NCBI GenBank assembly: GCA_937950405.1
Contig: CALFDH010000045.1
Location: 1-40,561 of the forward strand
Source: an uncultured Meiothermus sp.
Lineage (GTDB): Bacteria > Deinococcota > Deinococci > Deinococcales > Thermaceae
Direction of reading: 5' to 3'
DNA length: 40,561 nt
Made by a program: the position numbers and the translations under genes. Each line of letters opens with the position of its first letter. Positions within the stretch are counted from its first letter, which is position 1. Under the pieces are notes generated by a model. The model had not been told where the DNA came from. It made no database searches and was given only the letters and a program-made list of their open reading frames with translations. Shown one piece after another: positions 1 to 40,561 of the stretch.

Positions 1-375
1 CCTTCGGCGCTCGAGCGCTACGTGGACTTCCCCCGTGTGCGAGAAAGTCTCAAAGCCGACCTCAACCGCACCCTAATGGAGCAAGCCAAACAAGACCAGT
101 CCGGGTTCGGTGCGTTAGGGCTCCTATTTGCGGCTTCATTGGTGGAGCCATTGGTCAACGCCCTAGTTACCCCCCAGGGTCTGGCCAGCATTGGCACCGG
201 TGAACAACCCCAAAATGGCAACCTTGAGGCGGTCAGAGACTGGCAGCTAAAGCGACAAGGTTTGTCCCAGGTTCTTCTTCATCACAAGGATAACCCCAAT
301 GAAGGCATTGTGATGGAAAGACAGGGCCTTGGCTGGAAGGTTGTACGGCTACAGATTCAGAACATTCAAAAGTAG
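1..375 (+). CDS. DUF2939 family protein, C-terminal part (cut by window edge)
   Basis: The reading frame is open from base 1 to the stop at 373-375, so the gene begins upstream of the window. The visible part starts with '[18 protein letters not shown]', the pattern of DUF2939 proteins, where a helix-rich N-terminus leads into a 'VDFP.(V/L)R.SLK' motif, followed by '[15 protein letters not shown]' and a C-terminal beta-rich tail. The GTG at 22 lies inside this conserved motif and is probably an internal Val, not the start. DUF2939 proteins are small, usually membrane-anchored proteins of unknown function. A cas7e relic with its own ribosome binding site begins 7 bases after the stop. That is not normal context for either gene and marks a rearrangement breakpoint. 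Confidence 0.75.
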
Positions 376-382
376 GAGCGAT

Positions 383-469
383 ATGAAGCATCTCCTCGAG
401 ATCCACATCCTGCAAAACTTCGCCCCCAGTAACCTCAACCGCGACGATACCGGAAGCCCCAAGGACGCC
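383..469 (+). pseudogene. cas7e: cas7e (cse4/casC) N-terminal relic, truncated by an IS
   Basis: An ATG at 383, preceded by GGAG at 374-377, opens 29 codons with the N-terminal signature of the type I-E Cascade backbone protein Cas7e: '[18 protein letters not shown]' then 'TGSPKDA'. In intact Cas7e this continues into a glycine- and arginine-rich segment. Here homology stops at 469, exactly where the IS inverted repeat begins (472), and the frame runs into a stop at 512-514. The rest of Cas7e is not seen on the far side of the element at 1195, and no cse1, cse2, cas5, cas6e or CRISPR array is visible. This is a dead fragment left by loss or rearrangement of a type I-E locus. The identification rests on recall of the family N-terminus. 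Confidence 0.75.
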
Positions 470-471
470 TT

Positions 472-502
472 ATATGAGCTCCGTCTGACCCCATCCGCTA
501 TT
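472..502 (+). repeat. IS terminal inverted repeat, left
   Basis: This 31-base segment pairs with 1164-1194, with one mismatch (C versus A after CTCCGT). It marks the left boundary of the IS remnant, two bases after the end of cas7e similarity. Confidence 0.8.
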
Positions 503-510
503 GGAACCTG

Positions 511-945
511 CTAACTAGCTGTTCGTAAAAGCTCCACAGTTTTCGCCGTCATCAGAATCGAGAAAGCCAACCAGTGCCAGCCTCGCAAGGTCTCAGCCAG
601 CCGCTCATAGCCCTGCGCCAGCCTGCGAAACCGGGATGTCCAGGCAAACGAACGTTCCACCACCCAACGCTTCGGTAGCAGGACGAATCCTCGTTTGGCC
701 CCCTCCACCTTGACCACACACAGAAGGCTCGCTTCAGCGACCGCCAGGGCGCTTGTGCCCGTCATACCCGGCCCGCTCCCCACTTTGCGGGGTGGACTGT
801 AGGGTGCGGGCATCGTAGATGGCAGCGCTGGGATGGGCGGCTCTACCCTGGAGCGTTCGCGGGGTCATGCGCAGGTCATAAGAATTCCCTCTGATCTCGT
901 CCTTCAGCCTCGCTCCACCAAGCCTTCTGTATCCCGATAGGGGGG
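511..945 (-). pseudogene. IS5-family transposase, frameshifted and internally deleted
   Basis: Two minus-strand frames carry pieces of one DDE transposase. The upstream piece (about 945-735) contains '[20 protein letters not shown]' followed by a 'YDGHKRP' block, the region of the first catalytic Asp in IS5-type enzymes. The downstream piece (about 700-511) contains '[20 protein letters not shown]' and then '[12 protein letters not shown]', the C-terminal block with the catalytic Glu (VVER). The middle block with the second Asp (typically D.GY.G) is missing, and the two pieces are in different frames. The N-terminal ~40-100 residues are also not recognisable; that space is taken by the dispersed repeat. 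The gene cannot make an active transposase. Confidence 0.75.
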
Positions 946-984
946 GTGGAGTTTGTCTAGGGGATGCCAGGCATTTATCGTTTT

Positions 985-1093
985 CCCCTTTCCCTCTCCC
1001 CTTGCGGAAGAGGGTGGCGTTACCGCTGGCAAGTTCGCTACTCATTTTGCCGAATAAGACAGTTCTTGCGGCAATCCGGTGTCGCCGGGTGAG
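985..1093 (+). repeat. ~110-bp dispersed repeat, copy 1 (inside the IS remnant)
   Basis: It begins with a C/T-rich block and the hairpin half CCCTCTCCCCTTGCGG..AGAGGGTGGCG and ends with GTGTCGCCGGGTGAG. It aligns end to end with the reverse complement of 12444-12552, with matching interior segments such as 'TACTC.TTT.GCC'. The match with that copy extends another ~17 bases outside the left end (GCCAGGC..TTATC..TTT). Length is 109 bases. Confidence 0.75.
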
Positions 1094-1163
1094 CGATTAC
1101 AACGGCGGTGTTCATGCAAGAGCCTGAGGAGGTGCTTGGAAAGTTGTATGAACCCTTACGCCT

Positions 1164-1194
1164 AATAGCGGATGGGGTCATACGGAGCTCATAT
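1164..1194 (-). repeat. IS terminal inverted repeat, right
   Basis: This is the reverse complement of 472-502 with one mismatch. It marks the right boundary of the IS remnant. Confidence 0.8.
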
Positions 1195-1432
1195 GAGCAG
1201 CACAAAAACACAATCTCGGGTGGGTACTAAACACGCCTGCCAGGCTTAAGGAAACAAGTTTTGCTTCGATGCCGGTCAAGCAATCCGGATTATTGGCTGG
1301 GGGTGCTACCGAAAACGGCTCCTTAAGGGACACCCAAGACACGAACGAGAATGGCGAACAAAAACCCCTCTCCCGCTGGGTGAGGGGAAAAGGTCGAACG
1401 GGGTCAACAGGCTTTTGAGGTATCTCCACGAT
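1195..1432. other. Non-coding stretch between IS remnant and thrS promoter
   Basis: No convincing gene is seen on either strand. The minus-strand open frame here crosses the IS end and has no recognisable sequence. At 1366-1390 a CCCCTC...GAGGGG hairpin (ACCCCTCTCCCGCTGGGTGAGGGG region) resembles the start of the ~110-bp repeat family but lacks the rest. Confidence 0.4.
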
Positions 1433-1461
1433 TTGACTCCCACCCCGCACAGACGTAGACT
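1433..1461 (+). promoter_or_regulatory. thrS promoter, TTGACT-N17-TAGACT
   Basis: The -35 TTGACT lies at 1433-1438 and the -10 TAGACT at 1456-1461, with a 17-base spacer. Transcription would start near 1467-1469, only 3-5 bases before the ATG of the leader peptide at 1472, so the leader peptide would be translated from a leaderless or nearly leaderless mRNA, as is common in Deinococcus-Thermus. Confidence 0.7.
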
Positions 1462-1471
1462 TCTAGGCAAG

Positions 1472-1513
1472 ATGGGGTCTCGGCAGACTACTAGACCTGG
1501 GGGGAACTTCTAG
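1472..1513 (+). CDS. thrS leader peptide, 13 codons with tandem Thr codons
   Basis: An ATG at 1472 opens MGSRQTTRPGGNF and stops at TAG 1511-1513. Codons 6 and 7 (1487-1492) are both ACT, Thr, directly upstream of the threonyl-tRNA synthetase gene. The position of the stop inside the antiterminator strand and of the Thr codons inside the preceding small hairpin is what a ribosome-mediated attenuator requires. AGG at 1465-1467 is a weak ribosome binding site; the predicted transcript start makes leaderless initiation more likely. The assignment is inference from arrangement; a peptide this short has no homology evidence. Confidence 0.6.
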   Translation: MGSRQTTRPGGNF

Positions 1514-1537
1514 CCTGAGGGCGATGGAGGTTCTCCC
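1500..1537 (+). promoter_or_regulatory. Antiterminator hairpin of the thrS leader
   Basis: Bases 1500-1510 can pair with 1527-1537 over 11 positions (nine Watson-Crick, two G-U). This uses bases 1534-1537, which are also the 5' side of the terminator stem, so the two structures exclude each other. Upstream, 1491-1495 (CTAGA) can pair with 1509-1513 (TCTAG), and 1476-1480 with 1493-1497, giving the protector helix that a ribosome stalled at the Thr codons would block. Confidence 0.6.
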
Positions 1538-1568
1538 GGCTCGTGGTTAGAGGGCCGGGATTTTTTTT
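1534..1568 (+). terminator. Intrinsic terminator (attenuator) in front of thrS
   Basis: Stem TCCCGGCTC (1534-1542) pairs with GGGCCGGGA (1552-1560), nine pairs including one G-U, around a 9-base loop, followed by eight T at 1561-1568. It ends only nine bases before the thrS ATG, so it acts as a leader attenuator and not as the end of an upstream gene; no gene ends upstream within 1 kb on this strand. Confidence 0.85.
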
Positions 1569-1577
1569 GAGGTGACT

Positions 1578-3536
1578 ATGAACGCAGTGCTTCCCGACGG
1601 ACGAAAACTGGAACTGAAGCCCGGCGCCACAGCAGCCGATGCGGCCAAAGCCATTGGCCCCGGCCTGGCCAAGGCCGCGATTGGGGCTATTGCCAATGGC
1701 GAGCTTTACGACCTGCTCAAGCCTCTGCCCGATGGGGCCGAACTCCGCATTCTGACCGAGCGCGACCCCGAGTATGTGCAGCTTTTCCGCCATACCCTGG
1801 CCCACGTGATGGCCCAGGCCGTACGCGAGCTGTACGCCGAGCGGGGTTTTGCGCCGGAGCAGGTCAAGCTGGCCATCGGGCCGGTGATCGAAAACGGCTT
1901 TTATTACGACATCGATGCCCCCGAGCCCCTTCGCGAGGAGGACTTGCCGGTAATTGAGGGAAAGATGCGGGCAATCGTGGCGGCCAACCTGCCCCTGGAA
2001 CGCTTTGTGCTGCCGCGCGAAGAGGCCCTGAAGCGCTATGCAGGTATTGACCCCTACAAGACCGAGCTGATTCAAGACCTGCCCGAAAACGAGGAGCTGA
2101 GCTTTTACAAGCAAGGCGACGAGCAGTTTGGCTTTACCGACATGTGCCGGGGGCCCCACGTGCCCAGCACAGGCCGCATTCCCCCGCACTTCAAACTGAC
2201 CAGCATTGCCGGTGCCTACTGGCGGGGCGATTCGAGCCGCCCCATGCTCCAGCGCATCTACGGCATTGCCTTCCGCACTAAGGAAGAGCTGGACAACTAC
2301 CTCTGGCAGCAGGAGGAAGCCAAACGCCGCGACCACCGCAAGCTAGGGGCGGAGCTTGACCTTTTTACCATTAGCGAGGAGGTGGGCAAAGGGCTGCCTT
2401 TGTGGCTGCCGCGGGGGTCGTTTATCCGGCGGCAGATGGAAGACTACATGTACCACAAAGAGCAGGAGTACGGCTACCACTACGTCTACACCCCGCACAT
2501 TGCCAGCGCAAAGCTCTACTACACCTCCGGCCACCTGCCCTACTACAAGGACGACATGTACGCCCCCATCGAGATTGAGGGTGAGGAATACTACCTCAAG
2601 CCGATGAACTGCCCGCACCACCACATGATCTACAAGGCCCGACCCAAGAGCTACCGCGACCTGCCCCTGCGGTTAGCCGAGTTTGGCACGGTGTACCGCT
2701 TCGAGCTTTCGGGCACCCTCTCGGGTCTGACGCGGGCCCGGGGTTTCACGCAGAACGACGCGCACATCTACTGCTCGAGGGCGCAGGTGACCGAAGAGTT
2801 CATCAAGGTAATTCAACTGTTCGACGAGGTGTACCGCGACTTTGGTATTTCGGACTACTGGTTCCGCCTCTCGCTCCCGGACTTTGAGCACAACCCCGAG
2901 AAGTTTGGCGAGGAAAACGACAACTGGCGTGACTCGATTGCGGCCATCCGGGCGGCCCTCGAGCAGACCGGCGCCAAATACGTGGAGGGCATCGGCGAGG
3001 CCACCTTCTACGGCCCCAAGCTGGATGTGCAGATCCGCAGTGTGCTGGGCAAGGAAGATACCATCGCCACCAACCAGCTCGACTTTATCGTGCCTGAGCG
3101 GTTCGGCCTCGAGTTCACCAACGAGCGTGGCGAGAAGGAAACCCCGGTGGTCATCCACCGCGCCATCATGGGCAGTTTCGACCGCTTTTTTGCGTTTTAC
3201 CTCGAGCACACCGCCGGCGACTTCCCCCTGTGGCTCTCCCCCATCCAGGCCGTGATTGTGCCCATCTCGGACCGGCACCTCGAGTATGCCCAGCAGGTAG
3301 CCGCCCAGATGCGTAAACACAAACTGCGCGTGGAGATAGACAGCCGCCCCGAGCGCATGAACGCCAAAATCCGCGATGCCGAACTCCAGAAAATTCCGCT
3401 GATTCTGGTGCTGGGCGACAAGGAAGCCGAAGCAGGCACGGTAAACCTGCGCGAGCGGCATGTGAAGGAGCAGCGCACGTTAGGCATTGCGGAGCTGATT
3501 GCCGAGATGAAGGGGCGGGTGGAGGCGAAGCGCTAG
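1578..3536 (+). CDS. thrS: Threonyl-tRNA synthetase
   Basis: This cytosolic class II enzyme charges tRNA-Thr. From the ATG at 1578 it has 652 residues, normal for bacterial ThrRS. In order it shows the TGS domain (about 1-60), the editing domain with 'FRHTLAHVMAQAV' (H72, H76) and 'MCRGPH' (C190, H194), and the catalytic core with 'KPMNCPHHHM' (zinc ligand C345), 'SGLTRARGFTQNDAHIYC' (zinc ligand H396) and 'VVIHRAIMGS' (third zinc-ligand His). A C-terminal anticodon-binding domain follows. GTG 1572 is in frame, but GAGGTG at 1569-1574 is better read as the ribosome binding site of ATG 1578. The gene stands alone behind its own promoter and attenuator. Confidence 0.97.
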   Translation: MNAVLPDGRKLELKPGATAADAAKAIGPGLAKAAIGAIANGELYDLLKPLPDGAELRILTERDPEYVQLFRHTLAHVMAQAVRELYAERGFAPEQVKLAIGPVIENGFYYDIDAPEPLREEDLPVIEGKMRAIVAANLPLERFVLPREEALKRYAGIDPYKTELIQDLPENEELSFYKQGDEQFGFTDMCRGPHVPSTGRIPPHFKLTSIAGAYWRGDSSRPMLQRIYGIAFRTKEELDNYLWQQEEAKRRDHRKLGAELDLFTISEEVGKGLPLWLPRGSFIRRQMEDYMYHKEQEYGYHYVYTPHIASAKLYYTSGHLPYYKDDMYAPIEIEGEEYYLKPMNCPHHHMIYKARPKSYRDLPLRLAEFGTVYRFELSGTLSGLTRARGFTQNDAHIYCSRAQVTEEFIKVIQLFDEVYRDFGISDYWFRLSLPDFEHNPEKFGEENDNWRDSIAAIRAALEQTGAKYVEGIGEATFYGPKLDVQIRSVLGKEDTIATNQLDFIVPERFGLEFTNERGEKETPVVIHRAIMGSFDRFFAFYLEHTAGDFPLWLSPIQAVIVPISDRHLEYAQQVAAQMRKHKLRVEIDSRPERMNAKIRDAELQKIPLILVLGDKEAEAGTVNLRERHVKEQRTLGIAELIAEMKGRVEAKR

Positions 3537-3840
3537 AGCTTTACGCTTCAAAATCTGGCGTGGCTTCCGACTCGGCCAGGACGCTTTCCCCTTATCCTTG
3601 AAATGAGCGTGGGTCTTTGGCAAACAACTCGGAAACTCTACAGGTGAACCCCGGTAGCAGGCGAGGGATTGAGCGCCGCGAGCCGAGACTTTTCTCCCGG
3701 AGTAGCCCTTGTAACTGCCCTTCCAACCAGGCCGGAGTATCACAGGCCAAGGAAGCCCATGTGCTCACCCTTCCTCAGCTTCCAAGCAGGGTTTGGTCTG
3801 TAGCCAAACCCCTGCTCGGAGCCAGAAACAAGCCCCATCT
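3537..3840. other. Intergenic region between thrS and the convergent acylase gene
   Basis: No gene is supported on either strand in these ~300 bases. The only clear structure is the hairpin at 3785-3816. Confidence 0.5.
3785..3816 (-). terminator. Possible terminator of the penicillin acylase gene
   Basis: AGCAGGGTTTGG (3785-3796) and CCAAACCCCTGCT (3804-3816) form a 12-bp stem with one bulged base and a 7-base loop, 25 bases beyond the end of the minus-strand gene. No long U-run follows on the minus strand, so termination strength is uncertain. Confidence 0.5.
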
Positions 3841-6204
3841 TCAGGGCCGGAGCTCCAAAGTCCAGGTCTGGCCCCAGTCGGCGGGCCGGGTGCTCAGGGG
3901 CACGGTCTGATTGTCCCGCCAGAGCCACAGCAGGTTGTCGAAGTAGGGGCTGAACACATCGGCAGACTGGCCCATGGGGTAGATAATGCGGCTGTTGTCG
4001 GGGTCGGCGAGGTCGAAGAGGGTGCGCAGGCTGGCCCCGGAGGTGTGCAGGAAGGTGTCCTGGTTGTAGTTAGCCACATTGAGGGTGTGCATGGAGCCAG
4101 GGGTGGGCAGAGTGCGGTTGAACAGGCCGCCAATGAGGGGCGTGGAGGCAAGCGGGGAAGGCAGGGTGGCCTGGTGCAGCCGGCCCCACTGCCACTGGGC
4201 GGGGTCTTTGCCCAGGCGGCGCTCGAGTTCCGCGCCAGCCTTCTCCAGCGCCTGGGCCATGAACTGAGCGCAGTTCTGGATACCGGCACTGGCGTTTCTG
4301 CACCAGCGACCATCCTCCCGCAGGGTCTTGACGAAGGTATAGGGCACCGGCGGGTAGCGCAGCTCGAGCTCGTCCTCGAGCATCCGGGAAATCTCGCGGT
4401 AATAGAAAGCAAAGGCCGTGGCTCCTACCGAGTTAAGCTCGGCTCGCAAATCCCAGCCGCGTACCGCGTCTTGCAGGCGCCGCGCCGCCTCGCTCTGGGG
4501 TTGCAGGGCCAACAGGCCCGGCAGCATCTCCCGGGCGATAATCGAGTACGTGTCACCCTGCCAGCGGGCCATCTCCGCCAGGCTGGCTTTAGGCGTGGCC
4601 AGAATCAGGTCGCGGATACGCTGGGCGCGAAAAACCTCGGTGGTGTAGCTGGAGATATCGGGCCCACCGTGCGGTAAAACGCGGTTGTTGGCACTGCTGA
4701 CAAACCCTTCGCGGGGGTTCACCACCTGCGGCAGGCGCTCCAAGGCCACATAGCCCTTCCACTGCTGCCCCTGGCGGGCGCTGGCCGGAAAGCGCCCATC
4801 CCAGTCGCGCACCGGAATCAGGCCCGGCGCAATGTAGCCAATGTTACCGTCTGCATCTGCATAGACAAAGTTTTGCATGGGGGCCGCGTAGCGCCTCAGG
4901 GCTTCCCGAAACTCGGCGGCGTTGCGGGCACGGTTCATATCCAGGTAGGCATCCAGGGTGGTGTCCTGGGGCTCCAAGCCCGTCCAGCGCACCGCTACCG
5001 CCTGGTTCTCGCCAGCAATGGCCGTTCCGGCGGTCAGGCCAGGCCGCAAGAAAGCCCGGCCTAGATCGGAAATCACCGGGCCGTACTCGCTTTCGCGCAC
5101 CGTAAGGGTCACCGGGTCGGCCCCGCGTACCTGAATGACCTCCTGGCGCAGGCGCAGCGGCACCAGCCCGGTGGGGGTTCGGTAGTACTGCCCTTCCAAA
5201 TCCAGCACGAATAAATCCATTACGTCGGGCCGGACATTGGTCGCCCCCCAGGCCACCCGGTCGTTGCGACCCAGGAAAACCCCCGGCACCCCCGGAATGG
5301 TGGCCCCGATTGCCTGGTAGCCGGGGCCGCGCAGGTCGGCGATGTACCACAAGGCCGGGTTTTGCAGGCGCAGGTGGGGGTCGTTGGCCAGCAGGGGTTT
5401 GCCGGTGGTGGTACGCGACCCAGCCAGCACCCAGTTGTTCGAGCCCTGGTCGGCGGTACGGGGGGCCATGCGAAGGGTCTCGGAGAACTGGGCCAGCTCT
5501 CGCAGTGTAGCCAGCATTGCGGGCGACAGCGGCGTCAGTTCAGTGGGTTGGCCTGGATTGGCCCGATCATCGCTGCCGCGCAGGTCGCCCGGTTGCAGCA
5601 CAGTGGGCCACCCCTCCGGATAGGCGCCGCGCAGGTCATTGAAGCCTTCCAGCCCGACCTTGCTCAGGATGAAGGCGTTGTCAATCTCGTCCTGCCAGAC
5701 CTGCCCGAGGTCGTAGGACTGGAGCTTGCCCCAGGCCAGGGTGTCGGCAGGCGTCCAGGGCTCCGGGGTGAAGCCCAACAGGGCAAAGGGCAAGGGCAGG
5801 TTGCCCTCGCGGATGAACTGATTGACCCCCGCGGCATAGGCTTCCAGGGCACGGCGGGTGAACTCGGTGTGGTTGGGGAACGAAGCCTGGGCCGCGCGGT
5901 AAAAGCCCCAGGTGCGGAAGAATCGGTCTTGCTCGAGGGCCCCACTCCCCAGAATTTCCGACAACCGGCCCTGCGCTGCACGGCGCCCCAGCTCCATCTG
6001 GAATAGCCGATCCTGGGCGTGCACATACCCCTGGGCAAAGAACACGTCCATATCGCTCGAGAGGGCCCGGATATGCGGAATGCCCCAGCGGTCAAAGGTA
6101 ATGTTCACCGGCCCTGAAAGCCCCTGCACCTGGCGTACCTGGCTGGCAGGAACACACGAAACCAGCAGCAAAAGCCCGGCTAACCAAAGAAAAAGCAAGC
6201 GCAT
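3841..6204 (-). CDS. Penicillin acylase family lipoprotein
   Basis: A 787-residue N-terminal-nucleophile hydrolase of the penicillin amidase (S45) family, which cleaves amide bonds of beta-lactams, acyl-homoserine lactones or other N-acyl compounds; the natural substrate cannot be read from sequence. The N-terminus is a hydrophobic signal ending in a lipobox (LVSC, Cys17), so the protein is probably lipid-anchored outside the membrane. The alpha part has 'DRWGIPHIRA' and 'GYVHAQDRLFQMELGRR'; the beta part begins at Ser255 in 'DQGSNNWVLAG', the expected autocatalytic cleavage site and nucleophile, followed by 'GKPLLANDPHL'. Length is typical. The start has GGAGG 8 bases upstream. The gene stands alone on the minus strand. 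Thermus carries a related acylase. Confidence 0.92.
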   Translation of the reverse strand: MRLLFLWLAGLLLLVSCVPASQVRQVQGLSGPVNITFDRWGIPHIRALSSDMDVFFAQGYVHAQDRLFQMELGRRAAQGRLSEILGSGALEQDRFFRTWGFYRAAQASFPNHTEFTRRALEAYAAGVNQFIREGNLPLPFALLGFTPEPWTPADTLAWGKLQSYDLGQVWQDEIDNAFILSKVGLEGFNDLRGAYPEGWPTVLQPGDLRGSDDRANPGQPTELTPLSPAMLATLRELAQFSETLRMAPRTADQGSNNWVLAGSRTTTGKPLLANDPHLRLQNPALWYIADLRGPGYQAIGATIPGVPGVFLGRNDRVAWGATNVRPDVMDLFVLDLEGQYYRTPTGLVPLRLRQEVIQVRGADPVTLTVRESEYGPVISDLGRAFLRPGLTAGTAIAGENQAVAVRWTGLEPQDTTLDAYLDMNRARNAAEFREALRRYAAPMQNFVYADADGNIGYIAPGLIPVRDWDGRFPASARQGQQWKGYVALERLPQVVNPREGFVSSANNRVLPHGGPDISSYTTEVFRAQRIRDLILATPKASLAEMARWQGDTYSIIAREMLPGLLALQPQSEAARRLQDAVRGWDLRAELNSVGATAFAFYYREISRMLEDELELRYPPVPYTFVKTLREDGRWCRNASAGIQNCAQFMAQALEKAGAELERRLGKDPAQWQWGRLHQATLPSPLASTPLIGGLFNRTLPTPGSMHTLNVANYNQDTFLHTSGASLRTLFDLADPDNSRIIYPMGQSADVFSPYFDNLLWLWRDNQTVPLSTRPADWGQTWTLELRP

Positions 6205-6516
6205 CGCTCAACCTCCAGACTGGCCTCTGGGTGAACAGGCCCGTCAGGGCTCTGTCCCAACAGGGGATCGTCCTCACTTTACCCGAGTCGAGCCCTGTGC
6301 AATAAAGCACAGCAGGCTACAGACCTGCCGACAAACGCCATCTTTGCCTGAACACTTGGCAAACCATTGGAATGATGGTGGAGGGAATAGGGGTTAGGGA
6401 TCAGGGGGTGGGTGACAGGCGATAGAAACCCACTACCCACCTCCTACCACCCCCTTTCGCCTGGTGTATCGTTGAAAGTTGGTTGTGCGCCTAAAGTTGG
6501 TATAACGCGTGGGCTT
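6205..6516. other. Intergenic region upstream of the acylase gene
   Basis: No gene is seen. On the minus strand TTGCAC (6298-6303) and TAAAGT (6276-6281) could be a weak promoter for the acylase (spacer 16 bases or less). Around 6395-6465 lies a low-complexity stretch of G-rich then C-rich sequence (GGGGGTGGG ... CCCACC..CCACCCCC), typical of intergenic filler in this genome. Confidence 0.35.
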
Positions 6517-7617
<1,101 letters not shown>

Positions 7618-7989
7618 TTGGAGGCTCCCTTGTGTTCGCACTTATCCAGGTGGGTTGAATCGGCGTTTACCAGAAGCTGCGGCCCAGCAGGTATTGCAAT
7701 GAGTGCCGATTATCTATATCGGCTGGGGCAACGATACCGATGCACCTTTCCAACCCACGCTCATGAGTATATTTCAACCTATCCCAAAAGGTTGACCTAA
7801 ATGAACAAAGCTTAACGTTAGAGCGGTCATATCGTTCTCTTGAGGTGCTGCCATTTTTGCCTGGAGCAATCGCCGAATGCCCAAAGCTGAAGGCCAGATG
7901 ACCTTATGGCACCACAAGCATTTCGTCCCTCCCTCGAGAAGGGCAACCCATGACGAACAGCAATTTGTAGCCCGAGGTATCGCTCCAGA
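7618..7989. other. Intergenic region upstream of pilT
   Basis: About 370 bases with no supported gene. It contains the dyad GCCGAT-tatctat-ATCGGC at 7705-7723, AT-rich for this genome, about 90 bases upstream of pilT and a candidate operator or promoter region. TATACT on the minus strand (around 7770) is a possible -10, but no good -35 matches it. Confidence 0.35.
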
Positions 7990-9087
7990 TCAGGCCAGCT
8001 GGCGCACCAGGGTACGCGCGTAGTTCAGGGTTTCCTCCACCGCCCCCCAGTCCACCCCACCGGGCTGGTCGGAGGGCCAGTGCCAGTGGGGAGGTGTCCC
8101 GTTTTCTAATCGAATGAGGGTCAGGCATGGAATTTTACGGGCTGCAAAGGGTCGGGTGTCGAAAAAGGCCAGGGTGTACGCCAGGGGCCTTGCGCCGGGT
8201 AGAACCCGGGCCCGCTCGAGCAAGCCCCCTTGGTAGGCATGGTAGACCAGCATTCCCTCGCCGGTGGCATAAAACAGCTCACCCTTGCCCACGTTATCTA
8301 TGTTGAGCACCAGGGCATCCGGTGGAACCCGCCTCGAGCGCGCCAGGTACTCGGCCCCCTTGGCTCCCACTTCCTCGCTGCCGGTGAGGGCCAGCATCAC
8401 CCGGTAGTCTGGCAGGGGATCCTGGGCCAGTTCCTCGAACAACGCCACCGCCACCGCCACCCCGGTTGCGTTGTCGTTGGCCCCGTTGACATAGGGCTCC
8501 CGGAACTCCCGCAGGGTCAGGAGGGCGGCCTGCACCAGAAAATACAGGCCCAGCAACTGCGACACCACCGGCACCAGGGCGCCAAAGGGCAGCGCCGTAG
8601 CCAGCAGTGCATTGAGCAAAAAATTGCGCCGGAAATACCTCACCTGCTTGGGGTGGTAGAGGAAAAAGGTCTTGGCAGTGTCGTAATGGGCCATCAGGAC
8701 CAGGGTTTTGCGGCCCTGGCCGGTCTGGGCCAGCACATTCTGCGAGAGGTAGCGGTCAAAGAGCCGCCGCCAGGGCACCCACCAACCTGAAAAATGTGCC
8801 CAGAAGCCATAGGCTCCCAGCAGGGCCAGCCACCAGAGCCCCCCCAAACCGCCCGAGGCCAGCAGCAGGCTAATCAGGATGAGCTCGGGGCCATAGCTGC
8901 GGGGCGCTCGGAAGGCCTGGGTTTCTACCGAGATACCTGACCCAGGGCGTGCCAGGTAATCTTTGAGCTGCTGGGCCGCCTGGGCCTCGAGGGCCGTGGC
9001 GCTTCCCCGGTGCGGCAAGGCGCAAAGCGCTTCCCAGAGTTTTCGCACGGCCCCAGCATAAGGCTGGAGGCTCCAGACTGAAAGCAA
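7990..9087 (-). CDS. M28-family zinc aminopeptidase with internal membrane segments
   Basis: A 365-residue M28 (Zn exopeptidase) protein. Candidate metal-binding and catalytic residues are visible in order: 'MAHYDT' (H134, D136), 'NGANDNATG' (D205), 'GSEEVGAKG' (E238/E239), 'LNIDNVGKG' (D264) and C-terminal 'PPHWHWPSD'. The domain is interrupted by hydrophobic segments at about 68-105 and 156-192, so it is membrane-bound with an unusual placement of helices. Its substrate is unknown; amino-terminal peptide trimming at the membrane is a guess from the family. The start is uncertain: TTG 9087 has no clear ribosome binding site, and GTG at 9048 in frame is an alternative. It is divergent from the small membrane gene at 9170. 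Confidence 0.82.
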   Translation of the reverse strand: MLSVWSLQPYAGAVRKLWEALCALPHRGSATALEAQAAQQLKDYLARPGSGISVETQAFRAPRSYGPELILISLLLASGGLGGLWWLALLGAYGFWAHFSGWWVPWRRLFDRYLSQNVLAQTGQGRKTLVLMAHYDTAKTFFLYHPKQVRYFRRNFLLNALLATALPFGALVPVVSQLLGLYFLVQAALLTLREFREPYVNGANDNATGVAVAVALFEELAQDPLPDYRVMLALTGSEEVGAKGAEYLARSRRVPPDALVLNIDNVGKGELFYATGEGMLVYHAYQGGLLERARVLPGARPLAYTLAFFDTRPFAARKIPCLTLIRLENGTPPHWHWPSDQPGGVDWGAVEETLNYARTLVRQLA

Positions 9088-9169
9088 AACCGACAGTTGG
9101 CAGCTTTACCCCAGGCTCTGTGCGCCAAGCCCCTGGTTCACGCAAAGTCCAGGGCTTAAACTTGAGGGC

Positions 9170-9457
9170 ATGGGTAAGAAACGCCGGGAAGAAAAGCTCA
9201 AGCGCAAAGCACAACAGCGCACCCCGCTTTCAGGACGGGACATGCTGCGTATTTTTCCCAGCCTGTTGTTACGGGCCTTTATTGTGGTTATGCCCCTCAC
9301 CCTGCTTATGACCTTCCTGGGGGCTAGCGGGGTGACGCTCTTCAACAACTTCTGGGTACAGATGGGCGCCTACCTGGCGGCCTACATTGTGTTCAACAAG
9401 TTCATCTTTGGCCCCGTCCGTAACTACCGCCCAGCCAACCCGCCCAACGCAAAGTAA
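9170..9457 (+). CDS. Small membrane protein of unknown function
   Basis: A 95-residue protein with a strongly basic N-terminus (KKRREEKLKRKAQQR), two predicted membrane helices (about 30-52 and 60-80) and a short C-terminal tail. A GAGGGC lies just upstream of the ATG. I do not recognise the family. It lies between the divergent M28 peptidase gene and the convergent rsfS end, so it is a single-gene unit. Confidence 0.7.
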   Translation: MGKKRREEKLKRKAQQRTPLSGRDMLRIFPSLLLRAFIVVMPLTLLMTFLGASGVTLFNNFWVQMGAYLAAYIVFNKFIFGPVRNYRPANPPNAK

Positions 9458-9538
9458 GTCAAAGTCCCATGTCGCAGGTCTCAAGCTTTCAGCCCTTTTC
9501 AGCATTTGAAGCCGGAGCGACCCTGGGAATGGGGCCGT

Positions 9539-9883
9539 TTATAGCCGCTTTGCATCGGCCCAGAAGCCTTCTAGGTCGTAGTACTCGCGGGCTTCGGCGC
9601 TCATCAGGTGAACCAGCACCGGGCCGTAGTCCAGGAGAATCCAGCGCGGGCTGGGACCCTCGACCTTATTCGCCCGGATGCCTTCGTCTTCCTGGAGTTT
9701 TTCCCGCACAGCCCGCTCGAGGGCTTGCAGGTGGGGCTGGGAAGTCCCGGTGGCAATCACAAAGTAGTCCAGCGAGTCGGAGACGCCGGTCAGGTCGAGT
9801 GCGACCACGTTCTCGGCCTTTTTGTCCTCCAGGGCTTGTTTGATGTGCTCAATCAGCGTTTGGGTGTCAATGGTTTTGACCAT
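9539..9883 (-). CDS. rsfS: Ribosomal silencing factor RsfS
   Basis: A 114-residue protein of the RsfS/Iojap/DUF143 family, which binds L14 on the large subunit and blocks subunit joining when nutrients are low. It shows 'VALDLTGVSDSLDYFVIATG', 'TSQPHLQALERAVREKL', 'EGPSPRWILLDYGPVLVHL' and the final 'REYYDLEGFW', the full family pattern. GAGGT lies 3-4 bases before the ATG. It is the last gene of the rplU-rpmA-obg operon, 32 bases after obg. TACAAT on the minus strand just before its start could be a -10 of an extra internal, near-leaderless promoter, without a good -35. Confidence 0.95.
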   Translation of the reverse strand: MVKTIDTQTLIEHIKQALEDKKAENVVALDLTGVSDSLDYFVIATGTSQPHLQALERAVREKLQEDEGIRANKVEGPSPRWILLDYGPVLVHLMSAEAREYYDLEGFWADAKRL

Positions 9884-9915
9884 TCAACCTCATTGTACAC
9901 AATGGGTTGCGCAAT

Positions 9916-11166
9916 CTACCTGACTTCGGGAATGTACTCGAATTCGTGCTGCCCAAAGCGCACAGTGTCGCCGGCCCGCACGCCGTGGGCCTTGAGGGCC
10001 TGTTCGACCCGGTAGCGCTTGAACAGCTCCTGCAAGTAGCCCGCAGCCTCCATCAGGTCACCCTTAAGCCGGTTCAGGTGGCGCTCGACCTGGGGGGCCT
10101 CGAGTACAAACACCCCTTCCTCTACCTGGGTGACCTTGATGTAGTCGGGGGTCTCGGGCCTGGGCCTAGGCTGCTCCATTTTGGGTTTGGGCGCGGCCCG
10201 CACCAGCGCAAACAGGGCCTCTACCAGCTCGGGCAGCCCCTGGCGGGTCTGGGTGGAGGTGGGGATGACCGGCAGGCCGGTCTGGGAAAGCTCGCTCAAA
10301 AGGGCCTGGGTCTCCTCCGGGGCTAGCAGATCGGTTTTGTTCAGGGCAACCAGGGCCTGGCGGGTGAGCAGCCCGGGGTCGTAGGCGCGCAGTTCGGCCT
10401 GGAGGGTTTGCAGGGTCTCTTGCGGTTGGTCGGCGCCATCGAGCACATATAGCAAAACCCGCGTCCGGGCAATGTGCCGCAGAAACTCCAGCCCCAGACC
10501 CTTGCCCTGCGCCGCCCCCTCGATGATGCCGGGGATGTCGGCCATGGTGATGCGCTCGAGGTCGCGCTCTATTACGCCCAGGTTGGGCGAAAGGGTGGTA
10601 AAGGGGTAGCTGGCAATCTTGGGCTGGGCATGGGTCAGGGCGGCCAGCAGGCTGCTCTTGCCCGCGTTGGGGTAGCCTACCAGGCCCACATCGGCTAGGA
10701 GCATCAGCTCCAAGCGCAGTTTACGCTTCTCCCCTTCCTCGCCCGCCTCGGCAAAGCGGGGGGCCTGACGGGTGGGGGTCACGAAGCGGGGGTTGCCCCA
10801 GCCGCCCCGGCCCCCTCTGGCCGCCACGAAGGTCTGGCCTTCCTCGACCAGGTCGGCCAGCAACTCGCCGGTCTCGGCATCGTAGACCCGTGTACCCCGA
10901 GGCACCTCAATAATCAGGTCTTTCCCCGACTTGCCAAACAGCCCCTTACCCATACCGTGCTGGCCGCTTTCGGCTTTGTAGACCCGCTTGGAAAGGTTCG
11001 ACAGCGAATCTACCTGGGCCAGCGCCCGCAGAATGATGGAGCCCCCATCGCCGCCATCGCCGCCGTCGGGGCCGCCCTTGGCAATGTACTTTTCGCGCCA
11101 AAAACTAATGCATCCGTCGCCTCCGCGCCCGGCGGCCACGGTAATCTCGAGGATGTCCCTGAACAT
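9916..11166 (-). CDS. obg: GTPase Obg/CgtA
   Basis: A 416-residue ribosome-assembly and stress GTPase. The glycine-rich Obg domain (1-158) has '[12 protein letters not shown]' and '[12 protein letters not shown]'. The G domain has G1 'GYPNAGKSS' (164-172), G3 'DIPG' (210-213) and G4 'NKTD' (276-279). A C-terminal Obg domain (about 340-416) contains 'HEFEYIPE' near the end. It has normal length and gene order, downstream of rplU and rpmA. No clear Shine-Dalgarno precedes ATG 11166. Confidence 0.97.
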
Positions 11167-11180
11167 ACTAGCAAGCTAAA

Positions 11181-11214
11181 GCCGAAGGCCGAGCACCGGG
11201 CTCAAGCCTTCGGC
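11181..11214. repeat. GCCGAAGGC palindrome between rpmA and obg
   Basis: GCCGAAGGC (11181-11189) and GCCTTCGGC (11206-11214) are a perfect 9-bp inverted repeat in the operon gap. A near-identical hairpin lies in the rplU-rpmA gap. It may lower read-through or protect mRNA ends, or just be a small dispersed palindrome. Confidence 0.7.
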
Positions 11215-11226
11215 TGCCGGCAAAAG

Positions 11227-11502
11227 TTAATCGCCCGCCTGGGCCAGTTCCAGCGGCTTGACCCGCACAAAGCGGCCCATGCGACCCTTGTCGGCAAACT
11301 CTACCACCCCATCTACCAGGGCAAAGAGGGTGTAGTCGCGGCCCTGGCCCACGCCCTCGCCGGCGCGAAACTTGGTGCCGCGCTGGCGTACCAGCACGTT
11401 ACCGGCCTTGACCACCTGACCTTCGAAGCGCTTGACCCCCAGGCGCTTGGCTTGGCTGTCGCGCCCGTTTTTAGTTGAACCCAGACCTTTTTTGTGTGCC
11501 AT
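11227..11502 (-). CDS. rpmA: Ribosomal protein bL27
   Basis: A 91-residue large-subunit protein near the peptidyl-transferase centre. It starts '[17 protein letters not shown]', then '[25 protein letters not shown]' split by usual basic loops, and '[10 protein letters not shown]'. GGAGGGAG lies 4-6 bases before the ATG. Second gene of the operon. Confidence 0.98.
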
Positions 11503-11518
11503 ATACTCCCTCCAGGAC

Positions 11519-11545
11519 GCCGAAGGCTACGTTTTGGCTTTCGGC
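11519..11545. repeat. GCCGAAGGC-type palindrome between rplU and rpmA
   Basis: GCCGAAGGC (11519-11527) and GCTTTCGGC (11537-11545) form a 9-position stem with one mismatch, the same unit as at 11181-11214. Confidence 0.65.
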
Positions 11546-11570
11546 TTTGGGCCTTTGGCCTCCAGTAGTG

Positions 11571-11876
11571 TTATGCGCGAATCTCCTTCACCACAATCTC
11601 GGTGTAGGGCTGGCGGTGGCCCCGCTTGCGGCGGTAGTGGATTTTGGCCTTGAACTTGGCCACCAGCACCTTCTTGCCCTTGCCGTGCTCGAGCACCTCC
11701 GCCACCACTTTGGCACCCGGAACGGTTGGCGTACCGATCACCGGCTTCTCGCCGCCCAGCATCAGGGCATCAAACTCGACGGTATCGCCGGGGTTGGCCT
11801 CTAGCTTCTCCACGCGCAGCTTGCTGCCTGCTTCTGCGCGGTATTGTTTACCACCCGTCTTGATAATTGCGTACAT
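11571..11876 (-). CDS. rplU: Ribosomal protein bL21
   Basis: Large-subunit protein L21, 101 residues from ATG 11876 ('MYAIIKTGGKQYR'). Other conserved parts are 'GDTVEFDALML' and the basic 'YRRKRGHRQPYTEIVVKEI' C-terminus. An in-frame GTG six bases upstream (11882) is less likely because GGAG lies about 9 bases before ATG 11876 and the protein conventionally starts MYA. First gene of rplU-rpmA-obg-rsfS. Confidence 0.97.
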   Translation of the reverse strand: MYAIIKTGGKQYRAEAGSKLRVEKLEANPGDTVEFDALMLGGEKPVIGTPTVPGAKVVAEVLEHGKGKKVLVAKFKAKIHYRRKRGHRQPYTEIVVKEIRA

Positions 11877-11934
11877 GACCACACTCTCCAGTTAGCCGTT
11901 TGGGATGCCGGTGCAATCCAACAAACAGCTCGGG

Positions 11935-11948
11935 TCTTTTGACCCAGC
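11935..11948 (-). promoter_or_regulatory. Hairpin at the start of the rplU leader
   Basis: GGGTC and GACCC flank a TTTT/AAAA loop in a perfect 14-base hairpin within the ~75-base 5' leader of the rplU operon. It is a candidate for autoregulatory r-protein binding or 5' mRNA protection; sequence alone does not decide. Confidence 0.4.
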
Positions 11949-11957
11949 CAACTGACA

Positions 11958-11986
11958 ACTATAGCGGCTATGGCGAATTGTTTCAA
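11958..11986 (-). promoter_or_regulatory. Promoter of rplU-rpmA-obg-rsfS, TTGAAA-N17-TATAGT
   Basis: On the minus strand the -35 TTGAAA occupies 11986-11981 and the -10 TATAGT 11963-11958, separated by exactly 17 bases. The transcript would start near 11951 and have a leader of about 75 bases. Confidence 0.75.
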
Positions 11987-12154
11987 GTGCCGCTCGAGCA
12001 TGAGACTCCAAAAATGACCCACAGCATTTCATAGAACCAAACCGCCTAAAGGGTCTGCGGAATCATCCAGGGTTATCGCAAGGAATAGCAACTTACCTGA
12101 ATGGTTATTTTTGAGGGGTATTCTTATACCAACTCTGCGCGTGAGCGGCGCTAA

Positions 12155-12188
12155 ACGCGCCCCTCCCTTGCCGCGCCAGGGGGCGCGT
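12155..12188. repeat. GC-rich inverted repeat in the rplU-yqeK gap
   Basis: ACGCGCCCCT (12155-12164) and AGGGGGCGCGT (12178-12188) can form a 10-bp stem with one bulged G. It is divergent-promoter space with no gene. A smaller GGTAT-TCTT-ATACC hairpin lies just upstream (about 12116-12129). Confidence 0.5.
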
Positions 12189-12242
12189 CCGAGGGACTTA
12201 TATATCGCTTTTGGGTCACTTCTGGGCAGATTCGGTACTATA

Positions 12243-12353
12243 CCCCCTCATCCGCCAAAAACCCAGACGCAGTGAATGACCTCTTCAGCATTATTCTCCT
12301 GTACTGCTAACGGGGTGTCGCCAGCTTCTCCCGCAAGGGACCAAGGAAAGGGG
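12243..12353 (-). repeat. ~110-bp dispersed repeat, copy 2
   Basis: Read on the minus strand it begins CCCCTTTCCTTGGTCCCTTGC, continues GGGAGAAGCTGGCGACACCCC and ends GGCGGATGAGGG. The first and last ~40 bases align with the copy at 18581-18690. 111 bases. Confidence 0.65.
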
Positions 12354-12443
12354 CACTGGTGGATTTGGTAGGAAGCACGCAGGCAGTTCCGTTTACGCTT
12401 GAAGGGCAGACTCTTATCATTTGCTGGGGCATCGTCATTTCAA

Positions 12444-12552
12444 CCCCTCACCCGGCGACATCGGTTACTGCCAGAATTGTTTTATGGCGAAAGGAGTACC
12501 AAACTAGCCGGTGCTGTCGCCACCCTCTCCCGCAAGGGGAGAGGGAAAGGGG
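12444..12552 (-). repeat. ~110-bp dispersed repeat, copy 3
   Basis: Same orientation as copy 2 and about 90 bases away, so the two are tandem. It aligns over its full length with copy 1 (985-1093) and shares a further ~17 bases beyond its C-rich end. Its presence makes the frame upstream of yqeK look open, but that stretch is not coding. Confidence 0.75.
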
Positions 12553-12588
12553 AAAATGATAAAAGCCTGGCTTGAAGGGCAATCCAGC

Positions 12589-12616
12589 TTGGAAATTTCC
12601 AAAAATATGGTAGGCT
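12589..12616 (+). promoter_or_regulatory. yqeK promoter with a palindrome over the -35
   Basis: TTGGAA (12589-12594) and TAGGCT (12611-12616) are 16 bases apart. The -35 is half of a perfect 14-base palindrome TTGGAAATTTCCAA (12589-12602), a plausible operator. The leader to TTG 12676 is ~50 bases and contains a G-rich/C-rich imperfect hairpin (about 12628-12662). Confidence 0.5.
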
Positions 12617-12675
12617 CTCTTCGGCGGATGGGCAGGAGTTCCCAAACCTGCTCCCGCCCACGGCGGAGGCTTCAC

Positions 12676-13245
12676 TTGATAAGCACCATCTCTGTCGTTG
12701 ATTTGGCCGAAAAAGTGCGCCAGCAGGTCAAACCTGAGCGCTACGAACATATTTTGCGGGTCGCCGAGCTGGCCGCAGAAATTGCTAAAGCCAATGGCCT
12801 TGACGTGGAAAAAACCTATCTGGCCGCCATCCTGCACGATGCCGCCCGCGATTTGAGCGAGCAGCAGTTGATGGAGCTGGCTCCGCCGGAAATCGCACTC
12901 GAGCGCAACCATCCCCTATCGCTTCATGGCCGTGCTGGGCGCAAGCTGGCCGAGCAATGGGGCATTGTGGATGAAGAAGTGCTCGAGGCCATCGAGGGCC
13001 ACGTGTACGGGGTTCGCCCCGATCACAGGCTGGGCATGGCCCTCTACATTGCCGATGTCTCGGAGCCCGGCCGAGGGGTCAATCACGACATTCGCGAGCT
13101 GGCACTGACAGGACGACTGTTGGAAGCCTATCAGAAAGCCGTCATCTGTAAGGTCAGGTATCTAAAAAGCAAAGGCATCGAACCCCACCCAAGAACCCTG
13201 GCCGCTTACAAAGCGGTCCTGGAACAGCGCGGGGAGGACTGTTAA
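12676..13245 (+). CDS. yqeK: YqeK-type HD hydrolase (symmetrical diadenosine tetraphosphatase)
   Basis: A 189-residue HD-domain protein; YqeK enzymes cleave Ap4A into two ADP and belong to the nadD-yqeK-rsfS neighbourhood. Motifs are H25 in 'RYEHILRVAELAAEIA', the HD pair in 'AAILHDAARDLS' (54-55), 'HPLSLHGRAGRKLAEQWG', 'AIEGHVYG' and 'YIADVSEPGR', in family order. I chose TTG 12676 because GGAGG (12665-12669) lies six bases before it and homology begins there; the frame is open upstream to 12511 only because it runs through a dispersed repeat. A strong terminator follows. NadD is not in the window. Confidence 0.88.
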   Translation: MISTISVVDLAEKVRQQVKPERYEHILRVAELAAEIAKANGLDVEKTYLAAILHDAARDLSEQQLMELAPPEIALERNHPLSLHGRAGRKLAEQWGIVDEEVLEAIEGHVYGVRPDHRLGMALYIADVSEPGRGVNHDIRELALTGRLLEAYQKAVICKVRYLKSKGIEPHPRTLAAYKAVLEQRGEDC

Positions 13246-13263
13246 AACGTAACCCGCCTATTT

Positions 13264-13292
13264 GCCCTGGGTACGGCACCCAGGGCTTTTTT
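13264..13292 (+). terminator. Terminator after yqeK
   Basis: GCCCTGGGT (13264-13272), a 5-base loop ACGGC, and ACCCAGGGC (13278-13286) form a perfect 9-bp stem followed by six T. It separates yqeK from the LCP gene. Confidence 0.92.
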
Positions 13293-13327
13293 GGGTGGTC
13301 TATTACGCTCCCCATCGCCAGGTTTTG

Positions 13328-13340
13328 TAATCTATGGGTC
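13328..13340 (+). promoter_or_regulatory. Leaderless-type -10 box for the LCP gene
   Basis: TAATCT at 13328-13333 lies seven bases before ATG 13341, and there is no Shine-Dalgarno. This puts the transcript start at or next to the ATG. The -35 is weak (TTACGC about 19 bases upstream). Confidence 0.45.
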
Positions 13341-14600
13341 ATGGCACAGCCGCGAACACCCCATCGGGTCAGACAGGGGTCGTTGGTACGAACTCGCCGT
13401 GCGGGGCCGCGGCTTTCGCTGGTTTTGCTCGGGCTGGCCCTGCTGACCCTGGCTGGAGCTCTGGCATATGGGCCGCAGCTACGGGAGGTGCAGGCGGGAT
13501 TCTTTGGCGAGTACCGGGGAAGTGGCCCGGTCGAGGAGCTGAGCCTGGTCGTAGCCGCCCGCGACACCGAATACTGCGGCTACCATACGGCCTGCGGGCC
13601 GGGGCTGCGTACCGATACCATCTTTTACATCCGCCTGCGCGGCTCAGAAGCCACCGTGGTAGCCATTCCCCGCGACCTGCGCTACAGCGGCGAAACCCCT
13701 AAGGGGTATTACGAAGGCAAGATTAACTCGGTCTACGAGCGGGGCGGTGGGGCCGAGGGCCTGCGGCAGGCCGTCGAAAACCTGCTGGGTGTGCCAGTGC
13801 AACACTACCTGGTCCTGACCTTCGAGGCCGTGATGAAGCTGGTGAATGCGGTGGATGGGGTGGATGTGGTGCTGCCCTATCCGATGAAGTACACCGACCG
13901 GGCTGCGGGCCTGTACATAGACTTTCCGGCCGGGCCAGTGCATCTGAACGGGAAAGATGCCGTCAAATACATGCGCTTTCGCCGCTGGGAAGGCTCCGAC
14001 CTGGGCCGGCTGGACCGCATCAAGGAGGTGATGGGGCTGGCCCTGCGGAAAGCCCAAAGCCCTCGCTACTGGCCGCGCCTACCCGGGGTTGCCAGCGCGG
14101 TCTGGAACGCCCTCGAGACCACCCTTCCCCTCACCGATGCCCTGCAACGGCTGCCCAACCTGCGGAGTCTGGCCCTTAAGAGCGCGACCCTGCCCACCAT
14201 TGAGGAAGGCAGTTATCTGGTACTGGACCAGGCCGCTATGGCTTCTTTCACGGCGGGTCTGCTGGGCTACACCCCCGACGCCGAGGTAATGGCCCGGATG
14301 GTACAGGCCGAAGCCCTGGGCCTCAAAACCCTGCTCCTGGACCGGAGTGGGGCGGGGCTGGGCGAACGCTACCGGCAGGGCTTTGTGGAGCTGGGCATCC
14401 CCCCCCCGGAAGTGCAGACAGGCGAGGTAGGAGGCACCAGCCTGGTGCTGGTGCGCAGTGGGGTCTCGATTGTGGGGCGGGAGTCACCTGCCTTTCTGCT
14501 GGCCAAGGACTACGCCGATCTGCTACACCTGCCCCTCCAGACCCGCATCCGCCTCGAGCCCAGAGGCTACGATGTGATTATCGTGCTGGGGCCGGAATAA
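13341..14600 (+). CDS. LytR-CpsA-Psr (LCP) family protein
   Basis: A 419-residue membrane-anchored protein. It has a basic cytoplasmic N-terminus, one transmembrane helix (about 24-46) and an extracytoplasmic LCP domain with the polyprenyl-phosphate-binding signatures 'RTDTIFYIRL', 'VAIPRDLRY', 'INSVYERGG' and 'KYMRFRRWEGSDLGRLDR'. LCP enzymes transfer undecaprenyl-linked glycopolymers to the cell wall or S-layer. The C-terminal ~120 residues look like an LytR_C-type domain. It follows yqeK, as such genes do in Thermus, but has a terminator and its own promoter between them. Confidence 0.9.
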   Translation: MAQPRTPHRVRQGSLVRTRRAGPRLSLVLLGLALLTLAGALAYGPQLREVQAGFFGEYRGSGPVEELSLVVAARDTEYCGYHTACGPGLRTDTIFYIRLRGSEATVVAIPRDLRYSGETPKGYYEGKINSVYERGGGAEGLRQAVENLLGVPVQHYLVLTFEAVMKLVNAVDGVDVVLPYPMKYTDRAAGLYIDFPAGPVHLNGKDAVKYMRFRRWEGSDLGRLDRIKEVMGLALRKAQSPRYWPRLPGVASAVWNALETTLPLTDALQRLPNLRSLALKSATLPTIEEGSYLVLDQAAMASFTAGLLGYTPDAEVMARMVQAEALGLKTLLLDRSGAGLGERYRQGFVELGIPPPEVQTGEVGGTSLVLVRSGVSIVGRESPAFLLAKDYADLLHLPLQTRIRLEPRGYDVIIVLGPE

Positions 14601-14637
14601 ACGGCCACAGGCGATATTTCCTGCCCGGCGCTGTTCG

Positions 14638-14844
14638 CTACTCACCCCTGGGCACCCGATGCTCCTCTTCGGGCAGGGGTTCCTCATCGGGGTCGAAGGC
14701 GTAGTAGAGCTTAAGCGGGTGCAGCGAGACCACCCGCAGAATCTCGGTGCATTCCGGGCACTCCACCTCGAGGCCCACCCACGGGCCCGCCACCTCCACC
14801 AACCCTCCACACACCGGACATTTGGCCACTTCCAGGGTTTCCAT
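14638..14844 (-). CDS. LysW-like zinc-ribbon protein
   Basis: A 68-residue protein with two CxxC pairs (Cys9/12, Cys29/32) in the LysW pattern: CPxCGG..., 'GLEVECPECTEILRVV', then 'LHPLKL' and an acidic tail. LysW is the amino-group carrier of lysine and arginine biosynthesis in Thermus; LysX attaches substrate to the C-terminal Glu of its EDWGE end. This protein also ends in Glu, but the last residues are HRVPRGE, without the EDWGE motif, and it stands alone, with no lysX or argX beside it. It may be a paralogue used as carrier or regulator. GGAGGTG lies directly upstream of the ATG. It diverges from deoC. Confidence 0.8.
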   Translation of the reverse strand: METLEVAKCPVCGGLVEVAGPWVGLEVECPECTEILRVVSLHPLKLYYAFDPDEEPLPEEEHRVPRGE

Positions 14845-14997
14845 CCTTCACCTCCCGAAGTTTGGGCAGAAGCTGAACCCTCCTGTACAACCTCCAGCAT
14901 GGCAGCTCAGGTGGGACCGAATGTCCCTTCGGATGATGTCCGGCCAACTGCCTGAGCCAGTGGCTGTCGCCTTCAACCAGAGGATAGCAGGCTGGGC

Positions 14998-15003
14998 TAT
15001 AAT
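14998..15003 (+). promoter_or_regulatory. deoC promoter -10 box
   Basis: A perfect TATAAT at 14998-15003, about 22 bases before the deoC ATG. The -35 is poor (TTCAAC at 14972-14977 would be 20 bases away). A very short leader is predicted. Confidence 0.5.
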
Positions 15004-15025
15004 CGGCTGTACTCGAGGCCAGCCT

Positions 15026-16006
15026 ATGGCAACTGCAACCATACCGCAACCCCACGTGCCGGAGCGCAACCCCGGTACCCCCTTCGACCCCAGTGCCCTC
15101 GAGGGCGCCCTGGTTAACAAAAGCGCCATCGAACGCCGGGCCGCTACCCTGCCCACCCGCCGCAGCATCAAAAAGGAATGGCAAGCGGCCTGGCTACTGC
15201 ACGCCATCCGAACCATAGACCTCACCACCCTCTCGGGCGACGACACCCCCGGCACCGTGCAGCGCCTGTGCGCCAAGGCCCGCCAGCCGGTGCGCCCCGA
15301 GCTGCTACAGGACCTGGGGATGCCTGGTTTGCGCCTTACTACCGGGGCGGTCTGCGTCTACCACGAGATGGTGCCCACCGCAGTAGCGGCCCTGGAAGGC
15401 TCAGGAATTCCGGTAGCTGCGGTCTCGACCGGCTTTCCGGCGGGCCTCAACCCCCACCGCCTCAAGCTGCAGGAGATCGAGGCCTCCGTCGCGGCGGGCG
15501 CCAGCGAAATTGACATCGTCATCTCGCGACGCCATGTACTCACCGGCAACTGGAAAGCCCTCTATCAGGAGGTGCGCGACTTCCGCGAAGCCTGCGGCCC
15601 GGCGCACATGAAAAGCATTCTGGCCGTCGGCGAGCTAGGCACCCTCAAAAACGTCTTCAAGACCAGTATGGTCTGCATGCAGGCCGGCTCCGACTTCATC
15701 AAAACCTCCACCGGCAAGGAAAGCGTGAATGCCACCCTGCCAAACAGCCTGGTGATGGTGCGGGCCATCCGCGCCTACTACGAGCAGACCGGCCACAAGG
15801 TAGGGTTCAAGCCCGCCGGGGGCATCCGCAGCGCCAAGCAGGCCCTGGACTGGCTCATCCTGATGAAAGAAGAGCTGGGCCACGAATGGATGCAGCCCCA
15901 TCTATTCCGCATTGGAGCCAGCGCCCTCCTGAACGACATCGAGCGGCAGCTCGAGCACTTCGCCTACGGGCGCTATGCCTCGATGCAGTACCAGCCGCTG
16001 GGGTAG
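15026..16006 (+). CDS. deoC: Deoxyribose-phosphate aldolase
   Basis: A class I aldolase that splits 2-deoxyribose-5-phosphate into acetaldehyde and glyceraldehyde-3-phosphate in deoxynucleoside catabolism. From ATG 15026 it has 326 residues, the longer DeoC type with an N-terminal extension. It shows 'IRTIDLTTLSGDDT', 'VSTGFPAGLNPHRLKLQEIE', 'GASEIDIVISRR', 'MKSILAVGELG', 'GSDFIKTSTGK' with the Schiff-base Lys, and 'GFKPAGGIRSAKQAL' with the second active-site Lys. The frame is open further upstream, but that part overlaps the LysW-like gene on the other strand and precedes the promoter. The next gene on the strand is an aldehyde dehydrogenase, which could remove the acetaldehyde. Confidence 0.92.
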   Translation: MATATIPQPHVPERNPGTPFDPSALEGALVNKSAIERRAATLPTRRSIKKEWQAAWLLHAIRTIDLTTLSGDDTPGTVQRLCAKARQPVRPELLQDLGMPGLRLTTGAVCVYHEMVPTAVAALEGSGIPVAAVSTGFPAGLNPHRLKLQEIEASVAAGASEIDIVISRRHVLTGNWKALYQEVRDFREACGPAHMKSILAVGELGTLKNVFKTSMVCMQAGSDFIKTSTGKESVNATLPNSLVMVRAIRAYYEQTGHKVGFKPAGGIRSAKQALDWLILMKEELGHEWMQPHLFRIGASALLNDIERQLEHFAYGRYASMQYQPLG

Positions 16007-16135
16007 AAGAATGCTGATGGCCGATGGTCTATAGCTGATAGCCCAAAGGCTTCATCTTAGCTCTATTGCACCTTTTTTACCCGGCGATGAGCAAAGTTTA
16101 CCGATAACTAAACCCGCCCTGAACTGGAGCAAAGC

Positions 16136-18508
16136 ATGACCCTTAGCGAACTTATGGAGACCCTTCCCTATGGCCCCGCCCCGGAGACCGCCCAACCCGC
16201 GCTGGACTGGCTGAAGGCCCACCAGGGCAAATTCGGGCTTTTCATTGGGGGCAGGTGGCGCGACCCGGCCCAGAAAGAATGGTTCGCCACGCACAACCCC
16301 GCTAACGCCCAGAAGCTGGCCGAGGTGGCCCAGGCCAGCGCTGCCGATGTGGACGAAGCTGTCAAAGCGGCCCGCAAGGCCCTGGCGGGCTGGCGACAGA
16401 CCCCCGGCCACGTGCGGGCCCGTTACCTGTATGCCTTGGCCCGGCAGGTACAGAAACACGCCCGGCTGTTTACCGTGCTGGAAACCCTGGACAACGGCAA
16501 GCCCATCCGCGAGACCCGCGACATTGACATTCCCCTGGTGGCCCGCCACTTCTACTACCACGCAGGCTGGGCCCAGCTGATGGAAAGCGAGCTGCCCGGC
16601 TACGCCCCGGTGGGCGTGGTGGGGCAGATCATCCCCTGGAACTTTCCCCTGCTGATGCTCTCGTGGAAGATTGCCCCGGCGCTGGCCATGGGCAACACGG
16701 TGGTGCTCAAGCCTGCCGAGTTTACGCCCCTCACCGCGCTCCTCTTTGCAGAAATCTGCCAGAACATCGGGCTGCCGCCGGGGGTGGTGAACATCCTCAC
16801 CGGCGACGGCTCAACCGGGGCGGCTTTGGTGGCGCATCCAGGGGTGGACAAGATTGCTTTTACCGGCTCGACCGAGGTGGGGCGGCTTATCCGCAAAGCC
16901 ACGGCGGGCAGCGGCAAAAAGCTCTCGCTCGAGCTCGGCGGCAAATCGCCCTTCCTGGTCTTCGAGGATGCCGACCTCGACAGCGCGGTGGAGGGCGTGG
17001 TGGACGCCATCTGGTTCAACCAGGGGCAGGTCTGCTGCGCGGGCTCGAGGCTCCTGGTTCAGGAGGGCATCGCCGAAAAGATGTACGCCAAGCTGCGGGC
17101 TCGCATGGAAAAACTGCGCTGTGGCGACCCACTGGACAAGGCCGTGGACATCGGGGCCATTGTGGCGCCGGTACAGCTCCAAAGAATCGAGCGCCTGGTG
17201 CAGAAGGGTCTGGAAGAGGGCGCCGAACTCTGGCAGCCGAGCTGGGCGGTGCCAAGCCAGGGGTGCTTTTATCCCCCCACCCTGTTCACCCGGGTCGCCC
17301 CGGCTTCCACCATTGCCCAGGAGGAAATCTTCGGGCCGGTTTTGGCCGCCCTGACCTTCCGCACCCCGGAAGAGGCCGTCCGGCTGGCCAACAACACCCG
17401 CTACGGCCTGGCGGCCTCCATCTGGAGCGAGGACATCAACCTGGCCCTGGACATCGCCACCCAGATCAAGGCCGGCACCATCTGGATCAACAGCACCAAC
17501 CTTTTCGACGCGGCCAGCGGCTTTGGCGGCTACCGCGAGTCGGGCTTTGGGCGCGAGGGGGGCAGGGAGGGGCTGTGGGAGTATGTGAAGAAAGCTGAAA
17601 GTCGAGAGCGGAGGGCGCAAAGCAAGAGAAAGAAAAACCCTCAGCCCTCGGCCCTCGGCCCTAAGCAGAGCGAAGCGGTGTTGCCCCCCATAGACCGCAC
17701 CGCCAAGCTCTTTATCGGCGGCAAACAAGCCCGGCCCGATAGCGGCTACAGCAAAGCGGTGTATGGCCCCGATGGGCGACTTCTGGGCGAGGTGGGGCTG
17801 GGCAACCGCAAGGATATTCGCAATGCAGTGGAAGCTGCCCGCGCTGCTTTTGAGGGTTGGCGCAAGACCACCGCACACAACAAGGCGCAAATCCTGTACT
17901 TTCTGGCCGAAAACCTGTCCGAGCGGGCCCTGGAGTTTGCCCACCGCATCCACCAACAGACCGGACAGGACGGCCAAAGAGAGGTAGAAGCGGCCCTCGA
18001 GGCCCTGTTCACGGCGGCGGCCTGGGCCGACAAATATGAAGGGGTGGTGCACCCCACGCCCATCCGCAACGTAACCCTGGCCGTTCCCGAGCCCATTGGC
18101 GTGATGGGCATTCTCTGCCCCGACGACCAGCCGCTGCTGGCCCTAGCCAGGCTGGCCGGAACCGCGCTGGCCCTGGGCAACACCCTGGTGGTGGTGCCCT
18201 CGCCGGGGGCCCCCCTGACCGCCACCGACTTTTATCAGGTGCTCGAGACATCCGACATCCCTGCCGGTACGTTCAACATTGTGACCGGCGAGCGCGACGA
18301 ACTGGCCAAAACCCTGGCCGAGCACGACGACGTGGACGCAGTCTGGTACGCCGGTCCCCAGGCCGGACGCGCCCTGGTCGAAAAGGCCAGCGCCGGGAAC
18401 ATGAAGCGCACCTGGACGCTGCCCGAGAGCGGGGCCTTGCCCGACACCGACGAAATCCTGCGGCAAGCCACCCAGATAAAAAACATCTGGGTGCCTTATG
18501 GGGCCTAG
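16136..18508 (+). CDS. Two-domain aldehyde dehydrogenase (ALDH16-like)
   Basis: A 790-residue fusion. Domain 1 (about 25-485) is a complete NAD(P)-dependent aldehyde dehydrogenase: 'IIPWNFPLLMLSWKIAPALA', 'VLKPAEFTPL', 'FTGSTEVG', 'LELGGKSP' (E266), 'FNQGQVCCAGSR' (catalytic C300) and 'EEIFGPVL'. Domain 2 (about 523-790) repeats the N-terminal, cofactor-binding half but stops before a catalytic Cys segment and looks non-catalytic, as in ALDH16-type proteins. Residues 485-520 are a Lys/Arg/Ser/Gln/Pro-rich linker whose DNA (17590-17668) looks like the genome's intergenic repeats. The gene lies 130 bases after deoC, whose product acetaldehyde is a likely substrate (inference). Confidence 0.9.
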   Translation: MTLSELMETLPYGPAPETAQPALDWLKAHQGKFGLFIGGRWRDPAQKEWFATHNPANAQKLAEVAQASAADVDEAVKAARKALAGWRQTPGHVRARYLYALARQVQKHARLFTVLETLDNGKPIRETRDIDIPLVARHFYYHAGWAQLMESELPGYAPVGVVGQIIPWNFPLLMLSWKIAPALAMGNTVVLKPAEFTPLTALLFAEICQNIGLPPGVVNILTGDGSTGAALVAHPGVDKIAFTGSTEVGRLIRKATAGSGKKLSLELGGKSPFLVFEDADLDSAVEGVVDAIWFNQGQVCCAGSRLLVQEGIAEKMYAKLRARMEKLRCGDPLDKAVDIGAIVAPVQLQRIERLVQKGLEEGAELWQPSWAVPSQGCFYPPTLFTRVAPASTIAQEEIFGPVLAALTFRTPEEAVRLANNTRYGLAASIWSEDINLALDIATQIKAGTIWINSTNLFDAASGFGGYRESGFGREGGREGLWEYVKKAESRERRAQSKRKKNPQPSALGPKQSEAVLPPIDRTAKLFIGGKQARPDSGYSKAVYGPDGRLLGEVGLGNRKDIRNAVEAARAAFEGWRKTTAHNKAQILYFLAENLSERALEFAHRIHQQTGQDGQREVEAALEALFTAAAWADKYEGVVHPTPIRNVTLAVPEPIGVMGILCPDDQPLLALARLAGTALALGNTLVVVPSPGAPLTATDFYQVLETSDIPAGTFNIVTGERDELAKTLAEHDDVDAVWYAGPQAGRALVEKASAGNMKRTWTLPESGALPDTDEILRQATQIKNIWVPYGA
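17590..17668 (+). repeat. Intergenic-type repeat inside the ALDH linker
   Basis: The coding DNA here reads GCTGAAAGTCGAGAGC...GCCCTCGGCCCTCGGCCC, the G/A-rich then C/T-rich pattern seen in gaps such as 11181-11214 and 11519-11545, and unlike the flanking coding sequence. It is translated in frame as a basic, low-complexity linker. Confidence 0.5.
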
Positions 18509-18580
18509 GGTCAGTGGCTCTGGCCTTCAGTGCTAGCTTTTGGCCTAGCCTTGCCTGGCTGCATAGCGAATCCAGATGAA

Positions 18581-18690
18581 CCCCTTTCCTTCTCCCCTTG
18601 CGGGAGAAGGTGGCGACACCCCATCAGCGGCATGTAGCAATCACGTCATTGACGTCAATCGCAGCGTTTTGGGATGTCGCCGGATGAGGG
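18581..18690 (+). repeat. ~110-bp dispersed repeat, copy 4
   Basis: It starts CCCCTTTCCTTCTCCCCTTG, continues CGGGAGAAGGTGGCGACACCCC and ends GGGATGTCGCCGGATGAGGG. The inner arms GGCGACACCCC and GGGATGTCGCC are inverted repeats around a ~50-base centre. It sits between the convergent ends of the ALDH and DUF4139 genes. 110 bases. Confidence 0.75.
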
Positions 18691-18735
18691 AGTTGGGAAT
18701 ACCTCTTTATGAAAACTAATCAGGTAGGTTTGGTT

Positions 18736-19962
18736 TTACCGCTGCTGCAAGGTCAGGGTATAGGTGTAGGTGCGGCTCTGATTGGGGGCCAGGGTGAAGC
18801 GCAGGCGGTAGCCCTCGGGGATGCGCTCGAGGCCCTCCCCTTCCAGCGTGAACGGTTGGGGCATGAACTCCTGAATTTCGACCTCCACCGGATAGGCCTT
18901 GGGGTTTTGCACTCGGGTGGTCACCCGGAAGCGGTTGCGGGCCTGTTGCTCTACCTGCCGGGTGGCCCGGCCTTCGGGATCGGGGCCTAGCATCAGGTTG
19001 ACGTTGTTGCCTTTGGCGGTATCGCCGGTGGCGGCCTGTCCTACAAACACCCCTTGCTCGCGGATGCTCACCACCCCGGCGGCCAGGTTTTCCGGGGCGG
19101 CAAAGCGAAAACCCCTTACAAAAGCCAGCTCACGTTCGGTGCTGAAGCCGGTTTGCAAGCGCCACACATAGACCGGCTGCACCCGGGTGCGTATGAAGGG
19201 CAGCTCGGTGAGGCCGGGCTCGAGCGTCACCTCTCCCGGCAAGCGGTAGCGGTAGGTGCCCGCCGCCTCTCCCACAAACTCGGCGTCCGCCACCTCTGCC
19301 GCGGCAGGGGCGGCCTGCAACATCCGGGTTTCAGGGCGGGGGGCAGGCACACTGAACCCCCCTTCCAGCAAAGGCACACTCCCGGCTACCAGGTCGGTGC
19401 GACCCAGTCGCAACGTGCGGCCCAGTCCGTTGGTCAGGGTCGCCCAGCCGGTTAGCTCGCCGTCCTCCAGCGTGTAGCGCAGGTTCCAGGTCAGGCCTCG
19501 AGTCAGGTACGCCAAGGTACCCGCCCCACCCCCGGAATACCGGAAAATCACCCTGGGGCCCGGCGCAGCACTGAATCCGCTGGGGTCGGGATAGGCTACC
19601 GTTCCAGGCAACCCCACCAGGTAGCGGCCCTCGTACAGATACAGGTTCCGATCGGCGCTCACCAGGGTGGCCTTGCGCCACTGGCCCTCCCAGTAAAACT
19701 GCACCTCCTTACCCACATAGGCAGCCAGAGGGCTTTGTTGGGCGGCCACCTGCACCCGGCGCGACTGCTCCGCAACCCCCATCAGACGCAGGGTACCCGG
19801 TACCAGACTCTGGAACAGGGTCTCCCCTGGCTCCCAGATCCACTCATTTTGCGGCAGGGTCTGGGGCTGCCGAAGTTCAGCAAAGCCCCGATAAATAGCG
19901 GTTTCCTGAGCCTGAACACATCCCAATAGCACCACCATCCATAACAAATAAAGCCGTCGCAT
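18736..19962 (-). CDS. DUF4139-type secreted protein
   Basis: A 408-residue protein with an N-terminal signal ('LYLLWMVVLLGCVQAQ'); LLGC may be a lipobox or, alternatively, VQA may be a signal peptidase I site. The rest is beta-rich, with 'YLTRGLTWNLRYTL' near residue 170 and repeated beta segments to the C-terminus ('YTYTLTLQQR'), the look of DUF4139 proteins (mucoidy-inhibitor A-like). The family function is unknown. The gene stands alone, convergent with the ALDH gene. No strong promoter was recognised; TTTACT lies 7 bases before the ATG. Confidence 0.75.
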   Translation of the reverse strand: MRRLYLLWMVVLLGCVQAQETAIYRGFAELRQPQTLPQNEWIWEPGETLFQSLVPGTLRLMGVAEQSRRVQVAAQQSPLAAYVGKEVQFYWEGQWRKATLVSADRNLYLYEGRYLVGLPGTVAYPDPSGFSAAPGPRVIFRYSGGGAGTLAYLTRGLTWNLRYTLEDGELTGWATLTNGLGRTLRLGRTDLVAGSVPLLEGGFSVPAPRPETRMLQAAPAAAEVADAEFVGEAAGTYRYRLPGEVTLEPGLTELPFIRTRVQPVYVWRLQTGFSTERELAFVRGFRFAAPENLAAGVVSIREQGVFVGQAATGDTAKGNNVNLMLGPDPEGRATRQVEQQARNRFRVTTRVQNPKAYPVEVEIQEFMPQPFTLEGEGLERIPEGYRLRFTLAPNQSRTYTYTLTLQQR

Positions 19963-20364
19963 GGGTTCAGTAAATCACTTCGGCTAAACCAGGGGGTGAG
20001 AGGGGGCTCATCAAACCTTGAACCCAGCGTTCGATACCAGATAGAGCACTCTTCACCTATTTTGAGCCATCCGACTTCAAGAAAGCCCTGTTCTGAACAG
20101 AACTATGGCCGCAGGGAAACTCGAAACCCAAGCACCCGTGGGCCGGGCCCGGCCACCCTTGGGTGCGTAACATGCATCTGTACCCAGACGCAACGCAGAC
20201 AAGCGTGCCTCACCCCGGTGAGGCACGTCTGCTTGTCCCTTCTGGTTTTCGTGGGCGGCTAAGCCTGTGTAGAGCGCGATAAGGCTCTGGGTGCATCCAA
20301 ATCTGGTAGATCTGGTATCAATCAGAATAGCTGTCCCATCAAATAGCGAGGCGACCACATCTAC
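19963..20364. other. Structured intergenic region between DUF4139 and the opp terminator
   Basis: No protein gene is convincing. Two strong adjacent hairpins stand out. One lies around 20126-20163 (ACCCAAG...CTTGGGT enclosing GTGG, CCGG / CCGG, CCAC). The other, at 20195-20232, has GTGCCTCACC (20205-20214) perfectly pairing with GGTGAGGCAC (20217-20226) and outer arms GCAGAC / GTCTGC. A weaker CCCTG...CAGGG hairpin lies near 20086-20116. It could encode a structured RNA; it does not show RNase P, tmRNA or SRP RNA signature motifs. Confidence 0.4.
20195..20237. repeat. Long perfect hairpin in the DUF4139-opp gap
   Basis: A 10-bp perfect stem (20205-20214 with 20217-20226), a 2-base loop, and an outer arm: either GCAGAC/GTCTGC with a 4-base bulge, or GACAAGC (20198-20204) with GCTTGTC (20231-20237). 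Confidence 0.7.
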
Positions 20365-20388
20365 AAAAAAGGCGCCCTCTTCGGGCGC
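20365..20388 (-). terminator. Terminator of the opp operon
   Basis: On the minus strand GCGCCC, a GAAGA loop and GGGCGC(C) are followed by six T (20370-20365). It lies about 20 bases after the last gene of the operon. Confidence 0.85.
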
Positions 20389-20406
20389 TCGCTAGATGGG
20401 TTTAAA

Positions 20407-21417
20407 TCAGTTCAGACCCGGGATGTCGTCGCGAATGCAGGCTTTGAAGTGACCGGGCGAGACTTCTTTGAGTTCGGGCACGGTTGTCGCACACTCCGCA
20501 ATCGCGTAGCGGCAGCGGGTGCGGAAAACGCAGCCCGAGGGCGGGTTGATGGGGCTGGGGATATCCCCCTGCAGCACGATACGCTCGCGCTTGATGGTGG
20601 GGTCGGGGGTGGGAATGGCCGATAGCAGGGCTTCGGTGTAGGGGTGGCGCGGCTTAAGGTAAAGGTCGCGCGAGGGGGCCAGCTCCATCACCTTACCCAG
20701 GTACATTACCGCGATGCGGTCAGAAATATACTCCACCACCGCCAGGTCGTGGGCGATGAACAGAATGGTCAGCCCGAGCTGCTCCTTGAGGTCTTGAAGC
20801 AGGTTAACCACCTGGGCCTGAATCGATACGTCCAGAGCCGAGACCGGCTCATCCGCCACGATGAACTCAGGGCGTACCGCCAACGCTCGAGCAATCCCAA
20901 TGCGCTGACGCTGACCACCAGAGAACTCGTGGGGATAGCGGCGCACGTGGTCGGGGTTGAGGCCCACCAGTTGCAGCAGTTCGGCCACACGCTCGTTGCG
21001 GGCTTGGGCAGAGCCTTCCAGGTTGTGGATAACCAGTGGCTCTGCGATGATGTCGCCCACTGTCATGCGCGGGTTCAGCGAGGCAAAGGGGTCCTGGAAG
21101 ATAATTTGCATCTTGCGGCGGTAACTGCGCAGTTGGTTTTTGGGCAGATGGGTAATGTCCTGTCCGTCAAAGCGGATGGTTCCCTCGGTAGGCTCAATTA
21201 GACGGAGGATGGTGCGGCCCACGGTGGTCTTGCCCGAGCCGGACTCCCCCACCAGGCCCAGCACCTCGCCCTTCTTGACCGAAAAACTCACGTCGTTGAC
21301 CGCTTTGACGTTGGCCACCACTCGGGAAAGAATCCCCCCACGAATCGGGAACCACTTCTTGAGGTTGGTTACCTCGACCAGGTTGGCTGTAGTCGTTTCA
21401 GGGGTTGCCACGCTCAT
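20407..21417 (-). CDS. Oligopeptide/dipeptide ABC transporter ATPase (OppF/DppF type)
   Basis: A 336-residue cytoplasmic ATPase of the peptide/nickel ABC importer family. It has Walker A 'GESGSGKTT', the Q-loop '[16 protein letters not shown]', signature '[15 protein letters not shown]', Walker B '[12 protein letters not shown]', and the C-terminal oligopeptide motif with clustered Cys ('[10 protein letters not shown]' ... 'FKACI'). Its start overlaps the stop of the preceding ATPase gene by four bases (ATGA), so the two are translationally coupled. Last gene of the five-gene operon, followed by a terminator. Confidence 0.93.
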
Positions 21418-22442
21418 GCTCCCACCGCCTCGCCTTTTTGAATCTCGGCCCAGCGCACGCAGCGCACCATGTGACCGTTACCAGCGTCTTGCAAGACTGG
21501 TATGTCCTGGTCACACAGGCCCGGCTTGAAGAATTTGCAGCGCGGGTGGAAGGCACAACCCTGAGGCAGGTTGAGCGGGTTGGGCACGTTACCCGGGATG
21601 GCTTCCAGGCGCTGCTGGTGCGTGGCCGCCAGGTCGAGCCGGGGCACAGAGTTCAAAAGACCCATGGTGTAGGGGTGCAGGGGCTTCTTAAAGGTGGGCA
21701 CCACATCGGCTTCCTCCACCGCCCGCCCCGCGTACATCACCACGACCCGGTCAGCCATCTCGGCCACCACACCCAGGTTGTGAGTGATGAACAGAATGCT
21801 CATACCAATCTCTTCCCTCAGCTTGTTCATGAGCTCCAGAATCTGGGCCTGGATGGTCACATCCAGGGCAGTGGTGGGCTCGTCCGCAATGAGGAGGGAG
21901 GGATTGCAGGAGAGCGCCATGGCGATCATGATACGCTGACGCATCCCGCCCGACATCTGGTGGGGATAGTTGGACAGGCGTTTTTTAGGTTCAGGGATGC
22001 CTACCAGATCGAGCATCTCGGCAGCTTGATCCAGGGCTTCCTTTTTGCTCTTGCCCTGGTGCAGCACGATGGCCTCGGCAATCTGATCACCAACGGTATA
22101 AACGGGGTTGAGACTGGTCATGGGCTCCTGGAAGATCATGGCGATGTCGTTGCCACGAATCTTGCGCATGGTGGCCTCATCTTCCTTGACCAGATCCCGG
22201 GTTTTGCCATCTTTGCCCCTAAAAAGCACTTGCCCACCGACAATCTTGCCGGGGGGGTTGGGAATCAGGCGCATCATGGCCAGGCTGGCAACCGACTTAC
22301 CGGAGCCCGATTCGCCCACTACCGCCAGGGTCTCGCCTTTGTCAATGTGGAAAGACACCCCGTCTACGGCCTTGACTACCCCGTCGTCGGTGAAAAAGTG
22401 AACCTTGAGGTCTGTAACATCCACCAACCGTTTCTCGTCCAT
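21414..22442 (-). CDS. Oligopeptide/dipeptide ABC transporter ATPase (OppD/DppD type)
   Basis: A 342-residue ATPase, partner of the downstream OppF-type protein. It has Walker A 'GESGSGKSV', Q-loop '[18 protein letters not shown]', signature '[15 protein letters not shown]', Walker B '[12 protein letters not shown]', and the C-terminal '[11 protein letters not shown]' Cys motif, which in relatives can bind an iron-sulphur cluster. ATG 22442 is preferred over GTG 22448 because AGGAG lies about 5-6 bases before it. ~75 bases separate it from the permease gene upstream. Confidence 0.93.
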
Positions 22443-22518
22443 TCCCACTCCTAATCACTGCGATAGCAGGTTGCGACATTATATCGCCATCGGGGCCTTA
22501 TTCATCAAAACCATCGCC

Positions 22519-24090
22519 CTACACTTTGGTGCGAGGGTCGAGGGCATCGCGCAAGCCGTCCCCCATGAAGTTGTAAGCCAGCACTGCTAGCAGGATAAAA
22601 ACCCCTGGGATCAGAAGCCAGGGCCGCTCGCTAAAGGCCGTAATGCCGGTAGCCTGGGCCTTGGAAAGCATCAAACCCCAGGAGGTAGCCGGTTCCTGGA
22701 TGCCCAGCCCCAGGAAGGAGAGGCCCGACTCGCCCAGGATGAAACCAGGGATGGCCAGCGTGACCGCCACGATCAAGTAAGTGTAGGTTCCTGGCAGTAC
22801 GTGTCGAATGATGATCCGGGCATCCCCGGCCCCCAGGGCCTGAGCCGCCTGAGCAAACTCCATCTCGCGCAGTTGTAGCACCTGACTGCGGATGATTCGG
22901 GCCAGCCCTCCCCAGTTCACGAAGGAGAGAATGGTCACCACCAGCACGAAGCGCACCGCAGGCGGCACTTCCATGGGGATGAGCACCGAAAGGATGATCA
23001 GCAAAAACAAATCGGGAATGGCCGCCAGCACCTCCACCGCACGCATGATGATGGTGTCCAGGTCTAGTTCAATGCGCGGCCAGAGCAGGATATACCCAAT
23101 AGCCCCCAGCAACACTGCACCCATCAAACCCGCGATGATGGCTTCCAAACCCCGGCTGCTCTGCCAGAAGCCCCAAACCGTAATCCAGAGCAGCCAAGCC
23201 ATCCCACCCCAGGCCGAAAGCCAGAGCAGGGCCCTTGCCAGATGACTACGCCAGACCATGAAGTACATCAGCACACCCAGCCCCACCAGACCCAGCACCA
23301 GGCCCAGACCCCCTAGGGCCAGGGTGCTAACGCGCTGAAGATCGGGCCGAATGTAGCGCTCGTAACCCTGGCCCACTCCCCAGAGCAAGGCCGCTATCAG
23401 AGCCAGTCCGACAAGTGCTAGCATATGGTCCAGCCAGCGGCTAGCCCGTACAAATTCCCAGAAGCGTGGGTTCAATAGCCCGATACTGAAAGTGACCGGT
23501 CGGCCTGCGTAGAAGCCAGAGATACTGCCCATAAGGATACCGATCACGAGCGCCAGGGCCACCGCAAAGATACCGATGGTCAGGCTGATGCGGGCCCCAA
23601 ACCAGATACGACCCCACACGTCGCGGCCAAAGTCGTCGGTACCCCACAAAAAGAGTTTGGCCTGGTCTTCCAACAGCCAGGGGCCCCCCATCAGGCGCAG
23701 GTTGGTGGGAATAAGCCCCAGGAAACGATAGGGCTCTCCCTGGACGAAGAAATAGATAGGGTAGCGGCCCTTCTGGCAATCGGTGATGACCTCGACCTTG
23801 AAGGTCTCGAGGTTCCTGCGCCGCTCCGCAGCGCACACATAGGGCCGGGTGAGTCGCCCGTTCTCGTCACGCCAGAAAATTTGCGTTGGAGAGGCAAAAG
23901 AAAAATCGCGGAAGCTTTTCTCTTCCGGATAAGGAGCCAAAAAGTCGGCAAACAAGGCCCCCAGGTAAAACACCAGCAGCACCGCTGCCCCCAATCGGGC
24001 CAGGGGATGCCGTTTGAAGCGAATCCAGGCTTGCTGGAAGAAGCTCCGATTGGCCTGGGGGGTGGTCTTCAGTTGCGCTCTTTGAATCAT
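22519..24090 (-). CDS. Oligopeptide ABC transporter permease (OppC type) with extra membrane domain
   Basis: A 523-residue inner-membrane permease, far longer than the ~280-370 usual for OppC/DppC. The family core is present: N-terminal 'FKRHPLARLGAAVLL', 'LWGTDDFGRDVWGRI', a long first periplasmic loop (about 55-148), and the EAA region 'EFAQAAQALGAGDARIIIRHVLPG', ending 'YNFMGDGLRDALDPR'. The usual 'GYYGG..D..IMR' junction is split: after 'SGFYAGRP' (about 200) there are ~145 extra residues with four hydrophobic segments before 'DLDTIIMRAVEVLAAIPDLF'. ATG 24090 fits the AGGGGG upstream better than ATG 24096. It is the partner of the OppB-type protein. Confidence 0.9.
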   Translation of the reverse strand: MIQRAQLKTTPQANRSFFQQAWIRFKRHPLARLGAAVLLVFYLGALFADFLAPYPEEKSFRDFSFASPTQIFWRDENGRLTRPYVCAAERRRNLETFKVEVITDCQKGRYPIYFFVQGEPYRFLGLIPTNLRLMGGPWLLEDQAKLFLWGTDDFGRDVWGRIWFGARISLTIGIFAVALALVIGILMGSISGFYAGRPVTFSIGLLNPRFWEFVRASRWLDHMLALVGLALIAALLWGVGQGYERYIRPDLQRVSTLALGGLGLVLGLVGLGVLMYFMVWRSHLARALLWLSAWGGMAWLLWITVWGFWQSSRGLEAIIAGLMGAVLLGAIGYILLWPRIELDLDTIIMRAVEVLAAIPDLFLLIILSVLIPMEVPPAVRFVLVVTILSFVNWGGLARIIRSQVLQLREMEFAQAAQALGAGDARIIIRHVLPGTYTYLIVAVTLAIPGFILGESGLSFLGLGIQEPATSWGLMLSKAQATGITAFSERPWLLIPGVFILLAVLAYNFMGDGLRDALDPRTKV

Positions 24091-24101
24091 GCCCATTCCC
24101 C

Positions 24102-25298
24102 CTAGCTGTAACGGATACGCGGGTCCACCCAGGCCAGGAGCAGATCCGAGACCACGTTGCCGATCATCAACAAAACCGTGGTGATGGTAATGAGGCCCAT
24201 AATCACATAGATGTCAATGGCCGAGATAGCCTCTAGAAGCGCAGGGGTAATGCCCGGCCAGGCCATAGTGACCTCCACCAGTCCAGCACCCCCAATCAGG
24301 CCCGGCAACAACCCCCCAATACCAGCGATAAAGGGGATGACCGCGTTACGCAGGGCATGTTTGTAAATCACCACCCGCTCGTTCAAACCCTTGGCCCGCG
24401 CCGTGCGGATGTAGTCTTGTGAGAGTACGTCCAGCATCTGGCCCCGCATCACTCGCATCAACCCAGCCAGGCCCGAAGTACCCACCACAACGACCACCGG
24501 GAAGGCATGCCAGAGTACGTTGGTAGCCCTGGCCCAAAGGGGTGACTCCGTATAGGGCAACCGTTCGGGCAAGCCCGGCCCTTGCAACAGCGGCCAGAGC
24601 ATCAGCAAGGCGCTCATCCCAAACAGCACCAGCCCTACCCAGATGCCAAACGTGGCCGCTTGGCCCCGTTGGGCACGCCACCAGAACAGCCCAGCAAAAA
24701 CTACCGTGCCCAGCAAAGCTGGTGGAAAGAGCAGCTGGGCCGCACGGGTCATGTTGCCCAGGTGGACAAACTCGTTGGTCATACCGCCAATGGGCAAAAT
24801 ACGCATGTCGGTGAGGTCGGAAAGCCAGACTGCCAAAAAGAGCATGATGAGCCCAAAAAAGAAGTTGGGAATAGCCAGACCCAAAAAGGCCAGCACGGTA
24901 AAGGTGCGGTCCGGCCAGGTGTACTTGCGAATGGCCGAATAAACACCTATGGGTATGGCAATCAGATAAATCATTAGGGTAGCCAGCACCACCAGCACCA
25001 TGGAATTGAGGATGCGCTGGCCAATCACGTTCCACACATCGGTTTTATACGAGAGCGAAAGGCCCAGGTAGCCCTGCAGAATGCCCGAAAGCCACTTGGC
25101 GTACTGCACCGGCAGGGGCTGGTCAAGGCCCAATTGCTGGCGCAAGTTAGCGATGGATTCGCGGTCTTGGGTGGGGTCGAGCTCGAGCCGGGTCACAAAA
25201 TCGCCCGGGGCAAGCTGAATTACCAGGAAAGCCAGCAAGGTAGCCCCAAAAAAGGTGGGGATTAGTTGGAGCAGCCTTCGTACAACGTAGCCAAACAT
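24102..25298 (-). CDS. Oligopeptide ABC transporter permease (OppB type) with extra hairpin
   Basis: A 398-residue permease, longer than the ~310-340 of the family. N-terminal 'RRLLQLIPTFFGATLLAFLV', the TM1-TM2 loop 'LRQQLGLDQPLPVQYAKWL', 'DYIRTARAKGLNERVVIYKH' (EAA region) and 'WVDPRIRYS' at the end are typical. About 70 extra residues (188-260), with two hydrophobic segments, interrupt the region before the EAA loop. It lies 55 bases after the binding-protein gene, behind a hairpin, and 11 bases before the OppC-type gene. Confidence 0.92.
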   Translation of the reverse strand: MFGYVVRRLLQLIPTFFGATLLAFLVIQLAPGDFVTRLELDPTQDRESIANLRQQLGLDQPLPVQYAKWLSGILQGYLGLSLSYKTDVWNVIGQRILNSMVLVVLATLMIYLIAIPIGVYSAIRKYTWPDRTFTVLAFLGLAIPNFFFGLIMLFLAVWLSDLTDMRILPIGGMTNEFVHLGNMTRAAQLLFPPALLGTVVFAGLFWWRAQRGQAATFGIWVGLVLFGMSALLMLWPLLQGPGLPERLPYTESPLWARATNVLWHAFPVVVVVGTSGLAGLMRVMRGQMLDVLSQDYIRTARAKGLNERVVIYKHALRNAVIPFIAGIGGLLPGLIGGAGLVEVTMAWPGITPALLEAISAIDIYVIMGLITITTVLLMIGNVVSDLLLAWVDPRIRYS

Positions 25299-25314
25299 AA
25301 AACCTCAGCATAAA

Positions 25315-25342
25315 GGCAAGGGGTGGTCGGCCACCCCTTGCC
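25315..25342 (-). promoter_or_regulatory. Hairpin between binding-protein and permease genes
   Basis: GGCAAGGGGTGG (25315-25326) and CCACCCCTTGCC (25331-25342) form a perfect 12-bp stem with a 4-base loop, followed on the minus strand by TTTAT. It is probably a partial terminator or 3'-stabiliser that lets the binding protein be made in excess of the membrane parts. Confidence 0.75.
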
Positions 25343-25353
25343 CCCGAAGGCAG

Positions 25354-27087
25354 TTACTCCTTGGCAAAAATGGTCTCGATGTAGGGGGCCTGCCCGGTGA
25401 TGGAGTTGATCTGTTCTTTGGGGAACATACCCCCCAGGCGGGTGAGGCGTGCGGGGTTGTAGGCCGGGGCCACCGTGTAGATGAGTGGCAGGTTCTCGGC
25501 CACCACCTTCTGGAACTGCACGTAAATCTGGCGGCGCTGGGCCTGGTCGAGGGTAGTTGCCCCCCGCTTCATCAGGGTATCAATCAGCACCTCGAAAGCT
25601 TCCACCTTGGCAGGGTTCTTGCCGCCGACCCCCTGGTTCCAGGCGTGCAGCGAACCGTTCAGCTCCCAAACGTTGCGGCTGAAGGCCGGCTCGATACCAC
25701 CAGTAAGACCAATCAGGATGGCATCGAAGTCGCGGGTGCCGTCGGCGGCGGGGCTGGTGAGCTGACGTACCAGTTCGTTGAAGTCAATGGGGCGGTACTC
25801 CACCTTGACCCCCACCTTGCGGGCCTCGTCGCGGAAGATCTGGGCGATGCGCTCGCGAACGTTGTTGCCCTGGTTGGTTACCAGGTTGAACTCGAGCACC
25901 TTACCCTGCGCATTCACAAGCCAGCCATCGCGGTTCTTGGTGCGGAAGCCCAGCTCGGCCAGGAGTTGCAAGGCCCGTTGTGGGTTGAACTCGAACTTGG
26001 CGACATCGTCCGTAAAGAAGGCTTTATTGGGAATGGAGATGGGGCTCCACTGCGCCTGGCCCAGCCCACCCAGGGCCACCTCAATCATGGACTTCTTGTC
26101 CATCAGATGCGCCATGGCCCGGCGGAACTTGACCTGGCGGAAGAGGTTTTCTTTGAAGGAATCTTTGTGGTTCCAGTTGAAAACGATGAAGTTGGTACCC
26201 AGAGTGACGTCCACGTTGGGGAAAATTTCAGCCCGCAGACGGTTGCCGCGGATGCGCTCCAATACCTGCGCCACCTGGTCGGCGTTAGCCGCTGCGAAAG
26301 TATCGGCGTCCCCAGCCAGGAAACGGGCCAATTGGGCGTTCAGGTCGGGCACAATCTGCACGGTGTAGCGCTCCATGTAGGCCACCGGGTTGTTGCGCTC
26401 GTCCACACCCCAGTAGTTGGGGTTGCGCACCAGCACCACCCGCTCACCCTTGACGTAGCTGTCCAGCTTGAAGGGGCCACCCGAGACCACCTGGGCTGGT
26501 GGGGTATCCAGGTTCCAGAGTGCTTGAAGCTGCTGAACCCCAGCACGGTAGGCGGGTCCGAAAACATGCTCGGGCACGATGTACCAGCCCTGGATCAGAG
26601 CCGGTGCATAAGGCTTGGGGAAGTCAGCCCGCACCGTAAACTGGTCTACCTTGGTCCAGCGGATGGGCTGTCCATCTAGGATGAAGCTGCTGCGAGAGTT
26701 GGAGTTGACGCGTTGATCGGCATGCACGGTAGCGCTGAAGATGACGTCGTCGGCATCAATGGCCTGACCATCCGACCACCTGGCCCCTTCACGCAGCTTG
26801 AAGATAACCGTCAGACCGTTGTTACGGACCTCCCAGGACTTGGCCAGACGACCTTCGGGAGCCTGGGTGTAAGGGTCGTATGTGGTCAGGTAAGGTAGGA
26901 ACAAAGCAATGATATCGGTGGAAGAGGTTTCCCGGGCCACAAAGGGGTTCCAGGTACGCGGGTCGGAGATGGCGGTGATGCGGTACGCACCACCGGCGCG
27001 ACCCGGCTCGGTGCCCTTAAACACCTTAGGCTGGGCCATCGCCAACCCGGCCAGGGCAAGCATTCCTAAGACCAACAGTTTCTTCAT
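25354..27087 (-). CDS. Peptide ABC transporter substrate-binding protein (OppA/DppA type)
   Basis: A 577-residue extracytoplasmic solute-binding protein of family 5 (SBP_bac_5). It has a signal peptide ('KKLLVLGMLALAGLAMA', cut before Q19). The SBP_5 features are 'TAISDPRTWNPFVARE', 'LAKSWEVRNNGLTVIFKLRE' with the classical 'GARWSDGQAIDADDVIFS' next to it, 'GGPFKLDSYVKGERVVLVRN' and 'RRAMAHLMDK'. It lacks a lipobox Cys. GGAGG precedes the ATG. First gene of the operon; the ligand is probably a peptide but cannot be fixed from sequence. Confidence 0.93.
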   Translation of the reverse strand: MKKLLVLGMLALAGLAMAQPKVFKGTEPGRAGGAYRITAISDPRTWNPFVARETSSTDIIALFLPYLTTYDPYTQAPEGRLAKSWEVRNNGLTVIFKLREGARWSDGQAIDADDVIFSATVHADQRVNSNSRSSFILDGQPIRWTKVDQFTVRADFPKPYAPALIQGWYIVPEHVFGPAYRAGVQQLQALWNLDTPPAQVVSGGPFKLDSYVKGERVVLVRNPNYWGVDERNNPVAYMERYTVQIVPDLNAQLARFLAGDADTFAAANADQVAQVLERIRGNRLRAEIFPNVDVTLGTNFIVFNWNHKDSFKENLFRQVKFRRAMAHLMDKKSMIEVALGGLGQAQWSPISIPNKAFFTDDVAKFEFNPQRALQLLAELGFRTKNRDGWLVNAQGKVLEFNLVTNQGNNVRERIAQIFRDEARKVGVKVEYRPIDFNELVRQLTSPAADGTRDFDAILIGLTGGIEPAFSRNVWELNGSLHAWNQGVGGKNPAKVEAFEVLIDTLMKRGATTLDQAQRRQIYVQFQKVVAENLPLIYTVAPAYNPARLTRLGGMFPKEQINSITGQAPYIETIFAKE

Positions 27088-27165
27088 TTCACGCCTCCTG
27101 ATTCTTGACAGTTCACCACCTTCCCGGCTTCAGGGAAAGAACCTGGGCAAGATGGACTTGGTACA

Positions 27166-27194
27166 AAGCTATAAAGCCTTCATGCGGCTGTCAA
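27166..27194 (-). promoter_or_regulatory. opp operon promoter, TTGACA-N17-TAGCTT
   Basis: A perfect -35 TTGACA lies at 27194-27189 (minus strand). The -10 is TAGCTT (27171-27166, spacer 17) or TATAGC (27173-27168, spacer 15). The leader to the ATG is about 70 bases. Confidence 0.65.
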
Positions 27195-27224
27195 GGGCTC
27201 GCGGATGATTTTGCTCTCAGAAAC

Positions 27225-27244
27225 CATCCACCGAACGGTGGATG
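27225..27244. promoter_or_regulatory. 20-bp palindrome upstream of the opp promoter
   Basis: CATCCACCGAACGGTGGATG is an inverted repeat of 9 bases per arm with a 2-base centre, 30 bases upstream of the -35. No U-run follows on either strand, so an operator is more likely than a terminator. Confidence 0.55.
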
Positions 27245-27281
27245 AACCTTGAGCTACCCAGACCTGGTATACAACAAAACA

Positions 27282-27302
27282 CCCTCCAGGCCGTACGGAG
27301 GG
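27282..27302 (-). terminator. Terminator after secG
   Basis: CCCTCC and GGAGGG arms (27282-27287, 27297-27302) form a hairpin followed on the minus strand by a U-rich TGTTTTGTTGT. It ends the lnt/tRNA-Leu/secG unit. Confidence 0.65.
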
Positions 27303-27320
27303 CGCGCATTGATGAATTCT

Positions 27321-27548
27321 CTAGCGGCTGAAAAACCGGAACGAAAAGGCCAGCAGCACGAAGATGGCCCCCAAAATGACGGTGATGCGGTAGAGGCCGC
27401 CCGTTACGCCACGGGTACTGAAGAGATCGGTCGAACCACCGAACATATCGCCTGCCCCTTGTTTGGGTTCTTGCGATAGCACCAGGTAGACCAGAAATCC
27501 GGCCACGGCGATGTACAGAAAAATCAAAATGTTTTGCAGTATCTCCAC
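27321..27548 (-). CDS. secG: Preprotein translocase subunit SecG
   Basis: A 75-residue inner-membrane protein, the third subunit of SecYEG. It has TM1 'ILIFLYIAVAGFLVYLVL', the cytoplasmic loop 'SQEPKQGAGDMFGG', then 'TRGVTGGLYRITVILGAIFV' as TM2, the SecG pattern. GTG 27548 is chosen: GGAGG lies six bases upstream, and the frame further up runs into the tRNA. It directly follows tRNA-Leu, a linkage also found near secG in other bacteria (for example E. coli). Confidence 0.93.
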   Translation of the reverse strand: MEILQNILIFLYIAVAGFLVYLVLSQEPKQGAGDMFGGSTDLFSTRGVTGGLYRITVILGAIFVLLAFSFRFFSR

Positions 27549-27571
27549 GCTGAGCCTCCAGGGGCGCTTGT

Positions 27572-27657
27572 TGGTGCCGGGAATGGGACTCGAACCCACA
27601 CGGCTGTTAACCGTCCGATTTTGAGTCGGGTGCGTCTACCAATTCCGCCATCCCGGC
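27572..27657 (-). tRNA. tRNA-Leu (anticodon CAA)
   Basis: On the minus strand the 7-bp acceptor stem is GCCGGGA (27657-27651) with TCCCGGC (27582-27576), discriminator A at 27575 and an encoded CCA at 27574-27572. The D arm reads GGCGGAATTGGTAGACGC, the anticodon loop CTCAAAA (anticodon CAA at 27623-27621, reads UUG), with a long class II variable arm (ACGGTTAACAGCCGT) and TTCGAGTCC in the T arm. The outermost anticodon-stem pair is C-A. 86 bases with CCA. Confidence 0.97.
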
Positions 27658-27693
27658 ACGCAGGCAAAAGTTCTGGCCTATTCGCCAGCAAGT

Positions 27694-29154
27694 CTAAACT
27701 ATAGTGCCTTTTGCGCGGATTCGCAAGCCGAGCACCCCCAGAGCTCCCGCCAGCACCACCGCCCAATCCCCCCAGCGCACATACAGCGTCCGGCTCTGCA
27801 ACAGGGCAAACTGCCCTGCCAGAAAGCCAGGTTGACGCTGAGGAATACGGGCCGTAACCCGGCCATAGGGGTCTATGATGGCGGTTACGCCGTCGTTGCC
27901 GGCCCGGAGTAGCCATCGCCCGGTTTCCACCGCCCGCAGGCGGCCCATCTGGAAGTGTTGCAAGCCCCCAAAACTGGGGCCATACCAGGCATCGTTGGAG
28001 CCGAGCTCTAAAACCTCTGCACCGTTCAAAACCAGCCTCCGCGCCACCGATGGGAAGACCGACTCATAGCAGATAAATGCGCCATATTTGTCCAGGGGCG
28101 AGTAGGCTGTCCCAGGCGTGCGGCTGCCCAGGTCACCATCGAATCCGAAAGCCCGGAAGAAGAACCGATACACCGGACGCAAAGCCTCGCTCCAGGGAAA
28201 GTTTTCGCCGAAAGGCACCAGCCGGTTTTTGTCGTAGAAGTGGGTGATCTGCCCCCCCACTACCCTTACCGCCCGGTTGGTGAAGCCGGTCTCGAGGCCA
28301 CTCAAAAGCTCACGGCTACCCAGCAAAGCCGGCAACTGGGGGGAAAGGCTTGCAACGGCTGTCTCGGGCCAGATCACGACCTGGGCCTCGGGATGGGCTT
28401 GCAGGCCCTTGAGGGTGAGTTCCAGGTAGGTTTGTTCGGCGGAGAGGCCCTCGAGTTTTCGCAAGGGGTTGATGTTGCCTTGCACCAGCAGGGCGGCCAG
28501 GTTCCCCTGGGCAGGGGGTAGCGGCAGGATCCACAACCCTACCCAAAAAAGCAAAATGCCCATTAACCCCAGGCCGTTAGCAGAAAAAACCACCCGCTCT
28601 TGCGCAATACGCCTTCCAGCAAAGTACAGACCGAGCGCCACACCCAACACCAAAAGCGAAAGCAGGTAGACACCCCCCAGGCTGGCCAACACCCGCCCCG
28701 GCGCGTCCACCAGCGCATAGCCCAAAAAGCCCCAGGGAAAGGCGATTTCTCCTAGCGAGGTAAGGTATTCTTGCACCACCCACAGCCCAGCACGGGCGAG
28801 GGGTTTGTCCCGGGTCAGGCCAAACACAACCCCCCATATGGCGGCCTTGATCAAGACCAGCAGAAGATAGGGCACTGCGCCCCAGGGCGTTTCAAATAGC
28901 ACCACAAAACTAAGCGGTAGCCAGACCAGATGCACTGCCCAGAAGCCAATTCCGGCCAGCAAGCCAAAGCGAAAACCCCCCCGCGTCAGAAGCCAGATCA
29001 GGGGCAGCGGGGCCAGGAAGCCCAGCGGCGTTGGCGGCAGGCAGAGCGCCAGCGCTACACCCAAAAGAAGAGGGAGCCAGAACTGCACCGCTAAAGCATA
29101 CGCTGCCAGGTTGAAAAACACCTGAACATTCAGCCGGACAACACCTCCGGCCAA
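27694..29154 (-). CDS. lnt: Apolipoprotein N-acyltransferase
   Basis: A ~486-residue membrane enzyme that adds the third acyl chain to lipoproteins. The N-terminal half has about six hydrophobic helices, including 'FPWGFLGYAL'. The C-terminal nitrilase-like domain has the catalytic triad: Glu in 'VVIWPETAVAS', Lys in 'YDKNRLVPFGE' and Cys in 'FICYESVFP', plus 'LELGSNDAWYG' and 'LRAVETGRWLLRAGNDGVTA'. The 5' end is uncertain: TTG 29154 precedes GGAGGTG (about 29146), and the true start may be a few codons further in. It fits the lipoproteins predicted in this window. tRNA-Leu and secG follow. Confidence 0.93.
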   Translation of the reverse strand: MAGGVVRLNVQVFFNLAAYALAVQFWLPLLLGVALALCLPPTPLGFLAPLPLIWLLTRGGFRFGLLAGIGFWAVHLVWLPLSFVVLFETPWGAVPYLLLVLIKAAIWGVVFGLTRDKPLARAGLWVVQEYLTSLGEIAFPWGFLGYALVDAPGRVLASLGGVYLLSLLVLGVALGLYFAGRRIAQERVVFSANGLGLMGILLFWVGLWILPLPPAQGNLAALLVQGNINPLRKLEGLSAEQTYLELTLKGLQAHPEAQVVIWPETAVASLSPQLPALLGSRELLSGLETGFTNRAVRVVGGQITHFYDKNRLVPFGENFPWSEALRPVYRFFFRAFGFDGDLGSRTPGTAYSPLDKYGAFICYESVFPSVARRLVLNGAEVLELGSNDAWYGPSFGGLQHFQMGRLRAVETGRWLLRAGNDGVTAIIDPYGRVTARIPQRQPGFLAGQFALLQSRTLYVRWGDWAVVLAGALGVLGLRIRAKGTIV

Positions 29155-29207
29155 TCAGGGCCATATGAGCCCACTCTTTGACTTTTTCATGGCAAAATGA
29201 AGCAGCC

Positions 29208-29918
29208 ATGCGCCTAGGAATTGTTGCGGAAATTCATGCCAACCTGCCGGCGCTTGAAGCAGCACTGGAGGCTCTACGCAAAGAGGGCATTGATCAGGTG
29301 CTGGCAGTGGGGGATCTGGTGGGTTATGGCCCTCATCCGCGCCAGGTAATCCGCAAGCTAGACCGGGAAGGCATCCCCTGCGTTCCGGGCGCCGCCGACC
29401 TCCGGGTGGCCTATGCTCTCCCCTCCCCGGCCCGCGAAGGCATTGCCGAGACCACCATCGCCTGGACTCGCGAACAACTAGGCCCCCGCGAGATGCACTT
29501 TTTGCGCAATCTGCGTTCGCGCCACCGTTACGACACCCCTGGGGGCCGCCTGATGGTGTTTCACGGCTCTCCGGAAGACCCTGAAAACAAAATTGATCTC
29601 AACGACGCGCACCCAGCGGAAATTTTGAGAATGCTGGAAAGCATCCGCTCGCGTTATGCGGTGGTTGCGGGCAAGCACATCCCCTTTCGCCGAGTGGTGC
29701 ACAGAGGGGTGGTCTACGATCCAGGCTCGGTGGGCTTGAGCCTGGGGGGTGAGCCTGGCGCCGATGTGCTCATTCTGGAAGACGACATCCACGGCGAAAT
29801 TCATCACCGCTTTCTCAAGCTGCCCTACGATTACGGCCAGGTTACCTTTGACCTGGCGGCCTGGGAGTTACCGGAGGTGCTAGCCGAGGTGGTGCGGCAG
29901 GGGCGATTCCCCAAGTAA
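29208..29918 (+). CDS. Metallophosphoesterase-fold protein with degenerate active site
   Basis: A 236-residue protein that reads as a calcineurin-like phosphoesterase (YfcE/Metallophos_2 type): 'IVAEIHANLPALEAAL', 'VLAVGDLVGYGPHP', 'LMVFHGSPED', 'VYDPGSVGL'. The metal ligands are mostly lost. The first motif DxH is ExH (E8, H10), GNHD is GAAD (61-64), and GHxH is GKHI (155-158); only GD (35-36) and H119 remain. It is probably not an enzyme, or uses other chemistry, and may be a binding or regulatory protein. ATG 29208 is where family similarity begins. It is divergent from lnt, and 114 bases separate it from the regulator gene downstream. Confidence 0.85.
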   Translation: MRLGIVAEIHANLPALEAALEALRKEGIDQVLAVGDLVGYGPHPRQVIRKLDREGIPCVPGAADLRVAYALPSPAREGIAETTIAWTREQLGPREMHFLRNLRSRHRYDTPGGRLMVFHGSPEDPENKIDLNDAHPAEILRMLESIRSRYAVVAGKHIPFRRVVHRGVVYDPGSVGLSLGGEPGADVLILEDDIHGEIHHRFLKLPYDYGQVTFDLAAWELPEVLAEVVRQGRFPK

Positions 29919-30032
29919 AGCGGTTTGGGCATCTCATTTGCAGCCCACCAAGCACCTTGTTCTCAAGCTGCACACTAACCCAGCTAGTTGCGATGAACCA
30001 GAACCTAATCCCTACCCCCCACTGGATGAGCC

Positions 30033-33000
30033 ATGCCGGAGACCTTACCCCAACGATCCGAGCTTGTGCTGCATCTGCTGGGCTCGCCTAGGGTGTGGTT
30101 GGGGGGACAGGGTATCACCCTGCCTACCAAAAAGCTTTTGGGACTGGTAGCTTATCTGGCCCTCGAGGGCCCTACCCCCCGCAGCAAGCTGGCCGGGTTG
30201 TTCTGGAGTGAAAACGATGAGGAAAGTGCGCGGCGAAACCTGCGCCGGGAACTCTTCCGCCTGCGCGAGACCCCGCTCAAAGACTGTGTAGAGGTGGGCA
30301 GCAGCGAAGTCGGTTTGGTGGGCCCTGCGCAAACCGATGTGGCCCGGTTCCGGGCGCTGGTGGAGCAGGCCCACTATGAAGAGGCCCTCAACCTGTACAG
30401 GGGCGCTTTGCTGGAAGCGCTCGAGCTGCCCGGAGCAGATGGATTCGGCGAGTGGCTCGAACAAGAGCGCGAGGAGCTGGGCCGCCTTTGGCAACGAACC
30501 CTCCTGTACCAGGCCGAGAACCTCGAGACCCGAGGAGACTGGCGGGGGGCGCTGGAGATTCACCTGCAACTGCTGGCGCAGGACAACCTGCAAGAGCGCC
30601 ACCAGCGCGAGGTGATTCGGCTCTATTACCTGCTGGGAGAGCGCGAGGCGGCGCTGGAGCGCTTCGAGCAGTTCAGGGGAACCCTGAGGCAGGAACTGGG
30701 CCTCGAGCCCCTACCCGAGACCCTGCACCTGGCCGAACAGATTCGCAGCGCACGGACGGTGGAAACCAGGCCCCTTGCTGTGCAGCCCGCAGGCGCTGTC
30801 CTGCCCCTGACTGCCCCGCTGGTAGGGCGCGAACAGGTCTGGCAGCAGATGGAGAGTGCCTGGGCCGATGGGCAGTGGGTGCTGCTCGGTGGCCTGGCGG
30901 GGGTGGGCAAGACCCGCTTACTGCGCGAGTTCATGCTGCACCAGGGTCGGCCCCTGCTTCACCAGGGCCGCCCCACCGATGCCAGCTTGCCTTTTGCTAC
31001 CCTGAGCCGAGCCATCCGCGAACAGTGGCAAACCCAGCCAAACCCTGGGCTGGCGCCCTGGGTACGCCTCGAGCTAGCCCGGCTGGTGCCGGAGCTGGAG
31101 GACACCCCTCCCTCACCCTTGCGGGCCCAGGACGAGCGCCTGCGCCTGTACGAAGCCTATGTGGTCTTTCTGGAAAGCGCCCTCCAAGGCACGGGCGGTT
31201 TGGTGTTCGACGACCTCCAGTACTTCGACCTGCAAAGCCTGGAGTTGCTCATGTTTGCGCTAGAGCGGCTGCGCGAGCGGGGTCAGGCATATCGGTTTCT
31301 GGGGGCGTATCGCAAAGGCGAGCTTGGCCCAGAGGCAGAGCGCTTGCTCCGGCAGCTACACGCCCTGGGCCCTGGCCTGGAACTCGAGCTCAAACCCCTC
31401 TCAGCGCCGCAGATGCTCGAGCTGGTGCGGCGGATGTCAGGTTCCCCCGAGGGGCAGATCTTTACCCAAAGGCTGTACCGGGCCACCGCCGGCAATCCCT
31501 TTTTCGTGTTGGAAATCCTCAAAACCCTGTTCGAGTCGGGGCTGCTACGCATCAATCAGGAGGGCGGCTGGGAAACGCCGTTTGACCTGGAAACCAGCGA
31601 TTATCGGGAGTTGCCCATCCCCAAAAGCGTTCGAGAGGCCGTGCTGCGCCGGGTGGAAAACCTGGGTGAGGGTGCCCGGCGGCTGCTGGAGGCCGCCTGT
31701 CTGGCGGCAGACGGGTTCAGTCTGGCAACGCTGGGTGGGGCTACTGCCCTCTCCGAGTGGGAGGCCGTAGAAGCCCTCGAGCAAACCCTGGAAGCGGCCA
31801 TCCTGGAGTCCAGCCCTCACGGCTACCGGTTCGCCCATGACCTCTTTGCCGAGTCACTGCGGGAGGCCCTTTCCCCCGAGCGCAAACGCCTCTTGCACCG
31901 CAAACTGGCAGCCAGCCTGGAACGTCTGGACGGGCCTGCCGCCCAGATTGCCGAGCACCTCGAGCAAGCCCAGGAGCCCCAGGAGGCCATCCGCTGGCGC
32001 ATCCGGGCCGCCCAGGCCGCCGAACGGGTCTACGCTCACCCCGAAGCCCTTGCGCAGTACCAGCGGGCCCTGGAACTGGGCCTCAGCCTCCCCGAGGCCT
32101 TTGGGGTTCACCTGGCGCTGGCCAACCTCTATCAGAACCAGCTGGACTACACCCAAGCCCAACAGGAACTGGAACGGCTAAACGGCATGGCCCGTTCCAG
32201 CAGCGAACAAGCCGAGCTGGACGTGGCCTGGGCCCGCCTCCTGTTTCACCAGGGGCGCTACGAGCAGGCCAGGAGCAAAGCCCAGGCCGCCCTCGAGGGC
32301 GCCCCCAACGGCCCCAGCCGGGTGCTGGCGCTGCGGCTTTCGGGTTCGTCGCTGTTTCGGCTGGGAGACTCTGTGGGCGCCATAATGCACCTTGAGCAAG
32401 GCCTCGAGGAAGCCCGGCAGTACGCCCCTGAGTTGATACCCACCCTCTCTATAGACCTGGCCTACCCCCTGCTGCAACAAGGCCAGACCGAGCAGGCCCG
32501 GCAGCAGGTGGAGCAGGCCCTGCGGCTCACCCAGCCCTGGCAGCGCGACCACGCCCTGGCCCTCAACGCGCGGGCCCGGCTGGAACTGGCCACCAACCAG
32601 ACCGAACAGGCCGGGCAGACCCTGGGGCAGGCCCTCGAGGTGGCCTACCGGCTCCAGGACGAAACCCTGGCCTTCGCTTTCCTGACCAACCTGCTGCGGG
32701 TGCAGCTCGAGGCTGGAGCCCTGCCCGAAGCCCGTGCCCGCCTGCTGGAAGCCGAGACCCGTTTCAAAAACGCCCACCCCCGTACCCAGAGCACCCTCAA
32801 ACGCCGCCTGGCCGAGGTGGAGTACCTCTGTGGAAATCTGGGCGCGGCCCTGCAAGCCCTCCAGGCTGCCCTCGAGATGGCCGATGCGCTGGGCGAGCGC
32901 GACCAGCAGGTGAGCCTGCGGGCCCTTCAGGCCACCTGGTTGGGTTATCTGGGGGCATTGGCCGAAGCCTGGCAGGTCTGCGGCGGGCTAGCAGAGCTCC

Positions 33001-33497
33001 AGCCCGGTTCGCCACAACTGCACCTCAGCAAGGGTCTTTTGCACCTGCTGGAGGGCAACCCGGCCCAGGCCCAGTCGGTGCTCGAGCCCTTGTTGAACCA
33101 GTCTCTGAACCCACCCGAAGCCCAAGCCACCCTCTGCTGTTATCTGGGTTTGGTGGCCAATACCCTGGGCCAGCCCGAAAAAGCCCTGGCCCTGGCCCAG
33201 ACCCGCTACCCCAGCGGGGCCCTGCAAGCCCTGAACCTGGCGGTGCGCCTCGAGGCCAGCCGCCAACTCGGCCAACCGCTGGAGCCTTTGCTCCTGGAGG
33301 CCCAGGCGCTTTTGGCTTCCGGCAAAGCCCCCCCGCTGGAGGGGCTCGAACTGCGCCGTGTTTTGTTAGAAAGCCTTCCAAACAACCCATTGAGCCGGGA
33401 GACCCGGCAGAGCGTACAGGCCCTGGCCGCAACGCTCGAGGGCTACCTCGAGCTGCGGCAGCTCTTCTTGCAAAGGCAGCAAGACTGCCTCCGATAA
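30033..33497 (+). CDS. Large SARP/BTAD-type transcriptional regulator with AAA ATPase and TPRs
   Basis: An 1154-residue AfsR/LAL-like regulator. An OmpR-type winged helix (about 11-95: 'LHLLGSPRVWLGGQGITLPT', 'LVAYLALEG', 'ARRNLRRELFRLRE') is followed by a bacterial transcriptional activator domain (about 100-250: 'RFRALVEQAHYEEALNLYRG', 'QREVIRLYYLLGEREAALE', 'LRQELGLEPLPET'). Next comes an AAA ATPase with Walker A 'GLAGVGKT' (287-294) and Walker B-like 'LVFDD' (about 390), then many TPR-like helices (about 680-1140). The start has only a weak ribosome binding site. It lies immediately upstream of the cysteine-peptidase operon, whose promoter region carries SARP-like heptamers, so that operon is its likely target (inference). 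Confidence 0.88.
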   Translation: MPETLPQRSELVLHLLGSPRVWLGGQGITLPTKKLLGLVAYLALEGPTPRSKLAGLFWSENDEESARRNLRRELFRLRETPLKDCVEVGSSEVGLVGPAQTDVARFRALVEQAHYEEALNLYRGALLEALELPGADGFGEWLEQEREELGRLWQRTLLYQAENLETRGDWRGALEIHLQLLAQDNLQERHQREVIRLYYLLGEREAALERFEQFRGTLRQELGLEPLPETLHLAEQIRSARTVETRPLAVQPAGAVLPLTAPLVGREQVWQQMESAWADGQWVLLGGLAGVGKTRLLREFMLHQGRPLLHQGRPTDASLPFATLSRAIREQWQTQPNPGLAPWVRLELARLVPELEDTPPSPLRAQDERLRLYEAYVVFLESALQGTGGLVFDDLQYFDLQSLELLMFALERLRERGQAYRFLGAYRKGELGPEAERLLRQLHALGPGLELELKPLSAPQMLELVRRMSGSPEGQIFTQRLYRATAGNPFFVLEILKTLFESGLLRINQEGGWETPFDLETSDYRELPIPKSVREAVLRRVENLGEGARRLLEAACLAADGFSLATLGGATALSEWEAVEALEQTLEAAILESSPHGYRFAHDLFAESLREALSPERKRLLHRKLAASLERLDGPAAQIAEHLEQAQEPQEAIRWRIRAAQAAERVYAHPEALAQYQRALELGLSLPEAFGVHLALANLYQNQLDYTQAQQELERLNGMARSSSEQAELDVAWARLLFHQGRYEQARSKAQAALEGAPNGPSRVLALRLSGSSLFRLGDSVGAIMHLEQGLEEARQYAPELIPTLSIDLAYPLLQQGQTEQARQQVEQALRLTQPWQRDHALALNARARLELATNQTEQAGQTLGQALEVAYRLQDETLAFAFLTNLLRVQLEAGALPEARARLLEAETRFKNAHPRTQSTLKRRLAEVEYLCGNLGAALQALQAALEMADALGERDQQVSLRALQATWLGYLGALAEAWQVCGGLAELQPGSPQLHLSKGLLHLLEGNPAQAQSVLEPLLNQSLNPPEAQATLCCYLGLVANTLGQPEKALALAQTRYPSGALQALNLAVRLEASRQLGQPLEPLLLEAQALLASGKAPPLEGLELRRVLLESLPNNPLSRETRQSVQALAATLEGYLELRQLFLQRQQDCLR

Positions 33498-33559
33498 AAG
33501 ATTCAGTCGCTGCATAGCCAGGCAGAGTGAACCGGCCCACAAGCCAATCCTCACAAACT

Positions 33560-33617
33560 TTGCAACACCAGTACGGATTGCCTTGCAACGCCTTTGCAAC
33601 GCTCGCTTTCCTAACCT
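33560..33617 (+). promoter_or_regulatory. Three TTGCAAC heptamers and promoter of the peptidase operon
   Basis: Identical heptamers TTGCAAC start at 33560, 33583 and 33594. The second and third are separated by 4 bases (11-base period); the first is 23 bases upstream of the second, about two helical turns. TAACCT at 33612-33617 is a possible -10 with the -35 region covered by heptamers 2-3. SARP regulators such as AfsR and ActII-ORF4 bind heptamer direct repeats of 11-base period overlapping a poor -35. A small ACGGTG/CACCGT hairpin (33624-33645) lies in the leader. Confidence 0.6.
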
Positions 33618-33660
33618 TGGTTCACGGTGCAATCCAAAACACCGTAGCTAGGGGGAACCC

Positions 33661-36192
33661 ATGACTTTTGCCAGAAGATCGTCACTGTTTATTTTGACGG
33701 GCCTGTTGCTGGCCTGTTCGGGGGGTGGGGGCGAAAAAGTGTTCACCCCGGATAACGCCCATGGCAGCCCCCCTCCGGCTGGAGCCCAAATGGTCAGTCC
33801 GGAGGAGTTCCGGCAACTGAGCCAGGATCCCGATTTCCGCTGGGAGTCCCAGGTGGCCCGCGAGGCCCGCAAGAAGAAGGCCGAGGAGCAGTTCCAGGCA
33901 GATCTGGTCAGCATCCAGAACCTGGTGCAGCAACGCCCCAGTCTGGGTGTTTTTCTCAAAGAACCCGACCTGAGCGACCCTAGCATCAAGAAGCTATCAG
34001 GGGACAACTACCTGATCACCTTTACCAACAACGCCGGCCAGAGCGAAAGTGTGATCACCATGGGGCCGCGCGCCAAGCTACGCGACCTGCTGGCTGCTCA
34101 TGAGCGCTTTATGCGGGTAGACAATCAGCTGGGGCTGTACACGGAGGCTTACGATAGCCTGCCCGATGACCTCAGGACTGGGCTGCCCACCCCGGCCTCA
34201 CTCTCAGGCAAAAGCTTTGCGGAGATTCGTACCGCTCTGGCCCAGCTCGAGCAGAAGCTCGAGGGACAGGTCGAAGCGCTGGAAGAACGGGCACTACGGG
34301 TCACCCAGCAACGCCTGGGGTTGAGTGCTCAGGCCGACCCCTACCAGCCCCCCAGCTTCCCCGCCAGCCCGGCCAACGAGGAGCGCTCCGGCCTTGGCAG
34401 TGACCGCATCGGTGGGCAGTGCGACTACCGGGCCGGTGGCCTGTACAAGAACCTGCACTGGCCACTCAAGTACTTCACTACCAGCACCAAGAACCAGGGC
34501 CGCCGCGGCTCTTGCACCGGCTTTGCCCTAACCTCAGCAGTCGAAACCCTCGTCGCTGTTCGCGACGGGAGGTGGGTCAACCTCTCAGAGCAGTTCCTTT
34601 ACAACAGGATCAAGACCGTCTGGGATGCCGACGACTACGATGAAGGCGCACCCACCGCCGACGTAGCCGAGAAGTTTAGCGAGAGTGGCTACCGCCTGCC
34701 GTTTGAAGACCAGTGGAACTATAATCCCTCGCTAAAGCGGAAAGGCAATGATGCCGCCGATGAAGAAGCGGATTACATCGGATCCTGCCTGGACTACAAC
34801 GAGCGCTGCTCCAATACCACCCACCAGAGCCAGTTCCTGTGTACCCAGGTTGGCGGAAACTACTACTGCGGCAGCAGACCCCCCAGCAACAACGAGGGCT
34901 ATAAGATCAGCAGCTCGTATCTGCTATGGGAGAACGGCGACGACCTTCCCCTCAACACCATCCGCAACCTCCTGGCGGCTGGACGGCCCATGGTGGTGGC
35001 CCTGGAGGTCACTAGAGCATGGCATGATCTAAATACAAACGGCTTCCTTTGGGATCATCGCGACACCGTGCTGGGTGGCCATGCCATCCATCTGGTGGGC
35101 TATCTCTCGAACAGCAAAATCCAGGAAAAGCTTTTCAATGCACCCAGTGGGCAGGGAGGCGGATACTTTATCCTGAAGAATTCCTGGGGCACATGCTATG
35201 GCGATGGTGGTTTAATTTACATCCCGGTGAAATGGGCCAAGAACTTCTTCAAGAACATTACTGTCTTCCGCGCCTCCAGTTCCAACATCTTCAAGAACCG
35301 CCCACCCAGCATCAGCATCACCACACCAGCCGACGGGGCTAGCTTTCCCTACAAGCAATCCATCACCTACAGCGCTTCTGTCACCGACCCCGATGGGGAA
35401 ACACCCACCGTCACCTGGACTTCCAGCAAGGACGGTGTACTAGGCAGCGGTAGCAACCTGACCACCGAATTTAGCTCCCCCGGGCTCCGCACCATTACTG
35501 TCACAGCCCGCGATGCGCTGGGCTTTACGGCTTCGGCCTCCATCACAGTGCGCGGAACCAACCTGCCCCCCACCGCCGAAATCATAAGCCCCAATACCAC
35601 CACGGCCCTGGTCGGACAAACCCTGGTGTTCCGGGGCCGGGGCCTGGACGGCGACGGAGCCTTCCCGGTAGAACTGCCCTGTAGCAGCCTCACCTGGAGC
35701 AGCAGCAACAGCGCCGATACCCTGGGCAGCGGCTGTGAATTCATAGCCAGCTTTGCCATCGCTGGCACCCGTACCATCACCTTGCGGGCCACCGACCCCT
35801 ACGGAGCCCCGGGAAGTGCAACCCGTACCATCACTGTGAACAATCCACCCCCCAGCGGCCCGCCGGTGGTGACTATCCTTAACCCCAAGGATAACGATTC
35901 CTTCCTGGCCAACAGCAACATCCCGCTTACCTTCAGCCTGACCGACCCCGGCGGCGGGCCCGGCAGCCAGTACACGGTGGTCTGGCGGCTCATCTACGGC
36001 AGCCAGAGCTGGACTATTGTGCCCAAAACCTGCAGGACTGCTTCCGGCATTCCTTTCCCCTGCTTCACCCCCGCCGACTACGGCATCAACAACTACGGGG
36101 TCAAGCTCATGCAGCTCCGGCTTTCCGTCACCGACCCCGAGAACCTGACCGGCACCGACCAGGTCAACATCAGCATTGGGCTAGTGCCGTAG
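33661..36192 (+). CDS. Secreted papain-like (C1A) cysteine peptidase lipoprotein with Ig/PKD-like repeats
   Basis: An 843-residue lipoprotein with lipobox 'LLLAC' (Cys19). An N-terminal helical, charged region (about 40-240) could be a propeptide. The peptidase domain has Gln279 and Cys285 in 'NQGRRGSCTGFA', His474 in 'LGGHAIHLVGY' and Asn507 in 'FILKNSWGTCYGDGG', the complete papain tetrad. About 60 residues between catalytic Cys and His contain four extra Cys ('GSCLDYNERCS', 'FLCTQVGGNYYCG'), perhaps disulphides. Three Ig/PKD-like modules follow (about 545-640, 640-735, 740-843: 'PPSISITTPADGASF', 'LPPTAEIISP', 'PPVVTILNPKDNDSF'). It starts the operon with DUF3592 and a 66-residue protein. 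AGGGGG precedes the ATG. Confidence 0.9.
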   Translation: MTFARRSSLFILTGLLLACSGGGGEKVFTPDNAHGSPPPAGAQMVSPEEFRQLSQDPDFRWESQVAREARKKKAEEQFQADLVSIQNLVQQRPSLGVFLKEPDLSDPSIKKLSGDNYLITFTNNAGQSESVITMGPRAKLRDLLAAHERFMRVDNQLGLYTEAYDSLPDDLRTGLPTPASLSGKSFAEIRTALAQLEQKLEGQVEALEERALRVTQQRLGLSAQADPYQPPSFPASPANEERSGLGSDRIGGQCDYRAGGLYKNLHWPLKYFTTSTKNQGRRGSCTGFALTSAVETLVAVRDGRWVNLSEQFLYNRIKTVWDADDYDEGAPTADVAEKFSESGYRLPFEDQWNYNPSLKRKGNDAADEEADYIGSCLDYNERCSNTTHQSQFLCTQVGGNYYCGSRPPSNNEGYKISSSYLLWENGDDLPLNTIRNLLAAGRPMVVALEVTRAWHDLNTNGFLWDHRDTVLGGHAIHLVGYLSNSKIQEKLFNAPSGQGGGYFILKNSWGTCYGDGGLIYIPVKWAKNFFKNITVFRASSSNIFKNRPPSISITTPADGASFPYKQSITYSASVTDPDGETPTVTWTSSKDGVLGSGSNLTTEFSSPGLRTITVTARDALGFTASASITVRGTNLPPTAEIISPNTTTALVGQTLVFRGRGLDGDGAFPVELPCSSLTWSSSNSADTLGSGCEFIASFAIAGTRTITLRATDPYGAPGSATRTITVNNPPPSGPPVVTILNPKDNDSFLANSNIPLTFSLTDPGGGPGSQYTVVWRLIYGSQSWTIVPKTCRTASGIPFPCFTPADYGINNYGVKLMQLRLSVTDPENLTGTDQVNISIGLVP

Positions 36193-36204
36193 AGAGGAAG
36201 CGAG

Positions 36205-37005
36205 ATGCGCACCATGGGGCGGGCTTTTGGCGGTTTGGGCGGGTTCATGCTGCTGCTGGGGGTGGGGCTGGTGGTGGGAGCCTTCTTCCAGGGGGGGGCG
36301 GCCTCGCTGGCCCTCAACATAGCCGGCATCACCCTGGGCCTCACCGGCGTGATTTTTGCCTGGGTTGGGCAGTTTTTGGGTCGGATGGACACCGCTGACC
36401 TCCTCCAGCGCGGTCGGCCTGCTGCAGCCAGGATATTGGCGGTACGGGACACCGGCATCACCCTCAACCACATCTACGCAGCCCTCGAGCTCACCCTGGA
36501 AATCCATCCCCCCGGGCGCCCGGCCTACACTGTCCAGACCCGCACCCTGCTGGAGCGCACCCAGTGGGGCAGCCTTCAGCCCGGTATGGTAGTACAGGTG
36601 CGCGTAGACCCTCAAAACCCCCAGCGCGTAGCAATAGAAAGCATTACCGCCGGACAGGCTTCGCAATACTACATTGCCGGAGTTCAGCGGGCCGAGGACA
36701 TCGTGGCGGCGGGCCTGCGGGCCGAAGCCGAGGTGCTGGCCGTCCAGGCCACCGGTGCCAGTGCCGCCCAGCTCAGTCCGGGTCTGGCCCTCCGCTCCGA
36801 GGAGGCCGACGACCCGGTAATGGTGGTACGGCTGCGGGTTTACCCCACCGAGGGCGCGCCTTTCGAGGCCGAGTCGGCCCTGCGCATTCCCGATGGCAAG
36901 GGTCATGCGCTGGTGGTGGGGCAGCGGGTTCCGGTGGCCTACCTACCGCACAACCCAGCCCGTACCACCACCCTCCACTGGGCCAAGGTTCCCACCCGAA
37001 GCTGA
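36205..37005 (+). CDS. DUF3592-like membrane protein
   Basis: A 266-residue protein with two N-terminal membrane helices (about 9-28 and 36-57) and two copies of a soluble beta module: 'RPAAARILAVRDTGITLNH' ... 'GMVVQVRVDPQNPQRVAIE' and 'LRAEAEVLAVQATGASAAQ' ... 'GQRVPVAYLPHNPARTT'. This duplicated pattern (modify, then 'G..V.V.Y.P.NP') is that of DUF3592 proteins; function unknown. It starts 12 bases after the peptidase stop, with AGAGAGGAAG as ribosome binding site, so it is co-transcribed. Confidence 0.75.
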   Translation: MRTMGRAFGGLGGFMLLLGVGLVVGAFFQGGAASLALNIAGITLGLTGVIFAWVGQFLGRMDTADLLQRGRPAAARILAVRDTGITLNHIYAALELTLEIHPPGRPAYTVQTRTLLERTQWGSLQPGMVVQVRVDPQNPQRVAIESITAGQASQYYIAGVQRAEDIVAAGLRAEAEVLAVQATGASAAQLSPGLALRSEEADDPVMVVRLRVYPTEGAPFEAESALRIPDGKGHALVVGQRVPVAYLPHNPARTTTLHWAKVPTRS

Positions 37006-37017
37006 AGAAGGACGCGC

Positions 37018-37218
37018 ATGAAACCCACCCGACCCACCGCTCCCCATCTGCTACGGGAATACCGGCTTTGGGTCTACCCCGAGACCCAGAGCCGGCCCTG
37101 GCACGCCACCCTGGAAAAAACCGACCACTCCGAGCACCTCGAGTTCGACTCCCCCCTAGAGCTGGCCCGGCACCTGGCCAACCTCACCAACCCCGTCCCC
37201 AGGGGGCGTTTACGGTAG
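37018..37218 (+). CDS. Small hypothetical protein in the peptidase operon
   Basis: A 66-residue soluble, charged protein with AAGGA 6 bases before the ATG and a 12-base gap after the DUF3592 gene, which supports real translation. I do not recognise a family. The C-terminal half 'LEFDSPLELARHLANLT' looks like a short helix-forming domain. Confidence 0.65.
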   Translation: MKPTRPTAPHLLREYRLWVYPETQSRPWHATLEKTDHSEHLEFDSPLELARHLANLTNPVPRGRLR

Positions 37219-37251
37219 TTGGGTCAGGGGTTTATCGCGCCCTTCACAGAC

Positions 37252-37275
37252 GTGGCCGCCTGAATGAGCGGCCAC
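37252..37275. terminator. Possible bidirectional terminator between the peptidase operon and queG
   Basis: GTGGCCGC (37252-37259) and GCGGCCAC (37268-37275) form a perfect 8-bp stem with an 8-base loop between convergent transcription units. No U-run follows on the plus strand. Confidence 0.5.
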
Positions 37276-37340
37276 AGTTCTGCTCAGGGGCAAAGCTGGC
37301 TCATGTCTTTTTGAATCCGGCAGCAGCCCTCCTGCCTCAG

Positions 37341-38447
37341 TTACTGGACAGCTTGTCCCTCGAGCAACGCCCGCACTACCCCCATCACCAAAGGCTCTGG
37401 GTCTTGCAATAGCGGAATAACCGAGTCCCAATCGCCCAGGCGGGCCAGCGCCTCGGCGGCGGTAGCCCGCACCAGTGGGTTGACATCGCGGGCCCCCTGG
37501 CGCACCAGGGGCAGATAGTCGGGGTTGCCCAGATTGGCCAGCACCACCAGGGCATTGCGGGCCATGCGGGTGCGGCCAGGGCGCAGGAAAACCGTTCCGG
37601 CATATTTTCGCTGGAAGGCTTTGGAGGAGAGGTCAAAAAAGTCCTCCAGGTTGGGGTAGGCCAGCTCGGGCTCGGGCACAAAACCCTGCCAGAAGGCCCG
37701 GGCCTTGCGGTTCCAGGGGCACACCTCCTGGCAGATGTCGCAGCCAAAGAGCCAGTCTCCCAGGCCCGCCCACCCCTCGGCGGGAATCAGGCCCCGGTGT
37801 TCAATGGTCCAGTAGCTGATACAGCGCCTCGAGTCCAGCGTTCCATCGCCCAACAGCGCCCCGGTAGGACAGCCCGCTACACAGCGCCGACAGGTGCCGC
37901 AGCGGTTGGGGTAATGCGCCTCTTCTACTGCAGCAGGAAGGGAGGTGAGCAGCACGGCCAGGGTAAGGTAAGTGCCTTCGCCCATCCGCATCAGCATGGC
38001 GTTGCGCCCAATCCAGCCCAGGCCCCCCCAGGCCGCATACGAACGCTCGGAGAGGGGACCGGTGTCCACATAGCCCTTGGCTTGCAGGCCCAGGCTCTGG
38101 GCGAGGCGCTCGAGGTCTTGCAAGCAGGGCTGAATCAGGAGGTGGTAGTCCCGCACCCAGGCGTAGCGGGCCACCCGGCCCAGCCGAATGCCGCCGGGGG
38201 GCCGCTCGGGGGGCAGGTAGGCATGAGGGGCTGCTAACACCAGGACACTCTTTGCCCAGCTAAATCGGCTCCTGGGGTTGAGTCGGGTATCCAGATTTTG
38301 GGTCAGATAGGCCATTTCGGCCTGCCGGCCCTGGGCAAGCCAGTCCCGGTAATGCTCTCGGGTATCTTGCGGCAACTCCACTTCGGCCCAGGCCGTCAGA
38401 AAGCCCTGCTCCTGCGCGGCCTGGGTCAGGATTTCCGCCGCATTCAC
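37341..38447 (-). CDS. queG: Epoxyqueuosine reductase QueG
   Basis: This cobalamin- and Fe-S-dependent cytosolic enzyme catalyses the last step of queuosine formation in tRNA. About 368 residues from GTG 38447. It shows 'DTGPLSERSYAAWGGLGWIG', the two [4Fe-4S] motifs 'CGTCRRCVAGCPTGAL' and 'CDICQEVCPWN', 'CISYWTIEHRG' in between, and C-terminal HEAT-like repeats ('MARNALVVLANLGNPDYLPL', 'ATAAEALARLGDWDSV'). GTG 38447 is chosen because similarity begins there; an in-frame TTG at 38483 lacks a ribosome binding site. Convergent with the peptidase operon. Confidence 0.93.
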   Translation of the reverse strand: MNAAEILTQAAQEQGFLTAWAEVELPQDTREHYRDWLAQGRQAEMAYLTQNLDTRLNPRSRFSWAKSVLVLAAPHAYLPPERPPGGIRLGRVARYAWVRDYHLLIQPCLQDLERLAQSLGLQAKGYVDTGPLSERSYAAWGGLGWIGRNAMLMRMGEGTYLTLAVLLTSLPAAVEEAHYPNRCGTCRRCVAGCPTGALLGDGTLDSRRCISYWTIEHRGLIPAEGWAGLGDWLFGCDICQEVCPWNRKARAFWQGFVPEPELAYPNLEDFFDLSSKAFQRKYAGTVFLRPGRTRMARNALVVLANLGNPDYLPLVRQGARDVNPLVRATAAEALARLGDWDSVIPLLQDPEPLVMGVVRALLEGQAVQ

Positions 38448-38553
38448 ACCCCCGATTGTGCGGGGTTCAGGGGGTAAATACAAGCTCTATCAGGTATCGT
38501 GGGCCGCGCTCAAGCAGCCATAGACCATCGGCTATTGGCAGGGTGTCAAGCGC

Positions 38554-39963
38554 TTACCTCACCGGTAAGAACACCGAAACGGTAGTGCCCTGTCCGGGCT
38601 GGCTGGCAATCTGGATGGAGCCCTGGTGTCGCTCCACAATCCAGCGGGCGATGGACAAACCCAGCCCGCTCCCACCCGGATCGCGCCTGCGGGCCTTGTC
38701 GGCGCGGTAGAAGCGGTCGAAGACATAGGGCAAATCCTCGGGGGCAATTCCGATGCCGGTATCCCGAACCACCAGACAACCGTGGTCGGCTTCAGCTTTG
38801 AGCTCTACTTGCACCAGGCCACTGGCAGGCGTGTATTTGAGAGCATTATCCAGCAGAATCACCACCAGTTGTTTGAGGTAGTCCCGGTCGCCCAGCACCT
38901 CCAGGGGCTCCAGACGCGCCTCCAAACGCTGCCCTTCGGTCAGGTGAGTCGCGTCGCGGATGGCCTCCTGCACCACTTCGTCGAGCCGGAATGGGGTCTG
39001 GCGCAGAGGCATACCGGCGTCTCCTTTGGCCAGCACCAGCAGGTCGGCCACCAGCCGAGAAAGCCGCAAGGCTTCGCGCTCGGCCTCGCTAAGGGCTACC
39101 TGCCGGTCGGCTTCGGGCATATTGGGGTAGCGCCTGAGCAGCTCGAGGTTGCCCTGAATCGCTGCCAGGGGGGCCCGCAGTTCGTGCGAGGCGTCGGCCA
39201 CAAAGCGCTTCTGCACCTCCGAAGCCCTAGCCAGGTTTTCCAGCATCTCATTGAACGTTACTGACAACCGCCCCAGCTCGTCGCGGGCGGTAATGGGCTG
39301 TACCCGCATGGAGAGGTCGGTGGAATGGGCAATCTGCTGCACCGTCTCGACCAGGCGGGCAATGGGTTGCAGGGCCCCCCCGGCCAGAATCAACCCCAGG
39401 CCAAACACCGCCATCGTTGAAACGAGGCCCACCGCCAGTAACAACAGGGCCACCCACCGCACCGAGGCATCCAACTGACCCAGCGGCGTGAGGGCCTCGA
39501 GGTAGCCCAGGGTCTCCTGCTCCTTGACCAGGGGGGTCACGTACACCCGCCAGCGCTGTCCATCCTGGCCTTGCTGGAGCAAAAAAGCGCCTTCGCTGCG
39601 CATCCAGGGCAGACGTAGCAGCCGAGCCACCGGATCGGCATAGACCGAGACATCTTGCTCGAGCACCTTCTGGGGCTGGATGGACTCGAGGGGGGGCTCC
39701 AGGCGTGAGCCCCGTTTGAACTGCCCGGCGTTGTCGTAAAGGCGAAAAGCCACCTGAATTTCGGAGATGTCGGCCTCGAGCACATACGAGGTACCCGCCT
39801 CGCGCCAGCCTACGGCCACGTGGTTAGCCGAAAGCACCAGCACCTGGTCAAGGGTCTGGTACTGCCCACGGGTATAGGCCGAAAAACCCAGCAGCGACAC
39901 CAGCACAATCAGCACCGTGCACAGGGTGCCGTACCACAGCGCCAGACGCAGCCGAATGGGCAT
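38554..39963 (-). CDS. Membrane sensor histidine kinase
   Basis: From ATG 39963, 469 residues. TM1 (about 6-30) is followed by an extracytoplasmic sensor region (~135 residues), TM2 (about 170-194), a HAMP domain ('GALQPIARLVETVQQIA' to 'DELGRLSVTFNEML'), HisKA with the phospho-acceptor in 'FVADASHELRAPLAAIQ' (H260), and HATPase_c with the N box 'ILLDNALKYTPASG', G1 'VVRDTGIGIAPEDLPYVFD' and G2 'GGSGLGLSIARWIVERH'. No response-regulator gene is adjacent. ATG 39963 is preferred over 40011, because conserved sequence starts there and a TATAGT box lies just upstream. Confidence 0.92.
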   Translation of the reverse strand: MPIRLRLALWYGTLCTVLIVLVSLLGFSAYTRGQYQTLDQVLVLSANHVAVGWREAGTSYVLEADISEIQVAFRLYDNAGQFKRGSRLEPPLESIQPQKVLEQDVSVYADPVARLLRLPWMRSEGAFLLQQGQDGQRWRVYVTPLVKEQETLGYLEALTPLGQLDASVRWVALLLLAVGLVSTMAVFGLGLILAGGALQPIARLVETVQQIAHSTDLSMRVQPITARDELGRLSVTFNEMLENLARASEVQKRFVADASHELRAPLAAIQGNLELLRRYPNMPEADRQVALSEAEREALRLSRLVADLLVLAKGDAGMPLRQTPFRLDEVVQEAIRDATHLTEGQRLEARLEPLEVLGDRDYLKQLVVILLDNALKYTPASGLVQVELKAEADHGCLVVRDTGIGIAPEDLPYVFDRFYRADKARRRDPGGSGLGLSIARWIVERHQGSIQIASQPGQGTTVSVFLPVR

Positions 39964-39972
39964 TCTGGCCCT

Positions 39973-39978
39973 ACTATA
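39973..39978 (-). promoter_or_regulatory. Leaderless-type -10 box of the histidine kinase gene
   Basis: TATAGT on the minus strand ends nine bases before ATG 39963, with only a poor Shine-Dalgarno between; the transcript would start at or next to the ATG. No good -35 is seen. Confidence 0.4.
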
Positions 39979-40050
39979 GCGCTCTTTTCTGAGCCCTGGA
40001 GGGTGTACCATGCGCCAGAAGCCAGGCTTTCCCCTTTGGCTATCCAGGCT

Positions 40051-40561
40051 TCAAGTTGCCACCATCGTACGGCCTTCAAGTACCGACTGGTAGATTTCCA
40101 GGTAGCGGGGCAGCACGCTTTCGGGGCGGAAATGGGTAATGGCGCGGGCCCGGGCTGCCTGGCGCATTTCATTGTGAAAGGCGGGGTTCTCCAGGATGTG
40201 CAGCGCCGCCTGGGTCATGCCCCGCACATCGCCAATGGGCCGCAGGAAGCCGGTAATACCATCCAGCACCACCTCCGGGAGGCCCCCCGCGTTGGAGGCC
40301 ACCACCGGCACCCCACACGACATGGCCTCGAGGGCCACCAGACCGAACGACTCCTGCGCCGAGGGCAGCAAGAATAGATCGGCCACCGAGAGAAACTTCT
40401 CGATCTGGGGGGTAGACTCGATAAACTGCACCCGCCCGGTCAGCTCGAGCTGGTGTACGAGTTCCACGCACTGAGCCCGCCCAGGACCATCGCCAATCAT
40501 CAGCAACCGGGCCGGACGCACCTCGGCAATACCGGCAAAAACGCGGATGACATCCTCCGGG
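40051..40561 (-). CDS. bshA: BshA-type glycosyltransferase, C-terminal part (cut by window edge)
   Basis: The open frame continues past the right edge of the window ('EDVIRVFAGIAEVRPARLL'), so the N-terminal half is missing. What remains is a GT4 C-terminal domain: 'LLMIGDGPGRAQ', 'FLSVADLFLLPSAQESFGL', 'ALEAMSCGVPVVASNAGGLP' and 'GITGFLRPIGDVRGM'. This set is closest to BshA, which joins GlcNAc to malate in the first step of bacillithiol synthesis, a thiol made by Deinococcus-Thermus. Other GT4 enzymes cannot be excluded without the N-terminus. The histidine kinase gene follows. Confidence 0.78.
   Translation of the reverse strand, partial: PEDVIRVFAGIAEVRPARLLMIGDGPGRAQCVELVHQLELTGRVQFIESTPQIEKFLSVADLFLLPSAQESFGLVALEAMSCGVPVVASNAGGLPEVVLDGITGFLRPIGDVRGMTQAALHILENPAFHNEMRQAARARAITHFRPESVLPRYLEIYQSVLEGRTMVAT

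Follow-up and report, generated by a model that had tools for sequence, protein, structure and literature searches.

In an uncultured Meiothermus sp., a perfect pair of direct repeats, TTGCAACGC, is very likely to be the operator of the SARP-type regulator encoded beside it, through which an adjacent operon for a secreted peptidase lipoprotein would be activated; both the binding and the activation are inferred. In heat-loving bacteria, an arrangement known so far from the control of antibiotics in Streptomyces is found again, with other repeat words, next to dozens of regulators related to this one; what it turns on there, by inference, appears to be secreted proteases and lipoproteins, not antibiotics. 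The stretch of DNA analysed as a whole, 40,561 nucleotides in length, is referred to below as the window.

The repeat site and its promoter context

Three copies of TTGCAAC are present on the + strand, at 33560-33566, 33583-33589 and 33594-33600, with steps of 23 and 11 bp, ahead of a weak -10. This is what a preliminary description of the DNA had claimed, together with the identity of the surrounding genes (a BTAD-AAA-TPR regulator before the repeats; a papain-like lipoprotein, a DUF3592 protein and a small protein after them), and all of these claims held. The heptamer alone is not enriched, with 7 copies in the 40.6-kb window against 5.5 expected. The outer copy, at 33560-33566, lies 23 bp 5' of the inner pair, and the latter reads TTGCAACGC-CT-TTGCAACGC, a perfect 9/9 direct repeat with a period of 11, followed by TAACCT. 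We predict operator unit 1 at 33583-33591, operator unit 2 at 33594-33602, 11 bp past the former, and a -10 element at 33612-33617, all on the + strand. This -10 is weak and has no -35; it stands 10 nt past the ACG core of unit 2, that is 9 nt past the 9-bp unit itself, a spacing that is fixed across sites. No sigma-70-like promoter was found between the regulator and peptidase genes, the sole nearby match being inside the next gene, and a search for a terminator between the same two genes found none. The start of transcription, inferred and not mapped, would be near 33624.

Such a site is rare. When an 8/9 direct repeat of period 8-23 with a suitably placed TANNNT was looked for on both strands, the site was the single match in 40.6 kb. 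The 163-bp intergenic region was shuffled 20,000 times with dinucleotides preserved: 8 shuffles had a 9/9 repeat of period 11, 2 had it together with a -10, and none had three copies of TTGCAAC.

Two further TTGCAAC pairs of the same genome were considered as candidates and set aside. One is inside a coding sequence, which we take to be that of a PIN-domain protein, with homologous copies in genomes G006 and G014. The other overlaps the start of an HxlR-type gene and is probably a palindromic operator; a conserved pair at such a gene start is seen at L009:8928-8944 (G000:C102) and L026:9894-9910 (G006), and it is likely to be that regulator's own operator.

The regulator and its fold

The regulator gene (30033-33497, + strand) encodes 1154 residues, in which a SARP part, made of a winged helix and a BTAD domain (residues 1-250), is followed by an AAA ATPase and TPR repeats. 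Pfam recognizes BTAD at 113-238, AAA_16 at 262-414, and TPR_12, and the Walker motifs are present in the ATPase part. Because Pfam by itself missed the winged helix, a structure model of the N-terminus was made. The AlphaFold model of residues 1-256 has a pLDDT of 93.5, and a Foldseek comparison with the PDB gave strong matches only to AfsR and EmbR, which a profile of the regulator family also finds (E 1.7e-19 to AfsR). Computation thus shows, in the form of a model prediction, that the N-terminal part has the SARP fold, an OmpR-type winged helix and then BTAD. The criterion for a large SARP of the AfsR type, an ATPase (NOD) and TPR behind the SARP part, is met by AAA_16 and TPR_12. Compared by sequence with the PDB, the ATPase-TPR part gave no match to AfsR, and its kinship to that of AfsR is therefore not shown.

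The predicted target operon and its small protein

The predicted target begins with the gene of a secreted papain-family (C1) peptidase lipoprotein of 843 residues (33661-36192, + strand; Pfam Peptidase_C1, Big_7 and PKD), with the catalytic residues C285, H474 and N507 in place. After a 12-nt gap comes the gene of a DUF3592 protein (36205-37005, +; Pfam DUF3592), assigned to the operon by its position, and then that of a 66-residue protein (37018-37218, +) belonging to a family that recurs in these operons. The three genes lie on one strand with short gaps between them.

Members of the small protein family are 55-80 residues long, most of them ending in GLR or similar; besides the one in the window, examples are found at L023:7217-7423, at L114:6861-7037, in L231, L235 and L237, and elsewhere. 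A gene of this kind follows, 3' on the same strand, 50 of the 111 BTAD regulators, mostly 20-40 nt past the stop codon. A Pfam search of the small protein gave no match; its model, of moderate confidence, is beta-beta-beta-alpha, and a fold search with it found nothing significant. That the protein is a partner of the regulator or a feedback element is possible, and no more than a guess. In two loci (L023:7177-7220 and L117:7142-7190) its start codon is only a few nt past the predicted -10, which suggests leaderless transcripts.

Conservation in orthologous loci

The repeats are kept in three other genomes of the Meiothermus group (G006, M. hypogaeus and G005) amid diverged flanks. The regulator is 92% identical to that of the window in G006 and 85% in M. 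hypogaeus (L120), and in both the same lipoprotein gene comes after it. Across the four genomes, the window included, TGCAACGC-N3-TGCAACGC followed by CTTT-CTA--CT is invariant, so that both operator units are conserved in all four. The outer copy of TTGCAAC is kept in the window, G006 and M. hypogaeus, at 23, 23 and 22 bp, and is absent in G005. Since its distance varies between 23 bp here and 22 bp in M. hypogaeus, we infer that what is essential is the inner pair, with its period of 11. In G005, the operator has been kept but the target is now a subtilisin-family lipoprotein, with an unrelated gene in between. The repeat and its conservation are shown by computation, and a lack of conservation of the repeats in orthologous loci, which would have refuted the preliminary description, was not observed. 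That description is refined by the position of the outer copy, which is at 23 in the window; the steps in M. hypogaeus are the canonical 22 and 11.

A side observation concerns the G005 orthologue itself (L028:1738-3450), a protein of 570 residues without the whole ATPase part (about residues 208-791), which resembles a small SARP.

Recurrence beside paralogous regulators

BTAD-regulator loci were taken across the bacterial family and then across the order, and the 3' side of each gene was searched. Exact 7-mers repeated at a distance of 11 in the first 200 bp 3' of BTAD genes gave 35 counts (9 counts at the next distance), and the upstream regions of these genes show no period-11 excess, which places the sites mainly on the 3' side of the regulators. 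The regulators were then grouped at 60% identity into 20 clusters; with a site defined as an 8/9 repeat with a -10, sites within 300 nt 3' were found for 9 of the 20 clusters at period 11, against at most two for each of the other periods between 8 and 33. Over 3.5 kb downstream, 39 sites had period 11; the opposite strand had 2, and other periods gave 0-4. The same rule, applied to more families of the order that were added later, gave 8 sites against 0-1 at other periods; because the second regulator set shares contigs with the first (L199 is L121, and L200 is L124), only the 5 sites not already counted are independent. A strict operator nearby is missing in more than half of the regulators examined.

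Each group of regulators has its own repeat word, often reused within a locus, where it recurs at a second and a third promoter; examples of reuse at two promoters are CAGTCATGC in L109, TTTGGAACG in L204 and CCGGTCATC in L093. The spacing to the -10 follows the type of word: with the distance left unrestricted, 21 of 30 distinct ACG-type sites have TANNNT exactly 10 nt past their second ACG core, and 18 of 27 sites with TCA cores have it exactly 12 nt past the second of these, other distances from 0 to 30 holding three sites at most each. This recurrence with fixed geometry beside paralogues is likewise shown by computation. Most products of the adjacent operons examined as targets are lipoproteins or exported proteins; there are papain-family peptidases in the window, L062 and L066, and subtilisin-family proteins in L028, L065, L102, L109, L117 and L023, the remaining targets being unknown.

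Whole-genome counts point the same way. In 111 genomes of the order, GCAACG-N5-GCAACG-N8-12-TANNNT was found 27 times and its reversed pattern once, while GTCATC-N5-GTCAT-N9-13-TANNNT was found 38 times and its control once; the genome of the window contains the first pattern at the window site only. Some matches have no BTAD gene in their 3-kb stretch, and a few of these precede lipoproteins, the assignment of the next ORF being unreliable on the minus strand. Between them, G066 and G031, both from a different family within the order, have nine promoters with 11-bp GCAACG repeats and no nearby BTAD gene (L241, L242, L255, L256 and L260-L264), two of them preceding the same methyltransferase-like gene. 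These may belong to a different regulator or to a remote regulon.

Recognition helix and repeat word

In the model the predicted recognition helix spans residues 63-78, with R71, R72 and R76 (codons at 30219-30266, + strand). Two residues of AfsR that contact bases, T88 and R92, correspond by alignment to R72 and R76 of the window regulator. Regulators with R72 that have operators use the word GCAACG or GCCACG; those with K72 (two regulators in two families) GGAACG; those with Q72 TAACG or TGACG; and those with A or V at 71 GTCATC. Counted by hand at the level of groups, 8 of the 9 with R or K at 72 have C or G as the varying base, and all 7 with Q or V have T, one of them with A in one copy. 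This rule was formed on the first set and noted before the helices of the other families were inspected. Among the latter, L206 fits it, and L204 and L233 fit by way of K72, a residue that the rule had not named; L213 is the one exception.

That the word tracks residues of the recognition helix is thus shown by computation. A contact of residue 72 with the varying base is only inferred, because this base is one position off that contacted by AfsR T88. A tree made without the recognition helix needs four changes of the R/K label, of which well supported branches force only one; with branch support no more than moderate, independent changes are suggested and not proven.

Alternative explanations

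The TTGCAA words might be half-sites of another regulator, the BTAD gene being a mere neighbour. TTGCAA is indeed self-complementary, and the genome has another pair of this kind that overlaps an HxlR-type gene at its start. However, what is conserved is TGCAACGC, an asymmetric unit repeated in the same direction, other BTAD groups carry non-palindromic words at the same place, and the word follows the recognition helix of the neighbouring regulator. We consider this reading very unlikely.

Also very unlikely is that the regulator binds here but represses, or chiefly controls its own gene, without activating what lies downstream. Expression data are absent, and more than one mode of action is possible for large ATPase regulators. 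Yet the site is 3' of the regulator gene and over the -35 position, a weak -10 without -35 needs help, not blocking, and no period-11 excess is seen upstream of BTAD genes.

A chance repeat in a GC-rich intergenic region, to which the near-expected heptamer count in the window would lend itself, is all but excluded by the shuffles, the orthologues, the paralogues, the whole-genome controls and conservation in diverged loci.

A proposed mechanism and its consequences

We are left with the inner pair as the operator of the adjacent SARP-type regulator, which would work like a large SARP such as AfsR. An unknown signal would switch on the ATPase-TPR part (peptides or other protein substrates are a guess); two N-terminal SARP parts would then bind side by side on the two 11-bp units and occupy the place of the missing -35, where they would give sigma region 4 a docking place. 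RNA polymerase would be recruited in this way to the weak -10 at 33612, and the three genes of the operon, for the secreted papain-like lipoprotein, the DUF3592 protein and the small protein, would be turned on. The binding, the activation, the sigma adaptation and the signal all remain inferences, without binding, expression or start-site data.

The preliminary description had proposed that the regulator activates the adjacent operon, and computation supports this as an inference; it had also proposed an operator of the SARP style, supported by the same geometry beside paralogues with different words, by helix tracking and by the SARP fold. Its suggestion that the paradigm is extended to the Deinococcus-Thermus phylum held in part: SARP-domain proteins had already been annotated in Deinococcus (PMC3564903), so that what is new is the operators, their specificity and their targets.

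A bolder reading, to which we incline with some reserve, is that the order Deinococcales has a large and diverse collection of SARP-type one-component switches. Every switch would have a separate 11-bp-repeat word, recognised through residues 71-72, and would lie next to a secreted peptidase or lipoprotein operon of its own; a dedicated small protein, which may tune the regulator, would often accompany it. If true, this would give the SARP family a natural library of specificities outside antibiotics. The operators, the predicted targets and what is likely to be the recognition code have been found together. This predicts the promoter controlled by each of dozens of uncharacterised thermophile regulators, leaves the code open to single-residue swaps, offers orthogonal thermostable activator-promoter pairs and ties the SARP machinery to secreted proteolysis.

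Comparison with known systems

According to a 2024 review, SARPs occur only in actinobacteria and are linked with secondary metabolism (PMC10972967). This usual description is not met here, in the Deinococcota and beside a peptidase lipoprotein operon; we take it as describing the known members, not as a structural criterion. A 2013 study of Deinococcus did not settle which targets a SARP regulator of that phylum has (PMC3564903), and in the open-access PMC literature that we searched, with most subscription journals and preprints outside reach, we found no report of SARP operators or targets in this phylum. Two of the closest known systems are relatives by taxonomy. Deide_19260 of Deinococcus deserti (PMC3564903), from the same phylum, is annotated in the SARP family, but it is a response regulator with a receiver domain, of unknown targets and operator. 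DnrS of Thermus thermophilus (PMC5748679), from the same family of bacteria, is also a BTAD activator with a non-antibiotic role; it differs in having an N-terminal GAF and a C-terminal BTAD domain and in controlling nitrate respiration genes, and no SARP-type operator is described for it in that article.

EmbR of Mycobacterium tuberculosis (PDB 2fez) shares the N-terminal fold, with a C-terminal Forkhead-associated domain instead of the ATPase-TPR part. SARP-LAL proteins such as PimR (PMC10972967) also have a SARP part fused to a large ATPase, and heptamers repeated directly with 4-nt spacers, of which the main site has three; PimR, however, is actinobacterial, has polyene antibiotic targets and binds a site without -35 overlap.

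A further close counterpart is AfsR with its afs box, in Streptomyces coelicolor (PMC10936776, PMC10972967). It differs in its phylum, in its targets, afsS or antibiotics against the secreted peptidase operon of the window, in its word, which in the window is TTGCAACGC, and in its ATPase part, the window's being a Pfam AAA_16 without detectable sequence match to AfsR. The two are alike in the SARP fold with ATPase and TPR behind it, and in two 11-bp direct repeats over a missing -35 with a weak -10; moreover, the CAGTCATCC group of words resembles the afs word CGTTCATCG. By the published rules for SARPs, the repeats are spaced by 11 or 22 bp, 8 bp separate the 3' one from the -10, and the -35 beneath them is poor (PMC10936776). 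The window geometry is within 1 bp of these promoters, and, against the published coordinates of afsS, it has a single nucleotide more between the repeat and the -10.
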